A DNA stretch of 55,275 bases, from contig JAAYSV010000055.1 of NCBI GenBank assembly GCA_012518215.1, positions 1 through 55,275 on the forward strand, read 5' to 3'. Made by a program: the position numbers and the translations under genes. How positions within the stretch are numbered: the first letter of the stretch is position 1; the number at the start of each line of letters is the position of its first letter. Below, in pieces: positions 1 through 55,275 of this stretch. A model generated the notes under the pieces. The model searched no databases. It worked only from the letters and a program-made list of their open reading frames with translations, and had not been told where the DNA came from. The DNA comes from Bacillota bacterium. GTDB lineage: Bacteria; Bacillota; Dethiobacteria; DTU022; PWGO01.

Positions 1-13
1 CCGTACCCGTGCT

Positions 14-39
14 AAAGCCTGTATTTACAGGGCTTTATA
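14..39. repeat. Hairpin-forming inverted repeat downstream of cas2
   Basis: AAAGCCTGTA and TACAGGGCTTT face each other across two bases and would form a stem of about ten pairs with one bulged G. It lies some 215 bases past the cas2 stop codon in the direction of cas transcription. There is no T-run, so a terminator call is weak. It could instead belong to a CRISPR leader or to sequence beyond the window edge. The rest of 1-255 is AT-rich and I see no gene or repeated unit in it. Confidence 0.4.
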
Positions 40-255
40 GGCCATTATGCGAGAGGTACTCTTTTCAAGGCCATTTTCATCAATTAATTCTATTATAATT
101 ATATACAAATAACACTTGAGTTGCAAAGGTTTCAATCAAATATGGCCAATCATTCCTTCTTTCTTCACCACACAGCCTCTCGCATCCCTATATTACCAGG
201 AAACTTGAGCCTTATATATGTATTTTATTGTCAAAGAACGTCAAAATCTAGCTTT

Positions 256-546
256 CTAGACTATTACTGCAGTCGATTCCTCAAAATCAACAGAACGCCC
301 AAGAAATTCAAAAGCCTCTTTTCCCCGCCCCTTCACCGGACCGGTGTCAATGATCATCACTCTATCCTCTTTGTGATGGATAATGTCCGTTATGGCCGAA
401 ATTAGAATTACTTTCTCTTGCCTTGACAGTTCACAGGAAAACACGGAGTACTGCAGGGGGTCACCAAACCCGCGCATTTTCTTGAACATTCTCGTCAATC
501 TTTTTGCGTCGGAAATGTCGTAACAGACTATATAACGGTTGCGCAT
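256..546 (-). CDS. cas2: CRISPR-associated endoribonuclease/integrase subunit Cas2
   Basis: This is a 96-residue Cas2, the small ferredoxin-fold dimer that bridges two Cas1 dimers in the spacer-integration complex. The N-terminal strand IVCYDISD carries the family's conserved aspartate at the end of beta-1. It is followed by the usual basic stretch (RLTRMFKKMRGFG), the YSVFSCELS strand and a VMIIDTGP strand. Length is normal for Cas2. An AAGGAG sequence lies just upstream of the ATG. The gene starts 26 bases after the cas4/cas1 fusion stop and is the last gene of the minus-strand cas operon. In many Cas2 proteins nuclease activity is dispensable, so the role is best stated as adaptation. Confidence 0.95.
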   Translation of the reverse strand: MRNRYIVCYDISDAKRLTRMFKKMRGFGDPLQYSVFSCELSRQEKVILISAITDIIHHKEDRVMIIDTGPVKGRGKEAFEFLGRSVDFEESTAVIV

Positions 547-572
547 ATCTTTTCTCCTTGATCAATCTGGTT

Positions 573-2297
573 TTATCTTACAAGGAAAGCAGGATAAGTT
601 TTGATTTCACCATTCAAATAACGCCCCAGTAGCCTCGCTTGCAATTCCAGAACCCTTCTGTAGCTGATAGAATAACCCAGGACCGGATGTGTAACCAGCG
701 TGTCCATACGCCTTTCATAAGTAGCAAGGAATTTCTTGCGTCCTTCGCCATCAAGCGCTACGCTTCCTGCTCGAAAAATGAAATTTTCCCTGGTTATTTC
801 ATTGTTATTAATAGCTGTTAAAACCACAGAGTCGGCGATAATGGGCCGGAATTCTTCCATCAGATCAAGAGCAAGGGCCGGCCGGCCGTAGCGCGGCCGA
901 TGATAAAAGCCAAGGTATGGGTCAAATCCAACTGCAAGGAGGGTAACCATCAGATCTTTGTTTAACAGTGAATAGGCGTAAGACAGCAATGCGTTTATGG
1001 GGTCCCTGGGTGGGCGGCGATTGCGAGTTTTGAAGATAAAGGATACGTCTTTTTTGTATTCCTCCGCCTTCACCAGCTCAGCAAACTTTGAAAAATAGAC
1101 CTTGGCTGCCGCACCTTCAATTCCCAATAATATGTCACTGCTCTTGACATGCCTGGCCCTGGTTGACAATCGATACAATTCATCAACTGTTTTTTTGTCG
1201 GGAGAAGGATGATTGCGCCGGTAAAAAGTGCGGCAATTTCTTATCTTGGTATTAACAAATATTCTGGCCAGATCGAGGCTTTGTTCCTGATTGGCAGCAA
1301 CCCTGAACTGGCGTATCCTCAATTCAATGTTCTTGTGGGTCATCCCCGTATTGTAACCATAAAACCATCCGCCGTAGGAAAAATAACATACAGGTATGTT
1401 ACGCGTATTCAATTCACGCAAAGCTTGCGTGGAAATCTGTATATTGCCAAAAACGCATAGTTGAGATATGTCCATCAGCCGTACTTCTTTCAAAATCTTT
1501 CCCTTACGCCTGATGGTCAGCAGGTCACCTTTTTTACCCACAGAAACCCCCTGTTCCTGGATATAAACAGGCAGGGCATCCTGCCTGGCAGGAATTAGAC
1601 GGCGGTTTTCTCCGCCTTTCATGTCTTTCTCAAACAAAAGGTTGGTTTCGTCAGGCAAGCAGATGCCAACAAGGGAACAACGCGGGCATTTCGGACTATC
1701 CTTCAATGGTTCCGGTATGCTACCTCCAAGTGCTGTTTCAATCAATTCATCTCTCAAGGCAAGCGTCCGTTCAATCAATTCATCTTCTATCGGCACCATG
1801 GTTCTTTTTTTGGATCCTGCATAATAAATTATGCCATGGTCACATCTATAACCGTGATCCTGCAGAATAAGAGCTTGGGCACAGAGCTGAACACGATCCG
1901 GTTCCCATGCGCCTTCGGGAAGATCGGGCATACTTCCCCGTTTATAATCAACCGGAACTACCCTTTCCGGTTCTATTTCCAGAAGGTCTATTCTGGCGAT
2001 CAGACGATATTTCTCACTGGAAATCAAAACCGAACGGGCTTGCACAATCTCCGGAGGAAGGTCATCATGGTCCGGAAGATCTCCCCTTTCACGATCAACC
2101 CGCCGATGCTTGAAACGTCCCTCAAGGGTGTCAGCGCTTTCGGCAAATTCACCTTGCACCCATTCAAGATAAAAAAGCCGGCGGCAGTATGTAAATTCAT
2201 TGAGCATGCGCGCCGGGATATAATCCGGCAGTCCTTCATCAACCGTTACCCGGGAATTTTTATGTTCAGTTTTATTCATCTTTATATCGTTGTTCAT
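573..2297 (-). CDS. cas4/cas1: Cas4-Cas1 fusion protein (type I-G adaptation)
   Basis: This 574-residue protein joins Cas4 (about residues 30-220) to Cas1 (about 235-574). The Cas4 half has C38 near the start and C204-x2-C207-x5-C213 near its end, the four cysteines of its Fe-S cluster. RecB-type nuclease residues are visible as D104 and D117-Y-K119. In the Cas1 half the metal ligands appear as E394 (GIEGAAA), H466 (FYHRPRYGR) and D478 (LALDLMEEF). Cas4-Cas1 fusions are characteristic of type I-G (I-U) systems, where the Cas4 part trims prespacers and selects the PAM. The gene lies 51 bases after csb2 and 26 before cas2. The ribosome binding site before the first ATG is weak, and an ATG at codon 7 is an alternative start. 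No frameshift or missing catalytic residue is seen. Confidence 0.95.
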   Translation of the reverse strand: MNNDIKMNKTEHKNSRVTVDEGLPDYIPARMLNEFTYCRRLFYLEWVQGEFAESADTLEGRFKHRRVDRERGDLPDHDDLPPEIVQARSVLISSEKYRLIARIDLLEIEPERVVPVDYKRGSMPDLPEGAWEPDRVQLCAQALILQDHGYRCDHGIIYYAGSKKRTMVPIEDELIERTLALRDELIETALGGSIPEPLKDSPKCPRCSLVGICLPDETNLLFEKDMKGGENRRLIPARQDALPVYIQEQGVSVGKKGDLLTIRRKGKILKEVRLMDISQLCVFGNIQISTQALRELNTRNIPVCYFSYGGWFYGYNTGMTHKNIELRIRQFRVAANQEQSLDLARIFVNTKIRNCRTFYRRNHPSPDKKTVDELYRLSTRARHVKSSDILLGIEGAAAKVYFSKFAELVKAEEYKKDVSFIFKTRNRRPPRDPINALLSYAYSLLNKDLMVTLLAVGFDPYLGFYHRPRYGRPALALDLMEEFRPIIADSVVLTAINNNEITRENFIFRAGSVALDGEGRKKFLATYERRMDTLVTHPVLGYSISYRRVLELQARLLGRYLNGEIKTYPAFLVR

Positions 2298-2348
2298 CGC
2301 TCAATTTTTCTTTCATTATTTTGATAATGGCAATTCTCTGCTGAGTTC

Positions 2349-4828
<2,480 letters not shown>

Positions 4829-7039
4829 TTACAGAACAACTCCTTCCATTTTTTGATTTTCCAATTCAGGTTCTACAAGTATTTTGCCGGCGAGCCTGGA
4901 CCAGCCACCCACCGGAATGATCATCGAGGCTGCCAGCCGCTTTTTCAGTTCCGGCGAAACGATAAAATGAGCCTCCCGGGGGCTGACAAGAAGGGCAAAA
5001 CCACTTGCTGCAAGTCGCCTCAATGCCATCCTTGTCGCGGAATCGAAATCTTCGGCACGCAATCTTCCCAGCATGGCCCGGTCAATCTTTACATGAATTG
5101 GTTCAGCCTCCGGGGGCCAGCGCAGGGGGCCGGGCAAGAAAACCAGTTTCAACAGCGCATAAACCGGATAGGGTTCGTCGCGGCCGGTAACAGCCCGTTC
5201 AGGGAGATCCTCCTTTCTGGCATACTGCCACCTTATCAGAGACATGCCGATCAGAAGGGCAAGAATGCGCTTCTCCTCAAGTTTGCCATCAAGAAATAAT
5301 CTGACATCGGCAAGTTCCGCCCGGAACCTGCTGCCCAATGGCAGCTGGCTTGTTTCGGTGCCTTTCCGCAGAAAACGTTTCTCGAGAATGGCGGAAAGGG
5401 TTCGCGGTAGGTCGGTTATGCCGACATTGTAATTTTTTTCTTCCCATGCCAGCCTTCCGCTCCTGTCCACTGCTACCGGTTCCAGGTTCTCGCGGATGCT
5501 TCCTCCCTCACCATCATAATCATGGATGGAAGATACGGAGGCGGCGATACGATATCCCGCGCTGCCATCATCGAGGGGTATGATCCAGCGGGGTGAGATG
5601 GTCAGCGGCGGCATGTTTTTCTGCATAACCCCGTTTAAAGCCACGTCCTGCGAGGCCTGCCCCAGGGCCATGATTATCTCCTGAAGACGCCGCGGGCCAC
5701 CGTAACGGCAGTAGGAAAATATCGCTTCCTCGATGTTTTTCAGGGTATTTCGATAGCGGGCAGGGGTTCCTTTGCTGTGACATTCTCGCCTGAGACGATC
5801 CACCCACCAGTCGGTTTCATCCAGCAGCCGGACCGTGGGCCTGGAAGTAACCGGAAAGAGCCCCAGAGAAGAAGCGAAGTACATATTTCCGCTGCGGGAT
5901 CCGGAGAGGAAACCTATTCTCTGGAAGGAAGTGATGCCCCGGTCTATCCCCAGCGAGGCCGCGGCCCGGGCAAAATCAACGCCATTCCGCGCCGTCCTCT
6001 GACCTACGCGGGCACGACCCTCGGAAAATAGGTAGCTGATTTCCGGCAGGGATGCCGGGTTTTTCCAGAGCGGAAGCCATATTTCTCCACGACTTCCTTT
6101 ATCAGCATCATCGGTCGAGACTGTACCCCAGCCGGCAGCAGATGTACCCCTGACGGTGAAAGGAAAGGAGGAACCGCGCATCTGATGTTCCAGCTGGCGC
6201 GATACGGAACCGGCAAACAAGAACAATCCTTCCATGGCCAGAATATAATCCCAGGGGTTGACCAGGTTCACCCCACCATGGCCATTGGTACTGCTGTTGG
6301 GCCCCCCCGAACCTCCCGGCAAGAATTGCCCGGAGGAACCTTTTTCGATTTTTACCGCCCCCGGTTGAAAAAGTGCACTACGCAGGCGGGAAAGATTCAG
6401 AGCACGATTTTGCTTGTATTTTTTGTCGTCCACATCCGTTTTGCTCACGGGGATAACTTGTTGGAGATATCCCATGTGTGTGGCGGTAAATTCAAGGTTT
6501 CCATCGTTGCCGCCGCTTCCCATCAACGGTGCGAAAGAAGGATTATCATCGCTCAGGGCCAGTACCACATCCATCAATTCCACAAAACTATCGGGCATTT
6601 CTGACCGGCAACGTTCGATCAACGATGTCTTGACTTCTTTTAGCTTTTTCTGCTGTTTCTTGCCGTATTCGAGCCCCAGAGCCGCCAGTATGTCCTTGCT
6701 TCCAGCAATGACATCGATATATTCCCGGTAGCGCTCCTCCTCGGAATAAAATATGCTTTCAAGAATCCTCAGGGCAGCGTCGCCATAAAATCCGCTTCTG
6801 TTATTCCAAGGAGCAATGATGGGCGTGGGAATATATTCATCGATGAAAAATTCAAGGAGCTCTTCTTCGGAAAGAGTGGTGGAAAGAAAAAACATTCCGT
6901 TCTCCCACCAGCCGCGCACGCCTTTGTCTTTCTGTCGGGCAACGAGCCTGAGGATTCCCAGAGATTTGAGATAATGGAGCAGGGGTTCCGGACTACAACC
7001 CGTAAGCATATGCGTATGTTGTTGGAATTTACCGGACAT
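4829..7039 (-). CDS. csx17: Type I-G large subunit Csx17 (Cas8g/Cas8u)
   Basis: This 736-residue protein is the large subunit of the type I-G interference complex, expected to recognise the PAM and recruit Cas3. It has the Csx17 N-terminal signature: LTGCSPEPLLHYLKSLGILR, then RGWWENGMFFL and PTPIIAPWNNRSGFY. In most relatives the last block reads close to PWNGGSGF, so the NNRSGF here is a local variation. A glycine/serine-rich low-complexity stretch (SGQFLPGGSGGPNSSTNGHGG, about residues 245-265) is a likely flexible loop. Translation starts three bases after the cas3 stop and ends directly at the csb1 start. Length is within the family range. Confidence 0.92.
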   Translation of the reverse strand: MSGKFQQHTHMLTGCSPEPLLHYLKSLGILRLVARQKDKGVRGWWENGMFFLSTTLSEEELLEFFIDEYIPTPIIAPWNNRSGFYGDAALRILESIFYSEEERYREYIDVIAGSKDILAALGLEYGKKQQKKLKEVKTSLIERCRSEMPDSFVELMDVVLALSDDNPSFAPLMGSGGNDGNLEFTATHMGYLQQVIPVSKTDVDDKKYKQNRALNLSRLRSALFQPGAVKIEKGSSGQFLPGGSGGPNSSTNGHGGVNLVNPWDYILAMEGLFLFAGSVSRQLEHQMRGSSFPFTVRGTSAAGWGTVSTDDADKGSRGEIWLPLWKNPASLPEISYLFSEGRARVGQRTARNGVDFARAAASLGIDRGITSFQRIGFLSGSRSGNMYFASSLGLFPVTSRPTVRLLDETDWWVDRLRRECHSKGTPARYRNTLKNIEEAIFSYCRYGGPRRLQEIIMALGQASQDVALNGVMQKNMPPLTISPRWIIPLDDGSAGYRIAASVSSIHDYDGEGGSIRENLEPVAVDRSGRLAWEEKNYNVGITDLPRTLSAILEKRFLRKGTETSQLPLGSRFRAELADVRLFLDGKLEEKRILALLIGMSLIRWQYARKEDLPERAVTGRDEPYPVYALLKLVFLPGPLRWPPEAEPIHVKIDRAMLGRLRAEDFDSATRMALRRLAASGFALLVSPREAHFIVSPELKKRLAASMIIPVGGWSRLAGKILVEPELENQKMEGVVL

Positions 7040-7042
7040 ATT

Positions 7043-9538
7043 TCACACCTCCTTTTTCTTCTTCCCGCCCATGCTGGCTCTGATATCTGCCGCACGTAGA
7101 CAGGTTTCCAGGAAAGAAAGTTTTATCACTCCGAATGCATCACGCAGTCTGAGCATTCTTTCCAGCCAGGAGGCGCCCCTTTCGCCATCCCGCCCCATTT
7201 CAATCATGGAAAGATCCAGTACCGTCTCGGGCAAGGATACGCCTCCACCCAGATCGGCCTGAGAAACGGTGCTCCCATCCCAGATCCCTCTGGTTATCCG
7301 TGTTTCAGGCGGCAATCCTTCCGGAACTCTCTCATCGGGAAGGGAACGCACCGAGAGCCGCACTTTGCCATGGTGGGCAGCGATAAGAAAAGCTACCAGA
7401 TTCAGTTCCATGGGGAAGGATTTCGCCAGAAATGTTCCGCCCTGCAAAAAAGCAAGTGCTCCGGCCAGTTCGTGTCTGAAGTAACGTTGCCGATGACGCT
7501 TGTTCCCGGGCGATTTGGCCCAGATCATGCCATCCCGGGGCAAGTTGCCATCCTGATTGCTTCTATGCATGGTTTCTTGAAAAACCTCGTGTGCTTTGCC
7601 AGCATCATGATATCGGGCCGAAATCAAGAGCATGCAGCGTTCGGTCGGTTTCAACCATAAAGTTTCGGTAATCTGTTCGAGTTTGGCCACCACTTCATCG
7701 GTATGCTCGCTCAGCGTCTGCCAGCCACCCTGGCTGAATGAATATTGATCTTCTTCGGTATCATCGGTCTTGATACTGGCCGGAACGATAGCAACAGGTT
7801 CTACTTCTTTCCCCTTCTCTCCGTGCCAGCCCCTATCCGGCGAGTATCCGCCGGCTGCCGCCGGCAGAAGAATGGTCATGCCGGGTCGGATCTCGTTGCT
7901 ATTTACCTTCCGCCATCTTCCATCAAGGTAATCCCAGCGCCAGACGTTCCCCTCCATCCTGGAAACAAAAGCCCTCGCTGTACCAATGTTGACAGCACAG
8001 AGTTCATCTTGATGAAAAATTTCCAGATCTGCCGGAGGCTCCCCCTTCTTGTCCAAGTGCCGCCAGACAAAATGAACATCGATGTCTTCTGTATCACGCA
8101 CAAAACGAGACACGTCGATGTCACTACCTGAAAGGTCGGGGGCAGTGTCAAACAGTTCAATAAAATCTTTCCGACGAATGACATGACGGAAAGCAAGCCC
8201 CGTCTCCACGCCGGGCAATCCAGCGGGCGATGCCGATCCGCCCTTCAATTTTTCCAGAAGTGTCCGCGTTTCCGCCATTTCCTCCGGGCTGTAAGGGGAA
8301 GCATCCCTGTCTTCAACGTCTATCCAGTAAACCTGGGCCTCATCATATTCTCCGAAACGGTTGCACCTCCCCAGGCGCTGCACCATGGCCGGCCACGAGC
8401 AGAGTTCGGTATAAAGAGTTTGTGATGATATGTTCACGCCTGCCTCCACTGCCTGGGTAGCCACGATGATTCTTCGTTCATGTTTTTCCGGAATTCTTTT
8501 ATTGATTTGTTTTCTTTCTGCAGGCCTGAAACGCGAATGAACCAGCAACAAATCAAAATCATTTTCCCTCGTTCGAGCCCGTTCATTCTGCAATGCTCTG
8601 AAAATCTTCTGAGCATGGGCTACCCGATTAACGATCACCAATATCTGATCTCCCTCTTCCATGGATGCGATAATCTTCAAAGATAATTCTTTATAATACT
8701 TCGCACTATTTTTCCTGGCCGCGATCTCCAACTTCCTGACTGTCTTCCTCGCCGTGAGACGTTTTTTCAAACTCTCAACTTGACGGTCTTCATCCGCAAG
8801 TTCGAATGTTGATAGACTTGCTGCAATCGGGGAGAAGTCAACGGTTTCAAACCAGCGTCGGTCGATAGTCGCGGACATCCACAGATATTTATTGGGCCTG
8901 CAAGTAGGCATTGTTTTGTTAAAAGCCGCAAGCTGTGCGCTCGTAGCCAGCCCCGAGCCCATCAGCTGCACCTCATCGAAGACCCACTGACAATCGTTAT
9001 TCAAAAGCCCAAAGGCCATCGGCCATTTGAAACGGCTCATGGCATAACCGCGATTGAGAGCACGTGAGATAAGCATGTCCTGAGTGCCGATAATTATCTG
9101 TGTTTTTTCAGGATAGAGAAGCCATTCTTCATCAATTTCTCCACCCATGATGATATGGGTCCCGATCCTTTCCGGGATCATCCCCGCTTTTTCCAGGTTC
9201 TCCAACATCTTTTTGCAGTCCCGGTAGGTCTGTTCCACCAGCGTGCGCATGGGCAGGCAGTAAACCAGGCGGCGCGGTACACGGCCATGAGTTTCACCCG
9301 GTTCTATTATTTCGTGAAAACCCCGTCTGACCGAGTCAGGCGACAACACATCGCGTGCTGTTTGATCGGAATACTTGAGGCGCCGCCAGAGCCACGCCAA
9401 TATGACTGCGTAGGTTTTTCCCGACCCGGTAGGAGCACCGAGAAAACATGGTAATTCTTCCGAAGTAGCCATCTTGACCTGGTAGGGAAAAGGCTGATGG
9501 CCGGTTGCCTCCCGGAAAAATAATTCGTAATTGTTCAC
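7043..9538 (-). CDS. cas3: Cas3 helicase-nuclease with C-terminal HD domain
   Basis: This 831-residue Cas3 has the domain order typical of type I-G, with helicase first and HD nuclease last. Helicase motifs visible are Walker A GAPTGSGKT (residues 34-42), the DExH-like DEVQ (188-191), MSATI (221-225), VATQAVEAGVNI (359-370) and QRLGRCNRFGE (387-397). The HD domain shows H612, H644-D645 (YHDAGK), H689 (FRHE) and H722-H723 (AHHGK). Cas3 is recruited by Cascade to unwind and degrade target DNA. The start codon is GTG, with GGAGG and a nearer AGGA upstream. It is the first gene of the operon, behind the promoter at 9593-9621. Helicase and nuclease residues look intact, so interference is probably functional. 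Confidence 0.95.
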   Translation of the reverse strand: MNNYELFFREATGHQPFPYQVKMATSEELPCFLGAPTGSGKTYAVILAWLWRRLKYSDQTARDVLSPDSVRRGFHEIIEPGETHGRVPRRLVYCLPMRTLVEQTYRDCKKMLENLEKAGMIPERIGTHIIMGGEIDEEWLLYPEKTQIIIGTQDMLISRALNRGYAMSRFKWPMAFGLLNNDCQWVFDEVQLMGSGLATSAQLAAFNKTMPTCRPNKYLWMSATIDRRWFETVDFSPIAASLSTFELADEDRQVESLKKRLTARKTVRKLEIAARKNSAKYYKELSLKIIASMEEGDQILVIVNRVAHAQKIFRALQNERARTRENDFDLLLVHSRFRPAERKQINKRIPEKHERRIIVATQAVEAGVNISSQTLYTELCSWPAMVQRLGRCNRFGEYDEAQVYWIDVEDRDASPYSPEEMAETRTLLEKLKGGSASPAGLPGVETGLAFRHVIRRKDFIELFDTAPDLSGSDIDVSRFVRDTEDIDVHFVWRHLDKKGEPPADLEIFHQDELCAVNIGTARAFVSRMEGNVWRWDYLDGRWRKVNSNEIRPGMTILLPAAAGGYSPDRGWHGEKGKEVEPVAIVPASIKTDDTEEDQYSFSQGGWQTLSEHTDEVVAKLEQITETLWLKPTERCMLLISARYHDAGKAHEVFQETMHRSNQDGNLPRDGMIWAKSPGNKRHRQRYFRHELAGALAFLQGGTFLAKSFPMELNLVAFLIAAHHGKVRLSVRSLPDERVPEGLPPETRITRGIWDGSTVSQADLGGGVSLPETVLDLSMIEMGRDGERGASWLERMLRLRDAFGVIKLSFLETCLRAADIRASMGGKKKKEV

Positions 9539-9592
9539 AGGCAGTCCTTGCCTCCTTTCACAATATTGCTTCTATTCTGCATATTTAAACAT

Positions 9593-9621
9593 ATTTTAAC
9601 AGTTTCTTGGTTTTTTAACAA
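9593..9621 (-). promoter_or_regulatory. Sigma-A type promoter of the cas operon
   Basis: On the minus strand TTGTTA (9616-9621) and TAAAAT (9593-9598) are separated by exactly 17 bases, a good match to the housekeeping consensus. The element is about 55 bases upstream of the cas3 GTG start. No other minus-strand gene is close enough to drive the cas genes by a short read-through, so this is the likely operon promoter. Confidence 0.65.
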
Positions 9622-9638
9622 CGGCAGGAAATCAATTG

Positions 9639-9656
9639 CTGACAGCATGTTGTCAG
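9639..9656. promoter_or_regulatory. Palindrome just upstream of the cas promoter -35 box
   Basis: CTGACA and TGTCAG form a perfect inverted repeat around a six-base spacer, GCATGT. A further CTGACA half-site occurs about a dozen bases farther upstream. The position, about 18 bases beyond the -35 hexamer, suits a transcription-factor operator controlling cas expression. The regulator is unknown and no regulator gene lies in the cas cluster. Confidence 0.35.
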
Positions 9657-9738
9657 GGTGGTCGCTGACAGGGGGCTTATTTTTTTCTTGCACGGGGAGT
9701 ATCTGTCCGCTTTCCGATTGTTTTCCGAACCCGCGGGG

Positions 9739-9762
9739 GCATCACCCGGATCAGGGTGATGC
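9739..9762 (-). terminator. Stem-loop downstream of the PIG-L deacetylase gene
   Basis: GCATCACCC and GGGTGATGC form a perfect nine-pair stem with a six-base loop, 62 bases past the deacetylase stop. It is not followed by a T-run on the minus strand, so it may be a factor-assisted terminator or 3'-end stabiliser that insulates the cas operon. The intergenic region 9539-9823 otherwise holds only the cas promoter and its palindrome. Confidence 0.4.
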
Positions 9763-9823
9763 GGGGTTGCACAGTGCTTTTTTGCACCTCCGGCGGTAAG
9801 CCGAAAGGTGGGGTGCGTGATTC

Positions 9824-10690
9824 TTACTGCGAGGAGAGTTTCCGGTACGCTTCGATAGTCTCGGCTGAAAATCGGGCAATGATCTGCTGCATGAAAGTGT
9901 CGATTTCCAACGATCTGTCCTGAATCAGGGGGATCATCTCCAGAGCATAGATCAACGCCTCTGCCCGGTCGACGGAGTGGGCATCGGCATAGGTGGCGTT
10001 GGCAAGGCGCCGCCCGGCGGTGGCCAGGTCGAGCCGCTTGCCGGCGGATATCTGGGAATCGTGGGCACGGATGAGCTCCGCCGCCAGTTCCGGCCGGGCC
10101 GAAACATCGAGAGCCACCCTGTCCTTTCCGGGCAACCATTCCAGCCCCCTCCAGACTTCAGCACCGTAGAGTCTGGCCGGATGGAGACGGGCGGGAAGGC
10201 GGCGCAGGGTGGTGATCACCCGGAGTGCAACGGCCAGGTGAGTGTCGTGTTTGTCGAACAGGTTGTGCGTGTACATCGTTTCGGGGGTGGCAGCGGAGAT
10301 CAGCGTTTCGAGGTCGGTGTCCGGCCCTTCGTCTCCGGTGTCCCTGGCCCGTTCGCTGCGGTAATCGAGAAGTGCCAGGCCGGAATACTTGCCGATGACG
10401 GCGGCCTCCATCTGTTCTTCCATGCGGATCCGCCTGATCTCCTCGTCACTCAGGGAGGCATATTCTCCCTCACGTGGGCTACCGCGGCCGTCGGTGATGA
10501 CCACGCCAAAAAAATGTTTCCTGTCATCTTCATAGCACTGCAGGATGCCGTGGTAAGCCGCTATTTCCAGATCATCCTGGTGGGCGACGATGCCCATGTG
10601 CGTTGTTCTTCCGAGTGCTTCTTCGGGTGTGGAGCCGTCGGGTACGAATATCCGGGCTCCGGAATTGGCAAGTTTCATGAATGCTGTCAT
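9824..10690 (-). CDS. PIG-L/LmbE-family zinc-dependent deacetylase
   Basis: This 288-residue protein is of the PIG-L/LmbE family, zinc metalloenzymes that remove N-acetyl groups from sugars or sugar conjugates. The zinc-binding motif reads AHQDDLE, a variant of the usual AHPDDE with Q for P. The third-ligand motif HNLFDKHDTHLAV is intact. The start was set at the ATG at 10690 because GGAGGGG lies directly upstream. An ATG ten codons earlier lacks such a site, and the ATG four codons later is also possible. The substrate is unknown; the neighbouring GH106-like hydrolase would fit a carbohydrate role, but the two are separated by an acyl-CoA dehydrogenase. There is no signal peptide, so it is probably cytoplasmic. 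Confidence 0.85.
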   Translation of the reverse strand: MTAFMKLANSGARIFVPDGSTPEEALGRTTHMGIVAHQDDLEIAAYHGILQCYEDDRKHFFGVVITDGRGSPREGEYASLSDEEIRRIRMEEQMEAAVIGKYSGLALLDYRSERARDTGDEGPDTDLETLISAATPETMYTHNLFDKHDTHLAVALRVITTLRRLPARLHPARLYGAEVWRGLEWLPGKDRVALDVSARPELAAELIRAHDSQISAGKRLDLATAGRRLANATYADAHSVDRAEALIYALEMIPLIQDRSLEIDTFMQQIIARFSAETIEAYRKLSSQ

Positions 10691-10725
10691 CTCCCCTCCG
10701 GGTTGTCCCTGCCGGGGCAAAGGTT

Positions 10726-10737
10726 GTGCACGTGCAC
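10726..10737. promoter_or_regulatory. 12-base perfect palindrome upstream of the deacetylase gene
   Basis: GTGCACGTGCAC lies 36 bases before the deacetylase start. A CATAAT sequence, a possible -10 box, sits just upstream of it on the minus strand. The arrangement could be an operator in the 5' leader. No second copy is seen in the window, so support is limited to symmetry and position. Confidence 0.3.
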
Positions 10738-10911
10738 TTCTCTGTATTATGATGCACCTTGCCGGCAGCCGCTACACGTGTGCATCCGATTCATGCCTTC
10801 CGACGGCTGCCCCGTTTCGGGGCGGGGGAAGCGGTGCCGGGCTGTTCCGCCTGTATTCACGGGGGCAGCTCCTGCCTGAACCGTCCTCCTTCCGCCCCGG
10901 AACATATCAGG

Positions 10912-10940
10912 GGTGAAGAGCAGGGATGTTCTTCTTCACC
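10912..10940 (-). terminator. Stem-loop after the acyl-CoA dehydrogenase gene
   Basis: GGTGAAGA and TCTTCACC form a perfect eight-pair stem with a 13-base loop, about 16 bases past the acyl-CoA dehydrogenase stop. No T-run follows on the minus strand, so it is a weak terminator candidate or a 3' stabilising hairpin. Confidence 0.35.
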
Positions 10941-10955
10941 TCGTTTCATGCCACG

Positions 10956-12653
10956 TCAACTGTTCATCTCGTAGGCCCCGTTGAGGGCATAAACATGGTT
11001 CTTGAGCAGACGCTGGAAACGTTCCTCGTCGGCTACCGGCTTGCGGATCATCTTCATGAAGTGGCTCATCTGCTGCTCGGTGCTGCCGGGCTTGCAGTAG
11101 AGCTGCAGGGCAAATTTGGAGAAGTCCCGCACCATGAAATCGAAGATCTGATCGACGATATCTTCTTCCAGCCTGTATATCTCCGCATTTTCAAGGATGA
11201 GCTGGCCGTAAACGATCAGGGTGAAGATCTCGCCCACGGACATCAGGTAATCGATATCGCGCTGCTGCTTCTCGTCGGGCGGCGCGTTGGTCAGGAATTC
11301 CCTGAAAACATCGATCTGTTCGCGGAAGAGGTCGACATTGGGCAGGTCGTAAATTCCGTATGCAGTCCGGTAATCATGGAAACAGATCTTGCCCAGCCCG
11401 CGCGCCGGCCCCTGGTTGAAAAGAAAGTCATCGTTGCGGGCTTGCGACTGCTTTGCTATGACCGGGAAGGGTTGTGGGTTCAGAAAATAGTTGGGCATGA
11501 ATTTGAGGATGAGTGCGATATTCACGTGGACCGTGCCTTCAAGTTTGGGCAGGGCCCTGATATCCCTTGCGGCCATCTCGAATATGGTGTCTTTCTCGAA
11601 TCCCTTGGCGGCGATGACATCCCAGAGCAGATTGATAACTTCCTCGCCCTGGGTGGTGACTTTCATCTTGACCGTGGGGTTGTAAAGGAGGTAACGGCGG
11701 TCATCGGCGGAGGCGGTGCGCATGTAATCGGCGGCGCGCAGGGCAAAGAGTTTCATGGCCACCAGCCGGCAGTACGCATCGGCAAACATCCGCTTCACAT
11801 GGGGAAAGTCGGTCACGTAGATACCGTAAAGGTTGCGGTTGGAGGCATGGTTGATCGCCTCGTAGAAGGCATGGGTGCAGATCCCGATCGAGGCCCAGCC
11901 GAGGTTGTATTTGCCCACGTTGACGGTGTTCAGGGCGGCGTCCCAGGCCTCATCGCCACGGGAGAGTATCTCCTCTTCCTTCACGGGATAATCACGCAGT
12001 TTGAAATCGGCCACATACGATTGTGAGTTGACAATGTTCTTTACCAGCTCGTAGTTCTTGTGTTTGTAGTTGGCGGTGAAGAAGACGTATTCCTTGCCGC
12101 CTTTCATCTTGCCGAAGGTGGAGACCATCTCGGCGATGTTGCCATTGCCGATATAATATTTTTCGCCGTTGGCCCTGTAGGTGCCATCGGGCAACGCTTC
12201 CAGGGCCATCTCCGTGGAGTAGATGTCGGCACCGTGCTCCCGTTCCGAGAGGCCGAAAGCGAAGACCTGCCCCTCTTTCAGCAGCCGCGCCGCACGGCGC
12301 TTGGCCTCCTCGTTGGCGCTCATCCAGATGGGGCCGAGCCCGAGGATGGAAACCTGCCAGGTGTACCAGTAGTGCAGGCCGTAAAAGGCAAGAATCTCGT
12401 TGAATTCGCAGTTGCGCCAGGTATCCCAGCGGCAGTCCTTCTCCCCGTACTTTTCCGGGGTGAGTAGTGTGTAAAATATCTCGTTCTTGCGGTTGAATTC
12501 AAGCAGATCCTCGTACCAGACCCGTTCGCGGTCGTGTTCCTTGATCCTGTTCTTGCCCTTGTTTTCAAAGAAGGCGATGGTGTCCAGCATGATCCGGCGG
12601 GATCGCTCGTCGGGGTATTCCCGATCATGTTTTTTGGGGTTCAACAAAACCAT
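10956..12653 (-). CDS. Acyl-CoA dehydrogenase family flavoprotein
   Basis: This 565-residue member of the acyl-CoA dehydrogenase superfamily uses FAD to introduce a trans-2 double bond into an acyl-CoA. The FAD/substrate-binding middle domain shows FAFGLSEREHGADIYSTEM followed by ANGEKYYIGNGNIAEMVSTF. The helical C-terminal domain follows, with GWASIGICTHAFYEAINHASNRNLYG. It is longer than the usual 380-residue enzymes and resembles the larger acyl-CoA oxidase-like or unclassified branch, so the chain length of the substrate cannot be given. GGAGG lies ten bases before the ATG. No electron-transfer flavoprotein genes are nearby. It is flanked by short intergenic spacers and may be a single-gene unit. 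Confidence 0.85.
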   Translation of the reverse strand: MVLLNPKKHDREYPDERSRRIMLDTIAFFENKGKNRIKEHDRERVWYEDLLEFNRKNEIFYTLLTPEKYGEKDCRWDTWRNCEFNEILAFYGLHYWYTWQVSILGLGPIWMSANEEAKRRAARLLKEGQVFAFGLSEREHGADIYSTEMALEALPDGTYRANGEKYYIGNGNIAEMVSTFGKMKGGKEYVFFTANYKHKNYELVKNIVNSQSYVADFKLRDYPVKEEEILSRGDEAWDAALNTVNVGKYNLGWASIGICTHAFYEAINHASNRNLYGIYVTDFPHVKRMFADAYCRLVAMKLFALRAADYMRTASADDRRYLLYNPTVKMKVTTQGEEVINLLWDVIAAKGFEKDTIFEMAARDIRALPKLEGTVHVNIALILKFMPNYFLNPQPFPVIAKQSQARNDDFLFNQGPARGLGKICFHDYRTAYGIYDLPNVDLFREQIDVFREFLTNAPPDEKQQRDIDYLMSVGEIFTLIVYGQLILENAEIYRLEEDIVDQIFDFMVRDFSKFALQLYCKPGSTEQQMSHFMKMIRKPVADEERFQRLLKNHVYALNGAYEMNS

Positions 12654-12747
12654 CGTCAGTCAACCTCCCGTATCAATATTTTTTTGTTTACACATGCTTT
12701 CCTGTCATGCCCGATCATCCAGCGTGAGCGCGGCACGGCCACACGGG

Positions 12748-15700
12748 TCAGGCTATGAATATCCTGTAGCGGGGGATGATCCTGACCGGCCCGATCAGGC
12801 CCGAAGGCATCAGGTTTTTTTTGTGCCGATGGTTCCTGTAAGCCACACCCCCCTGCCGGCCAAAGCCGACCAACCGGTTGTTCAGTGTCGGGATCACCTC
12901 TATCGTGATGTTGTTTTTCCCGACCTGTATGTGGGAAGTAACGTCTGCCTCGTAAGGCGGCAGCAGAAGCGGTTTTAGCCGATGGCCGTTACAGGTTACG
13001 ATGGCAACATCGCCCACCCGCCCCAGTGACAGCAGCAGGTTCAGTTCGGCGGACAGGTAGCTTTCGTCCACGTCGAATTCCGCCTCGTAATGCCCCCGGG
13101 ATGAGCAGTATTCCAGCGCGGGGATCGCCCGCCAGTCCTCCAGCCTCTGCATCTTCAACTCGATTTTTTGTTCATTGCCGCGCAGATCCTTGCTGGTTGT
13201 GGAAAATTGCCACCGGTTTATGGACAGGGGCTCCGGCAGCAGCGTCGGCGGGACAACTTTTTTTATCTCGCCGCTACCTGACAGGAAACGGTACTCCCCC
13301 GGCTTCGCCGCGTATGCCACCAGGCGGCTTCTTTCCCTTCTTGCCTCGAGCGGCGGGCCACGCAAGAGATGATGTCGCCTTGCCGAAGGAGCATCTTTCA
13401 TCTCCAGCAGGAAAGAAGCGTAAGGGGCAAAATCAAGTTCCATGAAAAGTTGGTCCCTGACTGCTTCATAGACCGCTGCCTCCTCGGTTTCTCCGGTAAA
13501 AGGATCGAGTATGCAGGGTATTCTGTACCCATGCGGCAGCGAGAACCTGACCCGCCGGGGATGGGGGCTGCCGCTGCGCAGAAAGTAGTAATCGGTGTCC
13601 GTCGTCCGCCTGTGGATATAATGGATCGTGCGTTGTTCGCGTTCAAAGACGACGTTGGGCAGAACTCCCTTGGCCTTCAAAACGGGAGAAGGCATCTCTT
13701 CCCTGACAAAGGCCTTTTCTTTTTCATTCAAGGCCCGCATCATCTCCCTTATGCGGGGATCATTATCCTTGCACCCCTCGTAACCCGGCTGTTGCTGCGG
13801 CAACGCACCCATGAAAATCACCCTGACACCGCCCGCGGCCATCTCCTCCAACTTCCGGGCAAGCGGCAACGAGATATGTTCGATTTGGTTGAAGATGACC
13901 GCCTCGATCTCGGCCATGCCGACGAGAAGTTTCCCGCCTTCCACCAGCCCGCGCAGGAGGGCGTCCTCGTTGATATGGGTGTAATAGTAACCGTTGGCAC
14001 TCAGGTTGTCGGTACACCTGCGCTTTGCCTTCAACCATTTCCTGGCCGCAACCCGTTTCCATCTGTCCCTGGCAGCCCCATCCAGATCTTCAAGGGGCGC
14101 ATCGTCCTCATCCAGATACCCGCAACTCAGTTCCTCCCGGCCCAGAGGTATGTCGGGGTAGCCCAGCAACGGGAAGAAGAGAGCCACATTGCAGACCACC
14201 TTCCCCTGTTGAAGAATATGCTGACAGCGGGTAACATAGTCGTTCAGCATGGGATAGAATTCCCAGAATTCACTGATGCGGCTGAAATTGGTGGAAGTGG
14301 ATCGTGATGTGGGCAGATGGGGGTCGGAGAAGAGATATGCTTCCGGGCATTCCGCCGCAGGATCCCGGTAGGGAAATCCATGATAGATGAGCTGGTTGGC
14401 GCCGGCGGCAAAGAGTCTGTCGGCAGCGACTTTCCACTTCAGGGGTGTGGTCTTGTATTCGCGGCCGCGCCAGCCCATGGCCCTGGCGGCCACCAGCGGT
14501 TTGTCATGAATGATCGCCGCCGAGCCGGCGATCCTGAGAAAGTCCATCTCCCCGCCGGCATGATCCTGCTCGGTAACGGGGAGATCCACGGAACCGTGCG
14601 ACCCAAGGAGGTCAGCCCTGAAACCGTGGGCCTCCACCTTGCTGCGCAGGCGGTTTTCCCTGCCCCACCCGGCAAGTGTCCCCAGGAAACGGTCGTTGAA
14701 CAGATCGGAGACGGTCAGATGATAATCGTATCTCACGCGGTCCCCGATGCGCTGTTCCCTGATGTCAAAGTTGGGCGCATCCCTGTCCGCTGCCGGGGCA
14801 AAGGTATGATAGTAATCCCGGACCGGGGTGAAAAGTACGGGAAGGAAGGGGGTGATGTCATATCCGCGCCTTCTCCTGAATTCTTTTTTGAAGTCGGCGG
14901 TCCACAACAGTCCCGCCTCTTCCCCGGCAAGCTGCGGATTGTCGACAAAGTAGCCGTAGAGGCGGCGGCCGAAATGATCCCCGAAATGGGCCTTGCCACG
15001 ATCGAAGTGATGGTTCAACCATCTCTCCAGAGGGAGAGCCGAGAGGTGGTCGATGACCAGGCCTTCTTTCTCCGGGTCTTCCGCGGAAGCCGCTATCAGA
15101 TGGTCCGGTGCCATCACCCGGGTATAGAAGGCAAATATGTACCAGAGCCCGCGGCGGGGGAATTCCCATTCGAGGAATCCATCTTCATCGGCATATTCCG
15201 TCAGATCGATGAGGTGCGCCGGGTCAAGATGAATTGCCCGGGGGCGGAGGAATCCCAGGCTTCTGGCCGCATCCCATCTTCTTTGGGGCCGGGCCGCCAC
15301 CACATATTTCAGTACGGGTTTGGATCCGCCATGCGCCAAGATCTGTTTTATTCCCGCGCGCCTTGCAAAGCGTCCGCTTTTTTCCGGCGGCAATATTTCT
15401 GCCCGGGGAAGTGGGCCGCGGTACCGCCCCCCCATCACGGCGGCGTAGCCGATGAGCAGATTCTGCTGGGCTTCCTCGTTTTTTACATAGCTGCCACCCG
15501 TGGGCCAACCGGAAGAAACCGCAAGGTTGATCATCAGGTTCCGTTTCCGGGCTTCATCAAGCACGGTTCCCACCATCTCGTAGTAGTACGGCTGCATGAA
15601 ACGGTGTACTCTTTCGTAACGTCCACGGCCCCGATGCAGTTGGCGGGGCATGCCCGGAGCCAGGGGCTGGATCTCCGCACCCCCGAAGCCCTGTTCATCG

Positions 15701-15822
15701 ATTTCCGCCAGTTCCCGGAGAAGCTGTTCTTCCTCCACATCGATACCCGGCCACCACCAGCGCACCAGGGGGCGCGAATGTTTTGTCGGTTCCAGAAAAC
15801 TGCCCTTGATTTCAATCGGCAT
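12748..15822 (-). CDS. GH106-like glycoside hydrolase (putative alpha-L-rhamnosidase)
   Basis: This 1024-residue protein resembles glycoside hydrolase family 106. Diagnostic features are the N-terminal RPLVRWWWPG segment, the EIDEQGFGGAEIQPL strand of the catalytic barrel, NLMINLAVSSGWPTGG, and later SKVEAHGF and DLPVTEQD, where acidic catalytic residues would sit. The last 130 residues include a galactose-binding-like beta-sandwich (YEAEFDVDESYLSAELNLLLSLG). The start was placed at the ATG at 15822, which has GGGGGTG at the right distance; the 40 extra upstream codons have no such site. There is no obvious signal peptide, so it may act on imported oligosaccharides. GH106 members are rhamnosidases acting on pectin side chains or glycosides; the exact substrate here is inference. 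Confidence 0.75.
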   Translation of the reverse strand: MPIEIKGSFLEPTKHSRPLVRWWWPGIDVEEEQLLRELAEIDEQGFGGAEIQPLAPGMPRQLHRGRGRYERVHRFMQPYYYEMVGTVLDEARKRNLMINLAVSSGWPTGGSYVKNEEAQQNLLIGYAAVMGGRYRGPLPRAEILPPEKSGRFARRAGIKQILAHGGSKPVLKYVVAARPQRRWDAARSLGFLRPRAIHLDPAHLIDLTEYADEDGFLEWEFPRRGLWYIFAFYTRVMAPDHLIAASAEDPEKEGLVIDHLSALPLERWLNHHFDRGKAHFGDHFGRRLYGYFVDNPQLAGEEAGLLWTADFKKEFRRRRGYDITPFLPVLFTPVRDYYHTFAPAADRDAPNFDIREQRIGDRVRYDYHLTVSDLFNDRFLGTLAGWGRENRLRSKVEAHGFRADLLGSHGSVDLPVTEQDHAGGEMDFLRIAGSAAIIHDKPLVAARAMGWRGREYKTTPLKWKVAADRLFAAGANQLIYHGFPYRDPAAECPEAYLFSDPHLPTSRSTSTNFSRISEFWEFYPMLNDYVTRCQHILQQGKVVCNVALFFPLLGYPDIPLGREELSCGYLDEDDAPLEDLDGAARDRWKRVAARKWLKAKRRCTDNLSANGYYYTHINEDALLRGLVEGGKLLVGMAEIEAVIFNQIEHISLPLARKLEEMAAGGVRVIFMGALPQQQPGYEGCKDNDPRIREMMRALNEKEKAFVREEMPSPVLKAKGVLPNVVFEREQRTIHYIHRRTTDTDYYFLRSGSPHPRRVRFSLPHGYRIPCILDPFTGETEEAAVYEAVRDQLFMELDFAPYASFLLEMKDAPSARRHHLLRGPPLEARRERSRLVAYAAKPGEYRFLSGSGEIKKVVPPTLLPEPLSINRWQFSTTSKDLRGNEQKIELKMQRLEDWRAIPALEYCSSRGHYEAEFDVDESYLSAELNLLLSLGRVGDVAIVTCNGHRLKPLLLPPYEADVTSHIQVGKNNITIEVIPTLNNRLVGFGRQGGVAYRNHRHKKNLMPSGLIGPVRIIPRYRIFIA

Positions 15823-16165
15823 GCAGACACCCCCCTGACAGAAATTTGCTGCGGCGATCATGCGCCGGGGCATCATCCGGCGTTGCCCGGCAATATCATG
15901 AATGTTGGTGATTGTGGCTCCGTAACGGACCCGCTCCGGCACAGGTCATCCGTGGACCGGGCGCGGACCCGCCATGGCCCCATGTTGCAGTAGATCCTTT
16001 TCTTTAATTTTCAACAATAATCAGGGCAATTCCTTTTTTGCCGGAAAACTATCTGCGGCGGATGGAATGTCACCGGAGGCCGGAACAAGCGGGTAAAGAA
16101 AAATTGCGGCGGGTGGAAATGGGGGTGAAAATATGTGTCTCCCTGTCCGGTGCGGCAGCCCTTCT
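15823..16165. other. Intergenic region between spoIIP and the GH106 gene
   Basis: These 343 bases hold no convincing gene. A weak minus-strand promoter (TTGCCC, 17 bases, TAAAGA) occurs about midway, and the GH106 ribosome binding site is at the left end. No hairpin with a T-run follows spoIIP. The long open frames that cross this area are in other frames of the neighbouring genes. Confidence 0.5.
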
Positions 16166-17884
16166 TTATCCGTCATCGTTGTTCCTGTTCATGAAAATCT
16201 GCCGGAACTGCTCGTAGGTATTCCCGGCTTCCTCGCGGAGCGAGGAAAAAGCTTCACGGTAGTTGAAACGGAAATCCTCGATCTTTTCCGGGACAGCCAT
16301 GATCCCGGCACGAAAGCGCTCGCGGGTATCATCGGCAAAACCGGAGATATTTCCCGGCATCTCCCTGGCCTCTTCTGCCAGCTGGCGGAAATCCGAGCGC
16401 ATGTTATGCGGGAATTCTTCCCTCATGGAGCGGAAAATGGCGGGAAGGTTTCTGAGGCGGTCGGCGCTCCGGCGATGGAAGGTGCGAACCGTGGCGGGAA
16501 GATGCTTCAGCCAGAGCTTGACCCTGCGGCCCTCCGCGGGATTGTTGATGAAAAAGAAACCGAGCAGAACCAGCAGGGCGGCAATCATGAGCCCTACCAC
16601 CGTGCCCGACACGGCAGAGGTGGTGCTTCCCGCTACTTCCTCACGCTGTGCCGGGGGTGTGCCATCTTCCGCCTCCCGCTCCTGTATGGCTCTCTCCCTC
16701 GCTTCCTTGCCGTTCCGCTCCTCTATGTCGATGAATTCCGGGCCGTAAAAATAATAGCTGACGACATCTGCAAAATAGGTTACGCCCCGCTCCGCATCCT
16801 CGCGTGAGTTCTTGTGGCTGCCACATTCCAGCAGCAGGTTCAGGGGGAAGAGGTCCTGATTGTAACTTCCCTCCGCAACATAAACTCCGCGCAGCAACCC
16901 GGGGTAAACCCTGTCGGCATATCCCTTGAGATCATAGGCAAATTCGCGGTTGACGGCAAGATTTGGATTGGCCCGGCCCACGACAATCATGATCCGCGCC
17001 ACCGGCCGGCCCGCAATTTCATGCTCGTAAATTTCGGCGGGAGCCGCATCCCGATGGATGTCGAAGATGGCGTCCGGTTCACGCTGGGCCAGTTTCCACG
17101 CTGTCGGCCGGGAGCGCCGGTAAGCCCCCCGGTCATGCGGCAGGTGCAGGTCATCGGAGTAGATGACATCGATGCCCTTTGCTTCCAGGGCAACCTTCAT
17201 GGCCCGGCCCACGGCGTGGACACCCCCGGGGCCGTACTTGTGCTCCACCCCATCGGTAGGGACATAACATTCATCATTGTGCGTATGATAGAGGGCAATA
17301 AGAAAGGAAGCCTGTTCTTCCTCCGTATCGGTATCCTCCTCCTGCTCACCCCTGTCTTCATCTTCATCCTTATCCCCATTGTCCGGCTGTTCGGGTTCCT
17401 CATCGCCCTCGACATCATCGTCTCCATCGCCGTCTTTGTCTTCCGGGGCTGCCTCCCCCCCGCATGCCCGCGCCGTCTCCCCTGATCGGTGCTGCGAAGC
17501 AGTGGGGTGCTGTCTTCCTTCCGGCTCGAGGGAACGGGGAAGGTCAACGTCGATCTTTACCGTCTCCACGTAACGCACCATCCCCACCCTGTCCCTGACC
17601 TCGAATACCCTGTAAAGACGGTTGTCCTCGGCCAGGAATGAATCTCCCGTCCGGACACGCCTTCCGGTCTCCAGTATGATCCGCCCTTCTTCATCTTCCA
17701 GGCGGAAATATTTATTCTGCCGCATCTCCTTCGGGGTCAACTCTTCCGGCAGATAACGCCTCTCCAGCCACTTGCAAGCGGCAAGATGATGATAGGGGGC
17801 CTTCCCCGCAGGATTCAGGAGTCCGGTCAGGCATACCAGGGACAGCAAGACGATCAGATACCGTTTCCAGTGCACGAAGAACAC
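16166..17884 (-). CDS. spoIIP: Stage II sporulation protein P (SpoIIP) with extra C-terminal membrane segment
   Basis: This is a 572-residue SpoIIP, the N-acetylmuramoyl-L-alanine amidase that works with SpoIID and SpoIIM to thin septal peptidoglycan during engulfment. An N-terminal membrane anchor (residues 8-24) is followed by a very acidic linker (about 146-190). The amidase domain (190-385) shows the conserved blocks YHTHNDE (199-205), DIHRDA (275-280) and LLECGSHKNS (351-360), which hold the zinc and catalytic histidine and glutamate residues. Unusually, a second hydrophobic helix (427-447) and a roughly 120-residue charged tail follow the amidase. The start is a GTG with GGGGA upstream. 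It lies just 12 bases downstream of the DUF1614 gene, so the two are probably co-transcribed. It implies an endospore-former. Confidence 0.92.
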   Translation of the reverse strand: MFFVHWKRYLIVLLSLVCLTGLLNPAGKAPYHHLAACKWLERRYLPEELTPKEMRQNKYFRLEDEEGRIILETGRRVRTGDSFLAEDNRLYRVFEVRDRVGMVRYVETVKIDVDLPRSLEPEGRQHPTASQHRSGETARACGGEAAPEDKDGDGDDDVEGDEEPEQPDNGDKDEDEDRGEQEEDTDTEEEQASFLIALYHTHNDECYVPTDGVEHKYGPGGVHAVGRAMKVALEAKGIDVIYSDDLHLPHDRGAYRRSRPTAWKLAQREPDAIFDIHRDAAPAEIYEHEIAGRPVARIMIVVGRANPNLAVNREFAYDLKGYADRVYPGLLRGVYVAEGSYNQDLFPLNLLLECGSHKNSREDAERGVTYFADVVSYYFYGPEFIDIEERNGKEARERAIQEREAEDGTPPAQREEVAGSTTSAVSGTVVGLMIAALLVLLGFFFINNPAEGRRVKLWLKHLPATVRTFHRRSADRLRNLPAIFRSMREEFPHNMRSDFRQLAEEAREMPGNISGFADDTRERFRAGIMAVPEKIEDFRFNYREAFSSLREEAGNTYEQFRQIFMNRNNDDG

Positions 17885-17896
17885 GACCTTTCCCCT

Positions 17897-18526
17897 CTAC
17901 GATTTTTCCCTCTCCGCACGTTCGCGCAGTTCGCCCACTATCTCCGCCAGGAGAACGGCGAATACTCCGGCAATCAGGGCTGCATCAAAAACGCCCGCCC
18001 CGCCCAGGGTTACCAAGACCACATAGCTGCTGCGGATGATAGTCTCTCCCCAGGCGAAGAGATCCAACATCAGGATAGCCCCGATCCCACCGACAAAAGA
18101 AGAACGGCGGGAACGGCCCAGGATGTAAGAGATGATTCCGGCAAAGACGGCGGGAATATAAAGGGGATCGAGCTCGTAACCGAATGTTCCCGGGGGGGTG
18201 CTGGGCAGAACGCGATCCAGCCCCCAGACAACCGCCCCGGCAAGAAGAACCACCGGCAAGGGGCGCACCTTCTCCCGGGGCTCATCGGCGGTGGCTATCA
18301 GGTAGATGGATATGGCCAGGGGGATCAACATCCCCCCCACATTCACGGAGAGGCCTCTCCAGACGGGTATCGCGGGCAGGAATCCGCCGACGAGCATGGC
18401 CATGACGAGAAAGAACGATTCCACGGGACCGATGCGCATCCTGTTCAGGACGCGGTGAACGAGAAAAAGATAGATCAACATGGGGACAATCGTTACCATC
18501 CTGATCACGGGTGCTTGCGGAAACAT
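17897..18526 (-). CDS. DUF1614 family membrane protein
   Basis: This 209-residue integral membrane protein has about seven hydrophobic segments and the glycine-rich DUF1614 features VGGFLPAIPVW, VNVGGMLIPLAISIYLI and FVGGIGAILMLDLF. The function of the family is unknown. It is common in spore-forming Clostridia and often lies next to spoIIP, as here, so a link to sporulation is plausible but unproven. The start was set at 18526, where GGGAGGA precedes the ATG by about ten bases; an upstream ATG eight codons earlier has no ribosome binding site. The gene ends 12 bases before spoIIP. Confidence 0.8.
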   Translation of the reverse strand: MFPQAPVIRMVTIVPMLIYLFLVHRVLNRMRIGPVESFFLVMAMLVGGFLPAIPVWRGLSVNVGGMLIPLAISIYLIATADEPREKVRPLPVVLLAGAVVWGLDRVLPSTPPGTFGYELDPLYIPAVFAGIISYILGRSRRSSFVGGIGAILMLDLFAWGETIIRSSYVVLVTLGGAGVFDAALIAGVFAVLLAEIVGELRERAEREKS

Positions 18527-18691
18527 CGAAAACAGTTCCTCCCGCCGCATGAGATTTGAAACCGTTGAAATAAATTCCGGTTCTTTATTTTTTGCGAAGG
18601 GATGGCAGATTATGCAGGCGGAGGAATGTTTGTCGACCTTTTGAAAAGGGTGATGATCGGGGATTGAATGTAGTGCAGGATGAAATCGTTT

Positions 18692-18910
18692 CTAGCGGCA
18701 TGTAGTGCAATCCGTCAAACTGCAGGTGCTGCAGCTGCTTCCTCCAGCGGAAGCAGATCCTCCGGAGCCGGTCTTGCAGTTGAAAGTGGAAAAAACTCTT
18801 TTTGCCTCGGAACCGCATTGCGGGCATTCAATGCCTTCCTTGCGGCTCGAACTGCAAAGTTTTTCGAAACGGCGGTTGCACTTTGCACAGAAAAATTCGT
18901 AAAGGGGCAT
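18692..18910 (-). CDS. FmdB-type zinc ribbon protein
   Basis: This 72-residue protein starts with the FmdB/zinc-ribbon signature MPLYEFFCAKCNRRFE and continues to IECPQCGSEAKRVF, giving two CxxC pairs that bind one zinc. The tail is rich in serine, glycine and cysteine (CSTCSLTDCTTC) and may bind additional metal. The family is widespread and has been proposed as regulatory, but its biochemical role is not established. The ATG at 18910 is preceded by GGAGG at good spacing, while the longer frame upstream has no such site. It lies 99 bases after serA in the same direction. Confidence 0.85.
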   Translation of the reverse strand: MPLYEFFCAKCNRRFEKLCSSSRKEGIECPQCGSEAKRVFSTFNCKTGSGGSASAGGSSCSTCSLTDCTTCR

Positions 18911-19009
18911 CGTTTGTTCTCCCTCCTCGTAGATGATACCGTTCCCGGTCATGGTGGGGACCGGAAAAAACCCTGTTGACCCGGGGGAACGGCCGATATC
19001 CGACATGTC

Positions 19010-20596
19010 CTATTTTCTTCCCGGCAGCACCACGAAACGCATATTTATGATGAGATCGATCTTCTGCAATATTTTCAACACATCATGCGGAACCGGTTCA
19101 TCGAGCTGCAGGGCCATGACCGCTTCCCCGCCGGCATGTTGCCGCCCCACCTGCATGCTGCCAATGTTGATGCCATGATCTCCAAGAACCGTTGCCACCT
19201 TGCCGATCACTCCGGGCTTGTCCTTGTAATTGCAGATGAGCATGTAGTGGGTGGGCACCATCTCGATGCGGAAATTGCCGATCTGCACGATGCGCATATC
19301 TTCCTGATTGAAAAGTGTGCCGGAAATCACGTTTTTTTCCCCGCCCGTGGTTACGGAAAGGGTGATAAGGTTGGAAAAATGGCCTCCATTGCTGGTCGAT
19401 ACCTCTTTGATGCGTATCCCCCGGCCCCGGGCCAGCACCGGAGCGTTTACATAGTTGACCTGGTTGCCGACCATGACCTCCAGTATCCCGATCAGGCATG
19501 AGGTGGTCAGGGGTGATAACGTCTTGTCGGCGATCTCGCCGCTGTAATGGATCTCCACTTCCTCGATGGAGCCGCCAAACACCTGCATGTAGAGACTGCC
19601 CATCAGACGCATCAGAGGCATGAACGGGTTTATATCGGCCATCACATCGGGCAGGACGATGGGGACATTGACCGCACAGCATACGGGGCCGCCGTTCAGG
19701 GCTTCCAGAACCTGTCTGGCCACCTGGACGGCGACATTCACCTGCGCCTCCCGCGTGGAAGCGCCGAGGTGCGGGGTCATGATCACGCTGTCATAGTTCA
19801 CCAGGGGGCACCGGCTCGGCGGTTCCATTTCAAACACATCGAGGGCGGCGCCGGCAACATGGCCCGATTCCAGGGCCCGGCATAGTTCCTCTTCATCGAT
19901 GAGCCCGCCGCGCGCGCAGTTTATGATCCGCACTCCCTGTTTCATCATCGCCAGCTGCTCTTTGCCTATGAGGTGGTAAGTTGAATTGTTGAGGGGAAGG
20001 TGCAGGCTGATAAAATCCGATTGCCGGTATACTTCCTCCAGGGGCACCATCTTCGCCCCGATCTTCTCCGCCTGTTCGGAAGAGATATAAGGATCGTAAG
20101 CTATGATATTCATGCCCATGGCCCGGCAACGGCGTGCCACCTCGCTGCCGATACGCCCCAGGCCGATGATCCCCAGAACCTTGCGATTCAGTTCCACGCC
20201 AAGGAATTGTTTGCGGTTCCATTCACCCTTTTTCATGGAAACGTTCGCTTCAAAAATATTGCGGGCCATCGCCGTGATGAGAGCGACGGTGTGCTCGGCA
20301 GCAGAAATGGTATTTCCCTCGGGTGCATTGATGACCACGATGCCTTTTTCCGTGGCCTTGTGGACATCGATGTTGTCCACACCAACCCCGGCCCGGCCGA
20401 TAACGCGCAGTTTTTTTCCTGCTTCGATGACCTCGGCGTTGACCCTGGTTCCGCTGCGGACAATCAGGGCATCATAATCACCTATGACTTTTTTCAATTC
20501 CTCCGGGTCACTGTAATCCCCCTCGGTAACTTCTGCACGCTGTCTCAGGATCTCGATCCCTTCGGCAGAAAGAGGATCGCTGACCAGTATCTTCAT
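19010..20596 (-). CDS. serA: D-3-phosphoglycerate dehydrogenase
   Basis: This 528-residue enzyme oxidises 3-phosphoglycerate to 3-phosphohydroxypyruvate with NAD+, the first step of serine biosynthesis. It has the long three-domain SerA architecture. The catalytic/NAD-binding part has VIGRAGVGVDNIDV, the Rossmann motif GLGRIGSEVARRC and the catalytic region MTPHLGASTREAQ. An intervening (ASB-type) domain follows (about 320-450), then a C-terminal ACT domain (about 455-528, with YKDKPGVIGKVATVLGDHGI) that usually senses serine. The start was chosen at 20596 because GGAGG lies 11 bases before that ATG. It lies 251 bases past the argH stop and may be transcribed separately. The ACT domain suggests feedback inhibition. 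Confidence 0.95.
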   Translation of the reverse strand: MKILVSDPLSAEGIEILRQRAEVTEGDYSDPEELKKVIGDYDALIVRSGTRVNAEVIEAGKKLRVIGRAGVGVDNIDVHKATEKGIVVINAPEGNTISAAEHTVALITAMARNIFEANVSMKKGEWNRKQFLGVELNRKVLGIIGLGRIGSEVARRCRAMGMNIIAYDPYISSEQAEKIGAKMVPLEEVYRQSDFISLHLPLNNSTYHLIGKEQLAMMKQGVRIINCARGGLIDEEELCRALESGHVAGAALDVFEMEPPSRCPLVNYDSVIMTPHLGASTREAQVNVAVQVARQVLEALNGGPVCCAVNVPIVLPDVMADINPFMPLMRLMGSLYMQVFGGSIEEVEIHYSGEIADKTLSPLTTSCLIGILEVMVGNQVNYVNAPVLARGRGIRIKEVSTSNGGHFSNLITLSVTTGGEKNVISGTLFNQEDMRIVQIGNFRIEMVPTHYMLICNYKDKPGVIGKVATVLGDHGINIGSMQVGRQHAGGEAVMALQLDEPVPHDVLKILQKIDLIINMRFVVLPGRK

Positions 20597-20847
20597 GGCT
20601 AAGCATACCTCCTGCTGGTAAATGCTACTATTAAACAAGTTTATTATGGTTTATCTTGCTCCATTTAAGAATAATATCATATCAGGGGACAAAATTAAAC
20701 CAAAATGTTCTCCAAACGTCAAAATTGTTCCCGTCAGCATGATCGGCAGGGAGAGCTTACCCGGCGGTTTTCCCGATTCGTCCAGGCCGGGTCAGAGGCT
20801 TCGCACCTCGGGGGAAAGAACACAATGGCCGGGGCTATCGGGTTCAT

Positions 20848-22251
20848 CTATTCCGGATCGGATTGTTCGAGTGAAGGAAGAAACGCTTCGCGGGCGGCAG
20901 CCAGCTGTTTTTTCAAAGCCGCCTCGGCCACACCGCCCCTGATCGAACGGGCTTCGGTGCTCATGTACGGATCAAGAAGTTTCCCCATTCTGTCAGCATC
21001 GAGAGAGGGATGGAAGCGGTGCAGTTCATCGGTGGTCAATTCACCCAGGGTTCTGCCATGCTCCCGGCTGTAAGCGACCATCCTGCCCACCAGATGGTGG
21101 GAGTCCCGGAACGGAACCCCGCGGGTAACGAGGTAATCGGCAATATCCGTTGCCATGGCCGACACATCCCGGGCCGATTCTTCCATTCTTGCCGTGTTGA
21201 AACGGGCGGTGCGCAGCATCTCCCGGGTCAGCAAGAGGGCCGGTTTCAAGGTGTCGATGGCATCGAATACTCCTTCCTTGTCCTCCTGCATATCCCGGTT
21301 GTAGCTGAGGGGCAATCCCTTCATCGTCGTCAACAATCCGATGAGGCTGCCAAAAACACGGCCGGTTTTTCCTCTTGCCAGCTCGGCGATGTCCGGGTTC
21401 TTCTTCTGGGGCATGAGGCTGCTCCCGGTGGCGTAAGCATCGTCCATCTCCATGAATCCAAATTCGGCCGACGACCAGAGTACCAGTTCCTCGCCGATAC
21501 GGCTCAGGTGCATCATGCATATCGAGGCAAATGAAAGGAATTCAAGCAGGTAATCGCGGTCGCTGACGGCATCGATGCTGTTCTCGTAAAGTTCCGCAAA
21601 TCCGAGGCGTGCAGCCACCCGTTCCCGGTCAAGCGGGAAACCGCTTCCGGCCAGGGCACCGGCTCCCAGGGGCATGATGTCCGCCCGCCGGTAAGCCCCG
21701 CGCAGCCGCTCACGGTCCCGTTGAAACATCCAGAAATAGGACAGAAGGTGATGGGCGAAACGCACCGGCTGGGCTCGCTGCAGGTGGGTGTATCCCGGCA
21801 TCAACGTCCCGATGTGGACGGCGGCCAGATCGCAGATCGTCTGCTGCAATTCATTCAGGAGTCGATCGATAGACCCTGTTTCTTTCTTGATGTAAAGGTG
21901 CATATCCAGCGCCACCTGGTCGTTGCGGCTTCTCCCCGTGTGCAATTTGCCCCCCGTCTCCCCGATTTTCTCGCAGAGGCGGTTCTCGATGTACATGTGA
22001 ATATCCTCGTAAGAATGATCCGCTTCAAATTCTCCCGCTTCAATCTCCGCCCTGATCTCTTTCAGCCCGCCGGAGATGGCGGCCATCTCCTCCGCGGTGA
22101 TGATCCCCGCTGCGGCGAGGGCATCGACATGTGCCAGGCTGCCCTCGATATCCACCTCCGCCAATCGGCAGTCGAAGTGGATGGAGGCGGAAAACCTCTC
22201 CACTTCGGGATCGGTCTGGCGGTCAAAACGACCGCCCCACGGTTTTTTCAT
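20848..22251 (-). CDS. argH: Argininosuccinate lyase
   Basis: This 467-residue enzyme of the fumarase/aspartase superfamily cleaves argininosuccinate to arginine and fumarate, the last step of arginine synthesis. Characteristic sequence includes WGGRFDRQTDPEVERFSAS at the start, TGRSRNDQVALDMHLY, the histidine-containing GYTHLQRAQPVRFAHHLL and the superfamily signature GSSLMPQKKNPDIAELARGK with the catalytic flexible-loop serines. GGAGG lies eight bases before the ATG. It is the last gene of the T-box-controlled arg operon, 33 bases after argG. Length and motifs are standard. Confidence 0.97.
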   Translation of the reverse strand: MKKPWGGRFDRQTDPEVERFSASIHFDCRLAEVDIEGSLAHVDALAAAGIITAEEMAAISGGLKEIRAEIEAGEFEADHSYEDIHMYIENRLCEKIGETGGKLHTGRSRNDQVALDMHLYIKKETGSIDRLLNELQQTICDLAAVHIGTLMPGYTHLQRAQPVRFAHHLLSYFWMFQRDRERLRGAYRRADIMPLGAGALAGSGFPLDRERVAARLGFAELYENSIDAVSDRDYLLEFLSFASICMMHLSRIGEELVLWSSAEFGFMEMDDAYATGSSLMPQKKNPDIAELARGKTGRVFGSLIGLLTTMKGLPLSYNRDMQEDKEGVFDAIDTLKPALLLTREMLRTARFNTARMEESARDVSAMATDIADYLVTRGVPFRDSHHLVGRMVAYSREHGRTLGELTTDELHRFHPSLDADRMGKLLDPYMSTEARSIRGGVAEAALKKQLAAAREAFLPSLEQSDPE

Positions 22252-22284
22252 GACAATCGCCTCCTTCTGCCCCTTGCGAAACTT

Positions 22285-23493
22285 TCATTCTTCTTTCTCT
22301 CTATGCATACCCCATATCTTCAATGGCAGGCCGAAAAGGTTGATAAAACCCTCGGCATCTTTCTGGTCGTAGAGCGAATCTTCTTCGAATGTGGCCAGCT
22401 CGGGGTTGTAGAGGGTATGGGGCGACTTCCTGCCCACGACCATGATATTCCCCTTGTAGAGTTTCAGCTTGACGGTGCCGCTTACCCGTTCCTGGGTAAA
22501 ATTGAAGAAAGCATCCAGGGCTTCCCGCAAGGGGCTGTACCATTGTCCGTAGTAGATCAGTTCGGCATATTTCAGGGCCAGATGTTCCTTGAAATGCAAT
22601 GTGTCACGGTCGATGCAGAGATGCTCCAGTTCCCGGTGGGCAAAGGTCAGAAGGGTGCCGGCCGGGGTCTCGTAGACACCGCGCGACTTCATCCCCACCA
22701 GCCTGTTTTCCACCAGGTCGGCCCGTCCGATCCCATGCCTGCCCGCCAGTTCGTTGAGCCCCTCGATCATCGCCACCGGCGTCTCCCGCCGACCGTTCAC
22801 GGAAACCGGGATGCCTTTTTCCCACTCGATCTCCACTGTACACGGTTCATCGGGAGCCTCCTGCGGTGAGCAGGTGAGCAGGAACATCTCCCCGTCCGGT
22901 TCGTTCCAGGGGTCTTCCAGCACTCCCCCCTCGAAGCTGAGGTGCCAGAGGTTGCGATCCATGCTGTAAGGTTTGGCAGCAGTCACGGGCACGGGTATTT
23001 CATGCGCAGCAGCGTAAGCCAGGGCATCGCTGCGGGAACGGATCGTCCATTCCCTCCAGGGAGCGATGATCTTCAGATGCGGGGCCAGCGCCTTCAGGGT
23101 CAGCTCGAAGCGCACCTGGTCATTCCCCTTGCCGGTGGCCCCGTGAGCAACGGCTGTCGCCCCCACACGTCTGGCCACTTCCGCAAGTTTCCTGGCGATA
23201 ACCGGCCGCGCGATGGCCGTTCCCAGAAGATATTTCCCCTCGTAGACAGCTCCCGATCTGAGCATCGGGTATATGAAATCGGTTACAAATTCTTCACGGA
23301 CATCTTCAATGTATGCTTCGGCGGCACCGGTACGCAGGGCTTTCTCCACCAATCCCTCCAGTTCGGCAGAGCCCTGGCCGACATCGACGGCAACGGCAAC
23401 GGCATCATAACCGTAATGCTCTTCGAGCCATTTCAAAATTACCGAGGTGTCAAGGCCTCCCGAATAGGCAACAACCACCTTCTCACGCTTCAT
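22285..23493 (-). CDS. argG: Argininosuccinate synthase
   Basis: This 402-residue ATP-dependent ligase joins citrulline and aspartate to argininosuccinate. The N-terminal PP-loop [11 protein letters not shown] is intact, as are [15 protein letters not shown] and [15 protein letters not shown], typical of ArgG. An AAGGAG sequence precedes the ATG by about nine bases. The gene follows argF by 134 bases, the longest gap inside the arg operon, in which I see no terminator. It precedes argH by 33 bases. Confidence 0.97.
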
Positions 23494-23627
23494 CTTCTGC
23501 CATCTCCTTTCCTTTCAGGGGGTAAATTCCCGCCCCGCCCCGGGTCGATTCCGCAACCATTCCCCTGCAAATCGGCCCTTCTGTCATTCATCTTTTCTGT
23601 TTATATTTTTTCGCCTTCCGTTTTTTC

Positions 23628-24578
23628 TTACATGATGAGCGCCATCAATGCCTTCTGAACATGTAAACGATTCTCGGCCTGATCGAAGACCACCGATGAA
23701 GATGATTCCAGCACCTCGGCGGTGATCTCCTCGCCACGGTTGGCCGGCAGGCAGTGCATGACGATAGCCCCGGGTTCGGCCCTGTCAAGGAGGGCCCGGT
23801 CAAGCCGGTAGTGCTGCAATCTTCTCCGGCGTTCTTCCTGCTCGGTTTCCCGCCCCATGCTGGTCCAGACATCGGTGTAGAGAACCCCGGCCCCGCGGAC
23901 TGCTTCCTGCGGATTGTCCGTAACCTCTATCTCTCCCCCCGTTTTCTCGCCCTCTTCACGCGCCCACGACAGTATTTCCGGCAACGGCGTGTAACCCTCC
24001 GGCGCACAGATCGTTATCTGCATACCCATCCTGCTGCAAGCAACCAGGAGGGAATGAGCCACGTTGCTGCCCCCGTCGCCCATGAAAACAATCTTGCCCG
24101 CCCTCAGGGCACCCCTGTGTTCGATGATGGTCATCAGGTCGGCCAGTGCCTGGCAAGGATGGAAAAGATCGGTCAGCCCGTTGATAACCGGAACGGACGC
24201 CCACTCTGCCAGTTCCACAACTTCACCGTGGTCAAAAGTACGGATCATGATCCCGTCAAGATAGCGGGAGAGGGTGTGAGCTGTATCCCGGATGGGTTCC
24301 CCCCGCCCCATCTGCAGATCCTGGGTGCTCAGGAAAAGGGCAAAACCCCCGAGCTGGAACATGCCCACCTCGAATGACACACGTGTCCTGGTTGATGGTT
24401 TCTGGAAGACCATACCCAGCGTTCTGCCTTCAAGAAAGCGGTGAGGGATCCCGTTCTTTCGCTCATTTTTCAGATCTGCAGCCAGGGAGAGTATCCCGCC
24501 GATCTCCGCCGGGGAGAAATCCTGCAGGCTGAGAAAATCCCGGCCCTGCAACTGCACCCGATATTCATGATAAGACAT
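23628..24578 (-). CDS. argF: Ornithine carbamoyltransferase
   Basis: This 316-residue enzyme condenses carbamoyl phosphate and ornithine to citrulline. Binding motifs are complete: STRTR for carbamoyl phosphate, HPCQALADL, and HCLPANRGEE with the catalytic cysteine. The start was set at 24578, nine bases after GGAGGAG; the first ATG in the frame is directly abutted to that site and is less likely. It follows argD by 18 bases. No carAB genes are in the window, so carbamoyl phosphate must come from genes elsewhere. Confidence 0.96.
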   Translation of the reverse strand: MSYHEYRVQLQGRDFLSLQDFSPAEIGGILSLAADLKNERKNGIPHRFLEGRTLGMVFQKPSTRTRVSFEVGMFQLGGFALFLSTQDLQMGRGEPIRDTAHTLSRYLDGIMIRTFDHGEVVELAEWASVPVINGLTDLFHPCQALADLMTIIEHRGALRAGKIVFMGDGGSNVAHSLLVACSRMGMQITICAPEGYTPLPEILSWAREEGEKTGGEIEVTDNPQEAVRGAGVLYTDVWTSMGRETEQEERRRRLQHYRLDRALLDRAEPGAIVMHCLPANRGEEITAEVLESSSSVVFDQAENRLHVQKALMALIM

Positions 24579-24596
24579 CCTTTCCATCTCCTCCCG

Positions 24597-25811
24597 TCAC
24601 TTTATGGCCGCAAGGGCACCGTTGAAGATATCCATGAACAGTGCCAGGTCTTCCTCGTCGATGATCAGGGGGGGAAGCAGGCGGATGATCGATTCCCCGA
24701 TAGCATTGATGAGCAGCCCCTTCTCCTGGCACTCCCTCTGGATGCGCACCGCCCCGGGAACGGTGAGTTCCATGGCCAACATCAGGCCCTTCCCCCTTGT
24801 TTCCGCGATCAGATCGGGATTTTTCTTCTTGAGCCCGTGCAGGTATTCCTGCAAGAGCCCCCCTATCCGGGTAACTTCCTGCAAAAAGTTTTTCTTCAGC
24901 ATAGTCTGCAAGACGGCCACGGCCACCCGGCAAGCCAGAGGATTGCCGCCAAAAGTGGAGGCATGATCGCCGGGCCCCAGCCCCTGCGCCAGATCTTCGC
25001 GCACGATCATGGCCCCGATGGGAACACCTCCGGCAAGGGCCTTCGCCGCGGTCATGATATCCGGTTCCACCCCGTAACCTTCATAAGCCCAGAGAGAACC
25101 GGTACGCCCCATGCCGCATTGCACTTCATCGAAGATCAGCAAAATTCCTTCATTGTCACACAGTTTGCGCAACTTGCCCAGGAAATCGGCATCCGCCGGA
25201 TATACACCCGCCTCGCCCTGGATCGGCTCGATCATTATTGCGCAGGTGTCTTTATCTACCAGTTGCTCGAACGAGGCGATGTCATTGAACCGGGCATACA
25301 TGAAGCCGCCGGGCAGCGGATGAAAACCTTCATGATAGCGATCCTGGGCCGTGGCAGTGACCGTGGCCAGGGTGCGCCCGTGGAAAGAACGCTCCGCGGT
25401 GATGATTTTGTATTTGTGGTCGCCGCACTTTTTCTTGCTGTACTTTCGTGCCAGCTTGATGGCCGCCTCGTTGGCTTCCGCCCCGCTGTTGGCCAGGAAA
25501 ACGCGGTCGCCAAAAGAATGTTTTGCCAGCAAGGCTGCCAGTTCAACCTGGGGCTCGCTGTAGTAGAGATTGGAAGTGTGGATCAGTTTTCCGGCCTGAT
25601 CCTGCAAGGCCTTGACGATGGCCGGATGAGCATGACCCAACGAATTGACGGCCAGCCCGCTGACAAAATCAAGGTATTTGCGGCCGGATTCGTCCCATAC
25701 ATAGCTTCCGCGACCCCTGGTAATGAGGATATTTCGTTCCGGATCCCGCCGATATGTATTGATCATATGCCGGGCTTCCAGATCCTTGATCGCAGACAAT
25801 TTGTTTTTCAT
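24597..25811 (-). CDS. argD: Acetylornithine aminotransferase
   Basis: This 404-residue class III PLP aminotransferase converts N-acetylglutamate 5-semialdehyde to N-acetylornithine using glutamate. Motifs include ANSGAEANEAAIKLARKYS for PLP phosphate binding, FHGRTLATVTAT, LIFDEVQCGMGRTG and the lysine region MTAAKALAGGVPIGAM, where K forms the Schiff base. The ATG overlaps the argB stop (TGATG); a GTG one codon earlier is equally well spaced from AGGA and may be used. In related organisms the same enzyme can also act on succinyl-diaminopimelate. Confidence 0.95.
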   Translation of the reverse strand: MKNKLSAIKDLEARHMINTYRRDPERNILITRGRGSYVWDESGRKYLDFVSGLAVNSLGHAHPAIVKALQDQAGKLIHTSNLYYSEPQVELAALLAKHSFGDRVFLANSGAEANEAAIKLARKYSKKKCGDHKYKIITAERSFHGRTLATVTATAQDRYHEGFHPLPGGFMYARFNDIASFEQLVDKDTCAIMIEPIQGEAGVYPADADFLGKLRKLCDNEGILLIFDEVQCGMGRTGSLWAYEGYGVEPDIMTAAKALAGGVPIGAMIVREDLAQGLGPGDHASTFGGNPLACRVAVAVLQTMLKKNFLQEVTRIGGLLQEYLHGLKKKNPDLIAETRGKGLMLAMELTVPGAVRIQRECQEKGLLINAIGESIIRLLPPLIIDEEDLALFMDIFNGALAAIK

Positions 25812-26740
25812 CACAATTCTTCATCCTTTCCGTGCTTTTCTCCTACCACCATGGTGCCGATCCCTTCATCGGTAAAGATCTCCAGCAAAAGGGAGTGATG
25901 CGTGCGGCCATCGATGATATGAGTGCGCAAAACACCGTTCTCCAGTGCCCTCAAGCATGCCTGAACCTTGGGGATCATCCCCTCGTTGATACGGCCGTCG
26001 GCGATCATCTGTGTGGCGGACTTCCTGTCAAGAATGGAGATAAGGTTTTGGTGTTCCCCGTTGGGGTCAGCCATGATCCCCTCGATGTTGGTCAACAGTA
26101 TGAGTTTTTCCGCTTTCAATGCCGACGCCAGTTCGCCGGCGGCGCAATCAGCATTTATATTCAATCCTTCGTGCCTTTTGCTATCGACCCCGATGGAGGA
26201 GACCACGGGGATATAGTCCTGGCGGATGAGAGCATCAATGATATCTGCATTCACAGTGCTGATCTCCCCGACCAGGCCCAGGTCGACGAGCTCCTCTTCT
26301 CCGTTCACGGTGATCTTCTGCGGTGGCAGGCGGTCGGCAACAAACATGTTGGCATCCCGGCCGCTGAGACCGACGGCTTTGCCACCATGGCTGTTGATCA
26401 GGCTGACGATCTCGCGGTTCACCTTGCCGCTGAGCACCATCTCGGCCAGTTCCATCGTCTCCGCGTCGGTGACCCGCAGCCCCCCTGCAAAGACGGATTC
26501 CTTGTTTATTTTCCTGCTCCACCTGTTTATTTCCTTCCCCCCGCCATGCACCAGGACGGGGTTGATCCCGATGTATTTCAGCAGGATGATATCCACGGCC
26601 ACCTTCTCTTTCAGTTCTTCATTGATCATGGCATGGCCGCCGTACTTGATCACAAAGGTTTTTCCCGCAAATTTACGGATGTAAGGCAGCGACTCCACAA
26701 GCACCTCGGCTTTGGCAATGAGTTTCTCCACAGGCACCAT
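25811..26740 (-). CDS. argB: Acetylglutamate kinase
   Basis: This 309-residue amino acid kinase phosphorylates N-acetylglutamate. It has the KYGGHAM nucleotide-binding start, VHGGGKEINRW, the substrate-binding region VGLSGRDANMF and LLTNIEGIMADP. The N-terminal helix that precedes the fold (LIAKAEVLVESLPYIRKF) is the type found in hexameric, arginine-inhibited enzymes, so feedback inhibition by arginine is likely though inferred. The start at 26740 follows GGAGGG; 19 further codons upstream have no such site. The stop overlaps the argD start. Confidence 0.96.
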   Translation of the reverse strand: MVPVEKLIAKAEVLVESLPYIRKFAGKTFVIKYGGHAMINEELKEKVAVDIILLKYIGINPVLVHGGGKEINRWSRKINKESVFAGGLRVTDAETMELAEMVLSGKVNREIVSLINSHGGKAVGLSGRDANMFVADRLPPQKITVNGEEELVDLGLVGEISTVNADIIDALIRQDYIPVVSSIGVDSKRHEGLNINADCAAGELASALKAEKLILLTNIEGIMADPNGEHQNLISILDRKSATQMIADGRINEGMIPKVQACLRALENGVLRTHIIDGRTHHSLLLEIFTDEGIGTMVVGEKHGKDEEL

Positions 26741-26810
26741 CTTTATTCCATCCCTCCGTTTTATCTTGCATCCCATTCGGCAATCCTTCCCCGACATGAT
26801 TCCACATCAT

Positions 26811-28040
26811 TCAGGTTCGGTAACAGCTGTTTATCTTGACGTACTCGTGGCTGAGATCGTTGCCCCAGGTGCGGATCTCCTCCGAACCTGCATGAAGGTC
26901 TATGGTCATGGCGATCTTTTTTCTTCGGAGATACCCGATCAGTTCCTTCTCGTCAAAATCCGCCTGTTGCCCGGCGGCAGCGACCTTGAAAGGCCCGATA
27001 TACAGTTCCGCCTCCCGCGGATTGAAATCAACTCCCGCATAGCCCATCGCCGCCAGGATCCTGCCCCAGTTGGCATCTTCCCCGAAAAAGGCGGTCTTGA
27101 CCAGAAGGGAATTGAGCACGGCCCGGGCAAGGGCACGCGCATTTTCAAATGTGGCCGCCCCTTTCACCGTGAGATCCAGCACCTTGGTAACCCCCTCGCC
27201 ATCGGCGGCGATGAGATAGGAGAGGGAGCGGCAGGTCTGCAGCAATGACTCGCGGAAAAGATCATATTCCGGGCCTTCGGTTTCAATATTGATGCCCGCA
27301 GCGCCGTTGGCCAGAAGCAGAACCATATCGTTGGTAGAGGTATCTCCATCAACCGAAACCAGGTTGAAAGTGCGCTCCACTGCCTCCAGCAAGGCTTTCT
27401 GCAGCAGGCCGCCCGGCATGGAGATGTCGGTGGTGATAAAAGCAAGCATGGTCGCCATGTCGGGGCAGATCATCCCCGAACCCTTGGCCATCCCTCCGAC
27501 AACCGCCTTTTTTGCACCGATCTGCAGGTGCAGAGCCATTTTCTTCTCCACCCTGTCCGTGGTCATTATGGCCCGGGCAGCATCATCCCCGCCCCGGGTG
27601 GTGGCATTCAATTTCTCAACCGCATGCCCGATCCCCTCCCGGATCCGCTCCATGGGCAGCCGCTGGCCGATAACCCCCGTGGAGGCAACGAGCACTGCAT
27701 CTGCAGGTATGGAAAGTTCCGCAGCAGCGAGGGCCGCCATCTCCTCGGCATCGCGGTAACCGGCATCGCCCACACAGGCGTTGGCATTGCCGCTGTTTAC
27801 AACCACGGCACTGATGGGATTACCGATCCGGCTCCGGCTGATCTCCACCGGTGCCGCCCTGAAAAGATTGCGGGTAAAGGTACCGGCTGCCGCCGCCGGC
27901 TTCTCCGAAAATATGAGGGCCAGATCCTTGCTGGAACCGTTGTCTTTCTTCAGGCCGCAGTAAATACCGGAAGCCTTGAATCCCCGGGGAGAGGTGATCC
28001 CCCCGTCAGGTATTTTTTTGATTTTGAAGTCTGCGTTCAT
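26811..28040 (-). CDS. argJ: Bifunctional ornithine acetyltransferase / N-acetylglutamate synthase
   Basis: This 409-residue ArgJ transfers the acetyl group from N-acetylornithine to glutamate, closing the acetyl cycle, and may also make N-acetylglutamate from acetyl-CoA. The autocleavage region MAKGSGMICPDMATMLAF is present, with self-processing expected between A and T of MATML to give alpha and beta chains. The VSVDGDTSTNDM block is also typical. A GAGGAG ribosome binding site precedes the ATG. No argA or argE is needed in this pathway, which agrees with their absence from the operon. Confidence 0.96.
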   Translation of the reverse strand: MNADFKIKKIPDGGITSPRGFKASGIYCGLKKDNGSSKDLALIFSEKPAAAAGTFTRNLFRAAPVEISRSRIGNPISAVVVNSGNANACVGDAGYRDAEEMAALAAAELSIPADAVLVASTGVIGQRLPMERIREGIGHAVEKLNATTRGGDDAARAIMTTDRVEKKMALHLQIGAKKAVVGGMAKGSGMICPDMATMLAFITTDISMPGGLLQKALLEAVERTFNLVSVDGDTSTNDMVLLLANGAAGINIETEGPEYDLFRESLLQTCRSLSYLIAADGEGVTKVLDLTVKGAATFENARALARAVLNSLLVKTAFFGEDANWGRILAAMGYAGVDFNPREAELYIGPFKVAAAGQQADFDEKELIGYLRRKKIAMTIDLHAGSEEIRTWGNDLSHEYVKINSCYRT

Positions 28041-28084
28041 TTCTTCTCCTCGCTTTCACGGTGTGGGACACAACCGGACATCCG

Positions 28085-29191
28085 CTAGGGGGTCAATGCC
28101 GTGTTCCGCAAACCGCTTTCCTCGGGCCAGCCGCACATGATATTCATGTTCTGCACCGCCTGCCCGGAGGCCCCCTTGACCAGGTTATCGATGGCTGAAA
28201 CCAGGATCAGTTTCCCCGTGCGGCTGTCCTTGCACAGGGAGAGAAAACAGAAATTGCTGCCCTGCACCCAGCGGGTTTCGGGCAACAGGGGCGGCTCCAT
28301 CACCTTCACGAACGGTTCCCCGCGGTAAAATGAACGGTAGCCGTCAAGGAAATTCCCCGGATCGTCTTCCCCGCGCGGGGTAACGTAGATGGTTGACAGG
28401 ATCCCCCTGCTCATCGGGGCCAGATGGGGGGTAAACAGGATCTGTACCGGCCCGCGCCCATCCGGAGAGGCACCCCCGTCAATATCTTTCCCGTTCAAAC
28501 GTACAGAGGCCAGTTCCTGCTCTATCTCGGGCGTATGCTGGTGAGTGGCTATGCGGTAAGCCTTGAAGTTCTCGTTGCACTCGGGATAATGAAATGGCTG
28601 GCGGGGAGACCTTCCCGCTCCGGACACACCCGATTTGGCATCGATGATAATATCATCCGTGCCGATCAGATCAGCGGCCATCAACGGGGCCAGTGCCAGG
28701 ATGATCCCGGTGGGATAACAACCGGGGTTGGCCACCAGCCTCGCCGCGGCAATTTCTTTCCGGTAAAGCTCCGGCATCCCGTAAACGGCCTCTTCCAGAA
28801 ACTCGGGACAGGGATGCGTTCGCTCATACCATTGTGGATAGAGACTCGCGTCCTTGAGCCTGAAATCGGCGCTGAGATCGACAACGCGGAAATCGCGTTC
28901 CAGCAGGGCAGGTACCACTTCCATGGATTTGCCATGTGGCAGGGCACAGAAGACCAGATCCGTTTCGGCCGGAATATCATCGACCTTCAATCCCGAGCAG
29001 GTCAGTTTCGCCGCCCCCGACAGATGGGGGTGAACAGCATCAAGCTTCTGCCCTTTGAATCTCTCCGAACTGACAAAGACAACTTCCGCGCCGGGGTGAG
29101 CAAGGAGCAGGCGCATGAGCTCCATACCCGTGTAACCGGTTACCCCCAGCACCGCTATTTTTTTCTTCCCGATCATTTTTTCTTCAGCCAT
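28085..29191 (-). CDS. argC: N-acetyl-gamma-glutamyl-phosphate reductase
   Basis: This 368-residue NADPH-dependent reductase converts N-acetylglutamyl phosphate to the semialdehyde. It shows the Rossmann start IAVLGVTGYTGMELMRLL, the catalytic cysteine in VANPGCYPTGIILALAPL and the histidine-containing HQHTPEIEQ and FTPHLAPMSRGIL segments. The ATG at 29191 is preceded by GGAGG at six bases; the upstream 23 codons of open frame belong to the T-box terminator region. It is the first gene of the arg operon and directly follows the T-box leader. Confidence 0.96.
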   Translation of the reverse strand: MAEEKMIGKKKIAVLGVTGYTGMELMRLLLAHPGAEVVFVSSERFKGQKLDAVHPHLSGAAKLTCSGLKVDDIPAETDLVFCALPHGKSMEVVPALLERDFRVVDLSADFRLKDASLYPQWYERTHPCPEFLEEAVYGMPELYRKEIAAARLVANPGCYPTGIILALAPLMAADLIGTDDIIIDAKSGVSGAGRSPRQPFHYPECNENFKAYRIATHQHTPEIEQELASVRLNGKDIDGGASPDGRGPVQILFTPHLAPMSRGILSTIYVTPRGEDDPGNFLDGYRSFYRGEPFVKVMEPPLLPETRWVQGSNFCFLSLCKDSRTGKLILVSAIDNLVKGASGQAVQNMNIMCGWPEESGLRNTALTP

Positions 29192-29205
29192 CTCATTCCT
29201 CCTGC

Positions 29206-29520
29206 AATAAAAATAAAGCCTCTCTCCTGCAAAGGACGAGAGACTTGCTCGCGGTACCACCTTTATTGGCCCGGGAGAAGATGACTTCCCCCGTGACCCC
29301 CTCGATTTTACCCGGCCACAGATAGCGGCGGATAAAACTTGATAACGGCAAGCGCCGACGTCTGCCTACACACCGTGATGGCTTCGGCAGAGTTACTCGG
29401 GGGTGCGCTTCGACATCCGGACAGGCACCGGGCTTCCACCCTCCCCGGCTCGCTTGGCCCGTCTGGGGATGCTACTCTCCCCGTCATTGATGTTTTTTTA
29501 TTATTTTAAAATGTAAAGAT
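29206..29520 (-). promoter_or_regulatory. T-box leader with arginine (CGC) specifier controlling the arg operon
   Basis: This tRNA-sensing riboregulator lies directly upstream of argC. Stem I begins with GGGGAGAGTAGC, and its 3' side carries GAAG, then CGC at 29405-29407, then ACC, the position where T-boxes hold the specifier codon. CGC is an arginine codon, matching the operon. The T-box sequence AAAGGTGGTACCGCGAG is at about 29248-29264, with the TGGT bulge (29256-29259) that would pair with the ACCA end of uncharged tRNA-Arg. The competing terminator is a stem of CTCTC/GAGAG plus TCC/GGA with one bulged base (29220-29242), followed by a T-rich tract. AAAGG can pair with CCTTT to form the antiterminator. 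Uncharged tRNA-Arg should therefore turn the operon on. Confidence 0.92.
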
Positions 29521-29527
29521 GTAAAAC

Positions 29528-29556
29528 ATTTTATCACTTGTGTCTGCAGATTGCAA
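29528..29556 (-). promoter_or_regulatory. Promoter of the T-box/arg operon
   Basis: TTGCAA (29551-29556) and TAAAAT (29528-29533) on the minus strand are 17 bases apart, close to the sigma-A consensus. Transcription would start near 29521, at the 5' end of the T-box leader. Confidence 0.7.
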
Positions 29557-29608
29557 GCCCGATCTGAACATTTCACCCGCTCCGTTTGCAAGGTGGAAAG
29601 TCACTAGA

Positions 29609-29661
29609 AGGGGATTCTTCGGTCGCCCTGAAAAGCAGGGCTCCCTCTGAATGACAGGTAG
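29609..29661 (+). repeat. Dispersed repeat copy R1
   Basis: The copy reads GGGGATTCTTCGGTCGCCCT and then a GCCCTGAAAAGCAGGGC hairpin, ending in TCTGAATGACAGGTAG. The same unit occurs in the opposite orientation at 33860 and 34069, and its ends are shared with R2 and R3. It sits just upstream of the arg promoter. Confidence 0.85.
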
Positions 29662-29697
29662 ACCACTTTTATCAGGCAGGTAGTAAGCGGTGTTCAA

Positions 29698-29843
29698 GGA
29701 GGGTATTCTTCGGTCGCCTGCGGCCCCTCTAAATTTCCACGCGTTACCCGCACCACGATAAACGGAAATTATTTCTTCCGGGTGCATATTTTTGCTGGAG
29801 TTCATTTATTTCCATAGCAATAACAGACAGGAATGACAGGTAG
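29698..29843 (+). repeat. Long dispersed repeat copy R2 (left arm of an inverted pair)
   Basis: About 146 bases that match 33690-33823 in reverse orientation along nearly the whole length. They share the ends TATTCTTCGGTCGCCTGC and ATGACAGGTAG and an internal block containing CGCGTTACCCGCACC and GGAGTTCATTTATTTCCATA. I judge identity at well over 80% by eye, with one small insertion near the right end. No transposase is encoded. The remainder of 29557-29992 shows no gene. Confidence 0.85.
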
Positions 29844-29992
29844 TAGAAACGCAGCCGCTCGCTGGAAAGATAGTAGTAGAAAAGGGCTCACCCCCCCTGT
29901 CAGGCAGGCAACCGTTGCCACGTAACACGCAGGCATCTTCTTCCGGGGAACATCGATCGCATCCCGGTTCATGCTTGTTCGACTTCCGGGGT

Positions 29993-31534
29993 CTAAAGCG
30001 GCATGTTTCCATGCTTGCGCAGGGGGCGGCTCTCCCTTTTCGAGCGCAGCGCCTCGAGGGAACGGAGAAGATGCAAGCGTGTCTGCCGCGGTTCGATCAC
30101 ATCATCAACCCAGCCTTTCCCCGCCGCTATGAAGGGATTGGCAAATTTCCGGCGGTATTCCTCGATGAACCGCTGCCTTTCTTCCGCGGGGTTTGCAGCC
30201 GCCTCTATTTCCTTGCGGTTGATGATATTCACTGCCCCCTCGGGTCCCATGACCGCTATCTCCGCGGTGGGCCAGGCCAGGGATATATCAGAACCCAGAG
30301 ACCTTGAGTCCATGGCCAGGTAGGCCCCGCCGTATGCCTTGCGCAGGATGACTGTGATCCGGGGCACGGTGGCTTCCGCGTAGGAATACAGTATCTTGGC
30401 CCCATGGCGGATGACGCCACCCCATTCCTGTTCCACCCCCGGCAGGTAGCCGGGCACATCGACGAAGGTTATCAGGGGGATGTTGAAACAATCACAGAAA
30501 CGAACAAAACGGGATATCTTGTCCGAGGAATTGATGTCCAGGCAACCGGCCATCGCCAGGGGCTGGTTGGCAACCAGGCCCACCGACTGCCCCCCCATGC
30601 GGGCAAAACCGACCACCGCGTTGCGGGCATAATCCTGGTGGACCTCGAGGAATCTGCTCCCATCGGTGATCCTTCCGATAACCTCGCGGATGTCATATCC
30701 CTTGTTGACGTCCCCGGGGACGAGGGTATCCAGTTCTGCAGAATCGAGCTGCGGTTCCTCCGGTTCACACCGGGGAGGATCTTCGATATTGTTGGACGGC
30801 AGGTAGCTCAGCAAATTCCTTACTTTCTGAAGGCATTCATCTTCTGTCCCGGCAGAGAAATGCGCCACTCCGCTGGTTTGGTTGTGGGTCTCCGCCCCGC
30901 CGAGCTCCTCCTGGCTGACTTCTTCACCGGTCACCGCCTTGACCACCTGCGGGCCGGTGATGAACATGTAACTTGTTTTCTCGGCCATGAAAACAAAATC
31001 GGTAAGAGCGGGAGAATAGACAGCCCCGCCGGCGCAAGGCCCCAGAATGACCGATATCTGGGGCACGACCCCGGAATAGATCGTGTTGCGGTAAAAAATT
31101 TCTCCATATCCGTTGAGAGCATGGACGCCTTCCTGGATACGCGCTCCGCCGGAATCGTTGAGCCCGATGACGGGAGTGCCGTTTTTGGCAGCCAGATCAA
31201 GCACGCGGCATATCTTGGCAGCATGCACCTCGCCCAGGGAACCGCCGGCCACCGTGAAATCCTGAGCAAAGATATAGACCGTACGCCCATCGATGGTGCC
31301 GTAACCGGTCACCACCCCCTCGCCGGGATTCTTTATCTCCTGCAAGCTTGCATCGGTAAGGCCTCCCTGGGAGAAGACCCCCAGTTCCACGAAACTGTTT
31401 TCATCAAGGATTCTATCAAGACGCTCACGAGCCGTTTTTTTACCTTTTTCATGCTGATTGCGGCGCCTTTCATCACCGCCGCCCATGATCGTTATTTTAC
31501 GACGTTTTTCTAGTTGTGATAGCTTGTTATCCAT
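29993..31534 (-). CDS. mmdA: Acyl-CoA carboxylase carboxyltransferase / methylmalonyl-CoA decarboxylase alpha subunit
   Basis: This 513-residue biotin-dependent carboxyltransferase is of the PccB/MmdA family, moving a carboxyl group between an acyl-CoA (methylmalonyl-CoA or propionyl-CoA) and biotin. It has two crotonase-like halves with the oxyanion-forming glycine pairs: GGSLGEVHAAKI and LNDSGGARIQEGV in the first, and VDVPGYLPGVEQEWGG and RKAYGGAYLAM in the second. It follows sucC and sucD in the same direction, which fits a succinate-propionate route. No biotin carrier or membrane subunit is adjacent, so decarboxylase, transcarboxylase and carboxylase cannot be separated. The ATG at 31534 has GGAGG about 14 bases upstream; a GTG five codons earlier is an alternative. 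Confidence 0.85.
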   Translation of the reverse strand: MDNKLSQLEKRRKITIMGGGDERRRNQHEKGKKTARERLDRILDENSFVELGVFSQGGLTDASLQEIKNPGEGVVTGYGTIDGRTVYIFAQDFTVAGGSLGEVHAAKICRVLDLAAKNGTPVIGLNDSGGARIQEGVHALNGYGEIFYRNTIYSGVVPQISVILGPCAGGAVYSPALTDFVFMAEKTSYMFITGPQVVKAVTGEEVSQEELGGAETHNQTSGVAHFSAGTEDECLQKVRNLLSYLPSNNIEDPPRCEPEEPQLDSAELDTLVPGDVNKGYDIREVIGRITDGSRFLEVHQDYARNAVVGFARMGGQSVGLVANQPLAMAGCLDINSSDKISRFVRFCDCFNIPLITFVDVPGYLPGVEQEWGGVIRHGAKILYSYAEATVPRITVILRKAYGGAYLAMDSRSLGSDISLAWPTAEIAVMGPEGAVNIINRKEIEAAANPAEERQRFIEEYRRKFANPFIAAGKGWVDDVIEPRQTRLHLLRSLEALRSKRESRPLRKHGNMPL

Positions 31535-31586
31535 TTTTACAGCTGCCACCTCCTGGGCTAATGAGAATATTATACCACATTTACGC

Positions 31587-32468
31587 TCATTTTCCGTTCA
31601 GGCCCATTTCTTTCCTGACCAGGGCCGGAATCTCTGTAAAAAAACGGGCCACCTTCACCCCGCAGGAAGAAAGAGCTTCAACTTTCCCCTCGTAACTGCC
31701 GCGCCCTCTCTCGATAATGGCGCCGGCATGCCCCATCCTTCTGCCCGGGGGCGCCGTTCTCCCGGCGATGAAGGAGATAACCGGAAAAGCAATATGATCG
31801 CGTACAAAAAAAGCCGCCTCCTCTTCCGCACTGCCGCCAATTTCCCCGATCATGACCACCACTTCGGTCTGTGGATCCGATGCGAACTCCTTCAAAACAT
31901 CCGTGAAGCTCAGTCCCACCACCCGATCTCCTCCAAGGCCGACCACCGTGCTCGTTCCCAACCCATCGTCTTTCAGGCGGGCGGCAACCTCGTAGCAGAG
32001 AGTCCCGCTGCGGGAGATGATCCCCACCGGGCCGGGGGTGAAAATATGGTTGGGCATGATGCCGATCTTGCTTTTACCCGCGGAGACCAGGCCAAATGTG
32101 TTGGGGCCGACAACCATGGTCCCCTTTCTGTCGGCACAGGCCAGGATTTCCATGGCGTCGTGCACGGGGATATGCTCCGTTATCACCACCATGATCCCGA
32201 TACCGGCCTCCAATGCCTCCATGGCCGCATCCAGGGTGTAGGGTGCCGGTGTGAACAGAATCGTTGCCCCGGCCTCGTGTTCCCTCAGGGCAGAGGCGAC
32301 GGTATTGTAAACGGGTACCCCTTCCACGCGCCGCCCCCCCTTGCCGGGGGTGACCCCCGCCACCACCCTGGTGCCATATTCCAACATCCGCGCTGTATGA
32401 AAAGAACCCTGGTTGCCGGTAATGCCCTGAATCAGAACCGGCGTTTCCTCGTCGATGATGATGGCCAT
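31587..32468 (-). CDS. sucD: Succinyl-CoA synthetase alpha subunit (ADP-forming type)
   Basis: This 293-residue protein is the CoA-binding alpha subunit that, with SucC, interconverts succinyl-CoA and succinate with ATP or GTP formation. It shows QGITGNQGSFHTARMLEYGT for CoA binding, PGKGGRRVEGVPVYN, and GRRMGHAGAI, which contains the phosphorylated active-site histidine. It starts three bases after the sucC stop and ends 52 bases before mmdA. The close linkage with MmdA favours a role in propionate/succinate metabolism. The malate-CoA ligase alternative cannot be excluded from sequence alone. Confidence 0.92.
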   Translation of the reverse strand: MAIIIDEETPVLIQGITGNQGSFHTARMLEYGTRVVAGVTPGKGGRRVEGVPVYNTVASALREHEAGATILFTPAPYTLDAAMEALEAGIGIMVVITEHIPVHDAMEILACADRKGTMVVGPNTFGLVSAGKSKIGIMPNHIFTPGPVGIISRSGTLCYEVAARLKDDGLGTSTVVGLGGDRVVGLSFTDVLKEFASDPQTEVVVMIGEIGGSAEEEAAFFVRDHIAFPVISFIAGRTAPPGRRMGHAGAIIERGRGSYEGKVEALSSCGVKVARFFTEIPALVRKEMGLNGK

Positions 32469-32471
32469 CGC

Positions 32472-33590
32472 TTATTTCCCCGCTTTCGGCGAAGCTTCCA
32501 CCGCCCGGTGGACCGCCTCCTCCATGGAATGATAAACCTCCACAGCATGCCCGTGGAGGATCTCGCGCCCACGTTCCTCGTTCGTTCCCACCAGCCGGAC
32601 GAAGCATGGAACGTCAATTTTGCCGGATTCTTTCAGTTCTGCCAGGGCACGGGCGACATCGTCACACCGCGTGATCCCCCCGAAAATATTGATGAGGATG
32701 ACTTCGGGATCGGCAGCCAGCAGTATCTCCAGGGCCTGCAAGGTCTTCTCCATACCGGCCCCTCCCCCCAGATCTATAAAATTGGCCGGCGAGCCTCCGA
32801 AATGCTGCACCATATCCACGGTGGCCATGGTGATGCCCGCTCCGTTGGCCATGACGGCGATGTCCCCTCCCAGAGAAAGATAAACAATGCCCTTCCGGTA
32901 TGCCCTCCCCTCCAGCCCCGTCCGTTCTTCAACCCGGGGAAGGTCGGGTTGGCGGTAAAGCGCATCGTCATCGATGGTGACCTTCGCATCGATGGCGATC
33001 AGTTCCGACCCGCAGAGGGCCAGCGGATTTATCTCGACCAGCTCGGCATCAATCTCCCTGAACATGGTCAGAAGACGATCCAGAACAAGGCTGAATTGCC
33101 CGGCCACTTTTTCCGGCAAACCGATAGCAGAAACGGCCTCCCTGCCCATATTGGCATGGTAGCCGATGGCCAGATCAACCGGCAACCGGATCATCTTCCC
33201 GGGCGGAAAGTCTTCCACATCGATACCGCCATGCGCCGAAGCAAGAACGAGGGGAGAGCGCCTGCGCTGATCGATGGTGATTGCCAGGTAGAATTCATGG
33301 TCAATTTCTTTTCTTTCAGCCACCAGGAGCCGTTTCACTCTCTCACCGTTGAGCTCCAACCCCAGGAGGCGTTCCGCTTCGTTCCCTGCTTCCGGCGGAT
33401 CGGTGGCAAAGGCAATGCCTCCACCGCGGCCCCTCTTCCCCGACAGAACCTGCGCCTTCAGCACCACCTCCCCTCCCAGATTCCGGCTGGCCTCGATGGC
33501 TTCGGCAGGCGTTTCGACAAGCCGGCCGGATTGAATGGGGATGCCGTAACGGGCCAGGAGTTCCTTGCCCATGTATTCGTACAGATTCAT
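32472..33590 (-). CDS. sucC: Succinyl-CoA synthetase beta subunit
   Basis: This 372-residue ATP-grasp subunit provides the nucleotide and succinate sites. It opens with MNLYEYMGKELLARYGIPIQ and contains KAQVLSGKRGRGGGI, the glycine-rich loop, LVEINPLAL and DIAVMANGAGITMATVD, with GGSPANFIDLGGGA near the substrate site. The start at 33590 follows TGGAGA at nine bases; the 31 upstream codons in the same frame overlap the promoter region and a dispersed repeat and were excluded. It is the first gene of the sucC-sucD-mmdA unit. Confidence 0.94.
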   Translation of the reverse strand: MNLYEYMGKELLARYGIPIQSGRLVETPAEAIEASRNLGGEVVLKAQVLSGKRGRGGGIAFATDPPEAGNEAERLLGLELNGERVKRLLVAERKEIDHEFYLAITIDQRRRSPLVLASAHGGIDVEDFPPGKMIRLPVDLAIGYHANMGREAVSAIGLPEKVAGQFSLVLDRLLTMFREIDAELVEINPLALCGSELIAIDAKVTIDDDALYRQPDLPRVEERTGLEGRAYRKGIVYLSLGGDIAVMANGAGITMATVDMVQHFGGSPANFIDLGGGAGMEKTLQALEILLAADPEVILINIFGGITRCDDVARALAELKESGKIDVPCFVRLVGTNEERGREILHGHAVEVYHSMEEAVHRAVEASPKAGK

Positions 33591-33630
33591 CTGTTTATTC
33601 TCTCCAGTGTATGGACAATCTTGTAATATT

Positions 33631-33636
33631 ATTATA
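33631..33636 (-). promoter_or_regulatory. Probable -10 box of the sucC-sucD-mmdA operon
   Basis: A perfect TATAAT on the minus strand lies about 40 bases before the sucC start. A TTGCTT sequence upstream is only 14 bases away, shorter than ideal, so the -35 element is uncertain. Confidence 0.45.
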
Positions 33637-33689
33637 CAACTGTGCATAAAAAGCAAAGATGGGAACCCCGGAGCCCCTGACATTGTGGT

Positions 33690-33823
33690 CTACCTGTCAT
33701 TGCTATGGAAATAAATGAACTCCAGCATAAATATGCACCCGGAAGGAATAGCTTCCGTTTTTCGAGGTGCGGGTAACGCGTGAAAATTCAGAGGGAACTG
33801 CAGGCGACCGAAGAATCCCCTCC
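33690..33823 (-). repeat. Long dispersed repeat copy R3 (right arm of an inverted pair)
   Basis: This is an inverted copy of 29698-29843. Shared blocks include GCTATGGAAATAAATGAACT, TATGCACCCGGAAG, GTGCGGGTAACGCGTG and CAGGCGACCGAAGAAT. Compared with R2 it lacks about a dozen bases near the ATGACAGGTAG end. Together R2 and R3 bracket sucC-sucD-mmdA. Confidence 0.85.
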
Positions 33824-33859
33824 TCACACCCCCCGCTGCAAGGGAAAAAGGAAGTACAA

Positions 33860-33949
33860 CCTGTCATTCTGAGGGAGCCCTGCTTTTCAGGGCGACCGAA
33901 GAATCCCCTCCTCGTACACACCTTACTTTCGGCATAAACTGGTTCCTAG
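33860..33949 (-). repeat. Dispersed repeat copy R4
   Basis: CCTGTCATTCTGAGGGA is followed by a perfect hairpin GCCCTG-CTTTT-CAGGGC and GACCGAAGAATCCCCTCCTC. The copy extends with TACACACC and CATAAACTGGTTCCT, which R5 also has. It is opposite in orientation to R1. The stretch between R4 and R5 shows no gene. Confidence 0.85.
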
Positions 33950-34068
33950 CTTTTATCTTTTCCTCGTACCGATATGTTGGCGTATGCGACGTAGAGTGAA
34001 TGGTTGCCATAGCCGGTGAAGGCGAGGAAGCGAAACGGGACTGCCGACGTGATGTGGACAGTGCATTG

Positions 34069-34158
34069 CCTGTCCATTCTGAGAGAGCCCTGTTCTTTAG
34101 GGCGACCGAAGAATCCCCTCCTCATACACACCCCACCACTGCCATAAGCTGGTTCCTG
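34069..34158 (-). repeat. Dispersed repeat copy R5
   Basis: This matches R4 along about 90 bases with scattered changes. The central hairpin has changed to GCCCT-GTTCTTT-AGGGC, so five pairs are kept while the loop differs, suggesting the fold matters. It ends with CATACACACC and CATAAGCTGGTTCCTG. The remainder of 34159-34380 contains a partial TTCTGAATGACAACG echo of the unit end but no gene. Confidence 0.82.
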
Positions 34159-34383
34159 TTTTCCCCTGGCCCAGTCGCCAATGCCAACATATAAAAAAAT
34201 GGATTCCACGCTGCGCTACTTGTACCAACAGGTATTGGCGCTCCCGCATTTCTTTTTCCCCGAAGCGTAATGCCCGTGTACCCACGAAGCACCGCTTGTT
34301 CTGAATGACAACGTAAAAACCTTTATTACCACCGGGGAACAAAGCACTGCCTCGGCCCTGTTGCAGATAAGTTTTCGGGAGTA

Positions 34384-34392
34384 TGCTATAAT
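34384..34392 (+). promoter_or_regulatory. Extended -10 promoter for the P-loop/Asp23 gene
   Basis: TATGCTATAAT on the plus strand combines a perfect TATAAT (34387-34392) with the TG of an extended -10 element. A TTGCAG lies 20 bases upstream, too far to be a good -35, which an extended -10 promoter can tolerate. Transcription would begin about 65 bases before the 34466 start codon. Confidence 0.5.
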
Positions 34393-34465
34393 AAAAGACC
34401 GGTAAACAGGCGGAGCCGCAAGGCAGGAAAAACTGCTTCCAGCGCGGAGAAGGGATATTGATAAC

Positions 34466-35302
34466 ATGATCGTCTATGCTCTGGTCGGTGCAAGCGGCAC
34501 GGGCAAAAGCCACCATGCATCGCTTCTGGCCTTCGAAAATGACATCCGTATGATCCTCGATGACGGTTTGCTCATCCACAACCACCGCGTCATCGCCGGA
34601 CGGTCGGCCAAACGCGAACTGACCAAGATCGGGGCAGCCAAACGTGCCCTGCTGACCGATCCGGATCATGCCAGGGCATTGAGGGAGAAGATCAGGGAAT
34701 TCGGCCCGGAGAAGATCTTGCTGATCGGAACTTCCCGCAGGATGGTGCAAAGACTCTCCGAGATCCTTGATATCCCCCAACCCGAACACTATATCTTGAT
34801 AGAAGATATTGTCCCCAAAGAGGTGATCAGGAAGGCTTTGAAAGCAAGGAAGGAAAAAAACCGCCACGTCGTGCCCCTGCCCACATTTGCCATCAAGAAA
34901 GATTTCCCGGGCTATCTTGTCGCCCCTCTTTACTCCATCTTCGCCCGTTCCGGCGGCGGTCAGAAAAAAATAACGATGGAACGTTCCATCGTCCGCCCCA
35001 TCTACAGCTCCCTGGGGAACTTCTCCATCGCCGAGAATGTGGTCATCAACCTGGTCACCCATCTGTGCCAGGACATGCCGGGAATCAGCAGGGTCAACAA
35101 GGTAAAGATCAAATCGGACCGCCTCGGCGTGACCATGGATCTCGAGTTGACCATGCTTCTGCAACCCAACATGAAGAGTTCCCTGGCCGCTCTGCAGTCG
35201 ATGCTCAAGGATAATGTAGAATACATGACCGGATTGTACATGAATCGGATCAACGTGAGCGCTTCAAAACTGGCCCTGGATCTTCCCGATACAAAAGAGT
35301 GA
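34466..35302 (+). CDS. P-loop ATPase fused to an Asp23/Gls24-like domain
   Basis: This 278-residue protein has two parts. Residues 1-150 form a small P-loop NTPase fold with Walker A GASGTGKS (8-15) and an aspartate pair DD near residue 33 that may serve as an acidic catalytic site. Residues of about 170-270 resemble the Asp23/Gls24 (DUF322) fold: YSSLGNFSIAENVVINLVTH followed by VKIKSDRLGVTMDLELTM. Asp23 proteins are linked to envelope stress or cell-surface anchoring in Gram-positive bacteria. No function can be assigned to the fusion. It is one of the few plus-strand genes in the window and converges on the VanY-type gene 15 bases away. A purine-rich GGAGAAGGG lies upstream of the ATG. Confidence 0.75.
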   Translation: MIVYALVGASGTGKSHHASLLAFENDIRMILDDGLLIHNHRVIAGRSAKRELTKIGAAKRALLTDPDHARALREKIREFGPEKILLIGTSRRMVQRLSEILDIPQPEHYILIEDIVPKEVIRKALKARKEKNRHVVPLPTFAIKKDFPGYLVAPLYSIFARSGGGQKKITMERSIVRPIYSSLGNFSIAENVVINLVTHLCQDMPGISRVNKVKIKSDRLGVTMDLELTMLLQPNMKSSLAALQSMLKDNVEYMTGLYMNRINVSASKLALDLPDTKE

Positions 35303-35317
35303 ACAACGTTCCGGCTG

Positions 35318-35899
35318 TCATTCTTCCCGCAGTGCTCTCCGCCGAAGATATTCGCCCGGAACCAACCCGCTGGTTAGCCACCCGGCTGCCTCATCAACCC
35401 CGATATAGCGGTAATGCCAGGGTTCGAAAGCATACCCGGTGACCTCCTCCGCCCCCCGTGGATAACTCATCACGAATCCATGTTCGGGAGCGTGGCGCAG
35501 CAACCATTGCCCCGGCCGGGTGTGGACAAATTCAGGCGTCCAGTCATGATCTGTACCACCAAAATCCATCGCCGTACCCAGCTGGTGTTCGGATTGCCCC
35601 GGCCGGGCCGAGAACCTGTTGGCCTCCGCCTCGCTGCCATACCGTTCTGTCTGGCGCTCGAACAGGTGCCGCTGGTAATCATAGCTTCTGTATGCAGATA
35701 AAACAAGGAGGCTGATGTTGTCCGCCCGTGCATGGCAGCACATCTTTACCAGGGGGGGCAGGACATCATCGCGCAGATAGATCTTCCGCAAGGTCAAAAA
35801 TGAGGGGATCGGAACCAGATTTTGCGGCACATATCTTCCCAGGGTGGCAACCTTGGAAACCGGGGCCAGAATATCGGAACCGTCCAGCATTCCGGGCAA
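35318..35899 (-). CDS. VanY-type D-alanyl-D-alanine carboxypeptidase (M15B)
   Basis: This 193-residue zinc carboxypeptidase is of the M15B family, which trims the terminal D-alanine from peptidoglycan stem peptides. Motifs are LSAYRSYDYQ, SEHQLGTAMDFGG with the zinc-binding H and D, and EPWHYRYIG with the third zinc ligand and catalytic glutamate. Unusually there is no signal peptide or membrane anchor in the called frame, although the substrate is extracellular. The start is a TTG with GGGGG at seven bases; an ATG three codons on is the alternative. A missed upstream exporting sequence is unlikely because the preceding 60 bases are AT-rich and contain stops. Confidence 0.82.
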   Translation of the reverse strand: MPGMLDGSDILAPVSKVATLGRYVPQNLVPIPSFLTLRKIYLRDDVLPPLVKMCCHARADNISLLVLSAYRSYDYQRHLFERQTERYGSEAEANRFSARPGQSEHQLGTAMDFGGTDHDWTPEFVHTRPGQWLLRHAPEHGFVMSYPRGAEEVTGYAFEPWHYRYIGVDEAAGWLTSGLVPGEYLRRRALREE

Positions 35900-35955
35900 G
35901 ATGAAACCCCCTTTTTTACTTTCTCATTGATACTATTCTATTCCCCGAAATAAAA

Positions 35956-35979
35956 TAGGAGCATATCCAGATGCTCCTG
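35956..35979. terminator. Intrinsic terminator after the kor operon
   Basis: AGGAGCAT and ATGCTCCT form a perfect eight-pair stem with a six-base loop. On the minus strand it is followed by ATTTTATTT, so it ends the korDABC transcript about 45 bases past the korC stop. On the plus strand the following GTTTTTG could make it bidirectional. Confidence 0.75.
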
Positions 35980-36022
35980 TTTTTGATACCCGCCGTATTC
36001 AGCCCCGGGAAGGGGATTCTGA

Positions 36023-36577
36023 TCAGGCCCCGAGATTTTCTTCGATGAATTTTTTGCCGGCACGGAGTGTCTTCTGAAATTCCGGGATCAGGTTCCTGCG
36101 GGACGGGATGAGAAATGTGTCCAGAGATCCTTCAACCAGGTCCAGGGGCAGTATTCCACTCCGCGCCAGGAAAGCGCCCAGCATGGCGATATTGGCCATC
36201 CTCTCCCTGCCCACACTTCTGGCGATTTCCTGTGTAGGCACGTTTATGATCTCGATATCTTCCCGCGAGGGGTCAAAAGATTGCACAATTGTACTGTTGA
36301 CCATGAGCAGTCCTCCGGTTACAATCCGGTTCTGGAACCTTTCCAGCGAGGGCATGTTCATGGCGATGACTGCCGAAGGCTCTTCCACGATCGGCGAACC
36401 TATTTTTTCATCCGAAACCACCACGGTGCAGCGCGCCGTGCCCCCGCGCATCTCAACCCCGTAAGAAGGCATCCAGGTTACGTTCAGGCCGGATTTCATG
36501 GCCGCATGAGCGAGAAGTTCCCCGATGAGCATGACCCCCTGCCCACCGAAACCGGACATGATTACAGAATAGTACAT
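36023..36577 (-). CDS. korC: 2-oxoacid:ferredoxin oxidoreductase gamma subunit
   Basis: This 184-residue gamma subunit begins with SVIMSGFGGQGVMLIGELLA, the usual opening of the family, and includes TWMPSYGVEMRGGTARCTVV. It completes the four-subunit enzyme with the upstream delta, alpha and beta genes. The start at 36577 was preferred because it matches the family N-terminus and a G-rich site lies nine bases before it; 22 upstream codons are not family-like. It is the last gene of the operon, 90 bases after korB and just before the bidirectional terminator. Confidence 0.9.
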   Translation of the reverse strand: MYYSVIMSGFGGQGVMLIGELLAHAAMKSGLNVTWMPSYGVEMRGGTARCTVVVSDEKIGSPIVEEPSAVIAMNMPSLERFQNRIVTGGLLMVNSTIVQSFDPSREDIEIINVPTQEIARSVGRERMANIAMLGAFLARSGILPLDLVEGSLDTFLIPSRRNLIPEFQKTLRAGKKFIEENLGA

Positions 36578-36667
36578 GAAACGGTGCCCCCCAGACTTCT
36601 GCTTCTGCAAAACGGGAACGGTAATACGATCATCGTCCTGCAATAATGATACCGTTCCGTACAGCTT

Positions 36668-37429
36668 TTATCGATCACCCGTCGGTTCCTTGAAGACCCC
36701 CAACGGATATTCTTTCAAAGATTGTTGTTCGATCCTTTCCGCCGCCTCCACGGGTGATAGCCTCCAGTTGGTCGGGCAAGCAGAGACAAATTCAACCATG
36801 GAGAACCCCTTGCCCTGCATCTGCATTTCAAAGGCCCTGAAAACCGCTTTCCTGGCTTTGCGGACATGTGCGGGCGTGTGGCAGGCAACCCTTTCCACGT
36901 AGGCGGTTCCTTCGAGCAGGGAGACCATCTCCGATATCTTCATGGGAAAACCGTCCCCGACCGGCTTTCTCCCCCGGGGTGTGGTCGTCGTCTTCTGGCC
37001 GGGAAGGGTGGTCGGTGCCATCTGTCCGCCGGTCATCCCGTAGACGCTGTTGTTGATGAAGAAGACGGTGATATTCTCTCCGCGGTTGGCAGTATGAATT
37101 ATCTCGGAAGTGCCGATCGCTGCCAGATCGCCGTCCCCCTGGTAGGTGAAGACGATCCGGTCGGGAAGAACCCTTTTGATCCCCGTTGCCGTCGCCGGGG
37201 CCCGACCATGGGACGCCTCGCAGCAATCCACGGCAATGTAATCATAAAGAAAGACACCACAGCCCACTCCTACCACTCCGATGGTTCTGGAAGCAATGTT
37301 GTGAAAGTCAATCGCCTCGGCAATGAGACGGTGTATCACTCCGTGGTGACAACCGGGACAGAAATGGAAGGGGTTGGGCAGCAAACAGGATGGTTTGCCA
37401 AATATTTTTTTCTCGGTGATCGGTGTCAT
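36668..37429 (-). CDS. korB: 2-oxoacid:ferredoxin oxidoreductase beta subunit (TPP binding)
   Basis: This 253-residue thiamine-pyrophosphate-binding subunit has FCPGCHHGVIHRLIAEA near the start, the TPP/Mg motif QGDGDLAAIGTSE, and NNSVYGMTGGQMAPTT. This is the pattern of KorB/VorB enzymes acting on 2-oxoglutarate or branched-chain 2-oxoacids. A conserved cysteine around residue 57 (GVGCG) may help hold the Fe-S cluster, as in the family. The ATG overlaps the korA stop by four bases. Which 2-oxoacid is used cannot be told from sequence; the nearby sucCD genes make 2-oxoglutarate plausible. Confidence 0.92.
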   Translation of the reverse strand: MTPITEKKIFGKPSCLLPNPFHFCPGCHHGVIHRLIAEAIDFHNIASRTIGVVGVGCGVFLYDYIAVDCCEASHGRAPATATGIKRVLPDRIVFTYQGDGDLAAIGTSEIIHTANRGENITVFFINNSVYGMTGGQMAPTTLPGQKTTTTPRGRKPVGDGFPMKISEMVSLLEGTAYVERVACHTPAHVRKARKAVFRAFEMQMQGKGFSMVEFVSACPTNWRLSPVEAAERIEQQSLKEYPLGVFKEPTGDR

Positions 37430-38493
37430 TTTCTATCCCCGCCTTCATATATTTTCTTTATCTCGAAGAGGATGTCCGCAGGGGTGGGCATGGCTCCGCC
37501 CGGATACCCTGCAAAGAACACTTCCCCCTTGCCATCCACAGCGAGGCGTACGTCATACAGCATGTGGCCTGTATTCATCTCCACCACCAGGGCGCGTCCG
37601 GCTTTTTCCACCGCTCTGCCGATCTCTTCCTGCGGGAAAGGATAGAGGGTGATCGGCCTGACCAGGCCAACCTTGAGCCCCTTCTCCCTTGCCCTTTTCA
37701 ATGCCGTCTGGGCAATGCGGGAACACGAACCGAAAGAGATCAGCACCAGGGATACATCATCGGGAAGATCGACTTCGGCGCGGGCCTCTTTCTGCGCCAG
37801 TTCGGTATACTTGGCATGGAGTTTCCAGTTATGCACATTCATCTCGCCGTCACCCAGATAGAGTGATTTGATGAGTTGCGGGGGCCTTCCTTCGGCCCCT
37901 TTCAATGCCCACGGTTTCGGCGGGATTTCCAGCGGGAAGGAATCTATTATCACCGGTTCCTTCATCTGGCCCAGGATAGCGTCGCCAAGGATCATGGCCG
38001 GGTTTCTGTAGGTGTCGGCAAGCCGGAAGGCCTCGCCGACCAGGTCGTACATCTCCTGGACGGAGTTCGGGGCAAGGACGATCAGGCGATAATCACCATG
38101 CCCGCCACCATGTACAGCTTGCTTGTAATCTCCCTGGGTAGGCGCGATCCCCCCCAGCCCGGGACCGCTGCGGGTGATATTGACAATCACGCCGGGAAGC
38201 TCCGACCCGGCCATGTAGGAAATGCCTTCTTGCATGAGGGAAATCCCCGGGCCCGAGGATGAAGTCATCGCTCTGGCTCCGGCAGCAGCAGCGCCCATCA
38301 GCATGTTGATGGAGGCAAGCTCGCTCTCCGCCTGGATGAATACTCCGCCCACATCGGGCAGATGTGCGGATAGATACTCGGGGATATCATTCTGGGGTGT
38401 AATCGGATATCCAAAATAATAACGGCATCCCGCATCGATTGCCCCACGGGCCAGAGCTACACAGCCCGTCAAAAGAAGCCTTTCTCCCTCCAA
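37426..38493 (-). CDS. korA: 2-oxoacid:ferredoxin oxidoreductase alpha subunit
   Basis: This 355-residue alpha subunit starts in the family manner with LLLTGCVALARGAIDAGCRYYFGYPITPQ and contains MTSSSGPGISLMQEGISYMAGSELP. I place the start at a TTG (38493), preceded by GGGAG at ten bases, because this gives the length of typical KorA/VorB proteins. Two ATGs about ten codons upstream have no ribosome binding site, and the open frame extending farther overlaps the ferredoxin gene in another frame. The stop overlaps the korB start. The alpha subunit holds part of the active site, and the C-terminal domain (VSLVLISFGSCSRIAQTAL) is the transketolase C-like fold. Confidence 0.88.
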   Translation of the reverse strand: MEGERLLLTGCVALARGAIDAGCRYYFGYPITPQNDIPEYLSAHLPDVGGVFIQAESELASINMLMGAAAAGARAMTSSSGPGISLMQEGISYMAGSELPGVIVNITRSGPGLGGIAPTQGDYKQAVHGGGHGDYRLIVLAPNSVQEMYDLVGEAFRLADTYRNPAMILGDAILGQMKEPVIIDSFPLEIPPKPWALKGAEGRPPQLIKSLYLGDGEMNVHNWKLHAKYTELAQKEARAEVDLPDDVSLVLISFGSCSRIAQTALKRAREKGLKVGLVRPITLYPFPQEEIGRAVEKAGRALVVEMNTGHMLYDVRLAVDGKGEVFFAGYPGGAMPTPADILFEIKKIYEGGDRK

Positions 38494-38570
38494 AATGGAT
38501 TCACTCCCACATTTCGTTTGCATCATAGATCTGAATAAAATATCAAAAGATGAAGGAGGGCAATCAATGA

Positions 38571-38804
38571 TCACCGCTCTTCTTTGTACTCGTAATCCCT
38601 GTAAACTTCTATGGCCACATCCGGGCAAACTTCGGCACAAAGCTTGCATGCCTTGCATTCCTGGGTGCCCTTTCCCTTGAATGCAGCCACCGGGTAACCC
38701 TTGCGATTGTAGGTATTGTTGATAACGATAAGCCCTCGGGGACATGCCTGAACACAGTAGCCGCATCCTTTACAACGTTCAATATCAAATACGATCCTGC
38801 CCAT
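38571..38804 (-). CDS. korD: 2-oxoacid:ferredoxin oxidoreductase delta subunit (2[4Fe-4S] ferredoxin)
   Basis: This 77-residue dicluster ferredoxin has CKGCGYCVQACPRG and CKACKLCAEVCPD, each a CxxCxxCxxxCP motif for one [4Fe-4S] cluster. Low-molecular-weight delta subunits of this kind pass electrons from the TPP enzyme to soluble ferredoxin. It is the first gene of the korDABC operon, with GGGAGA before the ATG. Confidence 0.92.
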   Translation of the reverse strand: MGRIVFDIERCKGCGYCVQACPRGLIVINNTYNRKGYPVAAFKGKGTQECKACKLCAEVCPDVAIEVYRDYEYKEER

Positions 38805-38874
38805 GGCTTATCTCCCTTCAATATTTGGTCCAGTACCGCGATTGCCATCCGTGTGTAAAAATATACTAACTTCA

Positions 38875-38904
38875 ATCATAAATTATCTATCCCCGTTTCG
38901 TCAA
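38875..38904 (-). promoter_or_regulatory. Promoter of the korDABC operon
   Basis: TTGACG (38899-38904) and TATGAT (38875-38880) on the minus strand are separated by 18 bases. The element is 70-100 bases upstream of korD and no gene intervenes, so it is the probable operon promoter. Confidence 0.6.
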
Positions 38905-38919
38905 CAATAACTTTTGTTT

Positions 38920-38942
38920 TTTTTCGGCCAAATGCCGAAAAA
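38920..38942. repeat. Inverted repeat between fdhD and the kor promoter
   Basis: TTTTTCGGC and GCCGAAAAA surround a five-base loop in a nine-pair perfect stem. On the minus strand it is followed by As rather than Ts, so it does not look like a standard terminator for fdhD. It may instead be an operator upstream of the kor promoter. Confidence 0.45.
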
Positions 38943-39009
38943 TGGGGAAAGTTCCAAACTTGACATCCAGCCATCAACAAATTTCACCCACCCCGGTCGC
39001 CAGATTGTT

Positions 39010-39783
39010 TCACTGCGAATCGAAGATGATCCTCCGGGGGCAGGTGTAGACATTGAAACGGCTTCCGCGGCCGAAACCGATCATGGTGATCGATGTTCTC
39101 TCCGCTATTTCAATTCCCAGGGTAGTTGGAGCAGAGCGCGAAACGACAAGTGGCACTTCCAGTCTGGCTGCCTTCAACATCATTTCCGCCGATAGGCGGC
39201 CGCTGGTAAGCAGTATCTTGTCCTTTATGTCAACCCCGTGCCGGATGCTCTCCCCGACTATCTTGTCGATGGCATTGTGACGTCCGATATCCTCACAGAA
39301 AAAAAGGATTCTGTCACGGTCACAGAGCGAGGCGCTGTGGACACCCCCGGTCTGCTTGAAGATCTGAGCCCTCTCCTGCATCTGCTGCATCAACATCAGG
39401 ATCCGGGATGAAGCGATCCGGAAGTTGTCGGTAGCAGGCCTCGGGGGCAATGAATCCAGGGCATTGATAGGAGCAGCGCCGCCACCGGGGCCCGTGGCAA
39501 TGGTTCCGCTTCGGCTGCCTGTCGCTGCCGGCACTCCCCCGGGGGGGATTTCAAGCAAGACCGAAACCGCACTTCGCTGAAGATCAACCTGCAGGTCCTT
39601 CACATCCTTCTTGGTCGTTATATAACCTTCAGCTCGCAGAAATCCCAGGGCCAGGCAGTCAAGGTTCACCGGCGTGCAAAGAAGGGTCACCAGCTCCTCT
39701 TCATTCAGATAGATCGTAATCGGCTGCTCGCAGACAACCCTGTCTTCAGTTTCGTCTGTATTCCCGTCCCTGAGCATCAGCAC
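39010..39783 (-). CDS. fdhD: FdhD-like formate dehydrogenase sulfur carrier lacking the usual cysteines
   Basis: This 257-residue protein is recognisable as FdhD by VVCEQPITIYLNEEEL, CTPVNLDCLALGFLRAEGYI, QTGGVHSASLCD, CEDIGRHNAIDKIVG and LTSGRLSAEMMLKAA. FdhD receives sulfur from IscS and passes it to the molybdenum/tungsten-bis-MGD cofactor of formate dehydrogenase. The catalytic loop that normally has cysteines (CxxC or a single C) reads TGSRSGTIATGPGG here, with no cysteine. The start was set at a GTG (39783) preceded by AGGAAG, because the open frame farther upstream crosses a strong terminator. A nearby ATG at 39777 is an alternative. It lies downstream of the formate dehydrogenase operon. 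Confidence 0.85.
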   Translation of the reverse strand: MLMLRDGNTDETEDRVVCEQPITIYLNEEELVTLLCTPVNLDCLALGFLRAEGYITTKKDVKDLQVDLQRSAVSVLLEIPPGGVPAATGSRSGTIATGPGGGAAPINALDSLPPRPATDNFRIASSRILMLMQQMQERAQIFKQTGGVHSASLCDRDRILFFCEDIGRHNAIDKIVGESIRHGVDIKDKILLTSGRLSAEMMLKAARLEVPLVVSRSAPTTLGIEIAERTSITMIGFGRGSRFNVYTCPRRIIFDSQ

Positions 39784-39835
39784 CGTTTTCTTCCTGAATT
39801 CTTTCAACAGCCCACCGTCCGTTCCGGCAATTCTT

Positions 39836-39861
39836 GAAAAAAAAGCTCCGTTTCCGGAGCT
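39836..39861 (-). terminator. Intrinsic terminator after the fdh-acyl-CoA synthetase operon
   Basis: AGCTCCG-GAAA-CGGAGCT is a perfect seven-pair stem with a GAAA tetraloop, followed on the minus strand by eight Ts. It lies 92 bases past the acyl-CoA synthetase stop. It also shows that the fdhD reading frame cannot start as far upstream as its longest open frame suggests. Confidence 0.92.
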
Positions 39862-39952
39862 AGGATACAATATCCGCCCTCTTTTTACAACCATCGCCCC
39901 GGCCGATGCCGTTCAGGAACAGAGCCCCGGTTTTTATTGTGGATGCCCGGTT

Positions 39953-41686
39953 TCAACCTGCTTCTTCCCCGGTATATTTGCCCTCGGCCCTGAGCCGCGC
40001 TATTTCCTGTTCTTCCAGCACCTTGAAGGCGATCTTCCCCACCCTGGTTTTGGGCAACTCATCGATGAAATCTATTTCGCGGGGGCAGCTCCATTTGATC
40101 AGATCCTTGCGACAATGATCGATCAGTTCTTTTTCCATTTCGGGGCCGGCCCTGGCTTTATCCTTGAGGACAACAAAACCCTTGACCCGTTCTATCTGAT
40201 CCCTGTCCGGAACACCGATGATACAGGCCTCCAGTACCTCGGGATGTTTGTAAAGCTGCGCTTCCACCTGGGCAGGGTATACGTTCATGCCCGAGGATTT
40301 GATCATGCGTTTTTCCCGCAATTTGAAATAAAAGAAACCATCCCCGTCCATGGTTCCGATATCTCCCGTATGTAGCCATATCTTTCCGTCTTCATGAGTC
40401 TTCAGCACGTCAGCTGTCTCCTCGGGCTGGTCAAGGTAACCCATCATCACCGCCGGCCCATGGACACATATTTCCCCTTCTTCCCCGATATCGGCTTCCT
40501 CGATGGTGCCACGTTTTACAATTTTGGCCAGCATATTGGGAAAGGGGATGCCGATGCTTCCTTCCCGATATTCTCCCAGGGGCAGGGCCATGATGGCCGT
40601 TACCGCCTCGGTGAGCCCGTAACCTTCCAGCAGTTTCACTTTTCCCCCCTGCCGTTGCACGATCTCTTCAAAACGTTCCTTTACCGTGCGCGGTAGAGTG
40701 TCGGCACCGCTGAAACAGGCATACAGGCAACTGAGATCGGATCGGTTGAACTTCTCATTCCTGTTCAATGCTTCAAAAAGGGTAGGCACCCCGATGATGT
40801 AGTTGGGCCTTTTTTTGATCAGATCCGCCGCCATATCGGCTTCAAAGAGTGGCACGAGGATGCTCTTGCCTCCGTTCATCAATGCAGCATTGACGCATAC
40901 CCCCAGGCCAAAACCATGGAAGATGGGCAGCATGGCCAGGATATCAGAGATGTTTTCATCCATACCCACCCATTCCGCACACATCATGCCCTGGCTGACA
41001 AAATTGTAGTTGGAGAGCATGATACCCTTGGGCGTTCCCGTTGTTCCCCCGCTGTAAAGTATTGCGGCCAGATCATCGGGGCCTGCTTTGCCCTGCGGAG
41101 CCCGGGGATAACGGCCGCGCAAGACTGCATCTTTCCACGATTTAACCTTCTGGCTCGAAGGAATCCTGGGTGCCTTCCGCCCTTTGGCAGCCCAGTAAAG
41201 GATGCTCTTGATCGGCCGCAGGTAATCCTGGATCCTGGCGATAAGCAGAAGTTCCAGGCCGGTTTTATCCGCCGCCTTCTTGAATGTATCGTAGAAAATA
41301 TCCATGGTCAGGGCAAACCGGCTTCGGCTGACCTCAAGGTAAAATTCGATCTCGCTCTCCGTGGAAAGGGGGTGAATCATGCTGGCCACGGCCCCTATCT
41401 TGTTGAGAGCATAGAAGCAGATGACTCCCGGAGGGGAAGTGGGCATGGAAATCGTCATCCGATCCCCTTCTTTCAACCCCAGCGCCACCAGAGCATCGGC
41501 GCAGCCATCAATTTGCTCAAGGAATTGGCGGTAGGTGGCCGTATAATCCATGAAGTCGTAAGCAATCCGATCCGGATAGATTCCAGCTGTTTTTTTCACG
41601 GCCTCGTACATGGTACAACGGGGAAAATCCACCTCATGGGGTACATCTCCGTAATACTTGAGCCATGGTTTCTGCGCTGATATCAT
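39953..41686 (-). CDS. AMP-forming acyl-CoA synthetase (long-chain fatty-acid-CoA ligase-like)
   Basis: This 577-residue ANL-superfamily enzyme activates a carboxylic acid to acyl-AMP and then acyl-CoA. Motifs are YSGGTTGTPKGIMLSNYN (phosphate loop), EGYGLTEAVTA, LHTGDIGTMDGDGFFYF and the hinge region LREKRMIKSSGMNVYPAQ, with a C-terminal catalytic lysine in KTRVGKIAFK. Length and motifs suit a medium- or long-chain acid; the exact substrate is unknown. GGAGGT precedes the ATG by nine bases. It starts 27 bases after fdhA and is followed by a strong terminator, so it is the last gene of the formate dehydrogenase operon, an unusual pairing. Confidence 0.88.
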   Translation of the reverse strand: MISAQKPWLKYYGDVPHEVDFPRCTMYEAVKKTAGIYPDRIAYDFMDYTATYRQFLEQIDGCADALVALGLKEGDRMTISMPTSPPGVICFYALNKIGAVASMIHPLSTESEIEFYLEVSRSRFALTMDIFYDTFKKAADKTGLELLLIARIQDYLRPIKSILYWAAKGRKAPRIPSSQKVKSWKDAVLRGRYPRAPQGKAGPDDLAAILYSGGTTGTPKGIMLSNYNFVSQGMMCAEWVGMDENISDILAMLPIFHGFGLGVCVNAALMNGGKSILVPLFEADMAADLIKKRPNYIIGVPTLFEALNRNEKFNRSDLSCLYACFSGADTLPRTVKERFEEIVQRQGGKVKLLEGYGLTEAVTAIMALPLGEYREGSIGIPFPNMLAKIVKRGTIEEADIGEEGEICVHGPAVMMGYLDQPEETADVLKTHEDGKIWLHTGDIGTMDGDGFFYFKLREKRMIKSSGMNVYPAQVEAQLYKHPEVLEACIIGVPDRDQIERVKGFVVLKDKARAGPEMEKELIDHCRKDLIKWSCPREIDFIDELPKTRVGKIAFKVLEEQEIARLRAEGKYTGEEAG

Positions 41687-41713
41687 CTATTATTTACCTC
41701 CTGTCATTCAATT

Positions 41714-44371
41714 TCAGTTCCTGGTCAACTTCACGGCACAGACTTTCATCTCCGGGGTTCTGGTAATGGAGTCAAAAGCGCTGATGGTAAGGAGATTGAC
41801 CATCGATTCACGGTAATGCAACGTCATGAAGAGAGTGCCGGGCGGAACTATATCTGTTATCGTTGCCTTGACATCCACTTCCCCGCGACGTGAAGTCAGC
41901 TTGACCATATCCTTTTCCTTTATTCCCAGCCGGGCGGCATCGGCACTGTTTACCTGGAGGAGTTCCTCGGGGCGGCTCAGATCCAGCCCACGCGAGAAAC
42001 GGGTCATCGTCCCGTAATGGAAAAGGTGACGCCCGGTGTTGAGAAGAAACGGATATTCTTCATCCGGCAACTCTGCCGGCGGACGGTATTCCAGGGCGTG
42101 AAACAGACCCAGGCCCCGGCTGAACCGATCCACGTGCAGATAGGGCGTCCCGGGATGATCCGCATCCGGGCAGGGCCATTGCAGCCCTTCTTTCCTCAAC
42201 CGTTCGTAGGAGATCCCCGCATAGAGAGGCGACAGTGAGGCCATTTCCGCAAAGACCTCTTCCGCGCTGCTGTAGTCCCATGGAAGCCCCAGTTTCCGAG
42301 CCAGCATGGTCACTATCTGCCAGTCGGGAAGGGCCTCCCCGGGAGGGGTGACGGCCTTCTCGAAGATCTGGACCCGGCGCTCGGTATTTGTAAAAGTTCC
42401 TTCCTTCTCGGCAAAGCAGGCCGCCGGCAGAACCACATCGGCGTATTCTGCCGTGTCCGTGAGGAATATATCCTGAACTACCAGCAATTCGAGGTTTTCC
42501 AGTGCTTTGATGAGATGATTCGTATCGGCATCGGTAACGATCGAGTTTTCTCCCATGATGAACATGGCCTTGACCTTGCCCTGACATGCTTCATCGATAA
42601 ACTCCGGCGAAGTCAGGCCGGGTTCGGGATTGAGTTCGACCCCCCATGCCTTCTCGAATTTTTCGCGGGCGGCAGGATCCTCCACCTTCTGGTAGGAGGT
42701 GTAGACGTCGGGCAGGGCTCCCATATCGCAGGCTCCCTGAACGTTGTTCTGCCCCCTCAGGGGATTGACACCGGTCGAGGGTTTGCCGATATTCCCGGTG
42801 GCCAGGGCCAGATTGGCCACGGCCATGACGTTTTCCGTTCCGCAGATATGCTGGGTTATTCCCAATGTGTAGAGGATGGAAGCCCTCTCCGAGGTGGCAT
42901 AGACCCGGGCCGCTTCACGGATCAATTCCGCGGGGACACCGGTTATCTCCGCCGCATACTCCGGGGTATACCTGGCCACGGTCTTGCTGAGATCGGCAAA
43001 ACCCTCCGTGCGGGTGGCAATAAAATCTTCATTGGCCAGCCCTTCGGAGATGATCACGTTCATCATTCCGTTCAGCAGGGCGATGTCGGTCCCCGCCTTC
43101 AACCGAAGGTGGATCATGGCCGCTCTGGCAAACCATGTCTCCCGCGGATCGGCAACGATCAATTTGGCGCCCTTGCGAACCGCTTCGCGAACTCGATATC
43201 CGATGACCGGATGTGCTTCCGTGGCGTTGGAACCGAGGGCCAGTATGGTGTCAGCCCCGGGAATCTCTCCGATACTGTTGGTCATTGCCCCACTGCCGAA
43301 TGCTCTGGCCAGACCGGCCACGGTGGGGGCGTGTCAGACACGTGCACAATGGTCAACATTGTTTGTTCCGAGGGAACGAAGCATTTTCTGAAAAAGATAA
43401 TTGGCTTCGTTCGATGACCGCGCCGAGGAAAGCCCGGAGATGGCATCGGCCCCATTCTTTTCCCTGATCGATTTCAATTTGTCAACGATCACTTCAAGGG
43501 CCTCGTCCCAGCTCACTTCCTTGAATTCACCGTCTTTCTTCACCAGTGGCATTTTCAGACGGTCGGGGTGATCGATGAATTCAAAGCCGAAGCGCCCCTT
43601 GACACACAGGTGTCCCCGGTTGACGGGACTCTCGCGGTTTCCTGTCACCTTGACGACCCTGTCGCCCTTGGTTCCCAGGATGATTCCGCAGCCCACGCCG
43701 CAATAGGTGCATATGGATTTGACTTCCCGCGAGGGAATCTCCCTGCTCTTGCGTGTCAGGGCACCGGTAGGACAACGTTCCACGCACTCCCCGCAGGATT
43801 CACATTGTGATTCTGCCATGGGCATGGCCCCCAGCGGTGCAATCATGGTGTTGGTTCCACGGAAGGTAAAGTCAATGGCCGCAACGCCGTTGATTTCATT
43901 GCATGTGCGCACACAGATGCCACATAGAATGCAGCGTGAATGATCAACATTGAAAAAAGCATTGGATGTGTCGGGCGGAACCTTTGAATAATCTCGCCCG
44001 AGCAGTTCAAGTCGGTCCTCGTCTATTCCCACATAGGCGGTTACTTCCTGCAATACACAGTCGTTGTTGGCGGCACAGCTCTGGCAATCGGGATGGTGAC
44101 TGGCCAGGATCATCTCCACGAGCACCCGGCGCAATTCGGATACTTCCGGGGTGTCGGTCAGAACATTCATCCCTTCTGCAACCTCGGTGTTGCAGGAGGT
44201 CACCAGTTTCCCATCTGCCTCCACCATGCAGACACGACATCCGGCAAATACAGTAAGATCCGGGTGGTAACAGAGCGTGGGTATGTAAATGCCCGCCTCC
44301 CTGGCAGCTTCCAGTATCGTGGTCCCTTCCTGAACCATGACCTCCCGGTTATCTATCGTCATGCGTATCAT
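41714..44371 (-). CDS. fdhA: Selenocysteine-containing formate dehydrogenase alpha subunit
   Basis: This 885-residue molybdenum/tungsten-bis-MGD enzyme interconverts formate and CO2. An in-frame TGA at 43334-43336 falls at Sec346 in the context VDHCARV-U-HAPTVAGLAR, the active-site position of FdhA/FdhF, so the gene is continuous, not split. N-terminal [2Fe-2S] (CYHPDLTVFAGCRVCMVE), NuoG-like (HHPDCQSC) and two [4Fe-4S] ferredoxin motifs (CILCGICVRTCNE, CESCGECVERCP) precede the catalytic domain, which opens with its own cluster CTYCGVGCG. Such N-terminal extensions occur in NAD-linked enzymes that dock to NuoE/NuoF-like subunits, as encoded here. The start at 44371 follows GGAGGGG and overlaps the nuoF-like stop by four bases. 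Confidence 0.95.
43306..43320 (-). promoter_or_regulatory. Bacterial SECIS element within fdhA
   Basis: Thirteen bases downstream of the TGA codon, TGGCC and GGCCA form a perfect stem around a GGTCT loop. The E. coli fdhF SECIS also has GGUCU at its apex, the SelB-binding element, at a similar distance from the UGA. This supports decoding of the TGA as selenocysteine. Confidence 0.82.
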
Positions 44372-46293
44372 TGACTTTTCCCCTCCAAGATCATTTTTTG
44401 CTCTCCGGTTACGCGCGTCACCGCGGCAAACCTGTCCGGACAGGTTTCCAAACAGATTCCACATTTGCTGCATTTTGACTGATCAATGACATGGGGAACC
44501 TTCTTCTCACCGGAAATGGCCCCCTCGGGGCACTCCTTGCGACATCTTCCGCAGGCCTTGCATTTCTCGGGATCGATATAATAGGCGATCAGTTCCTTGC
44601 AGACCAGCGCCGGGCAGGCATGGTCCCGGACGTGGGCTTCGTATTCCTCGCGAAAATATCGCAGGGTGCTCAACACCGGATTGGGAGCAGTTTTCCCCAG
44701 GCCGCAGATGGCGCCCTTCACCACATTGTTTCCGATACTTTCAAGCAGATCCAGGTCCTCCGGCCTTCCTTTCCCCTTGGTGATATTGACCAGAATGTTG
44801 TACATCTGCTTTATACCTTCCCGGCAGGGAACACATCTTCCACATGATTCATCCACCGTGAACTCCAGGAAATACCTGGCGATATCGACCATGCATGAAC
44901 CTTCATCCATGACCACCATACCACCCGAGCCCATCATCGCGCCGGCACTGCGCAACGAATCAAAGTCCACCTCCATATCGAGGCGGGCAGCCGGAAGGCA
45001 TCCTCCGGAGGGCCCCCCCGTCTGCACGGCTTTGAATTCCCCGCCGTCCAACATGCCCCCTCCGATGGTAAAGATAATATCTCTAACCTTGATTCCCATC
45101 GGCACCTCTATCAGGCCGCAGTTCCTGACCTTTCCGGTCAGAGCAAAAACAGCCGTGCCGGGGCTCCCTTCGGTCCCGGTCGAGGCAAACCATTCCGGGC
45201 TTCTTTTGATAATCTGAGGGATACAGGCAAAGGACTTTACATTGTTCAGCAGGGTTGGTTTGCCCCAGAGCCCCTCATGCGCCGGGAAAGGGGGACGGGG
45301 ACGCGGCATCCCCCTGTTACCCTCGATGGATGCCAGCAATGCCGTCTCCTCTCCGCACACAAAAGCTCCCGCACCCTGGAAGATCTCGATATCGAAGTCG
45401 AAATCGGTGCCCATGATCCCCTTGCCGAGCAGGCCGTACTGTTTGGCCTGTTCAATGGCAATCTTGAGACGTTTGATGGCCAGGGGATATTCGGCACGGG
45501 CATAGATAAAACCGCGGCTGGCGCCGATGGCATAGGCGGCAATGGTCATCCCCTCCAGCACGGCGCAGGGATCCCCTTCCAGGACGGACCTGTCCATAAA
45601 TGCGCCCGGATCTCCCTCGTCTCCGTTGCATACAACGTACTTGGGAGATCCGGTCGCCTCGAAAACAAAGGACCACTTCTTGCCGGTACTGAAACCGCCG
45701 CCACCCCGGCCACGCAGGCCCGACTTTTCAACCGCCTCGACCACCTCTTTGGGTGTAAAACCGCTCAACACGTCAGCCAACCCCTGATAACCGTCAGCAG
45801 CTATGTATTCGCGGATGTCCTCGGGGTTGATCATTCCGCATCTGCCGAGAATGATCCGCAGCTGGTTGCTGTAAAAAGGAACTTCATGCTCGGTCTGGCT
45901 ATGCGTACCATCCGGGTTTTCGTAAAGAAGCCTCTCCACAACGGTATTTTTTTCCAGGGAAGCTTCGATAATTTCCGCAACATCTTCAACCGTCACCTTG
46001 GTATAAAAAATTCCATCGGGTTCGAAGCGCACCAGGGGTCCCATCTGACAGAAACCGTGGCAGCCGCTCTTTGCCACGCCGGTCTGGACTTCTTTCCCCT
46101 CGAATACCAGTTCCACGTCGCCGTAGAGGCCCTTCTCCTTCAAGATCCTTTCAAATTCCTGAAAGACTCCCAGAGATCCGCTGGCCACACACCCCGTTCC
46201 CGCACAGACCAGGAAACGATTTTTCTGTCTTTTAAAGGCTTTTTTGTAATCTTCTCTGATCTGCGCCAGTGATTCCGGTGATTTAATCTGCAT
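44368..46293 (-). CDS. NuoF-like NADH/FMN-binding subunit of the formate dehydrogenase complex
   Basis: This 641-residue subunit resembles HndC/HydB/NuoF proteins. It has an N-terminal thioredoxin-like [2Fe-2S] domain (residues about 25-110, CAGTGCVASGS and KSGCHGFCQMGP). The NADH/FMN domain follows, with GLRGRGGGGFSTGKKW and CNGDEGDPGAFMDRSVLEGDP, then a [4Fe-4S] site ESCGRCVPCREG, and two C-terminal ferredoxin clusters (CKACGRCRKECP and CSKCGICLETCP). It links NAD(H) to the Fe-S chain of FdhA, and proteins of this type take part in flavin-based electron bifurcation. The start at 46293 follows GGAGGT; the longer frame upstream overlaps the nuoE-like gene in another frame. Confidence 0.92.
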   Translation of the reverse strand: MQIKSPESLAQIREDYKKAFKRQKNRFLVCAGTGCVASGSLGVFQEFERILKEKGLYGDVELVFEGKEVQTGVAKSGCHGFCQMGPLVRFEPDGIFYTKVTVEDVAEIIEASLEKNTVVERLLYENPDGTHSQTEHEVPFYSNQLRIILGRCGMINPEDIREYIAADGYQGLADVLSGFTPKEVVEAVEKSGLRGRGGGGFSTGKKWSFVFEATGSPKYVVCNGDEGDPGAFMDRSVLEGDPCAVLEGMTIAAYAIGASRGFIYARAEYPLAIKRLKIAIEQAKQYGLLGKGIMGTDFDFDIEIFQGAGAFVCGEETALLASIEGNRGMPRPRPPFPAHEGLWGKPTLLNNVKSFACIPQIIKRSPEWFASTGTEGSPGTAVFALTGKVRNCGLIEVPMGIKVRDIIFTIGGGMLDGGEFKAVQTGGPSGGCLPAARLDMEVDFDSLRSAGAMMGSGGMVVMDEGSCMVDIARYFLEFTVDESCGRCVPCREGIKQMYNILVNITKGKGRPEDLDLLESIGNNVVKGAICGLGKTAPNPVLSTLRYFREEYEAHVRDHACPALVCKELIAYYIDPEKCKACGRCRKECPEGAISGEKKVPHVIDQSKCSKCGICLETCPDRFAAVTRVTGEQKMILEGKSQ

Positions 46294-46351
46294 CAAATCC
46301 CTACCTCCTTGTTTAATAGCGGGTTCCGCAAACAATGCATGATAACATTGT

Positions 46352-46831
46352 TCAGTTCTCCTTCTTTTTCTCGCCATCGGAAAAGATCTTCTTGACCTTT
46401 CCCGCTTCCATCTGGCCGTACACCGTTTCATCGACGACCACGACCGGCGCAAGTGCGCAGGACCCAACGCAGGCCACTCTCTCCAGGCTGTATTCGTAAT
46501 CCGGCGTGGTTTCCCCGCAACTGATCTTCAGTTCCCGTTCAAAGGCGTCCAGCACTCCGCCCCCTCCGCGGACATGGCATGCCGTGCCATAACACACCTT
46601 GATCTCGTGTTTACCCCGGCGGGAAAAATGAAACTGGGCATAGAAGGTGGCCACCCCGTAAACCTTGCTTTCAGAAACAGAAACATACCTGCCGATCGCC
46701 TGCATCGCCTCCATGGGCAGGTAACCGTAATAATCCTGGGTGGCCTGAAGCAGCGGTATCAGATTGTCCTGTTTCCCCTCGAACCTGCTGAAAATTTCTT
46801 GCAACCCTTCGTCAAGCCTCTCAACCCACAT
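46352..46831 (-). CDS. NuoE-like [2Fe-2S] subunit of the formate dehydrogenase complex
   Basis: This 159-residue thioredoxin-like [2Fe-2S] protein has CYGTACHVRGGGG and CVGSCALAPVVVVD, which supply the four cluster cysteines, and SKVYGVATFYAQFHFS, typical of NuoE/HndA/HydC. It would pass electrons between the NuoF-like and FdhA subunits. It is the first gene of the nuoE-nuoF-fdhA-acyl-CoA synthetase operon, with AGGAGGAGGT before the ATG, and the next gene starts 58 bases later. Confidence 0.93.
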   Translation of the reverse strand: MWVERLDEGLQEIFSRFEGKQDNLIPLLQATQDYYGYLPMEAMQAIGRYVSVSESKVYGVATFYAQFHFSRRGKHEIKVCYGTACHVRGGGGVLDAFERELKISCGETTPDYEYSLERVACVGSCALAPVVVVDETVYGQMEAGKVKKIFSDGEKKKEN

Positions 46832-46999
46832 ACTTACCTCCTCCTAATTCTTGAAAACATATTGTTGACATAATGATACAAATTTCTCAAAAGGCGAATT
46901 TGTCCGATTTATTAATATTCTCTTTAAATTGTTTATAATCCTCCCTGCAAAATACTTTTTTTGCATCCTTTTTCCCATTTTACCCCTGTTTGTACAGCA

Positions 47000-47057
47000 A
47001 AAAAAGACCCTGTTCCAACGCAACGGCAGCCGAATTGCCTTTCTGCACCGGGTCTAT
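47000..47057 (-). terminator. Terminator-like hairpin in the leader side of the fdh operon
   Basis: On the minus strand AGACCC pairs with GGGTCT and is followed by seven Ts. The enclosed 40-odd bases contain a second stem GGCA/TGCC with a seven-base loop. It lies about 170 bases upstream of the nuoE-like start, with no gene ahead of it on the same strand. It may be an attenuator in a long leader or the end of a small RNA. Confidence 0.5.
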
Positions 47058-47228
47058 TTTCATGAAACAGAAAATATATAAAAAGAGCATATTGTTCATT
47101 TCTTGTACATCTACTGCAAAACGCAACTTTTTTGCCCGGCCACCGGCCATTATTGTAAAAGCAATGAGTTACAACGAGAATATTTCTTTTGAAAGCATCA
47201 ACAGATGGAAGGTTCCAAAAAAGAAGGG

Positions 47229-47234
47229 TATAAT
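47229..47234 (+). promoter_or_regulatory. -10 box for the rhomboid gene
   Basis: A perfect TATAAT lies 23 bases before the chosen rhomboid start codon. No good -35 hexamer is seen at 16-18 bases. The predicted transcript would have a short leader holding only the GGAGGT ribosome binding site. Confidence 0.45.
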
Positions 47235-47257
47235 TTAACATGGAGGTATCGTCAATC

Positions 47258-47974
47258 ATGATTCCCTTGAAGGACAATATCCGCAGGCGCAAGTTCCCGC
47301 TTGTCAATATCGCTCTCATCATCGCCAACTTCTGGGCTTTTTTCTGCCAGATCCGGCTGCCGTCCGAGGAAGCCTACCGTTTTGTTTATCTTTATGGCCT
47401 GATACCGCAGGATTTTTTGCAGAACATCTTCTATCCATTGAATGGGGTGCAAAACCTGGCGGGGCCTGTTCCGGGCACATTCGCCTCGTTGTTCACGGCC
47501 ATCTTCCTCCACGGGGGATGGCTGCATCTTCTGGGTAATATGCTCTACCTGTGGGTCTTCGGCGATAATGTGGAAGAGCGCCTGGGATCATGGCGCTACC
47601 TGGTGGTCTATCTGCTCATGGGGGCAGGGGGCAACCTGGCACATATTCTTTTCAACCCTCATTCCACCGTACCGATCATCGGTGCCAGCGGGGCGATCGC
47701 CGGAGTCCTCGGAATCTACTTCCTCGTCTATCCGCGTGCGCGGGTACTGACACTTCTTCCCCTGGGGTTTTTCATCACTTTTGTTCATGTCCCCGCCGTC
47801 CTTTTCCTGGCCCTCTGGTTTCTGCTTCAGCTATTCAATGCCCTGATGGCACAGAACATGGCACTGGAAGCCCAGCAGGTAGCCTGGTGGGCACATGTTG
47901 GCGGCTTTCTGATGGGAATGGTGATCGGGGCCATCGCCCGCTCAAGAAACAGGGCGCACCAGCCAAGGCTTTAG
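47258..47974 (+). CDS. Rhomboid family intramembrane serine protease
   Basis: This 238-residue polytopic membrane protease has the catalytic serine in IIGASGAIAGVLGIYFLVYP (GxSG) and the catalytic histidine in WAHVGGFLMGM. The loop HGGWLHLLGNMLYLWVFGDN is typical of the family. About six transmembrane helices are visible, the smallest rhomboid topology. I start the protein at the ATG at 47258, ten bases after GGAGGT; an ATG six codons earlier itself overlaps that ribosome binding site. It converges with the secreted metalloprotease gene, with five bases between their stops. The substrate is unknown. Confidence 0.92.
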   Translation: MIPLKDNIRRRKFPLVNIALIIANFWAFFCQIRLPSEEAYRFVYLYGLIPQDFLQNIFYPLNGVQNLAGPVPGTFASLFTAIFLHGGWLHLLGNMLYLWVFGDNVEERLGSWRYLVVYLLMGAGGNLAHILFNPHSTVPIIGASGAIAGVLGIYFLVYPRARVLTLLPLGFFITFVHVPAVLFLALWFLLQLFNALMAQNMALEAQQVAWWAHVGGFLMGMVIGAIARSRNRAHQPRL

Positions 47975-47979
47975 CCCGG

Positions 47980-50442
47980 TCATTGGTTCAGCCCCACCGG
48001 GAAGTCGCCTATCAGGCCGACAATTTTCTGCAATACCAGGATCGCATCCGCTACATTCGGAAAGGAGGCGTCACCCGTGCTGACATCGGCACGTTTCATC
48101 CCGGCCGGGGAGAGGTCCAGAAGCCCGACTATTGCCTGGAGGATCGTGATCGCATCGGCAACATCCACCTTTCCGTCAAGATTGGCATCACCGAAGAGCA
48201 CCTCATCGAATATGGCCAGCGGAGATAAACCTTCCAGGCGGGCTGTAATCGTCCGCTTCCCGGTGTCGATGTGCTGATCGGGAACCTCCTGCCATATTCC
48301 GGAACGGTCATTATCGGCAAAGAGCCGCAATTCGCTTTCCACGGCCGTTTCGGGAAGTTCCTGCAGGACGTAACTCATTCCCAGCTCCACGGCCGTGTAA
48401 TTCACATTGTCACTTATTTCCGGTACAATATAGGACCCGATGGGCAGCAGCGCAGGGGGCAAGTCCAGATGGCCGCTGTCGAAAGGGGTCAGGGCAGCCA
48501 CTCCGGCATGATCCGCGGTCTCGATGCGCAACAGGGCCTGCAGTGCCGGGAAATTGGCGGTAGCCATCCCCCCTTCACCGGGCATGATCCTCTGGACCTC
48601 GGTGGACTCCTCCAGATCCCAATCCCGGCCGATGATCAGAACCTCGCATTCCGCCGTGAAATGGCCATCCACGGTGCAGGCGGTGATCGTCGCCGCTCCC
48701 TCGCTCCGGGCAGAAACCTCGCCTGTTTCATTCACTTCAGCTATGCCATCTTCATCGGAAGACCAGGTAACCCCGCGATCACTGGCATCCCCGGGCTCCA
48801 CCGTGGCCATCAGTTCCACGGTCTCCCCTTCCCTGATGATGATCCTGTCCACATTCAGGTGCAGGGATTCTACCGGAATATAATTCTCCGTTACCGTGAC
48901 CACCCAGTCGGCAGTGCTGCCATCTTCCGCCTTCACCGTGTATATTACGGGATTGCTGAAATCATTTTCCGTTTCACCGGATTGCTGTTCTATTTCATTC
49001 ACATAGGCCGTCGCGCCTTCGGAAAGAGTAAATTCGGCTTTCAGCCCGGCAAGATCGGTTCCGCGCTCTACCTCGATACACACCGTTCGATTCTCCGCAT
49101 CGATAACTGCCGGGCCTGTCTGCTCGGGGAAGCTGAAACTTGTAATAAGTTCCATAACGGCGGGACGGTAACCGGCAACGATAGTTTTGGTCTGCCTGGT
49201 GGTTCTGGCATTATCGCCATTCTTCTTGTCTCCCGTGCGTGCCCCCTGGTACCAGATATCGGGGTTGGAGATATGGGGCACGATTTCATATACCCCTTCC
49301 CCGTAGGCCATGATCGAGGCGTACAACTCGTCATCATTTCCTGTCCAGCGCCACCCTGCAGAATAGGAATAGATCCCCGGCCCGGGAGCGTTCCCCTGTT
49401 CTTTGCTGTGGTGCAACCCCCAGTTATGCCCGAATTCATGCAAGGTAGTCCAGGAGCAGGCCTGCTGTACACGGGAAATGGAAAAACCGGACTCCGGCCT
49501 GGGAGTCTCACTGGTAAGCATGTAACCAAGGCCTCCGACATCTTCGCACAGGGTGAAAAGATTGACCAGGTCGGCGCCGTACTGATCACGCCATGCATGG
49601 ACCTGATCCATGTAGCCGTCATTCTTTCCCTTCAAACGTGCCAGATCGGTACTTGTTCCCATACCGTTTTTGTACTCGGTGTATTCAACTTCCGCGGAAT
49701 GAACCAGCCGCAACTGAACCCCCACATCGCTGTTGTCCAGGGCCAGCTGGCCCAGTTCCATCGCCTGGGCGATGAAGGTATTGATACCGGTACTTTCCGC
49801 AGCATGATCTCTGGCCGCGGGGGTGTAAACGATCATCACGTCGATGGTTACCTCCTCGTCGATCTCCGGGAGGGTCGGGGTCACAGATTGCGGACCTATC
49901 TCCCCGGGAGGGATCAGGGGCGGGCCGTTTTCGATGACATCGGCATCGCGGGAGGCCACCTCATGGAGCAGATGCCGGTCACGGGAGGGGTCGTAATTGA
50001 TGGTATATTCCCTCTGCTCACCATAGTTTCTGATGGAAGAGAGGGCCCTGCCTTCATCCCATGTCAACAGCAGGTAACCAAAGTCATCATCCGCGGGCCT
50101 GCCCCGGATGGTCGACGTGCCGTTGATGTCAACATTGATGCGGTCCACGCTGAAAGAATGCGCAGCTTCACCGGGCAAATCAAAGATCAGGCGGTCACCC
50201 TTCTTGACCTTGCCGGTGAACAGCAATTCATTCATTTCCACCACCCACGATTGTTTGGGGGAGATGGCCGAAGGGCAGATCATGTCTGCCGATGGGCTTT
50301 CCGTTGGGCCCAGGGAAGTGAAGAGCAGAAATTCGTCCGGCTCGTCGCCCATGGTTTCCGCCGGCAGGCCGCCGATACCCACGAACAAAAAAAATGCCAG
50401 GGTCAGAAAGAACAACAGAAGAATTCTCTTGGATGGTTTCAT
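47980..50442 (-). CDS. Secreted metzincin metallopeptidase with Ig-like and dockerin domains
   Basis: This 820-residue exported protein has a signal peptide at about residues 1-30 and an N-terminal region of unknown fold. A reprolysin-like metallopeptidase domain (about 195-410) carries the zinc signature HEFGHNWGLHH (335-345), matching HExxHxxGxxH. A cadherin-like or DUF5018-type beta domain follows (about 430-520), then a bacterial Ig-like BIG2 domain (about 530-610, VTWSSDEDGIAEVNETGEVS). The C-terminus is a type I dockerin of two calcium loops (GDANLDGKVDVADAITILQ and a second, looser copy with NVADAILVLQKIVG). Dockerins attach proteins to cohesins on cellulosome-type scaffolds, but no cohesin is encoded nearby. 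The presence in a non-cellulolytic context is notable. Confidence 0.88.
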   Translation of the reverse strand: MKPSKRILLLFFLTLAFFLFVGIGGLPAETMGDEPDEFLLFTSLGPTESPSADMICPSAISPKQSWVVEMNELLFTGKVKKGDRLIFDLPGEAAHSFSVDRINVDINGTSTIRGRPADDDFGYLLLTWDEGRALSSIRNYGEQREYTINYDPSRDRHLLHEVASRDADVIENGPPLIPPGEIGPQSVTPTLPEIDEEVTIDVMIVYTPAARDHAAESTGINTFIAQAMELGQLALDNSDVGVQLRLVHSAEVEYTEYKNGMGTSTDLARLKGKNDGYMDQVHAWRDQYGADLVNLFTLCEDVGGLGYMLTSETPRPESGFSISRVQQACSWTTLHEFGHNWGLHHSKEQGNAPGPGIYSYSAGWRWTGNDDELYASIMAYGEGVYEIVPHISNPDIWYQGARTGDKKNGDNARTTRQTKTIVAGYRPAVMELITSFSFPEQTGPAVIDAENRTVCIEVERGTDLAGLKAEFTLSEGATAYVNEIEQQSGETENDFSNPVIYTVKAEDGSTADWVVTVTENYIPVESLHLNVDRIIIREGETVELMATVEPGDASDRGVTWSSDEDGIAEVNETGEVSARSEGAATITACTVDGHFTAECEVLIIGRDWDLEESTEVQRIMPGEGGMATANFPALQALLRIETADHAGVAALTPFDSGHLDLPPALLPIGSYIVPEISDNVNYTAVELGMSYVLQELPETAVESELRLFADNDRSGIWQEVPDQHIDTGKRTITARLEGLSPLAIFDEVLFGDANLDGKVDVADAITILQAIVGLLDLSPAGMKRADVSTGDASFPNVADAILVLQKIVGLIGDFPVGLNQ

Positions 50443-50745
50443 CGGCGCCCACCCCCATTTTCATATGACGATATGTAGAACTGACCCGTTACATTCCAGG
50501 AGAATTTACGGGCAAACAAGCCAGTTACCTATTCCCACTCTATATTATATATTTTTTTCCTCCCGTTTTCTATATTTTTTTGCACCCGGCCTGCCCCCCA
50601 TATTTTCCGACCATATTGTCCATCCAGCCCGTAAAAGATTTTTTTGCCTGCCTGTACAGGGCCAAATTCTTTATTCCATACATGGATCATGGCGGAAATT
50701 ACGTTTATAATAAGGGAAATGTGAACGATGCCGGGGGTGTAGAAG
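50443..50745. other. Divergent intergenic region between the metallopeptidase and glycerate kinase genes
   Basis: These 303 bases hold no convincing gene. On the plus strand TATAAT (50706-50711) precedes the glycerate kinase start. On the minus strand a TATAAT lies in an AT-rich tract near 50550. An imperfect hairpin CCCGT-N-ATTC/GAAT-N-ACGGG is present at about 50483-50512 in the metallopeptidase leader. Confidence 0.45.
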
Positions 50746-51918
50746 ATGAAGATAGTCGTGGCGCCCGATTCTTTCAAGGGCAGTCTATCGGCCACCCGGG
50801 TGGCAGAATGTATCGGGGCGGGAATCGAAAAAGCCGACCCGGAGATCGAGGTCAGGATGGTTCCCATCGCCGACGGTGGAGAAGGAACGGTGGAAGCCGT
50901 GCTGAAAGCAGCCGGGGGGAAAATTATCGAGACCTCGGTTACCGGCCCCTTGGGTACACGCATCCCTTCTTTCTTCGGAGTACTGGAAGACGGCCCAACG
51001 GCCATAATCGAAATCGCCGCCGCTGCCGGCCCGGGGCTGGTTCCCGGGGAAAGCAGAAACCCGCTTCTGGCCACCAGCCACGGGGTGGGTGAACTCATCC
51101 TTGAGGCCCTCAATGAAGGATGCTCGGAAATCATCGTGGGGCTGGGCGGTAGTATCACCAATGACGGTGGCATGGGGATGGCTCGCGCTCTCGGTGTTGT
51201 GTTTCATGACCGATGCGGTGCAGAGATCGGCTCCGGGAGGGGAGAGGATCTGGAGAAGGTTGCAACCATGAGCATGGACAATATCGATCCGCGCCTGAAG
51301 GAGACGCGGATTGTTGGCGCCTGTGACGTGAACAATCCATTTTACGGGCCGGAAGGTGCCGCTTCTGTTTTTGCCCCGCAAAAAGGGGCCGATGAAGATG
51401 GGGTCCGGTTCCTTGATCGGGGATTGAAAAAATTCGCCGGGGTGATAGCCCGTGAAATGGGGATCGATCTGCAGGATATTCCCGGAAGTGGTGCAGCAGG
51501 TGGAATGGCCGGCGGGTTGCTTGCCTTCGCCGGTGCAATTTTGAAGCCGGGTATGGAAATCCTGAGCGAGATCTGCAACCTGGAAAAAGAAATCGCGGCG
51601 GCTGACATGGTCGTCACCGGGGAGGGGCAGACCGATGCCCAGACGGCATACGGAAAAGTCCCCGTCGGTGTAGCCGCCATCGCCAACAGATACAACATCC
51701 CCGTGATCTGTCTTTCCGGTGGGCTGGGCGATGGGTTCGAAGAAATTTACAAACATGGGATCACGGCAGCATTCAGCTGCATCAACAACGCCATGACTCT
51801 GGAAGAAGCAATGGCCGGAACAGAAAAATTGCTGGCGCAGGCCGTCTTCGACATCACGAGGCTGGCAAGGGCATGCCCCGTGGATCAGCACCGACCCCGT
51901 CGGATTGATATCTTATAG
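50746..51918 (+). CDS. Glycerate 2-kinase (GarK/GlxK family)
   Basis: This 390-residue enzyme phosphorylates D-glycerate with ATP, giving 2-phosphoglycerate by family analogy. The GarK signature is complete: MKIVVAPDSFKGSLSA, VPIADGGEGTVEAVL, IEIAAAAGPGLVP, LNEGCSEIIVGLGGSITNDGGMGMARALG and the C-terminal VTGEGQTDAQTAYGKVPVGVA. A GGGGGTG site precedes the ATG. It is the last gene with the chromosome's normal base composition before the AT-rich segment starts. No glyoxylate-pathway partner is adjacent, so it may serve growth on glycerate or serine breakdown. Confidence 0.93.
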   Translation: MKIVVAPDSFKGSLSATRVAECIGAGIEKADPEIEVRMVPIADGGEGTVEAVLKAAGGKIIETSVTGPLGTRIPSFFGVLEDGPTAIIEIAAAAGPGLVPGESRNPLLATSHGVGELILEALNEGCSEIIVGLGGSITNDGGMGMARALGVVFHDRCGAEIGSGRGEDLEKVATMSMDNIDPRLKETRIVGACDVNNPFYGPEGAASVFAPQKGADEDGVRFLDRGLKKFAGVIAREMGIDLQDIPGSGAAGGMAGGLLAFAGAILKPGMEILSEICNLEKEIAAADMVVTGEGQTDAQTAYGKVPVGVAAIANRYNIPVICLSGGLGDGFEEIYKHGITAAFSCINNAMTLEEAMAGTEKLLAQAVFDITRLARACPVDQHRPRRIDIL

Positions 51919-51960
51919 CTTTTTCACTGTATTTTTCATTCTCTTACTATATTGGTAATG

Positions 51961-52009
51961 GGAAATAAGTCCTCGCCACTTTTTGAAAATCAGTATGTGG
52001 AAATAAGTC
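51961..52009. repeat. 11-base direct repeat at the border of the AT-rich segment
   Basis: GGAAATAAGTC occurs at 51961-51971 and again at 51999-52009, 38 bases apart, just where GC content drops. It may mark an insertion boundary, but no second copy was found beyond the right side of the segment within the window. Confidence 0.35.
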
Positions 52010-52021
52010 AGTCTATTTTCT

Positions 52022-54376
52022 TTAGTCCCCAAATTCTCTACGATACCAGAAATGTAAATCATCTGTCGCATATATTTTTTCTGCTATCGTAGAAACATTT
52101 ACGACATTGAACCACAATTGGAACATATTCTCCTTGGAAATCTTATTTATCAACCACTCAAAATTATTTCTCCAGGAAGCTCTCATTCCATCTTTATTTT
52201 TCCAAATCGCTTCTGGACCTGTTGTTCTGCTTAAATCTATCCTATACTCTCCATCAATAGTATCTATGACCTGTGCTGTTCTATTTTTACCTGACTGATA
52301 GCAATTATTTATATTTTTTGATTCCAATATTACTCCGCAAAAATTTTCCATTGAACGTACTTTAAGTACAACAGAAAGCTTGTTTTGAAAAAATTCTTCA
52401 TCTATAGTCTCATATCTATTAATTATAATATATCTTTTATTATGCAACTCCCTGAGCTTCTTAGAGTATAGTAAAGACAATACTTTTTCAGGTTTGAAAA
52501 TATCATCTCCTTCTACTAAAACATAAATGATATTTAAATTTCCTTTTTCTTGCACATATATGGTTTCCGTTAACTTCTTTGCGTCCTTCAAAATTTCCGA
52601 TGACCTTCCAACAGGAAATTTCAATTGATAATTTTTATTTATAGATTTCTTTTGATTGATGCTTAGTTCCCTACTTGATTCTCCATCATCTAAACCTATG
52701 TCATAAATAAATATACTACCTGGACAATTATCTTTTGTGCTTATTTCATCTCCATTAATAGCTGTTAACTCTTTACCATTTGGATTGAATCCATAGACAT
52801 ATGTCTTAGGATTTGTTGCTAGTCCATCTCCACCCATTGTAACGAAATTAAAGCAGTAGTTTTCTATGGCTCTAACCTTATTATACTTGTACCATTTGTC
52901 ATAAACTACATTCCCACCTGTACTATTAATGATAAGATCTATATTTTGCAATCCATATACTCTACTAAATAGAGAATGATTGCAATCATAGCATATAGTC
53001 ATTCCAATCCTATGGCCCTTGAACAATATTGGCTCAAACATAGCTTTAGCCAATTCATCATATTTCTCAAAATCAAAGGCAGAGTGGGATGTCATTGTAT
53101 GCTTTATATATAGAGCTACTTCTGTTTCATTTTCATCTGCAAAAGCATTGGCATATAGACTAAAGATTGTACCAAATTTATCTACACTACTAATTATAAT
53201 TGCTTTTCCTATTTCTTCACTTAAGTCAAGACTTGCTTCGTAGATTTTATCTACATCTTCTTTGTTTGCAACATCTGATTCTACAACCATAGAAACAAAA
53301 GGAAAATAAGAGAATTCTGGTAAGACAAATATATCAAATTCAGAACTTTTTACTTTTTCTATAGCCTTATTGAAATCATCCTTGTTTTTTAATTCATCTG
53401 TTTGCAAATATAAGCCCAACTTAAGGCCATCTTTGCTTCGTTCCTTTAATTCTTTTGTTTTATTAACATCATCTAAACCTAATATTTTTTTCAAGGCTAA
53501 TTCTGCATCATCAGATTCAAAATCTATTTGACCATGCATTATTCTAAATAACTTATATCCATTTTTGCCCGCCTCTATATCCCTTACACTATCATAATAG
53601 GCTCTTGCTTCATCTCTATTAAATGGGTGATTATCTTTGGCCTGTATATCCTTACAAGCCTTAATCCATAATTCTTTGTCATAATCCAGCCTAATATCCT
53701 TGTATGATAGTAAGGCTCTTCTCCTAGCCTCTGTAAAATGCTGCCTTTCATCATATTCAATTATGTTTTTTTCTTTTTCACATACAAAGTCACACCTTAA
53801 AGTTACATTTTTTTTAGCAAAAGTGTTATCTCCCCTATAATTTGTTAGGTCCTCATATATGTCTATGTATGCTCCATTTATTTCCTTAGGTGATTTTAGC
53901 CATGGGAATGTCTTCTCACACACAACATCTCCCTTGTAAATTTTGTTAAGCAATAATTGCAGTGCATTTTTTTGTTCTATAACACCCTTCGTAGGTATTT
54001 TAATAACATTTTCATCCAAGTAGCTATTTCTATTTTCACTAACTCCCGTTCTATTTTCATCATTATTTATCTGCTGGATCTCTGCCATATTGATCTTTGT
54101 TTCCCTTATTGACTTCCCTTTGTAATCTACTTCAAATCCTAGTCTTTCAAAAAAATTTACTGTCTCCATTCCACCACCATAATCACTTTTTTTAATTTCC
54201 TTGCCATATGCTATCTTGTATGCCATTCCCCTAATATGTTTGGCAGGTAGTTTCTGTTTATTATGTATAAGAAAAGTAACCTTTGGTTCAGGATATTCTG
54301 GATTGTCTCTATTGAAAATTTTTATAGCTTCTAGAACATCTTTATATGTTATTTTAGTCCAATCAATCTTTTTCAT
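52022..54376 (-). CDS. Putative defence effector: PD-(D/E)XK-like nuclease fused to a nitrilase-family domain
   Basis: This 784-residue protein has several joined parts. Residues 1-85 resemble a head domain found in front of restriction-type nucleases (LPAKHIRGMAYKIAYG, then YGGGMETVNFFERLGFEV). Residues about 140-290 form a nuclease-like domain with D196, E207, D209 and Q212-H213 (IIEYDERQHF), as in PD-(D/E)XK/Vsr-like folds. Residues about 317-580 are a carbon-nitrogen hydrolase with the full triad E354 (LPEF), K425 (YIKHT) and C462 (TICYD), whose spacings of 71 and 37 fit the nitrilase family. The last 200 residues are unassigned. GC content is near one third, unlike its neighbours, so transfer is likely. 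GGAGG and a sigma-A promoter (54407-54435) precede it. Confidence 0.7.
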   Translation of the reverse strand: MKKIDWTKITYKDVLEAIKIFNRDNPEYPEPKVTFLIHNKQKLPAKHIRGMAYKIAYGKEIKKSDYGGGMETVNFFERLGFEVDYKGKSIRETKINMAEIQQINNDENRTGVSENRNSYLDENVIKIPTKGVIEQKNALQLLLNKIYKGDVVCEKTFPWLKSPKEINGAYIDIYEDLTNYRGDNTFAKKNVTLRCDFVCEKEKNIIEYDERQHFTEARRRALLSYKDIRLDYDKELWIKACKDIQAKDNHPFNRDEARAYYDSVRDIEAGKNGYKLFRIMHGQIDFESDDAELALKKILGLDDVNKTKELKERSKDGLKLGLYLQTDELKNKDDFNKAIEKVKSSEFDIFVLPEFSYFPFVSMVVESDVANKEDVDKIYEASLDLSEEIGKAIIISSVDKFGTIFSLYANAFADENETEVALYIKHTMTSHSAFDFEKYDELAKAMFEPILFKGHRIGMTICYDCNHSLFSRVYGLQNIDLIINSTGGNVVYDKWYKYNKVRAIENYCFNFVTMGGDGLATNPKTYVYGFNPNGKELTAINGDEISTKDNCPGSIFIYDIGLDDGESSRELSINQKKSINKNYQLKFPVGRSSEILKDAKKLTETIYVQEKGNLNIIYVLVEGDDIFKPEKVLSLLYSKKLRELHNKRYIIINRYETIDEEFFQNKLSVVLKVRSMENFCGVILESKNINNCYQSGKNRTAQVIDTIDGEYRIDLSRTTGPEAIWKNKDGMRASWRNNFEWLINKISKENMFQLWFNVVNVSTIAEKIYATDDLHFWYRREFGD

Positions 54377-54406
54377 CTACATCCTCCTAAATCTCTATAA
54401 TAAAAT

Positions 54407-54435
54407 ATTTTATATTCGCACTTAACGATTGCCAA
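54407..54435 (-). promoter_or_regulatory. Promoter of the nuclease-nitrilase gene
   Basis: TTGGCA (54430-54435) and TAAAAT (54407-54412) on the minus strand are exactly 17 bases apart. Transcription would start about 25 bases before the GGAGG ribosome binding site. The gene therefore appears to have its own transcription unit. Confidence 0.65.
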
Positions 54436-54609
54436 GCAAGACTATAATCCACCTTTATTAAAATATATTCTTTCCCTTTCTTTGCTCAAGTTGGATTAAA
54501 AATATCTCCATATACTCAGTATTATCGCAAATTGCCCCGTAATTTATCGAGAAGCAAACAGTCAGTTATCTATTTTGCCTTTCATAGGCATTGTAGATGG
54601 CTTCTTATG

Positions 54610-54864
54610 CTATTTCTTCATCTGGCCGATATCTACCCTTGACATCAATACCACCGTCTCGACGTGGCACGGAGTTATCAGATTGATGTCTGGTATGTAT
54701 TTTACTAATTTTCCGTACAAGGGAATAGGCCGACCATGGTTTTCATGTATATTATCTGTCCGCGGAAACAGGTCAACAGTTTTTATCTGTTCGTGGGAAC
54801 AAGTCGACATATGAGTTTTGATTCCTGCCATCTCCGGAGTGTTTCCTATACTACTTTGGTACAA
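54610..54864 (-). pseudogene. Degenerate fragment resembling the C-terminus of an RlmD/RumA-type uracil methyltransferase
   Basis: An 84-codon open frame ends in PCHVETVVLMSRVDIGQMKK. HVETVVLMSR is a typical C-terminal string of the RlmD/TrmA-type RNA uracil methyltransferases. Earlier in the frame VDLFPRTDNI resembles the preceding VDxFPxTxH part of the same family, but the two pieces are separated by about 30 unrelated residues. There is no methyltransferase core, so at most this is a remnant. An intermediate base composition sets it apart from the nitrilase gene. The rest of 54377-54912 holds only that gene's promoter and the tandem repeat below. Confidence 0.35.
54749..54816. repeat. Diverged tandem repeat, two units of about 31 bases
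   Basis: TATCTGTCCGCGGAAACAGG and TATCTGTTCGTGGGAACAAG start two adjacent units, each continuing with TCAACA or TCGACA and ending in TTTT. The duplication lies in the degenerate methyltransferase-like frame and may explain its repeated motif pieces. Confidence 0.55.
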
Positions 54865-54912
54865 AGCACCATTTTCAGTTGACAGCGGGTTTTCGTAATA
54901 AGCAGGATATAG

Positions 54913-55275
54913 TTACTGATTCTTTTCCCATGTAGAATAAATAACATTACGTCGTTTGAAGGCTTCATATCCTCCTTCCATAATGTCAACGATTTGCTGG
55001 TGTGTTTCTTCAGAGTCTATTGTTCCAGAAGAAATGTGCATAATCCCATCGCTACTTTCTGCAGCTACTATTCTTTCCGCATCTCCTAATACAGGAATGT
55101 TAGCATTATGTGTTGCAAAAATGAATTGTGTATCATATTTCTTTCCCCTAAGCTTTTTAATAAATTCTGTGTAAACCACTTGATTATCGAGGTCATCTTC
55201 TGGTTGGTCGATAATAACTACATCATTATCATTTTGCGAGAGAATAAACAAAACGAGGGCGGAGGCGCGTTGTCC
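54913..55275 (-). CDS. C-terminal part of a large SMC/TrlF-like AAA ATPase (runs off the window)
   Basis: Only the last 120 codons are present; the gene continues beyond 55275. The visible part begins with GQRASALVLFIL, an ABC signature-like segment, then VVIIDQPEDDLDNQVVY, a Walker B and D-loop, and FIFATHNANIPVLGDAERIV with the switch histidine. Next comes SDGIMHISSGTIDSEET and the C-terminal MEGGYEAFKRRNVIY. This is the ending seen in large defence-associated ATPases annotated as TrlF or Spaf_1101-like. The ORF's apparent TTG start at 55251 is an artefact of the window edge. It lies about 535 bases upstream of the nitrilase gene on the same strand, and both are likely parts of a defence island, though separately promoted. 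Confidence 0.8.
   Translation of the reverse strand, partial: GQRASALVLFILSQNDNDVVIIDQPEDDLDNQVVYTEFIKKLRGKKYDTQFIFATHNANIPVLGDAERIVAAESSDGIMHISSGTIDSEETHQQIVDIMEGGYEAFKRRNVIYSTWEKNQ

Follow-up and report, generated by a model that had tools for sequence, protein, structure and literature searches.

The arginine pathway is regulated by ArgR/AhrC in many Bacillota. Here we have asked what controls the arginine operon of a bacterium of the Dethiobacteria (Bacillota; assembly GCA_012518215.1), where the DNA upstream of argC has the appearance of a T-box leader, and which tRNA such a leader would sense. The window, i.e., the whole stretch of DNA analyzed, is the contig JAAYSV010000055.1 of 55,275 nucleotides. 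We consider that the leader is very probably a canonical T-box riboswitch of class I, acting on transcription and specific for arginine, with a probability of about 0.93.

Anatomy of the arg leader

A search with the covariance model RF00230 gave a match on the minus strand at window positions 29496-29229, with a score of 94.1 bits (E = 2.2e-19). The margin over the gathering score of 93 is thin, and the alignment spans the full length of the model (positions 1-219) without truncation. The matched segment (29229..29496) comprises Stem I, Stem II/IIA-B, Stem III and the antiterminator. The 5′ motif of Stem I is GGGGAGAGTA. The T-box motif AAAGGTGGTACCGCG, located at 29250..29264 from the alignment and the sequence, forms the 5′ arm of the antiterminator and includes the bulge UGGU (TGGT in the DNA; 29259-29256), the predicted partner of the NCCA end of the tRNA. 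The 3′ arm is the sequence CCUUU at 29231..29235, which pairs with AAAGG; it was placed by the same alignment and is nearly invariant in the leaders of the class. The alignment also reveals a long insertion after Stem II, and the sequence is G+C-rich.

Single-sequence folding of the antiterminator and of Stem I did not return the T-box structure, and we have therefore relied upon the covariance model and upon comparison with relatives. For the antiterminator this is unsurprising, as its stability should depend on tRNA.

A candidate sigma-70-type promoter, TTGCAA-17-TAAAAT with TG before the -10, is found at 29528..29556 (minus strand). It matches the consensus at 9 of 12 positions, and the call is a consensus match rather than a mapped start, with 0.3 such matches expected per shuffled region. 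At the other end of the leader is an intrinsic terminator (29206..29245, minus strand), identified from the sequence, by folding and by covariation in relatives. Its hairpin, with the stem AGUCUCUC/GAGAGGCU at 29245-29217, has a minimum free energy of -16.8 kcal/mol (z = -1.8) and is followed by an interrupted T-rich tract (TTATTTTTATT). This terminator was not listed by a simple consensus terminator scan. It overlaps the antiterminator; the segment CUCGUCC is common to both hairpins, which are thus mutually exclusive, as expected of a class I T-box. The initial annotation had read a promoter, a Stem I motif, a specifier, a T-box with a TGGT bulge and a competing terminator from the DNA. We find all of these, on the minus strand, and the covariance model that it proposed as a check recognizes the leader above the gathering score.

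The leader is followed on the same strand by argC (28085..29191, with its ATG start at 29191; TIGR01850, 428.6 bits), argJ (26811..28040; NF003802, 479.8 bits), argB (25811..26797; TIGR00761, 251.5 bits), argD (24597..25814; TIGR00707, 511.9 bits), argF, encoding ornithine carbamoyltransferase (23628..24587; TIGR00658, 414.2 bits), argG (22285..23493; NF001770, 614.0 bits) and argH (20848..22251; TIGR00838, 613.9 bits), in that order. For each gene at least one NCBIfam model scores above its cut-off, in agreement with the complete argCJBDFGH operon described earlier. A serA gene (phosphoglycerate dehydrogenase; 20638-19010, minus strand) lies 210 bases past argH on the same strand.

Specifier frame, conservation and ArgR

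The specifier stretch of the leader is GAAGCGCACC, in which the arginine codon CGC (29405..29407, minus strand) lies between GAAG and ACC. The placement follows from the alignment, and its frame can be compared with that of the other T-boxes in the genome. There are eight in total, and in the RF00230 alignments the specifier of each agrees with the gene that it precedes: CUC for leuA, AUC for ileS, CUC for leuS, UAC for aroF-tyrA, UGC for cysE-cysS, UGG for trpB, UUC for aroF-pheA and CGC for argC. These genes were recognized by eye from their translations, with the exception of argC, which was assigned by NCBIfam. The Tyr (UAC), Cys (UGC) and Phe (UUC) T-boxes share the GAAG-NNN spacing of the arg leader.

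Could the codon instead be GCG, one base upstream, such that the leader senses tRNA-Ala(CGC)? GAA-GCG-CACC can be read in the spacing of the Leu and Trp types (GAA-CUC, GAA-UGG), and the genome contains a tRNA-Ala(CGC) with A73 that would match UGGU by Watson-Crick pairing. However, the downstream genes make arginine only, and the Tyr, Cys and Phe T-boxes preceded by GAAG place their codon as in GAAG-CGC. Furthermore, three relatives (G021, G029 and G037) have the sequence GAAACGG, which gives CGG (Arg) in the chosen frame and ACG (Thr) one base upstream. The GAAG-NNN T-boxes and the GAAACGG relatives support the CGC frame, and together with the gene content they lead us to reject an alanine specifier, which we regard as highly improbable. 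The CGC codon named in the initial annotation is thus borne out, and it corresponds to the amino acid made by the argCJBDFGH operon.

An Arg T-box was found upstream of argC in all 40 loci examined across the class, 30 from the order and 10 more from the class. The specifier is CGC in 37 of these leaders and CGG in 3, and the bulge is UGGU in all 40. In the argC leaders of relatives, columns 15-18/76-79 of Stem I exhibit two-sided changes that keep the pairing, and the terminator helix likewise undergoes compensatory two-sided changes. These data bear on the idea that the T-box is vestigial or degraded, leaving the operon constitutive or under another regulator. The RF00230 score near the gathering threshold would be in keeping with decay, as would the G73 of the tRNA discussed below, which gives no Watson-Crick pair with the bulge. 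Yet the low score is also consistent with a sequence rich in G+C and with the long insertion that follows Stem II, while the specifier, the T-box and the bulge are undamaged and shared by 40/40 argC leaders, with helices that carry compensatory changes. On the strength of this conservation we reject a vestigial leader, the chance of which is very small.

No hit to ArgR (PF01316) was obtained in the genome itself, a 97%-complete assembly, in answer to the question raised by the initial annotation of whether an argR gene is present. As a control, the PF01316 search was positive in 9 of 14 reference genomes. Neither 60 relatives nor 63 genomes of the class, two sets that overlap, gave an ArgR match above the cut-off. 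An argR gene might have been missed in an assembly of this completeness, and, weighed against the searches of relatives and class, we think this unlikely. ArgR as a co-regulator was dropped, no argR gene having been found. ArgR/AhrC binds DNA and senses arginine in its free form, whereas the arg T-box, which acts on the same pathway, would sense tRNA; across the class, an Arg T-box stands at every argC locus examined and ArgR was not found.

The leader resembles the Arg-specific members of RF00230 in TBDB (PMC7778990) in its full-length match, CGC specifier, UGGN bulge, terminator and antiterminator, and biosynthesis operon. We find no essential difference from these T-boxes, apart from a U·G73 discriminator wobble in this genome. 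CGC is the commonest kind of Arg specifier in TBDB, at 52% (PMC7778990). The control of this operon by tRNA-Arg had been described as a clear regulatory choice. As a mark of something unusual this was overstated, given the uniformity of the argC loci in the class and the frequency of CGC in TBDB. The type of arg T-box is already known, and the leader by itself is an ordinary regulator. A literature search on Arg T-boxes, most subscription journals being outside its reach, returned nothing directly on point.

The cognate tRNA-Arg and the proposed switch

Transfer RNA genes were collected by RF00005 search and by ARAGORN on the retrieved loci, leaving out ten matches with long variable arms. The tRNA-Arg genes found in the genome have the anticodons ACG, TCT, CCT and CCG. 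No tRNA-Arg with a GCG anticodon was among the tRNA genes found, and of those present only ACG can read CGC, once A34 has been deaminated to inosine (ICG). The genome encodes a TadA-like deaminase (PF14437, 151 bits). The TadA-like gene (G000:C29:33035-33472; locus L266) lies about 1.6 kb from the gene for tRNA-Arg(ACG) (G000:C29:35051-35127; locus L075).

The TGGT bulge had led to the prediction that the discriminator base of the tRNA-Arg is A. This fails in the present genome, because the sole tRNA-Arg found that reads CGC is ACG, and tRNA-Arg(ACG) carries G73. UGGU is therefore complementary to the GCCA end only if a U·G wobble is allowed. Such a pair has precedent; U:G73 is reported for 46% of Trp T-boxes, and wobble is allowed in the TBDB model (PMC7778990). 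Among the tRNA-Arg(ACG) genes of the order, A73 is present in 21 of 30 and G73 in 9 of 30, with the U of the bulge unchanged. With I34·C in place of G34-C at the specifier, plus the discriminator wobble, the fit in this genome is less than ideal. In the Cys T-box before cysE-cysS (G000:C20:79967-80206; locus L005), the bulge UGGG faces U73 of tRNA-Cys, again as a wobble rather than a Watson-Crick pair.

We envisage the following switch for the arginine T-box. RNA polymerase would start at approximately position 29520 on the minus strand, giving a leader of roughly 325 nt. The partner of the CGC specifier in Stem I would be the anticodon of tRNA-Arg(ICG). If that tRNA is uncharged, its GCCA end could then pair with the UGGU bulge, through three Watson-Crick pairs and the U·G wobble at G73, and this pairing would stabilize the AAAGG/CCUUU antiterminator such that argCJBDFGH is transcribed. 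Charging of the tRNA with arginine would block this pairing, the terminator would form and the operon would be off. In this way the T-box would fill the role that ArgR has elsewhere. We observed the anatomy, the frame, the conservation with covariation, the gene content and the tRNA repertoire, and found no ArgR; from these we infer where transcription starts, that tRNA binds, that inosine 34 is needed and how the operon responds.

CGC is unreadable by unmodified ACG, no GCG tRNA was found, and position 73 drifts between A and G. These observations lead us to suggest, tentatively, that the Arg T-box of the class might respond only to inosine-modified tRNA-Arg. If this were true, arginine synthesis would depend on deamination by TadA. 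The three genomes with a CGG specifier have a tRNA-Arg(CCG) with A73, and these would then represent a natural switch to a tRNA without need for inosine. The natural CGC/CGG and A73/G73 variants could be used to probe the strictness of T-box pairing.

A tRNA gene within the leuS T-box, and a dispersed repeat

Outside the window, the leuS T-box with its CUC specifier (L003:1501-1806, equivalent to G000:C15:36373-36678, plus strand; 108 bits) contains a complete gene for tRNA-Ala(GGC) at L003:1685-1759, detected by RF00005 (67.7 bits) and also by ARAGORN. We saw no other tRNA-Ala(GGC) gene in the assembly. In relatives, tRNA-Ala(GGC) lies upstream of leuS in 26 of 30 loci (L105-L134), and in 24 of these it closely precedes a T-box motif. 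Such a tRNA within a T-box, occurring in several phyla, is more unusual than the arg leader and merits a study of its own. We found no published description of it in the literature searched, which left most subscription journals outside.

Contigs of public genomes were scanned for a pattern in which the 3′ end of any tRNA, with CCA, lies 5-30 nt before a T-box motif, giving at least 120 matches (L135-L254). Among the matches listed, tRNA-Ala(GGC) lies just before the T-box motif in 106 of 120, and G3:U70 and A73 are present in all 106, consistent with a functional tRNA-Ala. The phylum spread, read from record titles that include some metagenome-assembled genomes whose binning was taken as given, covers Bacillota, Chloroflexota (Ktedonobacter, Dictyobacter), Coprothermobacterota, Caldisericota, Atribacteria, Armatimonadota and Actinobacteria among the matches listed. 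By tblastn, most of the 120 matches listed have LeuS-like sequence no more than 1.5 kb downstream; in several loci of Desulfotomaculia type a gene for a putative acyl-CoA synthetase comes first, with leuS next where the contig reaches. For the 106 among the matches listed, a script called the specifier as CUC, from its sequence context, in 84 and gave no call in the other 22. An Rfam scan of 16 loci gave a T-box spanning the tRNA at gathering in 8, and none at gathering in the other 8.

From inspection of its flanks and from a pairing script, the nested tRNA-Ala(GGC) appears to sit in the loop of Stem III, and its flanks can pair as Stem III. For the matches listed, the best helix of 5 nt flanking the tRNA has 5/5 pairs in 75 loci and 4/5 in 28, figures to which chance pairing contributes, since the script takes the best of many registers. 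Processing of the nested tRNA by RNase P would be expected to cut the leuS riboswitch. The leader would be transcribed regardless of leuS, in which case tRNA-Ala(GGC) could be supplied even by a terminated leader.

Within the window, the arg locus has a dispersed repeat, GATTCTTCGGTCGCC, in its vicinity. This has 120 matches in the genome with at most one mismatch, compared with 0 for a reversed control, and many copies lie near contig ends. Copies at window positions 29613-29729 (plus strand) and 33791-34115 (minus strand) are inverted with respect to each other and flank a block at 29993-33683 that contains mmdA.
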